A DNA stretch of 24,896 nt, from positions 1 through 24,896 of the IMG/VR virus record IMGVR_UViG_3300021956_000075; one strand, given 5' to 3'. The translations under genes were made by a program, and so were the position numbers. The stretch is from a virus. The notes under the pieces were generated by a model that was given only the letters and a program-made list of their open reading frames with translations, was not told where the DNA came from and did no database searches. Of this stretch, positions 1 through 24,896 are shown piece by piece; position 1 is the stretch's first letter; the number at the start of each line of letters is the position of its first letter.

Positions 1-56
1 TGACCTTGAGTCTTTGCTTGGTGTAATACCGATATAAATTCTGATGGTGTCGCCAT
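1..56 (-). CDS. Start of an unidentified gene, cut by the left window edge
   Basis: An ATG at 56-54 opens a reading frame with no stop to the window edge. It gives 18 residues beginning MATPSEFISVLHQAK. It follows the stop of the upstream HNH gene through the junction TAATATG, which recurs at several real gene boundaries in this window and makes this start believable. The fragment is too short to assign. Its place after a small membrane protein would fit a lysis or virion-associated enzyme, but that is only a guess from context. Confidence 0.55.
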   Translation of the reverse strand, partial: MATPSEFISVLHQAKTQG

Positions 57-57
57 A

Positions 58-516
58 TTATAATCCTTTGTAATTTTTTAGTTTTCTTTTATAATAATAT
101 TCCCTACCATATTTTCTTTGTGATTCTTTTTTTTCTTCAATAGTCATATAGTTTTTAGAATTTCTTTTATTTTTACTTTGTTCTTCAATTGATGCCCATT
201 TACAATTTTCAGGTGAATATGGTCCATTATTATCAATTCTTTCTATTGAATATTTTTCAGGTCTTGGTCCCATATCATTTATAAAATTTAAAAATCCCTG
301 ACCATTAGGTAACATCCATTTATCACAAACATATATTCCTCGTCCACCATAATATGGATATTTTTTATTATTAGGATTTGAACATCTATATTTCATTTCA
401 CGCCATACACTATATAATTTTGTATGACTTAATCCATGTTTATAGGCAGGATTTTTAATTCCTATTCTTTCTTTTAAATCTTTTCTCATATCACAAATAT
501 ACAAATTAAAGTCCAT
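58..516 (-). CDS. HNH endonuclease, second paralogue
   Basis: A 152-residue protein of the HNH/AP2-like endonuclease type common as free-standing mobile genes in phages. Visible motifs are an YGGRGI box (56-61), a conserved W (67), and the nuclease core around [18 protein letters not shown] (90-107), followed by [10 protein letters not shown]. The C-terminal tail (123-152) is Lys/Tyr-rich and probably helical. It lacks the N-terminal zinc-ribbon-like part of its paralogue at 763-1272. The start at 516 overlaps the preceding gene by 11 bases; the Met at residue 10 (489) would remove the overlap and is an equally good start. Family membership is clear; whether it is an active homing enzyme cannot be told. 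Confidence 0.85.
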
Positions 517-766
517 TATATTTCTTCAACTTGCGATTTTCGTTCATTAAGTCTTCCACCTTCTTTTCAAGGTCTTGAACTTTTATGTTTAATTCATGTA
601 TTTCAGATTTTAAATCCTCAATAATTTTTACATATATCCCAATTGACAATTCAAGATTTTTAAGTACTTGATTGTCAGTCTCCGCATCGGTCTTTTTTTT
701 ACCAACAAACCATGCTGCGATTCCTGTTAATATATTTGATACGATTAAAATTAATTCTGTGTTCAT
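506..766 (-). CDS. Small membrane-anchored coiled-coil protein
   Basis: An 86-residue protein with one hydrophobic segment at the N-terminus (about residues 4-20), a basic stretch GKKK, then a long charged heptad-rich helix (about 29-80, with leucine, isoleucine and valine spacing typical of a coiled coil). There is no cleavable signal peptide. Its ATG overlaps the stop of the upstream HNH gene as ATGA, and its end overlaps the start of the downstream HNH gene. Similar small proteins sit near lysis or tail genes in Bacteroidota phages, so a holin- or spanin-like role is possible. Nothing in the sequence proves it, and I do not assign a function. Confidence 0.75.
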
Positions 767-1272
767 ATTTTGTTTCTTCTATTATTTGCCTGTTCCTTTG
801 GTGTTGACCATTTACAGTTATCAGGTCCATAATTTTTATTCACATCTATCCTATCTATACTATAAAATTTATTAGGTTTTAAACCCATATCTTTTACAAA
901 ATTATTAAATCCTTCATCACCTAACCAAACATCTTCAACCTTTATTCCTCGTCCACCATATAGTGGATAATCTTTTCTATGTGTTTGGTAACATCTACGT
1001 TTCATATTATAGTATATTGACCATAATGGATGATAATAATTATTATGTTCTGTGTTTAAGTCACTAAATCTTTTTGATGCAACTTCAACATTATAACATC
1101 CACAACTTTTAATTTTCCCTGATTTAAGATGTTGTAACATTACAACCTTCTTATTTCCACATTCACATTCACACAAAAATATTCTTTGTGTTGATTTTAC
1201 ATATCTTATAGGTTCTAATTCTTCCACCAAAGTCAACCTATTATACTTTGGTTCTATTTGTTTGTTTCTCAT
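763..1272 (-). CDS. HNH endonuclease with zinc-ribbon-like N-terminus, first paralogue
   Basis: A 169-residue protein with two parts. Residues 33-60 hold a Cys cluster (CECECG at 34-39 and CGC at 57-59) resembling a zinc ribbon. Residues 80-168 hold the endonuclease-type module: YGGRGI (105-110), W116, SIDRID (138-143), NYGPDNCKW (147-155) and a final EQANNRRNK. The second half aligns well with the protein at 58-516. The stop overlaps the next gene's start as ATGA. Sitting after the head-tail adaptor gene, it is most likely a selfish free-standing nuclease gene placed between structural genes. Activity and target are unknown. Confidence 0.87.
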   Translation of the reverse strand: MRNKQIEPKYNRLTLVEELEPIRYVKSTQRIFLCECECGNKKVVMLQHLKSGKIKSCGCYNVEVASKRFSDLNTEHNNYYHPLWSIYYNMKRRCYQTHRKDYPLYGGRGIKVEDVWLGDEGFNNFVKDMGLKPNKFYSIDRIDVNKNYGPDNCKWSTPKEQANNRRNKI

Positions 1273-1324
1273 ATTAAAATATAAGAAACTTTTTTTAATT
1301 AATCAAGAACAATCATGACACATT

Positions 1325-1942
1325 TTAGTAACAATCGGCACATGGAGGGTTTTCATTCATTAATTCAGAATATTTATTGAATCCTTTATTAACATCTTTC
1401 ATACTATAACCTTTACGAGAAGTATGAGTTAAAGCAATACCATTTTGATATTTCTGACTTCTATCAGGAATCATACCGTCTCTTGTAGATTGAGTTACAT
1501 AATCAGGGAATACGTTTGCACCTTTACCGATTAATAGATAATCTTGTAAACGAGTCATATAAAAGTCTGCAGTTTGTTTCTGAATATTTCTAAGGTACTT
1601 AAATGTTTCCACAGATACTGGTTCTGCAGATTCCATAGTCCCTTGGACAATTGACCTGTTCATCGATCTGTACATTATTGCAGGCATAGCCCTGAAGTAT
1701 GCTTGTTGAATCAAATATGGTTGGATGTAATCATCCACCAAAGTCTTTTCTTGTGAATTGAATGTATTACCAGTTGATGATACTTGTGATAACAAATGAT
1801 TATAGAACTTAGTACCAATAATAGTTTGGAGGTCCAAATCTTGGGCTATCTGTACTTCAGCTTTAAGAACATCCATATCTACGTTTTTATTGATATTGGT
1901 AAAATTTTTCAGTTTTACCTCTGATATTAATAATACACCCAT
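1325..1942 (-). CDS. Head-tail adaptor (neck) protein
   Basis: A 205-residue, largely helical protein placed directly after the portal through the junction TAATATG. The N-terminal half shows the pattern of the adaptor family common in Bacteroidota phages and prophages (DUF6712-like, gp6-type connectors): ISEVKLKNFTNINKNVD, then DLDLQTIIGTKFYNHLL, then a helix with DDYIQPYLIQQAYFRAMP. These proteins bind the portal ring at the head-tail vertex. The C-terminus ends in PPCADCY. Assignment rests on family pattern and position; the name could be refined to head completion protein. Confidence 0.65.
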   Translation of the reverse strand: MGVLLISEVKLKNFTNINKNVDMDVLKAEVQIAQDLDLQTIIGTKFYNHLLSQVSSTGNTFNSQEKTLVDDYIQPYLIQQAYFRAMPAIMYRSMNRSIVQGTMESAEPVSVETFKYLRNIQKQTADFYMTRLQDYLLIGKGANVFPDYVTQSTRDGMIPDRSQKYQNGIALTHTSRKGYSMKDVNKGFNKYSELMNENPPCADCY

Positions 1943-1943
1943 A

Positions 1944-3098
1944 TTAAACTAATGTTGGAGTTACTGGTTTATCATCCACTGTTGGATTTTCTTTGACATC
2001 ACCTGTTAAGAATAGACTTAATGGTTTAATTTCAAATGTTGTTGGTTTTTCAAATTTAAGACTTACCAATTTATTAAAGACTGGAATCATCTGATTTTGA
2101 TATGGCATAATAACCATCTTACGGAAATATTCAGAATGTTCTGTAATCTCGTCAGCACCACCTAATTTACCTGCGGTTGCAATACCAAATAGTTCAGCAG
2201 AAGAAACTCTGTGGGCAGACAATATATTTCTTGTTATATCGTCATTTAAAGCTTGATAATAATTGTCGTTATCGTTACGAGGAATTTGAGTAATTTCAGG
2301 GGCCAATTCTTTACTTTCGTTGAAAGATATTACCGCCCTACCTGCGTTGTCAGAACCTGAATATTGTTCTTCTAACGCCCTTACTAATGTTCTTTGTTCT
2401 TCCTCGCCAGGAATTCCATTGTTATAATTTATCCAGAGGCTTGGAACCATTCCTGAACGTAAGTTATTCATGTGGAAATTCTTCATTTCAACATCAATTT
2501 CAATTGCGCGTTGACCTGCAGACCAGTCAGGAATTGGATAGTAAGACATCGAAGGAATATAATTCTTATAATAGTAAATCTGATGTGGGTCCTTTTCATT
2601 CATATTAAAGGCCTTGATTTCAACTGGTGGATATTTCTTAACATACTTCCAATCAGGACAGTAATAATAAGTTTCTACCTTGTCTTCATCATTTAATTTA
2701 CCACTACGTACTCTTGAAAAGTCTATATGATAGATTTCAGCAATACCTTTACCGTCTTTTGTTTTGATTATTTCTAACGCAAATCCACCAAATAACATAT
2801 AATCCAAAGCACATTTTCTCATTACCTCTTCAACATTTTCTGATGGATTAATCAAATTAACTGTGGCCATAGGATTGTTTAATGATACAACACCATCACC
2901 CATAATCTGATTTACTTTGGACATTATCACTGATTTATGGATTGCACAGTTGTCAAACAATTCAATAAAGTATTGAGGTAACAAATTGTTCTCACCATAA
3001 AACACATAAGGATATCGTAAAAGTACTTCTGAAAATACTGGAACTGACGCCTTATCAAATTTTATACTTCTGAATTGTGGTTTTAAATTCTCACTCAT
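1944..3098 (-). CDS. Portal protein
   Basis: A 384-residue protein with the features of PBSX/HK97-type portals: an N-terminal region FYGENNLLPQYFIELFDNC, a helix CAIHKSVIMSKVNQIMGDG, and a C-terminal clip and crown part containing LFGIATAGKLGGADEITEHSE followed by a helix leading to MIPVFNKLVSLKF. The portal forms the dodecameric ring through which terminase packs DNA and to which the neck attaches. It starts two bases after the stop of the 122-residue gene upstream and is followed by the adaptor gene. Length is at the short end for portals, but both ends look intact. Confidence 0.82.
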   Translation of the reverse strand: MSENLKPQFRSIKFDKASVPVFSEVLLRYPYVFYGENNLLPQYFIELFDNCAIHKSVIMSKVNQIMGDGVVSLNNPMATVNLINPSENVEEVMRKCALDYMLFGGFALEIIKTKDGKGIAEIYHIDFSRVRSGKLNDEDKVETYYYCPDWKYVKKYPPVEIKAFNMNEKDPHQIYYYKNYIPSMSYYPIPDWSAGQRAIEIDVEMKNFHMNNLRSGMVPSLWINYNNGIPGEEEQRTLVRALEEQYSGSDNAGRAVISFNESKELAPEITQIPRNDNDNYYQALNDDITRNILSAHRVSSAELFGIATAGKLGGADEITEHSEYFRKMVIMPYQNQMIPVFNKLVSLKFEKPTTFEIKPLSLFLTGDVKENPTVDDKPVTPTLV

Positions 3099-3100
3099 AA

Positions 3101-3469
3101 TTAATCTTGTATATAGATATAGTTTTCATTTACTTCGTTATTTGAAATATATTCTGTGAATGGATGACTTTCCTCCGTTCCTTCTAACACAACCATACCT
3201 GTGAATATTCTTTCTGTCCCGTCTCCGTAAATGATTAGTTGATATTGTCCCAAATAGTTTAAATCATCTGTCGTTAAATCTAATTTGATAGTACAATATC
3301 TGATGTTTTGAAAATACACTAAAGGATTGTTTAAATCAATAGTATAAGTTTTAGTTTCCTTACTCATAACATGGGTAAATTCCAACACATAAGTATTGAA
3401 TGTACTTCTTGAATTGTTATTAATATTAAGAACTAAAGTATTTTCTTGTGATTTTTCTAAGTATAACAT
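3101..3469 (-). CDS. Small beta-rich virion protein
   Basis: A 122-residue protein predicted from its residue pattern to be mainly beta strands: it starts MLYLEKSQENTLVLNINNNS, then has YVLEFTHVMSKETKTYTIDL, YLGQYQLIIYGDG, and TGMVVLEG. This looks like the small Ig- or BppU-like proteins found beside portal and capsid genes in many Bacteroidota phages. It could be a capsid decoration, a neck, or a tail accessory protein. It is the first gene after the terminator at 3523-3552 and is tightly coupled to the portal gene. I cannot choose among these roles. Confidence 0.6.
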   Translation of the reverse strand: MLYLEKSQENTLVLNINNNSRSTFNTYVLEFTHVMSKETKTYTIDLNNPLVYFQNIRYCTIKLDLTTDDLNYLGQYQLIIYGDGTERIFTGMVVLEGTEESHPFTEYISNNEVNENYIYIQD

Positions 3470-3522
3470 AATATTCTTCTATTCATAAATATATAATTTC
3501 TCGTTTTGAATTGGGATATAAT

Positions 3523-3552
3523 AAAAAAAGAGGGAATAATCCCTCTCTTTTT
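3523..3552 (-). terminator. Rho-independent terminator after the tail-tube-like gene
   Basis: Inverted repeat AGAGGGA (3529-3535), loop ATAA, TCCCTCT (3540-3546). Read on the minus strand, the hairpin is followed by seven T (3529-3523). On the plus strand it is followed by a shorter T5 run, so it may work weakly in both directions. It lies about 45 bases after the stop of the gene at 3597-4133 and separates it from the portal block. Confidence 0.85.
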
Positions 3553-3596
3553 CATTTAGATATATAAATTCAGTCCTTTTAAGACTTACGATTCTA

Positions 3597-4133
3597 TTAT
3601 CCAACGATAGAAGCACCCGTAAATACTGACGCTAAAGCACCTTCAATTACGTTTGCAGGTGAACTTTCCTGGCCTGAGAATTGTAACTCGAAGCCATTTC
3701 TATCACCGTATGCAGTACCTGTACCAGCAGAACCTCCACTTAAGTACATACCATTAACCTGACCCAATAAATATTGAACGTCATTTTGGTCAATTGCAAC
3801 AATCTGTAATTTATCGTTTTGACCTAAAACCTTTAACTGGTTTCTCTTATCTTGGTCGTATTTGTAAAGAATAGCGGTTAAAACTTGTTCCCAATAGATT
3901 GAACCATTTTCGAAGTTTTTAGTAGTATTTTGTGCTAAGCTTGAAGTATTTCTCTTCAACTCAAAGCCATATAAAGTTGTACCAGTTGTTGATGTTGCAC
4001 CTGTGATTGCACCATCAGCATCATAAGTGTATCCTGTTACAGAACCACCACCACCAACGATATATATTTTTTTAATACCACCAATTCCGTCTGAACAACC
4101 TAAAGCTACTCCTGAACTAATGAAACATGACAT
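3597..4133 (-). CDS. Probable tail tube (major tail) protein
   Basis: A 178-residue protein beginning MSCFISSGVALGCSDGIGGIKKIYIV. It has the pattern I know from a compact structural protein of Bacteroidota phages, often called tail tube: a short Cys-containing N-terminus, then FELKRNTSSLAQ, a conserved NGSIYWEQVLTAILYK strand-helix unit, DKRNQLKVL, LQIVAIDQNDVQYLLGQVNGMYLSGG, and GDRNGFELQFSGQE near the end. Such proteins stack as rings to form the tail lumen. It lies between the capsid and portal genes and is followed by a strong terminator, in keeping with a highly expressed product. A head role is the main alternative. Confidence 0.6.
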   Translation of the reverse strand: MSCFISSGVALGCSDGIGGIKKIYIVGGGGSVTGYTYDADGAITGATSTTGTTLYGFELKRNTSSLAQNTTKNFENGSIYWEQVLTAILYKYDQDKRNQLKVLGQNDKLQIVAIDQNDVQYLLGQVNGMYLSGGSAGTGTAYGDRNGFELQFSGQESSPANVIEGALASVFTGASIVG

Positions 4134-4167
4134 ATATGTATAATTTTTTTTTTAGTTTATTTTAAAA

Positions 4168-4198
4168 TTTGGTGGGACTTTCACCCACCAGTTTTTTG
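4168..4198. terminator. Strong hairpin between capsid and tail-tube-like genes
   Basis: Inverted repeat TGGTGGG (4170-4176), loop ACTTTCA, CCCACCA (4184-4190). On the plus strand it is followed by G and six T, which is the better terminator geometry. On the minus strand, the direction of the flanking genes, it is followed only by AAATTTTAAAAT. It may be a leaky terminator or RNA-stabilising hairpin after the capsid gene, or a block to antisense transcription. Confidence 0.5.
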
Positions 4199-4217
4199 TG
4201 TATAATACTTAATAAAA

Positions 4218-5180
4218 TTAAGCTAAGTTGTTAGTTGCAAAGTATGCAGTTGAACCGAAAGTTGCAATTGTAACTCCGTAGTTATAGTTCGCGCGGAATC
4301 TTAATTCATCGAAGTCAACACTATACCAAGCTTTTAACGCTTCATGGTCAGACAATAAGTCAAAACCTACAACCATATATTCTCTTGGTCCAATTACTAC
4401 TTGATTAGAACCATTCAAACCAATAGTAGGAACGATTTTAACGTTAGTGTTTGGATGAGTTGCTTCCATCATTGCAGTGATATCAGTACCACCTACGTAG
4501 TTTGCAAAGAAGTTTGCTCTGGTTAAAGCTTGTACATACAATCTGAAGTTTGCATAAGACATAAACACAACTAAATCTTCGCGACTCATTGCGTTGTCAT
4601 CTAATACGTTGATTAATTTATCAACTTCTGTGATTGGGTTACCTGCTTGACCATAAGTTGCAGATGAACTAAATGTTGTACCACTTGAGTTAGCAACACC
4701 AGTTGTACCAGTTGAAATTAAAGTTTTGAATCCGTTGAAACAAGAAGTACCAGTTGTTGACTGCCATAATTGTTGTTCAATTCTTTGTTGGATTTGTTTT
4801 ACTTTAAGATCCATTATTTGTTGTTCGAACGGTACCGTTTCAGATGTTTGACCTGGTGCCATTAACATTGATTGGTATGTATCATACAAATCTTTGTAAC
4901 ATAAAGCTTCGTTATACTTCTCAGGACAAGTTGTAATGTTAGTCTGAGAGAAAGTTGTTGTACCAGATGGGTCCCATCCACAAGTACCATCTTGGAAGTA
5001 TGCAGTTGAATTTAATAAGTTCAACGCTTGAGTTCCTTTGATACCTAAACGTACATTTACGTATTTTGGAGTTGTAGCACCAATTAACGCTTTTGAAAGT
5101 AATTCTCCTCCAACTTGATCAGTGTAACCACCAATACTTGATACGTTGTAAGAAAATTCTTGTTTTGACATAATTTTCAT
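4218..5180 (-). CDS. Major capsid protein
   Basis: A protein of 320 residues (317 if started at the Met at 5171) that follows the scaffold-like gene. The C-terminal half has the look of an HK97-fold shell protein: a helix with NFRLYVQALTRANFF, then NTNVKIVPTIGLNGSNQVVIGPREYMVVGFDLL, ending in a strand pair with AWYSVDFDELRFRANYNYGV. The N-terminal third includes PFEQQIMDLKVKQIQQRIEQQLW, a helix like the long spine region. The downstream start (MSKQEF) is preferred because its context AAAATTATGTCAAA is identical to that of the scaffold gene. Residues 9-21 resemble a peptide in the protease at 6451-8334. There are six cysteines, somewhat many for a phage shell protein. Confidence 0.83.
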   Translation of the reverse strand: MKIMSKQEFSYNVSSIGGYTDQVGGELLSKALIGATTPKYVNVRLGIKGTQALNLLNSTAYFQDGTCGWDPSGTTTFSQTNITTCPEKYNEALCYKDLYDTYQSMLMAPGQTSETVPFEQQIMDLKVKQIQQRIEQQLWQSTTGTSCFNGFKTLISTGTTGVANSSGTTFSSSATYGQAGNPITEVDKLINVLDDNAMSREDLVVFMSYANFRLYVQALTRANFFANYVGGTDITAMMEATHPNTNVKIVPTIGLNGSNQVVIGPREYMVVGFDLLSDHEALKAWYSVDFDELRFRANYNYGVTIATFGSTAYFATNNLA

Positions 5181-5196
5181 AATGTAATTTTTTTAA

Positions 5197-5988
5197 TTAT
5201 TTTAATGTTTTTCTTAATGACATAATGTTTGCAATTTTAGCATCAACATCATCAAGATTATTTAGTTTATTAAAGTTTTCAGTTTTACCGTCAGCCACTT
5301 TTCTTGCTGCAGGTTCTTTTTTGAATGAACTAAATTCACTGTTCAATTTAGACATTTGTTCTTCCATTTCAGACATTTTTTGTCCTACTTTGTGAATGAA
5401 ATCTTGAACTAATTGCATAAACTCAGCATCCATAGCGATGGATGGTTCTAAAGGTTTTTCAGCTTCTGGTGATTCAGGTACTTCACCGTCTTCAACATCG
5501 TCTACAACCTCTTCAATCTTAGCAATAATACCGTCCTTAGTTTCAATTTTAGTACCGTCTTCAAGTTCATGAACTCCATCTGGTGCAGGTATTTCAGCGT
5601 CGTCTTGAACAACAACAACTTTAGCACCTTCAACTAATGAATCTCCTTCAACTTTAACCACCGTACCATCTACTAATTTTGCATCTACAAAAATTTCTTT
5701 TACTGATTCAATTTTTCCGTCTTTCACTTCAATTTCAAAGTGTTCAACTAAACTGAATTTTCCGTCTTCCAAAGCCACTTGTTCAAAAGCTTCGTTAATC
5801 TTAAAAATAGAATTACCAGCTTCTAACTTTGCAGTTTGAAGAATGGTATTATCCTGTAATTTAAAAGAATGTAAAGGGGTTTCTTCAGTCAAAAATCCAA
5901 ATTGAGTCATCAATTTCTTAATTTCAGATATTGCGTTTTTAGAATTTGACATAATTTTGATTAAATTTTTATTTTTATTTCTATACAT
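5197..5988 (-). CDS. Probable capsid scaffold protein
   Basis: A 263-residue acidic protein directly upstream of the capsid gene. The first two thirds contain short repeats of the kind DGTVVKVEG, DGTKIETKDGIIAKIEEV, alternating strands and turns. A very acidic linker (VDDVEDGEVPESPEAE) follows, then a coiled-coil helix around residues 190-230 (FIHKVGQKMSEMEEQMSKL), and a basic C-terminus ending in IMSLRKTLK. Acidic linkers, a coiled coil and a basic capsid-binding tail are typical of scaffolds. The true start is probably the second Met (MSNSKN, 5952), whose context AAAATTATGTCAAA matches the capsid gene; this would make it 251 residues. The first Met sits in an AT-rich leader. Confidence 0.65.
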   Translation of the reverse strand: MYRNKNKNLIKIMSNSKNAISEIKKLMTQFGFLTEETPLHSFKLQDNTILQTAKLEAGNSIFKINEAFEQVALEDGKFSLVEHFEIEVKDGKIESVKEIFVDAKLVDGTVVKVEGDSLVEGAKVVVVQDDAEIPAPDGVHELEDGTKIETKDGIIAKIEEVVDDVEDGEVPESPEAEKPLEPSIAMDAEFMQLVQDFIHKVGQKMSEMEEQMSKLNSEFSSFKKEPAARKVADGKTENFNKLNNLDDVDAKIANIMSLRKTLK

Positions 5989-6056
5989 AAATATAATTAT
6001 ATATGATTATTGCCAATCCTACCCAAAATAATGTGGATAACTTTTTTTAAAAAAAA

Positions 6057-6088
6057 TTTGGTGGTTTGAAATATTCTTTGTAACTTTG
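6057..6088 (+). promoter_or_regulatory. Bacteroidota-type promoter for the plus-strand gene
   Basis: TTTG at 6057-6060 and TAACTTTG at 6081-6088 are separated by 20 bases. This is an exact match to the Bacteroidota primary sigma consensus (TTTG, 19-21 bases, TAnnTTTG). Transcription would start near 6094-6096, about 35 bases before the ATG at 6131. It points at the only plus-strand gene in the window and supports a Bacteroidota host. Confidence 0.82.
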
Positions 6089-6130
6089 TGGAAACAAATC
6101 GGTGGACAGCGTATCTGAACAAAAACAGTT

Positions 6131-6421
6131 ATGACGATTAAAACATTTAAAAAGAATTATGATGTAGCACTTTTAAAACTTGAAGCTACAAAAAATGAAG
6201 TTGTTATTAAAGTATTAGTAACAGAAAAAAGTACAGGTAGATATGATACTTTTGGTTGGACACCTGATTGTTATGGTGCCGAACCATATTGTAGTACTTT
6301 TGGTGAAGATATGGATATGATTGTAATGGATTATATGAGAGATGAAATATGGATGAAATTACCTTGTCTAACCGCATCTGAAAGAGAGTTAGATATGGTT
6401 AAAAAATTTGAATTTATTTAA
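6131..6421 (+). CDS. Unknown 96-residue protein in a stand-alone plus-strand cassette (moron-like)
   Basis: A 96-residue protein, the only plus-strand gene here, with a consensus promoter just upstream and a strong terminator right after its stop. There is no membrane segment or signal peptide, so it is probably cytoplasmic. It is acidic in its second half (GEDMDMIVMDYMRDEIW) with an aromatic, Cys-containing middle (GWTPDCYGAEPYC). I do not recognise the family. An independently transcribed gene wedged between the protease and scaffold genes, facing against them, is the classical mark of a moron: a gene expressed outside the structural programme that often acts on the host or rival phages. 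That role is inferred from layout only. Confidence 0.8.
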   Translation: MTIKTFKKNYDVALLKLEATKNEVVIKVLVTEKSTGRYDTFGWTPDCYGAEPYCSTFGEDMDMIVMDYMRDEIWMKLPCLTASERELDMVKKFEFI

Positions 6422-6424
6422 ATT

Positions 6425-6452
6425 AAAGGGGTCCCATTTGGGACCCTTTTTT
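6425..6452 (+). terminator. Strong terminator between convergent genes
   Basis: Inverted repeat GGGTCCC (6429-6435), loop ATTT, GGGACCC (6440-6446), extended by a G-T and A-T pairs, followed on the plus strand by six T (6447-6452). It begins four bases after the plus-strand gene's stop and touches the stop of the minus-strand protease gene. It most likely ends both transcripts, though the minus-strand tail is poorer in T. Confidence 0.88.
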
Positions 6453-8334
6453 AGTCTTTTGTATTTTTCAATATCTCAGCAACTTTATATAAGAACATTT
6501 CTTCTTTGGTGAAAGATTTAACTTCTTCAAAGAATCCACTCACCGAAAATCCGTTTAACATACCTTCTTTTACTTTAGCCCATATATCAGGATTGTTTAC
6601 CTTCATCGATACAAACCAAGTTCCTACAGGTAATTCACCATAACCATATTTTACAGATTTATCGTTCTCATCTTCCTTAATCCAAGACTCAATAACATAT
6701 ACGTCTTTGACAGCTTTACCATCATGCATCTGATCGTTGTTATCTATAAACTTGTTTTTCATATACTTTTCAGCAATCATACGAATTGTTTCAGAACTGA
6801 AAAATACATAATAAGGATTTCCTAAAGCATCCCTTCTGAAGATGTTTAAATCTGGTATCATGGCAGGTCCCAATATGATTCTTTTTTCTTCTGAGTCAAT
6901 TGCGAACTTTTGTGTTGACATCTTTTCAGCTTGATTAATTTTGGATTCAGCCCAACTTAAAGCAGACTTTCCTCCCCAACTATCATACATCAATTTACCA
7001 CATCCGTCACCATATCCTTTTGAACTTTCTAAATCAACTTCATGACGAGATAGATAACTGTACATACGTTTTACCGTATCCAAAGATATTGATTCACCGT
7101 TAGCCAATTGATTAGCCCTAACCTTTCCAACCTCAGTTCCACAAGAACCCCATCCGTTTTCTTCTACATATTTCAATACCGCCTTTGCGTTGTTCTTAAC
7201 TGAATCAGGATAATCTGAGTAACTATCAGCAAATTGTTGAGGATATAAGTAACTGAATAGAACAGAATCTTCTAAACTTTTTTCGAATCCTTTCTTTTTC
7301 TTCTTAATACCTGGATCAACATATCCCCCAATAGAACCAACGTTATAGTCAAATTTGATACCTTGAATTGTCTGAGACGATTTTTTAATTTCGTCAATAA
7401 CATCTGGATTGTTATCATAATGTTTTTGTATGCCCAATTCTTTTAAGATTGGGAATTTTGATTTACCACCAGTAAAGTGAACTCTATCATGTGGTATTTT
7501 TAATGAGTCAGCGACTCTATAAACAGGACCTGCGTCCATTCTATTTCTTGCGGTTACGATATAAACCGTATCACCCTCGTCAATAAACTTTTTAGCCAAT
7601 TTCTGACCTTCTTCTGTTGAAAGTGTACCATCATAGTCAAAAGATACTTTATGTCCAAAATAGTCTTGTTTTGAAAATGAAGGCCATTCAGGAACTCTTG
7701 TATCTGGTTGAGGATAACCTAAAACATCTAAACTTTCTGCACCATCAACTCTTCCTTTTCTAACTGAAGCTTTGTTTGTAATCTTTACATCAACCCCATC
7801 TATTTTACGATGGTAAGTTATTTGTTGCCAAATATGACGACAGTTATAAGAACCTCGCCATACCAAAGCAGAAGAACCTAAATCGTTTGTAATAGCTTCC
7901 AAATCTTCCACTCTATAAACATAGTTCTTAAGAATCAAATCCTTACAGAATTCTCTTGTTGTTTCTTTAATTGGGGCACCTGGTGCTTCAGGATTTAAGA
8001 TATACTTATAACGAATCAAATATTCTGCAGTATCTTCTATTGAACTATCATTAGGTGATGACGAAACAAAGTTCTTTTTACCGTTAACTTCAGTTGAAAA
8101 TACTTCCCAACCATCAGAAATTAAATCATCTTCGGATTGTCCTTTCTGTGTGATTAACTCGGAATATTTTAAATCTTCACCATCAGGGATTGTAAAATCA
8201 TGTTCTTTATCTTTGTTAAAAGCAACCCAATTGATTTCAATTGCGGGGTCATCCACAAGGGATATACTATCAATACCTGATATATCATCATCCTCCTGTA
8301 TTTTAAGTTCAAAAACTTTATCTTTCTTTACCAT
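6451..8334 (-). CDS. Mosaic prohead protease: XkdF-like, with MuF-like, HAD-like and other inserted parts
   Basis: A 627-residue protein. The two ends match the XkdF-type head maturation protease: SGIDSISLVDDPAI (19-32), then after a long gap KRIILGPAMIPDLNIFRRD (484-502), YYVFFSSETIRMIAE, a candidate catalytic His (MHDG, H537) and Ser (ESW, S550), GTWFVSMKV (571-579) and GFSVSGFF (595-602). The roughly 430-residue insert holds a minor-head-protein-like part (TREFC 126-130 to NCRH 164-167, as in Mu gpF/SPP1 gp7 tails), an HAD-like phosphatase segment (FDYDGT 232-237, TAR 261-263), and a Cys- and Trp-containing domain (about 380-466, GWGSCGTEVGKVRANQLANG and SWGGKSALSWA) seen in other phage head proteins. 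It should process scaffold or capsid in the prohead. It starts 16 bases after the 42-residue gene. Confidence 0.75.
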   Translation of the reverse strand: MVKKDKVFELKIQEDDDISGIDSISLVDDPAIEINWVAFNKDKEHDFTIPDGEDLKYSELITQKGQSEDDLISDGWEVFSTEVNGKKNFVSSSPNDSSIEDTAEYLIRYKYILNPEAPGAPIKETTREFCKDLILKNYVYRVEDLEAITNDLGSSALVWRGSYNCRHIWQQITYHRKIDGVDVKITNKASVRKGRVDGAESLDVLGYPQPDTRVPEWPSFSKQDYFGHKVSFDYDGTLSTEEGQKLAKKFIDEGDTVYIVTARNRMDAGPVYRVADSLKIPHDRVHFTGGKSKFPILKELGIQKHYDNNPDVIDEIKKSSQTIQGIKFDYNVGSIGGYVDPGIKKKKKGFEKSLEDSVLFSYLYPQQFADSYSDYPDSVKNNAKAVLKYVEENGWGSCGTEVGKVRANQLANGESISLDTVKRMYSYLSRHEVDLESSKGYGDGCGKLMYDSWGGKSALSWAESKINQAEKMSTQKFAIDSEEKRIILGPAMIPDLNIFRRDALGNPYYVFFSSETIRMIAEKYMKNKFIDNNDQMHDGKAVKDVYVIESWIKEDENDKSVKYGYGELPVGTWFVSMKVNNPDIWAKVKEGMLNGFSVSGFFEEVKSFTKEEMFLYKVAEILKNTKD

Positions 8335-8350
8335 AACTATAAATATATTT

Positions 8351-8479
8351 TTAACGACCTTGACCTAGATACTTTTTAGGTTTCTGAGATTTTGGACCGT
8401 AACTCTTCTTATATTTTCCTCTTTTTCTTTTACCAAAGGTTATTTTTACTGAACCTGTGGATGATTTACTTTTTGCCAT
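8351..8479 (-). CDS. 42-residue basic protein
   Basis: ATG at 8479-8477, TAA at 8353-8351. The start shares its A with the stop of the tape measure gene (TAATG), so translation is probably coupled. The product is extremely basic, with about 15 Lys/Arg in 42: it begins MAKSKSSTGSVKITFGKRKR and ends KPKKYLGQGR. Small Lys/Arg-rich proteins with this kind of FGKRKRGKYKKSYGPK core and GQGR tail occur among structural genes of other uncultured phages as far as I recall. It may bind DNA in the head or the interior of a head protein. No function is established. Confidence 0.75.
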   Translation of the reverse strand: MAKSKSSTGSVKITFGKRKRGKYKKSYGPKSQKPKKYLGQGR

Positions 8480-11415
8480 TATAGTGTACTTAAATCTTTT
8501 AGACGGGATTGTTTTTCCATCTCAGTTTTCATATCGTTAGATACTACATAACTTTTCATTATTATTGGTTTGCTTTCCTCAGCAACATTTTGTGATTTTG
8601 GATTGTCATAGTAAGGTTTTCCGATACCATTAACGAATGATTTTCCACCACCCATTTGGTTCATCATACTTAACATCGGGGCGAAAGCCGTAACTGCACC
8701 TCTTGTCATTATCGCCTCACCACCTTCTGCGGTAATTGGAACACCACCTTGGGCATGTCTTGGACCTTCAATATAACCACCATCACCATAGTTTCTACCT
8801 AATGTATTACCACTACTTCCTGAACCACTTCCTGATCCTCCACCACCGTTAAATTCTGTTGAATCAATCTTCTTAATTTGAACTGCGGTCATAATACCTA
8901 ACGCTGCCGCGTTTGCAATCTTAACAATCCAGTCAAATGGTGATGGTAAAGTTGATGGTTGAGTTAATATGTTAATAATACCTGAGGCTGCCGATAATAA
9001 AGCTGCCGCCTTTTGATACTTTTTACTTTGTTCAAACGCCGCCTTTCTTTCCTCCATCGTCTTCTTGGAATTTTCACTTTCCAATTGATAGACTGCGGCC
9101 AAGGCGTTTGCTACGTTTGCAAAACTATCCGCCATCGCGGTTGCAACACTTGCATACGCTTGAATTTCTTGGTTGGTAATTTCTTTTAATTTTGCGGCAT
9201 GTTCTAATTCAATTAACTCAAGTTCTTGGGCGTTATCACCTGCGGCTTTCTTTCTTGCTTCATACGCCATATCCTCAGCCAATCTGAGGTCTTTAAACAT
9301 TTCACCATAATGTTTCTTTTCGGTGTCAGCCCTTCTTGTAAAGTAATCAGAAGCATATTGTAATTGACTTGCGTTAATCATCGCCATTTTCTTATCATGA
9401 TCCTTTTTAAGGTTTTCCAACATTTCAAAATTTAGTTGATATTCCTTTTGTTGTGTTGCATAATTTGCGTTTTCTAAATCTCTTTGTTTGTTGAAAAAGG
9501 CTTGAGTATTTTCATATTCACCATCCAATCCTTTTTGGATTAAACTTTCTTTAGATTGTAATCTTTCTACTTCTAAATCAAGACTTGCTTTATATTGTTT
9601 TGTTCTAGCGTTTGCAATTGCGTTTGCGTTTCCATCCGCCAATTTCATTTCTTTTTCAAATTCAGAATTGATTTTATCTTTTCTTGCTTGAAAATATTCT
9701 TCACTGGCCTTTCCTGCCTCTGTGGCCAATCTATCATTCTTATCAATTTCTTGTTGAATTATCCAAGCGGCATATTGAAGTTCTTGTTTTCTTTCGTTTT
9801 CATATGCTAAGGCCAATTCAGCTGCTTGTTTTTCTTTCGCCTTTCTATAAACCTCAGAGTTTTCACCTTGTTGACGTTTAATTTCATCAAGTTCAACTCT
9901 ATGTTGTTCTTTTAATCTTGCAATTGCAATAGTTGCGTTTTGTAGATTTTTTGCTTCTTCATCTTTAAGACCTTCTGCAATTGCGGTCATTTTATCAAGT
10001 TGGAACTGATTAATTAATTTAATATCTTCTCTGTTCCATTCTTTTTCTTGTTTACTTAATTCAGCTTTTGTTAATAAATTTTGACTTATTGCTTTTTTGT
10101 TTGCATAATCTCTTCTTTTCTTTTCTTCATCTATAGATGCCTCAAGCGCTTCAATTGTATCTTTATTACCAACTGCATTAATCTTTTTTAATTCTTTTAT
10201 AAGTACCATTTTAGTGACAATTCTACCGTTATAAAATTTCATTTCACTTGCGGCTTGTCTAATTCTATCTTGATCAGTTTCATGCGCATTGGCCCTTGCA
10301 GCTTCCCTTTCATTTTTATATCCTGCAATTGTTGCAACTTGTTTTTGATTTTCTAATTCATTATCAATATCTCTGAATTCTTTTCCTTGGGCGTTTTTTA
10401 AATCTCTTAAAGCTGCCCTTTGAGTTAATTGTAAATTAAATAATTCTTTTTGTTTTTGTTCAGTTGTTTTAGAATCATCATCAAGTAATTCTTTTTTCTT
10501 TTTGTTATAATCTAATTGAAGATTTATTAATTCTGTGTAATTTTTGGATAAAAATGAACCATATCCACTTAATAATGATTCTTGTTTTTTAATCTGTCTT
10601 TCTAAATCTAATGACATTTGGGCCATACCTTTACTGGTTGTACCAAAAGCTTGGGCTAAACTTCCTAATACTACCGCAACAACTTCAATTGCTTTAACAA
10701 AAACACCTAATATGAAATCAGTAAGGGGTTTTAAAGCATCAAATAAAGCACTAACCGCATCACCAATACTTGCAAACGCATCTTGAAGTGGTTTAAATGA
10801 TTTTGCTGCCCTCATAACTGCCGCCACAACAACACCTAATATTAATACTAAAGCACCAATACCTGACGCTACAATTGCGTTTTGTAAAGCAGGAAACATT
10901 TCTGTCAAACTACCTATCGCAGATTTTGCACTACCAGTTATACTTTCTAAAGATTGCATAGATTGTCCAATTTTACCAATTGGACCAGGAATATTACTCA
11001 AAGCATCATCAAGTTTTTGAGTACTTCTTTGCATCTCTTCTTGTTTTTCTCTTAAAGAAATAATTTGCGCCTCATTATCTTTATATGCTTGACTTGCTTT
11101 CTGACCAGATTCTGCTAAGGCCACATTCGCCTTTTCTAATTCTCTGATTTGGGTTCTGTAAGATTTTACTTTACCCTCACCATCTTCTATATCATCATTA
11201 AACCCTTGAACAGATTTTCTTGCATCTTTCCAAGCTTTATCCGCAGTCTTAATTTCATTGGATAAAACCTTATATCTTGGGTCATTTAAAGGTAAGGCTT
11301 GTAAATCAGTCTTAGCTTGTTTAATAACCTTATCAAAGTCCTTAAACGAAATCTTAGCTAAATCTAATTGTTTACCATTAACCTTTATATCAAAATTTAT
11401 ATCTTTTGTTGCCAT
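8479..11415 (-). CDS. Tail tape measure protein
   Basis: A 978-residue protein dominated by long charged helices (about 1-165 and 270-790, with repeated Lys/Glu/Ala heptads). Hydrophobic segments occur near 181-201 (GIGALVLILGVVVAAVM), 231-255 and 801-845, as is usual for tape measures, which fill the tail lumen and insert in the host membrane on injection. The C-terminus carries a Gly/Ser linker and then GGYIEGPRHAQGGVPITAEGGEAIMTRGAV (about 878-910), a tail motif common in Bacteroidota phage tape measures. If the usual relation of about 1.5 angstrom per residue holds, the tail would be roughly 150 nm long. It is translationally coupled to the basic 42-residue gene. Confidence 0.9.
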   Translation of the reverse strand: MATKDINFDIKVNGKQLDLAKISFKDFDKVIKQAKTDLQALPLNDPRYKVLSNEIKTADKAWKDARKSVQGFNDDIEDGEGKVKSYRTQIRELEKANVALAESGQKASQAYKDNEAQIISLREKQEEMQRSTQKLDDALSNIPGPIGKIGQSMQSLESITGSAKSAIGSLTEMFPALQNAIVASGIGALVLILGVVVAAVMRAAKSFKPLQDAFASIGDAVSALFDALKPLTDFILGVFVKAIEVVAVVLGSLAQAFGTTSKGMAQMSLDLERQIKKQESLLSGYGSFLSKNYTELINLQLDYNKKKKELLDDDSKTTEQKQKELFNLQLTQRAALRDLKNAQGKEFRDIDNELENQKQVATIAGYKNEREAARANAHETDQDRIRQAASEMKFYNGRIVTKMVLIKELKKINAVGNKDTIEALEASIDEEKKRRDYANKKAISQNLLTKAELSKQEKEWNREDIKLINQFQLDKMTAIAEGLKDEEAKNLQNATIAIARLKEQHRVELDEIKRQQGENSEVYRKAKEKQAAELALAYENERKQELQYAAWIIQQEIDKNDRLATEAGKASEEYFQARKDKINSEFEKEMKLADGNANAIANARTKQYKASLDLEVERLQSKESLIQKGLDGEYENTQAFFNKQRDLENANYATQQKEYQLNFEMLENLKKDHDKKMAMINASQLQYASDYFTRRADTEKKHYGEMFKDLRLAEDMAYEARKKAAGDNAQELELIELEHAAKLKEITNQEIQAYASVATAMADSFANVANALAAVYQLESENSKKTMEERKAAFEQSKKYQKAAALLSAASGIINILTQPSTLPSPFDWIVKIANAAALGIMTAVQIKKIDSTEFNGGGGSGSGSGSSGNTLGRNYGDGGYIEGPRHAQGGVPITAEGGEAIMTRGAVTAFAPMLSMMNQMGGGKSFVNGIGKPYYDNPKSQNVAEESKPIIMKSYVVSNDMKTEMEKQSRLKDLSTL

Positions 11416-11429
11416 ATTCTAATTGTATT

Positions 11430-12437
11430 TTAAGGACATCCGTAGAAACCTGTTGCGGTTACTGTGTATGTTATTGGTTGGTATGATGGTGTAAATCCTG
11501 TAATTGTATAATAATATCCATAACTTCCCATTACTCTATCACCACTGTTAAATGTTCCATCAGGTAATAACTGAGAATATTTGGTTTCATATGTTTGACA
11601 ATCAAGCATAATGTAATATCCGTTTGAACCTGGTGTTGATGATACGGTTGGTGTTGGGGTTGGACTTATTCCACCACAAGTTGTTCCACAGTTTGTTATC
11701 GTAAAGGCTGCCACATCCGCGAATGGGAAACCTGGTAATATTGTACTACAAATAACACAACCACCTCCATTAATTACATGTGAACCAGTTGAACTTATAA
11801 ACTCATAAGTTGATGTTCCACCAGTTAATGATGTATATTTGATATAACCAGGATCTGTTACGTTAATTGTTGCCCCACTTGTATAAGAACCAACAGATGT
11901 CGGTGTAGGAGTTGGGGTTGGTGATGATGGTGTTGAACTCGGAGTCGGTGTTGGACTTGGAGTTGGTATTGGTCCCGTTAATGAAACTGTCGCACATATT
12001 GGATAAACACTTCTGTGTCCAATAAATCTGAATTCAAAATTAAAGTTACCATTACTGAAACTTGTCAATCCAACATCTGATGGACTAACTGTTATTGATG
12101 TACTACCACTATAAGTTGTACTACCTGTTGCAATTGAATAATACTCAATCAACGCAAATGGTTTATAGAACCTTTGTGATGGGTCCATCATGTGAACAGA
12201 TAGTATATTAATATTATTTGTATCGTTAATAAATGGTTCTGCGTTATTTAAAGCCCAAGTATAATCAAATGATATGGTTATAGTTGTTCCTGTAAACACA
12301 CCTGTTAAATTACTAATTGTACCAGTAACCCCATTATTATTAATGTCATGTATAATTTCCGTATCATATTCCGCTAATGTATAGTTCGGATATACGAAAT
12401 TTTTACTATCTATCTGTTTTATATATTTTCTACTCAT
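11430..12437 (-). CDS. Tail-tip protein with Pro-Thr linkers and Cys-rich modules
   Basis: A 335-residue beta-rich protein. An N-terminal domain (1-153) is followed by a Pro/Thr/Ser linker (154-181), a Cys-containing module (about 182-255, with GGGCVICSTILPGF and ITNCGTTCGG), a second short linker (256-271), and a terminal module (GYYIMLDCQTYETKY to the end) that ends in GCP. Linked small modules on extended stalks suggest an exposed adhesin or receptor-binding appendage at the tail tip. No signal peptide. It lies between another Pro-Thr protein and the tape measure. I do not recognise the individual domains. Confidence 0.6.
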   Translation of the reverse strand: MSRKYIKQIDSKNFVYPNYTLAEYDTEIIHDINNNGVTGTISNLTGVFTGTTITISFDYTWALNNAEPFINDTNNINILSVHMMDPSQRFYKPFALIEYYSIATGSTTYSGSTSITVSPSDVGLTSFSNGNFNFEFRFIGHRSVYPICATVSLTGPIPTPSPTPTPSSTPSSPTPTPTPTSVGSYTSGATINVTDPGYIKYTSLTGGTSTYEFISSTGSHVINGGGCVICSTILPGFPFADVAAFTITNCGTTCGGISPTPTPTVSSTPGSNGYYIMLDCQTYETKYSQLLPDGTFNSGDRVMGSYGYYYTITGFTPSYQPITYTVTATGFYGCP

Positions 12438-12453
12438 AATCTTAAATATTTAA

Positions 12454-13722
12454 TTAACATGTACCACTACTTATTACACCCGCACTAAATACGCGCCCCA
12501 TTTGATAAACATTTCCTGAATTTGTAGCGATATATAATTTTACAGTATTTGAAGGTGAATATAAATAACTACCTCCAGAATTATTTGGATAAAACATACT
12601 AAAATTATTTATTCCAATTGTACTAACATTTGAATATAATGTTCTATTATTTGTTCTATCTGAACAAGCGTTTGTTGCAGTAGTCCCCGTTCCACAACCA
12701 GTAAATGTATAATAAGTTGATGGATATATTATAGTATCGCTTATATATATGTCAACAATATCATTTAAATTATAATTAAATTTAGGAATTAATGTAGGTC
12801 CATATGACGCACTTCCACATATAATTTGTTTACCTAAATCGGTATCATTATATGTATTTATAAAATTACCATTAACATATATTGTATAAGTAAAACCTGT
12901 ATGATAACAAGGTCCACATCCACAATTTATATCTGTATCACCAACTGCAATATTTAAATTTGTAATATTACTTGGGACAGTTACATAAGAAGTTACAGTT
13001 TTAGTTTGACTTGTATTACCTGTAAATGGAATAGATAATGGTGTAAAAATATTAACTGTTGAACCTGTATTATTTGTTTTATAATATAATTGAGGTGAAT
13101 ATTGTCTTTCATCGGTTGACGGCGCACCTGTTGAAGAAATATGTACATTAAATGTTGTAGGTTGTGATGATGAAGTTGGTGTTGGAGTCATAGTTGGAGT
13201 AGTTGTATTTGTTGGTGTTAACGTATTAGTTGGTGTAATTGTAGGAGTTACAGTTGGAGTTTGTGTATTTGTTGGTGTTTGAGTCGGAGTTGGAGTTTGT
13301 GTATTAGTAGGCGTAACTGTTGGAGTAGCTGTATTTGTTGGAGTTACTGTTGGAGTTGGTGAAACTGGTATTGAATCAATATCCGCCCTATATTCATATC
13401 CATAAGATAATGATGTTGTTGAAATTGTAAAACTATATGTTGAAAAATATTGATTTGATATTATTGACGTATCAACAATTCCATTATTTCCACTAACATC
13501 ATCAGTTGTATAATCCCTTCTAACTAAACTTAAAATTCCTGAAGCTGAATGTAATGTATTAAAAACTAATGTAATATAATCCCCAGTATTAACAGGAACT
13601 GAATATAATTTATTCGTACTATTGTATATTTTTTTCTGTAAAATTCCATTAACAAAAATATCCATATAGTCACCACCGAACCAATCATAATCTAAAAATG
13701 ACACCAATAATGAACCTCTCAT
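12454..13722 (-). CDS. Tail-tip protein with a long Pro-Thr linker
   Basis: A 422-residue protein with an N-terminal beta domain (1-116), a linker of about 70 residues (117-187) made of PT, PTN and TPT repeats, and a larger C-terminal beta domain (188-422). The C-terminal part contains NCGCGPCYHTG and further paired cysteines (TGCGTGT, NACSD), which may form disulphides or bind metal. Its layout matches its neighbours on both sides, so the three probably form one tail-tip adhesion complex. The N-terminal domain would attach to the tail and the C-terminal one would be exposed. The family is unknown to me. Confidence 0.6.
   Translation of the reverse strand: MRGSLLVSFLDYDWFGGDYMDIFVNGILQKKIYNSTNKLYSVPVNTGDYITLVFNTLHSASGILSLVRRDYTTDDVSGNNGIVDTSIISNQYFSTYSFTISTTSLSYGYEYRADIDSIPVSPTPTVTPTNTATPTVTPTNTQTPTPTQTPTNTQTPTVTPTITPTNTLTPTNTTTPTMTPTPTSSSQPTTFNVHISSTGAPSTDERQYSPQLYYKTNNTGSTVNIFTPLSIPFTGNTSQTKTVTSYVTVPSNITNLNIAVGDTDINCGCGPCYHTGFTYTIYVNGNFINTYNDTDLGKQIICGSASYGPTLIPKFNYNLNDIVDIYISDTIIYPSTYYTFTGCGTGTTATNACSDRTNNRTLYSNVSTIGINNFSMFYPNNSGGSYLYSPSNTVKLYIATNSGNVYQMGRVFSAGVISSGTC
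13150..13375 (-). repeat. Pro-Thr codon repeat tract
   Basis: A degenerate tandem array of ACTCCAACT-like units (plus strand: gttggagtt, gttggtgtt) encoding residues 117-187 of the protein at 12454-13722. Units vary at third positions, so the array is old enough to have drifted but is still repetitive enough to recombine with the similar tracts at 11895-11975 and 14590-14800. Confidence 0.85.
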
Positions 13723-13762
13723 ACTATTAAATATATTTTTTTCAGTTTCGTTACCTCAAATT

Positions 13763-16700
13763 TTACAATCCACAAAGTGAACTACAGTTATTTGTTCCCA
13801 ATCCACTACAATCAGTATATAAGTAAGGTCCACCTGTTCCAGTACCTGCCACATTTAATATGTAACCATTAATATTGTCAAAATAGAACTTACCACCAAT
13901 CATAACTACAGGGTTTGCAATTTGGATTGTTTCTACATAACTACATGGTCCTGTTGGACTTTCACATTCATATCTATCCGCTGTATATAATTGATATGAT
14001 ATACCTGATGGAGTTGGTGTTTGAGTTGGTGTAACTGTTGGAGTTGGTGTAATTGAACTACATAATGTTAAATTCGATACATAACCTCCACCACTAATTG
14101 TAGCAGCATAGAAACTACCACTGAAATATATTCTATAATAGTTGTCATTACCCACAAATGTCGTAGTTAATCCAATATTGGTATAAAGTATATCACCATT
14201 AGATAAAGTGTCACCAGGTCCAATATAAACCGTACCATTTGGATAGTTAGTATCCGCACAAGCTAAAGCTGCACTACTAAATGTTGCACCACTATAAATT
14301 CCCACACCTACAGGAGGTAATGATGGAGTTGGTGTTGCGGTTGGAGTTGGAGGAGTACATGATGATTCACCATATAATGAACCACTTACAGATACCCACC
14401 AATTAGTTCCATTTGAATATCTACCATTTGTTGCTGGTGTTGTTAATCCATAATCACTATAAATTGCTGAACCATTTGTTAATGAAGCAAATGGTGTTAA
14501 ACTATAAACTGTTACCCTATCAAATACTCCATAATTGTAACAAGCTTGATAAGGGTCACTCGCATCAAATCCTAAATTTATTGTATAAATTGGAAGTGTT
14601 GTTTGTGTCGGTGTCTGAGTTGGAGTTGGTGTATTTGTTGGCGTAGCACCTGGTGTACCCGTATTAGTAGGAGTCACCGTATTTGTTGGTGTAGGAGTTG
14701 GAGTACCAGTCGGTGTTGCACCTATTGTTTGAGTAGGCGTAGGAGTTGGTGTTCCTGTTGGTGTTTTAGTAGGAGTCGGAGTCGGTGTATTTTGTATACA
14801 CTGACCAAAGTAAATAGATGAACCTGTTGTTATACCCCAAGTTGTTGCTGTTGTATAAAACTCATCACAATTATTAAATAAGTTAGTTCCTTGTCTTTGT
14901 GAATCAGAACTTATCCAAAACGTTGGCATGTTAAATTGGAAAGGACCATACGGTTGTGAATAAATATTATTCCTCAACGTATCGTTTGTCCAATCTGAAC
15001 CAGTTGAATTATAAGTGTCTTCATCTACTTCATACATATTGTATGGACAATAAACAGTTGTACTTCCTTGGATATACTTAAATGTTGAAGTGAATCCTGT
15101 AGTTTGTCCAACTAAAGAACCAACACTATGATCATAATATATTGACCAACCGAAATTAGTATCTAAAATACTTGGGTTAGTGAAATCTGTTTTAAATTTA
15201 AATGTACAGTCATTCAATCCATCACAATAGTCATACATAAAGTATCTTGTTGGATATTGTTTAACCGCACCGTTAAATTGGATTAATTCTACCTTAGTTA
15301 ATTCTCTGTTGGTAAGATTAAATCCTTCAATCTTTGATACCACAAAGTATTGTTCGTTAATCTTAATCAAATCTTCAGGACTAAAGTTCTTTAAGTCTGA
15401 ATAACTTAAATCAAAATTACCAGTCAATACTCTGGTATTTGGATTATATATATTTGTCACTCTATTTTGATAGAATGTTGTATAAGCGTCGTTTTCTGTG
15501 TAGGTGTTAAATGTTTGAACACCAATTATATCTGTAGGTAATTCCGAATTAAATAAAATACACTGACTATCATTATTAATCTTATCTGCGTCAGATAAAC
15601 CCATCGGCATCGTATGTGAAATTACAGGGATACGGTCAAATTGATTATATGTTGAACCTGATGAGTTAGATATAAAAGTCAAATATGTTTTATAAGCTTT
15701 TGAAGCATCATATGTTTCACCCACAATATCTAAGAATGGATTGAAACAACCTAACCACCAAAATAATTTTGGTTTTGTTTTAACTCCTTTATATGTCCAA
15801 GTAACTTTTGTTGAGTTACCTGAAGGTTGTTCTGAACTTGAACCAACATAATTAATACCTAATGGTAAGTTTATATTGGCGTTTGGGGCTGTACCTGCTG
15901 TATCCCACTGACGAATTAACTCAGGACCAAATATGGTTTGAATCTTTTTTTCGTTTGATTTAAAACTTGTTGGACCATAGTAGTTGTTAACACCATATGT
16001 TCTATTAACATTTGTTTTAAATAACTTATTTCCTTCGTCATTATCTTCTGCGTCTGTGAATATGATTTGACTTTCAATAAAATCTAACGCAGGTTGAACT
16101 GTGAATCCTTTATCAAAACTAATTTTATCTGACCAATTATGTACCACACCTGTTCCAATAAAGAAATCATATGGTTCAATACGGATATTGGTTGGGTCAT
16201 TTGGATCAGGGATTAATATTAAATTAAATTTCTTTGCAATTGATGATAATATATCAATCTGTTTTATATTTTGATCAATAACCAAACTAAAATCCACAAA
16301 GTCACCATCAACGAATTGAACACTACTTCCAACTGGTTTTGGTAGGTAACTTAAAGGACCTGGCGATACTGTTACATCTGCAGTACCACCAACAACATCG
16401 TATGTATCAGTTAATGTTTTACCAGATATACCTGATGGAATTACTTCGTCTTGATAATAATAATATTCACCATACGGGTCATATATTTCAAATGAAACAT
16501 TAATATCTGTTGAACAATAACATGGAACACCTGTTCCTAATTTACAAACAACTGCATAAGCTTTACTTCCATCTTGAACAAATATAATTTCAACACCTTC
16601 TGGTGGTAAAACAGGAATTTCATATATGGTCCATGAAAATTTTGTATTATCTGAACTATAAAATCCATATAGATATAATGTTTTCATCCATGGAGTATTA

Positions 16701-17521
16701 AAGAAATCAGATGTGATTCTATATCCATAACTTTTAAACATTAATTGTAATAAACCCCACATACTTAAACCAGGTTTTAATTGGTTGTCATATGGTCCTT
16801 GTGTTGGTGAGTTTAATCTATATTGTTGAACACCTGCGGAATATGCTGCTGATAATGAAGCATAAGAACCTAATGGTGATGTTGAAGTAAATAATCTACT
16901 TCTTTCTACAATAGTACCACCACTGAAATTAACTGTATCCCCTGTATAATTGTATCCATTATGTACAATTGGGTAAAAGTACATATTAGGTGTTTCACCC
17001 GATAATGAAAAGTTGGTATAATCAAATCCACTTGTTACGTTATTTAAATTAAAAGTATGATTGAAAACTAATTCACCATTTATTCCTTCGAAAGGTAAAT
17101 CTTTTAATAAATTGTTACCCATCGTACCATACAAGTCTGCGACAGTTGAAAACAAAGTCACATCGTACTCAATCTTTGAGTTTAAGACGTTAACTTTATT
17201 CAACTTCATGAATCCTGTAAAGAAAGGTTCATCGTTGATTAGAACCCAACAAGGAACTCGTTTAGTCGGATCAAAATATAATGACTGACTATCTACATTA
17301 AAGTAACTTTCAAAAAATGAATTGTTTGTTTTTGAACCTGGCAATAAAACTCCTACAGAAAAATCTGAATTTCTTTTTCCAATATCACCCAATTCTGCAA
17401 AGGATTTATTAATCGATAGTGGGATACTTGAATATATGTCTAAGACTTGATATTCAGTTTGACCACTAATTGAACCTGGTATATTTGTTTGTACTCTAAG
17501 TACGGTTTGTTGTTGTGACAT
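13763..17521 (-). CDS. Large tail-tip/baseplate protein with C-terminal adhesin modules
   Basis: A 1252-residue protein. The N-terminal 900 residues resemble tail-tip or baseplate hub proteins of Bacteroidota phages: an early block [44 protein letters not shown], a region [20 protein letters not shown], and [22 protein letters not shown]. The C-terminus is modular: a linker (about 907-977) of Pro-Thr repeats, module A (about 978-1054), a short linker, module B (about 1069-1157), a linker, and module C (about 1173-1252). A and B are related to each other (AC...TVY...L.NG..IY...GLTT). The gene is joined to its upstream neighbour by TAATATG. It probably both builds the tail tip and displays host-binding domains. 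Confidence 0.7.
14590..14800 (-). repeat. Pro-Thr codon repeat tract
   Basis: Degenerate tandem repeats encoding PTPT, PTNT and GTPTPT units, residues about 907-977 of the 1252-residue protein. Shorter tracts of the same kind lie at about 14315-14355 and 14005-14055 between its C-terminal modules. Confidence 0.85.
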
Positions 17522-17522
17522 A

Positions 17523-19106
17523 TTAGAAACCTCTATTTACAAAAGTTGTCTGCGCTGACTTTAATGTTATTCTATATTTGTTCAACTTTTTATGTTTTTT
17601 AGTTAACGTATCAACCTCTGTTGAAATAACTTGGTATGGTCTTAAGTCTTTGTAGACTTTGTTTTGTTTATCTAATGGTGATACGAAATCTGGTTTCATT
17701 ATATAAACTTGTGGTGATGTAAATAATCCTTGTAACCAATCAGACACAGGTATATTGATATAATCTGTTTCTAAAACGATTTCTTGGTTCACATCTGTTG
17801 CAAATGTTTTAACTGAACGACCCCAATCTCTGTCAGGTGTTTGTAAATCAGTTGCATAATATCTACTGTCATACGATTGAGTTGATATTTTACTTGTTTC
17901 TTGTTTATAAGATTGGAAAGTATAATAATCATATCCTCCTCTACTATTCAACCACACTACTCTTGTATTTTCAGGTAAACAGTTATCGTACAAATAGAAG
18001 TAGAACGCTTCAGATACTGGTCCTACAGGTCCAACTGAGTTTCTTGATTCACTCCATGTTGGGAATGAATAGAATAATTGTACTCTGTAGTATGCTACTG
18101 TACTCCAATCAATTGTTGCAAATATATTTGAAACATCTGATGGACCACATGGTAAACTGAATATCTGTAATGTATCCGTATATCCTGTTGGTGAAGCGTA
18201 TGTTGTGTTTACAAAATTTAATTGTTGGTCAAAATAATCTATTTGATTATTGTTCTCATCATAAAATTCAAAGACCGCATAATCTGCTTCAATCACTTGT
18301 CTATCCCCTGTTTGTCCGTTTAAATAATATAATACGTAATTATCGTCAGATTGTACATATTGAATCCTTGGGGCTTCCGTTAAAAATCTTGATGTTTCTG
18401 ATTGTTCTGGAACCGATGGATAATCCATTAAAAATTGTGACATCGGTGATAATCTTCTGTATATGTCAACTGTGTTGATTGTCATTCCTGTACCAACAAC
18501 TGTTCCAACTTCTTGGTCGTAGTTTGGTAAATAAAATCTTTCATCAAATTGAAATATACCACCAACATAATCAAACTTATCACCAGTATTTGTAAATCCT
18601 GATGGTACAAATGACGTATCATTAATACATTCAGGAATATCTGTGTAATGGAAATATTGATTGGTTGGAATGGTCACATATTCATTAACAGTTGTATTAC
18701 CACTAATGTATGTGTAACCATATCTAAAACTTACTTGAACTGAATTCGGATATGGATTATTCCAGTTGATTTGTTCTGTAGTTGAATAGAAATCGTTTAA
18801 CCAATAATATTCGTAATGTTGGGCTTTAACATAATTCGACATATAATCATATGGTCTTATGTTGAATCTGTATGTGAATGTTGCACCACTTTGTGAAACA
18901 TTATATGGAATAACAGACATACGTCCAACCACATCTTCCTCTTTGTATAAATCCACATTAAGTCTCATTGATGACACATATGTATCACCAGTTAATACTA
19001 CTTCATATGTTCCACCTCTTTGGTAAACCATGTCTGTACTTCTACGTAGTTGTGTGTTACTATTTAATCCGTTACTATATAACGATTGATATCCAAATGT
19101 TGTCAT
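17523..19106 (-). CDS. Tail/baseplate structural protein
   Basis: A 527-residue protein, beta-rich and aromatic-rich. A distinctive segment is [28 protein letters not shown] (about residues 365-392), a pattern I know from a structural protein usually placed next to the tail-tip protein in Bacteroidota phages. The C-terminus ([30 protein letters not shown]) is probably a docking region. It is joined to both neighbours by TAATATG junctions, so it is made together with the large tail-tip protein and the gp10-like protein. No enzyme motif is visible. Baseplate wedge or tail-tip adaptor roles are both possible. Confidence 0.6.
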
Positions 19107-19107
19107 A

Positions 19108-19653
19108 TTATATTCCTTCTATTGATTTTATTAAATCCTCATATCCTTTTTCTAATGTTTCATATCCTGCATCAAAAAGTATCTGTGTTATTCTTGGATC
19201 ATTAAAAATTTTATCTACCGATATTTCCCAAAAATTTTTTGGTTGATTGTAGAACCCAAACGCTTTCATGCTACGTCTAATAACGTAAGCAACTCTTTTT
19301 ATATTTTTTTCGTTTTTAGGAAGGTATTGACCTGTCTTCATATCCCTTATCCTAAAACTCTTTTTATTCATAATCCATTCTTCAATTACACCTTTTGCTA
19401 CATTCCCTGGTCCTCTATCATTAATCAACCAATATGCGTATGTATTAATCATAGGTTTACCTAACGCCTGTAATTGAATTACTTGTATTCCTTGTTTATT
19501 TGGTTGAACTTTTGCTTTAACACTATTACGTAAAGTACCAGACGCCACTCTATTTGTTTTATCTTTCTGATAACGTCCATAGATATAGACTTTGTCTGAT
19601 AAACTTTTTTTTACAATTTCTTCAATAATAGGTGATAAAGCGTCTAAATCCAT
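19108..19653 (-). CDS. HK97-gp10-like tail completion or neck protein
   Basis: A 181-residue protein with the early block NRVASGTLRNSVKAKV (about 35-49) and YAYWLINDRGPG (72-83), the pattern of the HK97 gp10 family: a region saying that the chain caps or completes the tail or head-tail joint. The rest is basic and helical. Here it stands between the fibre gene and the tail-tip genes, not next to the portal as usual, which favours a tail role. Joined on both sides by TAATATG. The N-terminal half supports the family; the C-terminal half (about 100-181) is unfamiliar. Confidence 0.6.
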   Translation of the reverse strand: MDLDALSPIIEEIVKKSLSDKVYIYGRYQKDKTNRVASGTLRNSVKAKVQPNKQGIQVIQLQALGKPMINTYAYWLINDRGPGNVAKGVIEEWIMNKKSFRIRDMKTGQYLPKNEKNIKRVAYVIRRSMKAFGFYNQPKNFWEISVDKIFNDPRITQILFDAGYETLEKGYEDLIKSIEGI

Positions 19654-19654
19654 A

Positions 19655-22309
19655 TTATGATGGGTTTATAATTAAGTAAGCTACAGTATCTGCGTCTCCG
19701 TTATGGTTTGATGTTACACTAAATGTTCCTGTTCCTTTTGATGTTACACTTACTGTTCCGTTACCACTATTTGCGTTTGTTTGTTTTGTTAAGAATATTA
19801 AACTATTTGCTGTTACTAAACTATTTGATACAGTTGCCGTACCAGGGTTTCCACCATTAAGAACAAATGTTCCCATAGTTTTATCTGAACCTGATGCGAA
19901 TGATATATTACCTGTAACGGCTAATGAACCTGTTAAAGTTGTATTACCAGTTACTTTAACTAAACTACCAGATATTTCAACAGTTGTTGTACCATTTACA
20001 TTAGATGTTTTAACAAATGTATCAGTTCCCGCATATTTTGCACCAATTTGTGTATATGATGTTAAACTACCTGTATTAACATTCATATCAATATATGACT
20101 GTGTGGTAATTTGCGCAGTATCATAATTGGTAATTTGGAATGTATCATTATTACCATTTAATCTTATTGCACCTAAATTTGATGATGGGTTTGTATTAAA
20201 TGGATTAGAACTAAAATGTAATCTTCTTGAATTGATAGTTCCATCCGCAGTTAATACAGTTGCAACATAGTTACCTGATACAATTAATGAACCTGATATA
20301 TTTTGATTACCATTTACATTTAATGAACCACTTATGTTTACTGAACTTGATAGATAAACGTTTGGTGATTTTATATCAACTAAAGAACCACTTTGATTTA
20401 ATGAACCTGATATAGTTAAATTTGAACCTGAATCAATTAATAAACCTGTTCTTCTTGAACCTGCTGCTGTACCTGTTCCCACCGCAAACACTACTGATTG
20501 GGCATCTTCCTGATTAGAACCCGTTGCGTTAAATCTACCAAAGAAAGCCGAACCACCTGTTGTAGTTGACGTATGTGAACCAGAAACTGCTAAACTACTA
20601 CCATAAACAATTGTTGACACCAAGTTTGCGTTTGATGAAGAAACGAATGATGATGATACAACTAAGTTATTACCACCTAATAAGTTATTAACAAACGCTC
20701 TGGCAGCACCACTATTTTGTGAACCAGAAATATAAATAACAGGTCCTGTAGCACTATTACCACCAACAATTAAATTGTTATTAAAGTTTACTGAGTTTCC
20801 AATTGATAAACCAGAACCACTCATATGGTTATTAATAGTTAATGGTGAATTAGTCCAGTTTGTATTAAGTGATACAGAACTACTAATATGGTTCACAGTA
20901 ATTGATCCCCCTATTAAATTAGTTGAAAATGATGGTTTATTATTTGTTACAAAATTTTGTGTTGATGTAATACCACCTCCATTTAATAAATTTGCTGATA
21001 TGTTTGCAATTGAACCACTATTACTATTGATAGTAATATTACCTGCATATAACGTATTATTTGTTATATTAGGATGACCTGCCGTTAAAGAGGATGTGGT
21101 GAAGTTCATTAAGATTGCTGAGTTTGCACCAACAAAATTGTTTGTTAATTTTGGAAATAATAATGAACCTGTATTCAAATATATACCTGAAGCGTTTGAC
21201 GCAATTGTATTATCTGAACCTGAAATATATCCTGTCATATCGGCACCACCACCTACACCTGTGGCCCTAATTTGAGGCATAGATACGATGTTATTACTAC
21301 CAGTAATTCTTAATGAACCTGTATAGTTTGCTAATAAAGCACCTGCACCACCTGCTGTTGGGTTTTCATTCCAACCTTTAATAATATTAACTTGTCCCGC
21401 TTGTGAACTTGTTAAATAAGTTGATGGTTGAACCGATGTATTTAATGATAAGTTATATAAATTGCCATCAACATATACAGAACCAGTTACACCAATATCC
21501 CTTGTTGTGTTCCAAACTGAACCTGTTAAAGCAAAGATTGAATCACCACTGGTTCCTGACGTACCACTTGTACCTGAAGAACCTGTTCCACCACTAGTTC
21601 CAGATGTACCAGAACTTCCTGATGTCCCACTCGTACCTGACGAACCACTACTTCCACTAGTACCTGATGAACCACTAGAACCATTAGAACCTGACGTTCC
21701 ACTACTTCCTGAAGACCCACTAGTACCTGAAGAACCATTACTTCCACTTGAACCTGACGTTCCACTACTTCCTGAAGACCCACTTGTTCCACTACTACCA
21801 CTACTTCCTGAGGTACCTGATGAACCAGACGAACCAGAAGTTCCTGATGTACCACTTGTTCCTGAAGAACCTGCTGCACTAAATACGGTCCACCAAGCAG
21901 GTTGAACTGATGGTTGTTTATTTAAATTCCCGTTTTGAAGAGATACATATGTTTGTCCATTATATGTTATAACATCGTTTGTGTTATATGAAACGGTATT
22001 ATCCCAAGAACCCAAGTAATTAAAACCTGTTCCACTTGAACCAGACGAACCTGAAGTTCCACTTGTTCCTGAAGAACCATTTTGTCCTGAAGTACCTGAT
22101 GTTCCTGATGTTGCACCAGTTATAATAATTCCATTAACAGAAAAACTTCCTGAGATATTAACTTCTGTTAAACTCATTTGTAATGGGGAATTATCACCAT
22201 CACCAGTTTGAACTGTTTGTAAAGTATTGGTTAATCCATTAGTACTATCAGTCATTTTTAAAAGACCTTGATATGAACTACTAACGTATAGATTATTTAA
22301 TTGACCCAT
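19655..22309 (-). CDS. Tail fibre / receptor-binding protein with Gly-Ser/Thr-Ser repeats
   Basis: An 884-residue protein. Residues 1-65 probably attach to the tail. Two collagen-like tracts of GTS/GSS/GNS triplets follow (about 68-94 and 147-253). Between them (97-145) is a small aromatic module GSWDNTVSYNTNDVITYNGQTYVS...WW, resembling the carbohydrate-binding fold CBM5/12. Residues about 255-800 are rich in SGS, NGN and ISGS turns, consistent with a beta-solenoid or trimeric spike. The last ~75 residues (GTFVLNGGNPGTATVSNSLV ... VAYLIINPS) match a C-terminal domain frequent in phage fibres. It should bind the host surface and determine host range. The tracts contain no proline, unusual for collagen-like stalks. 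Confidence 0.83.
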   Translation of the reverse strand: MGQLNNLYVSSSYQGLLKMTDSTNGLTNTLQTVQTGDGDNSPLQMSLTEVNISGSFSVNGIIITGATSGTSGTSGQNGSSGTSGTSGSSGSSGTGFNYLGSWDNTVSYNTNDVITYNGQTYVSLQNGNLNKQPSVQPAWWTVFSAAGSSGTSGTSGTSGSSGSSGTSGSSGSSGTSGSSGSSGTSGSSGSNGSSGTSGSSGSSGTSGSNGSSGSSGTSGSSGSSGTSGTSGSSGTSGTSGGTGSSGTSGTSGTSGDSIFALTGSVWNTTRDIGVTGSVYVDGNLYNLSLNTSVQPSTYLTSSQAGQVNIIKGWNENPTAGGAGALLANYTGSLRITGSNNIVSMPQIRATGVGGGADMTGYISGSDNTIASNASGIYLNTGSLLFPKLTNNFVGANSAILMNFTTSSLTAGHPNITNNTLYAGNITINSNSGSIANISANLLNGGGITSTQNFVTNNKPSFSTNLIGGSITVNHISSSVSLNTNWTNSPLTINNHMSGSGLSIGNSVNFNNNLIVGGNSATGPVIYISGSQNSGAARAFVNNLLGGNNLVVSSSFVSSSNANLVSTIVYGSSLAVSGSHTSTTTGGSAFFGRFNATGSNQEDAQSVVFAVGTGTAAGSRRTGLLIDSGSNLTISGSLNQSGSLVDIKSPNVYLSSSVNISGSLNVNGNQNISGSLIVSGNYVATVLTADGTINSRRLHFSSNPFNTNPSSNLGAIRLNGNNDTFQITNYDTAQITTQSYIDMNVNTGSLTSYTQIGAKYAGTDTFVKTSNVNGTTTVEISGSLVKVTGNTTLTGSLAVTGNISFASGSDKTMGTFVLNGGNPGTATVSNSLVTANSLIFLTKQTNANSGNGTVSVTSKGTGTFSVTSNHNGDADTVAYLIINPS
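21540..21870 (-). repeat. Nine-base tandem repeat tract encoding Gly-X-Ser triplets
   Basis: About 36 tandem triplet-codon units of the type GGTACTTCA / GGAAGTAGT, encoding residues about 147-253 of the fibre. A shorter array lies at 22030-22110. The array is open in other frames on both strands, which only reflects its repetitive nature. Such arrays are prone to slippage and length change. Confidence 0.88.
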
Positions 22310-22332
22310 TTATATTAAATTTTGTTTTTTGT

Positions 22333-23340
22333 TTATACATTATCCCACTGTTCTTTTACTTTACGCCATAACTCATCCAATTCTTCCCATGTTAAATTAG
22401 GGGAGAAGTTTGACATAGGTAATACACATCGGTTATAATCAAATTTCTGTTGAATAGATATGGTAAACGTCCAACCTGCTAATACTGACTCTGTTTCTTC
22501 TAACCAAGGTTCAAGATTTGCATCCCATTCAACTTCGTAATCAGATAAATAAGCTTTTGAATAAAAGTCTTTACAGATTTCCAAACAATCCGATAATACA
22601 TCTATTTGATTTGAATAATCTTCTTCTATCTTATCACATACTGTAACCTTCCAAGTTATATGCATATGATTTGGATTTAATCTACTTTTTTCTGGTGTAA
22701 AATAGATTCTCGGGTACTTCGGTTCAACCTTCGATTCAATATCGTTAGTTAACTGATACATGTCACCGAATCCAAAACTTCTAAGTTGTCTATGTGCTTG
22801 TGCAAACGCCCTCCAATCTTGTAATATTTGATAATAACTTGAAAAACTTTCGTCTTGAGGGAAGTTAAAACCTGGTGTAATTGGTAAATCACATGAGTTA
22901 TAGTCGAATGGTGCGGACATTTTAATGTGCATCGTCCATCCACCTAATACTGTTTCAAATCTTTCAGTGAATGGATGACAATCTGGTTCCCAATCACCTA
23001 CTATTATCTTGGAAAAATCCCCTTGTTGTGAGGTATAAGACTGCCAAAATACGGTCCAAACGTCTTGAATTATTTCTAATGTATCACTTAATACCTCATC
23101 TAAGTTTGTTAAATCATCTTCAACCTTATCATAAACCATAACTGCGAAGTTATAATGTATGTGGTTTTGATTAAATTCAACATTTTGAGGTAATAGGTAC
23201 AATCTGGTGTACTTCGGTTCCTTTTTTGTATCTATATCGTTAGTAAGTTGCGTAAAATCTCCCACCCCAAACGATTTAATCTGTTCATGGTGGTAAGCAA
23301 TACTACTAAAATAAGTTACGAGTTGTTTATAGTCTAACAT
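22333..23340 (-). CDS. Internally duplicated tail-completion-like protein
   Basis: A 335-residue protein made of two homologous halves, about 6-154 and 170-309. Matching blocks are FGVGDFTQLTNDIDTKKEPKY / FGFGDMYQLTNDIESKVEPKY, NQNHIHYNFAVMVYDKVEDD / NPNHMHITWKVTVCDKIEED, DEVLSDTLEIIQD / IDVLSDCLEICKD, and VLGGWTMHI / VLAGWTFTI with FDYNSCDLPI / FDYNRCVLPM. The final VLAGW-strand unit is typical of tail terminator and minor tail proteins that form a ring at the tail end. Halves have diverged, so the duplication is old. A single polypeptide could act as a pseudo-dimer, giving a ring with half the usual number of chains. It sits between the putative chaperone and the fibre. Confidence 0.6.
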   Translation of the reverse strand: MLDYKQLVTYFSSIAYHHEQIKSFGVGDFTQLTNDIDTKKEPKYTRLYLLPQNVEFNQNHIHYNFAVMVYDKVEDDLTNLDEVLSDTLEIIQDVWTVFWQSYTSQQGDFSKIIVGDWEPDCHPFTERFETVLGGWTMHIKMSAPFDYNSCDLPITPGFNFPQDESFSSYYQILQDWRAFAQAHRQLRSFGFGDMYQLTNDIESKVEPKYPRIYFTPEKSRLNPNHMHITWKVTVCDKIEEDYSNQIDVLSDCLEICKDFYSKAYLSDYEVEWDANLEPWLEETESVLAGWTFTISIQQKFDYNRCVLPMSNFSPNLTWEELDELWRKVKEQWDNV

Positions 23341-23384
23341 ATCCTTATTATTAAATATAGAAATTTCGAAATTGTGCGCTGAAA

Positions 23385-23681
23385 TTAAAATCCTCTCATT
23401 GCTTTTTTATGAAGTCTTTCCTGTTCTTTGTCATACTCAACCAGATAAACCAGTTGATTCATTACTTCGAGGATTTTTTTACTAAAGATTTCATTGTGTG
23501 TTTCAATTCGGTTTCCTGTAACTTTATTAATAACAACGTACCATCCGAATCTTTTTTCAAAGCTAACTTCCATAGGGTTTTCCAATTCCTTGCTATGAAC
23601 TTCAGACTCTCCCATTCCTTCATTATCCGATTCTTCAAAGATAGTTGGGTATAAGTCGAGTACCTCTTTCCGAAGTTGATA
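23385..23681 (-). CDS. -1 frame extension of the putative tail chaperone (after T9 slip site)
   Basis: Reading in the -1 frame from the T9 run gives 98 uninterrupted codons starting YQLRKEVLDLYPTIFEESD and ending KKAMRGF, stop at 23387-23385. Just upstream the same frame is closed by TGA and TAG, so this frame can be reached only by a shift at or very near the T9 run, or by internal initiation at the ATG at 23615. Joined to residues 1-177 of the upstream frame it makes a 275-residue protein. It has an ordinary, charged, helical composition and looks more like a real protein end than the zero-frame tail. It could instead reflect a missed base in the homopolymer. Confidence 0.7.
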   Translation of the reverse strand, partial: YQLRKEVLDLYPTIFEESDNEGMGESEVHSKELENPMEVSFEKRFGWYVVINKVTGNRIETHNEIFSKKILEVMNQLVYLVEYDKEQERLHKKAMRGF

Positions 23682-24211
23682 AAAAAAAACTGTCCACCTA
23701 ACGCGAACCTAATATCAAGTTTGGATTTGAAGAGTTCCGCCCTATCATTTAATGTGTCTTGATTGTACTTTTCAATCTTATAATTGTGTTTAGACTTTTC
23801 ACTTACGATTGGTCTATACATTATGGCGGTGATAATATGTAGATAATCCATCACCTCTTCTGGTTTCTTTGTCAACAAAGTATCCAAATCCACAAACTCT
23901 GCAAATGTAATTTCTTTGTATGATGGTAAGTAACCATATTCAACACCATCCAATTTAAATCTATCTGTGAATGTGTATGGTGGTCTTGGGACCATGGCGA
24001 AGATTGATGTGGCTAAGAAATCTACTTTGTGATTCTCCGCTTCCAATAATGTTTCCATAGGACAATCTGAAATTAGATTAACCACCTTTGCTTTCATATA
24101 CTCATCCTCAAACAAATCTTTTATTTTAAAAATCTTAACGTAATCACCAATTGATATATAATCAGGTAATTCATAATCCTTACCGTTTAAACTAAATTCT
24201 ACTACTGCCAT
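23462..24211 (-). CDS. Putative tail assembly chaperone, zero frame
   Basis: A 249-residue product starting at the ATG at 24211-24209, five bases after the terminase stop; a TTG 12 bases earlier overlaps that stop and is less likely. The context AAAATTATG matches the capsid and scaffold genes. Residues 1-177 contain FSLNGKDYELPDYISIGDYV, FKLDGVEYGYLPSYKEITFAEFVDLDTL, and IITAIMYRPIV, a pattern I associate with chaperone-like proteins of uncultured phages. At residues 175-177 a T9 run (23689-23681) encodes FFF. After it the zero frame gives 72 basic, Lys-rich residues of unconvincing composition, while the -1 frame is open for 98 codons. This layout is like the gpG/gpGT pair of lambda-type tail chaperones. 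Confidence 0.7.
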   Translation of the reverse strand: MAVVEFSLNGKDYELPDYISIGDYVKIFKIKDLFEDEYMKAKVVNLISDCPMETLLEAENHKVDFLATSIFAMVPRPPYTFTDRFKLDGVEYGYLPSYKEITFAEFVDLDTLLTKKPEEVMDYLHIITAIMYRPIVSEKSKHNYKIEKYNQDTLNDRAELFKSKLDIRFALGGQFFFINFGKRYSTYTQLSLKNRIMKEWESLKFIARNWKTLWKLALKKDSDGTLLLIKLQETELKHTMKSLVKKSSK

Positions 24212-24215
24212 AATT

Positions 24216-24896
24216 TTATGCAAAGGCTATTGCGTAACGCCCTGTTGATTTTAAATTTTTTAGTTCCCAATACATCTTCATCATAAGACTATCCGATAAG
24301 TCAGGTGATTTACCCAATATCTTTTTCATCTCATCTTTCGATTGTACTGCTACTTTATTGTCTTTATCTATGTCTTTTAATTTAACACTTAATAATTCCT
24401 GTGTCAAGTCATCTACTATGGTTGGGTCCAATATGTTTAAACTTATCTTCCCTTCCTTAAACATCTCAGATAGTTTTACATAACACTGAGATTTTAGATT
24501 GATGAAGTTTTGGTCATGTAACGCTTTGGAATTATTCACAAAGTTTACACATCCTTTTAACTGATCCGCTACACCGCCTCCAACGCCATCACTATCCACA
24601 ATTACATTATTAATATGTATCCCGTATTTCTGTATTAAAGTCTTTATTTCGGACGATAATTCTGTAGTTGATAGTTTGGTATAGACAAGTATTTCTGTGA
24701 CCGTATTACCCACCCAAATCGTTACTACGGACCTATCACTACCAAACCTTGATACGTCTAATGATAAATACTTCTTGTCCGTTCCTTGTGGAACATTCTT
24801 GAATACACTTTCTGATATACTATCAAAGTCAAATAGACTATCTGATTCTTGTTGATAGTTCCAATCCCCTTCCAATAGTCTTCGTCTTTGTTGTGG
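24216..24896 (-). CDS. terL: Terminase large subunit, C-terminal nuclease part (cut by right window edge)
   Basis: The frame is open to the right edge (first codons PQQRRRLLEGDW) so the gene continues beyond the window; the ATPase half is outside. What is seen is the RuvC/RNase H-like nuclease domain that cuts concatemeric DNA at packaging: a first acidic strand LSLDVSRFGSDRSVVTIW, a second strand NNVIVDSDGVGGGVADQL, and a final acidic site in KILGKSPDLSDSLMM. All three acidic positions are present, so the nuclease looks intact. RRRLLEGDW is typical of the linker before the nuclease in TerL proteins. The stop is five bases before the next gene's ATG. Confidence 0.93.
   Translation of the reverse strand, partial: PQQRRRLLEGDWNYQQESDSLFDFDSISESVFKNVPQGTDKKYLSLDVSRFGSDRSVVTIWVGNTVTEILVYTKLSTTELSSEIKTLIQKYGIHINNVIVDSDGVGGGVADQLKGCVNFVNNSKALHDQNFINLKSQCYVKLSEMFKEGKISLNILDPTIVDDLTQELLSVKLKDIDKDNKVAVQSKDEMKKILGKSPDLSDSLMMKMYWELKNLKSTGRYAIAFA

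Follow-up and report, generated by a model that had tools for sequence, protein, structure and literature searches.

The window analysed here (24,896 nucleotides, positions 1 to 24,896 of the IMG/VR virus record IMGVR_UViG_3300021956_000075) carries on its minus strand, directly after the gene for the terminase large subunit, a gene that contains a run of nine T residues and that we refer to as the slip gene (Table 1). A preliminary description of this DNA, made from its letters, had read the minus strand around the run as CAG TTT TTT TTT ATC at 23692–23678, and rereading of the window confirmed this; a T9 run occurs only once on this strand. The two reading frames were also as described. The zero frame runs from the ATG at 24211 to a stop after 249 residues, and the −1 frame is open for 98 codons beyond the run and closed on its 5′ side by two stops, the nearer one at a distance of 28 nt from the run's end. 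Thus, the protein encoded up to the run (N part) could be continued either by a zero-frame tail or by a −1-frame C-terminal part (C part), the latter being acidic and predicted to be helical in its second half.

Table 1 Features of the slip gene and its neighbours in the window
Feature	Positions	Strand	Remarks
Terminase large subunit, C-terminal part (window edge)	24216..24896	−	directly upstream; PHROG 2, E 6.6e-12; synteny in relatives
Zero-frame coding sequence, 249 aa	23465..24211	−	stop 23462–23464; N part plus zero-frame tail
N part (177 aa) shared by the two predicted products	23681..24211	−	predicted mixed alpha/beta domain
T9 run	23681..23689	−	in-phase heptamer T_TTT_TTT (23687–23681) is what stays invariant
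−1 frame C-terminal part, 98 codons	23388..23681	−	stop 23385–23387; conserved in all homologues
Zero-frame C-terminal tail, 72 codons, basic	23465..23680	−	overlaps the −1 frame (dual-coding stretch)
g335, conserved downstream neighbour, 335 aa, looks internally duplicated	22333..23340	−	

The position of the slip gene after the terminase gene, which was part of the preliminary description, was borne out by the PHROG 2 match and by synteny, and relatives keep the same arrangement of terminase, slip gene and g335. The label "tail-completion-like" that had been given to g335 could not be confirmed; SFGVGDFTQLTNDI and SFGFGDMYQLTNDI are found in the two halves of this protein. A tape-measure-like ORF (8479–11415; PHROG tape measure, E about 5e-6) lies about 12 kb from the slip gene. 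Elsewhere on the minus strand of the window, a 1252-residue ORF at 13763–17521 has TPTPTPT-type repeats in its C-terminal third and is perhaps a tail or adhesion protein, and two nearby ORFs (58–516 and 763–1272) match overlapping parts of the HNH endonuclease PHROG 374, corresponding to either a duplication or a split gene.

Homologous loci were found in scans of IMG/VR that used the window protein or profiles as query, and these homologues together with the window comprised 153 distinct sequences in which N part and C part are both present. No homologue was detected by tblastn with the N part of the window against annotated phages, and a C-part profile search of bacterial genome contigs gave no match. 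Judged from the collected sequences, the slip gene belongs to a large family of phages from water that are uncultured. Two of the homologue contigs, G001 (57,002 b; loci L159–L161) and G002 (L162–L163), each contain two diverged tandem copies of the same structural module, the unit in G001 being about 32.2 kb; these are either tandem related phage genomes or two related circular phages joined by a cross-over in the assembly.

In all 153 distinct sequences the frame of the C part was shifted by −1 with respect to that of the N part, and T_TTT_TTT lay in phase at the N/C junction in all 153, a coincidence that, by this comparison, is far beyond chance. The new sequence in the −1 frame was conserved from the junction on and closed upstream of it. 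Homologues with one continuous frame and no slippery run, the pattern that the preliminary description had set against its own reading, were not present (0/153), and the homologues keep the run as well as both frames. The total length of the run varied: 134 sequences had T9, 7 had T10, 11 had T7 and a single one had T8. The preceding codon in T7 members was ACT, AGT, CGT or TCT, so that its first two bases varied and the third was always T. The T7 and T8 members were scattered over several lineages in a quickly built tree, and the relation of the N and C frames was −1 in T10 and T7 members alike.

These observations bear on the caution, raised in the preliminary description, that the true run might be T10 and a homopolymer undercall might have split a single continuous 275-residue frame. 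One extra T would indeed join the frames. However, the same −1 relation was found in 153 distinct sequences and in isolate phages (see below), it is shared by T10 and T7 members, and a read error cannot produce the selection on the zero-frame tail described below. The undercall is thereby refuted, and we consider it practically impossible.

The two slip codons were TTT in 148/148 sequences and TTC in none, whereas Phe codons elsewhere in the N part were 70% TTT and 30% TTC. Together with the conservation pattern of the heptamer, the exclusive use of TTT points to selection for a tandem −1 slip heptamer, and the proposal of a programmed −1 frameshift is strongly supported by the frame relation and the phased heptamer in the 153 sequences. 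A downstream RNA structure or an upstream stimulator is common at −1 frameshift sites but not obligatory. We observed no folded RNA signal around the slip in 60-nt windows starting from −60 to +180 (23 sequences, mean z near 0), and a downstream hairpin was dropped from consideration on this ground. A GG-rich stretch 15–18 nt 5′ of the slip end is conserved, but it lies over an invariant Gly codon.

Another way to reach both frames is slippage of the RNA polymerase on T9, which would produce mRNAs with 8, 10 or more U, each read faithfully by the ribosome. Poly-U/poly-A runs are prone to slippage in transcription (PMC4066793). The run has at least nine T in 141/153 sequences, and the 60-nt windows contained no RNA structure that would mark a ribosomal site, both of which are compatible with a slipping polymerase. 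However, the 12 members with only T7 or T8, found in several lineages, fit poorly, and what is invariant is the phased T_TTT_TTT, a feature relevant to tandem tRNA slippage and not to the polymerase. The phased heptamer therefore argues for ribosomal slippage, and transcriptional slippage appears unlikely to us.

In the ribosomal mechanism that we propose, most ribosomes would stay in the zero frame and produce the protein of 249 residues, whose tail is basic and helical. The remaining minority would slip back one base on U_UUU_UUU, by tandem re-pairing of tRNA-Phe in the P- and A-site, and produce a protein of 275 residues, whose C-terminus is acidic and helical in part. The two predicted proteins would share 177 residues and then differ completely, with both tails read from the same ~72 codons. 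We infer this product ratio, as we do the ribosomal rather than transcriptional origin of the slip.

The −1 part might also be a separate small gene that starts at an NTG codon inside the overlap, such as the ATG at 23615, because start-like codons are frequent at −1 codons 21–22 after the slip. The frequent NTG-G is, however, explained by a conserved Trp of the zero frame, and both the position and the codon of the candidate start vary among homologues. Internal initiation would also leave the invariant heptamer unexplained. Since conservation of the −1 frame begins at the slip itself, 5′ of any start codon (invariant F1, R5 and F16), whereas the start codon is not conserved in position, we rejected an internal start as very improbable.

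The zero frame past the slip has its own story of conservation. It was open for 60–99 codons in 149/149 measurable sequences, while the +1 frame, taken as a control, closed after a median of 14 codons. To evaluate this openness, synonymous codons of the −1 frame were redrawn from the N-part usage of the family in a first set of 84 sequences; a zero frame open for at least 60 codons then arose with a mean probability of 0.010. Permuting the codons of each sequence among themselves gave a mean p of 0.048 in the same 84. For the window alone permutation gave 0.15 and N-part usage 0.002. The openness is thus not decisive in the window alone but, on this codon-shuffling test, is decisive in the family.

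Substitution rates per site were computed from 42 disjoint close pairs. In the overlap, changes that are silent in the −1 frame and alter the zero frame occurred at 0.157 per site, compared with silent-change rates outside the overlap of 0.359 for the N part and 0.396 past the zero-frame stop. Conversely, changes that are silent in the zero frame and alter the −1 frame occurred at 0.126, versus 0.050 for those altering both. The ratio of position-1 to position-3 changes was 0.33 (0.29–0.37) in the N part, 0.64 (0.48–0.88) and 1.08 (0.86–1.34) in two parts of the overlap, and 0.41 (0.31–0.51) after the zero-frame stop. In addition, the zero-frame Trp W207 (numbered by A3, an alignment of 65 sequences used for the zero-frame protein) was kept in 95% while the overlying −1 residue varied among Met, Leu and Val, and a second zero-frame Trp column was kept in 85%.

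Codon shuffling, phase-specific divergence and the conservation of zero-frame Trp over a varying −1 frame agree in showing purifying selection on the proteins of both frames, confined to the overlap. The conserved slip heptamer, the conserved frames and the dual coding are all shown by comparison of the homologues. Accordingly, the frame that had been described as yielding a plain short product has the stated length of 249 residues, but its end is a tail that runs on under selection. Selection on both frames suggests that the shift chooses between two real C-termini, one basic with ~72 residues and the other acidic with 98 residues. The mean pI was 10.7 for the zero-frame tail and 5.2 for the −1 part, a contrast that may partly be a consequence of the genetic code. 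On balance, we favour the interpretation that the frameshift switches between two functional C-terminal domains of opposite charge, overprinted in the same 70 codons of a tail-assembly gene in a large aquatic phage lineage, rather than adding a domain to the minority of copies that would otherwise be truncated.

Relatives of the slip gene were also found in cultured marine phages. In Nonlabens phage P12024S the gene directly after terminase (P12024S_38) carries a T9 run, with its C part in the −1 frame, and profile comparison with the window family gave E 3.2e-5 for the C part and 7.7e-8 for the N part. P12024L has a nearly identical gene, also directly after terminase. The genes of both phages resemble that of the window in their place after terminase, the −1 C part and the same predicted fold, the T9 having been read in P12024S; the zero-frame tail of P12024S is only about 25 codons, as opposed to 72 in the window. 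The records of both phages annotate hypothetical proteins here and no frameshift, an example of how gene callers miss or mis-split the slip gene, and P12024S and P12024L are cultured relatives in which the use of the slip could be checked simply. The host of the window phage is probably a member of Bacteroidota, as judged only from its relation to P12024S.

Two other phages were compared. Flavobacterium phage 6H (locus L169) has at 10352–10927 on the minus strand a 191-aa gene that resembles the N part and looks like a distant relative of it. We set it aside as a slip-gene homologue, as its reading frames cannot be joined by a simple −1 slip; the following frame may hold the C part, perhaps with a different shift or a sequence error. 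In Polaribacter phage P12002L, inspection of the annotation gave no obvious counterpart after terminase.

Neither the N part nor the C part matched Pfam, PDB sequences or a named PHROG, and the best PHROG matches of the slip gene were families of unknown function. A structure model of the zero-frame protein (mean pLDDT 79) matched, in fold searches, predicted proteins of uncultured phages and a predicted protein of Nonlabens phage P12024S (E 5.3e-9). In the fold search of the PDB, 2ob9, a tail assembly chaperone from HK97, ranked second with a weak, non-significant score (E 0.85, prob 0.28).

By analogy, a tail-assembly chaperone is plausible as the most likely role of the protein. The frame and selection comparisons point to two products that share an N-terminus through a −1 shift, as in tail chaperones; the gene does not lie between tail-tube and tape-measure genes, nor does its zero frame end shortly after the slip, both of which would be typical of them. 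One isoform might coat the tape measure or another long protein, and the other might recruit a partner via its different C-terminus. A dual-coding frameshift gene of another kind, a T4 gp26/gp51-type baseplate-hub assembly factor or other head-tail assembly protein, is a lesser but real possibility, considering that the slip gene adjoins terminase far from the tape-measure-like gene and that BFVD gave weak matches to T4-type baseplate hub proteins. Those matches were, however, not significant (E 0.12 and 5.7), HK97 gp13 was the best phage match in the PDB fold search, and two products with identical N-termini arising from a −1 shift are a hallmark of tail chaperones. Taken as a whole, a late-operon assembly gene from an uncultured tailed phage, making two products by a ribosomal −1 slip and with a likely role as a tail chaperone, is probably the best explanation.

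The preliminary description had compared the layout with lambda G/GT. The comparison holds for the −1 shift and the two N-identical products, but not for the place after terminase or for the selected zero-frame tail of ~72 codons. As with lambda gpG/gpGT, a single N part in a late structural operon is followed by a −1 shift, and the shifted product would be longer and carry a different C-terminal domain. Lambda G/T, however, lies between V and H. The lambda shift is placed near the 3′ end of g in a review (PMC5009743), and according to the lambda record no more than 19 bases are shared between T and the end of G, whereas the zero frame of the window continues for 72 codons under selection. P2 gpE and gpE+E′ are likewise two tail proteins with the same N-terminus made by a −1 shift, from a gene located between the tail tube and tail-length genes; in contrast to the window, P2 E ends 20 bases past the annotated shift site and has no long second tail. 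The resemblance of the modelled protein to HK97 gp13 (2ob9) is a weak, non-significant one in fold, without a sequence match. Our search of the literature for a selected dual-coding overlap in a tail-assembly gene found none, which is not proof of novelty. In lambda G/T and P2 E/E′ about 20 bases separate the switch from the zero-frame stop and the unshifted product is approximately the shared part alone; in the gene of the window the comparative data indicate that both C-termini matter, suggesting overprinting through a slip site in a dsDNA phage.
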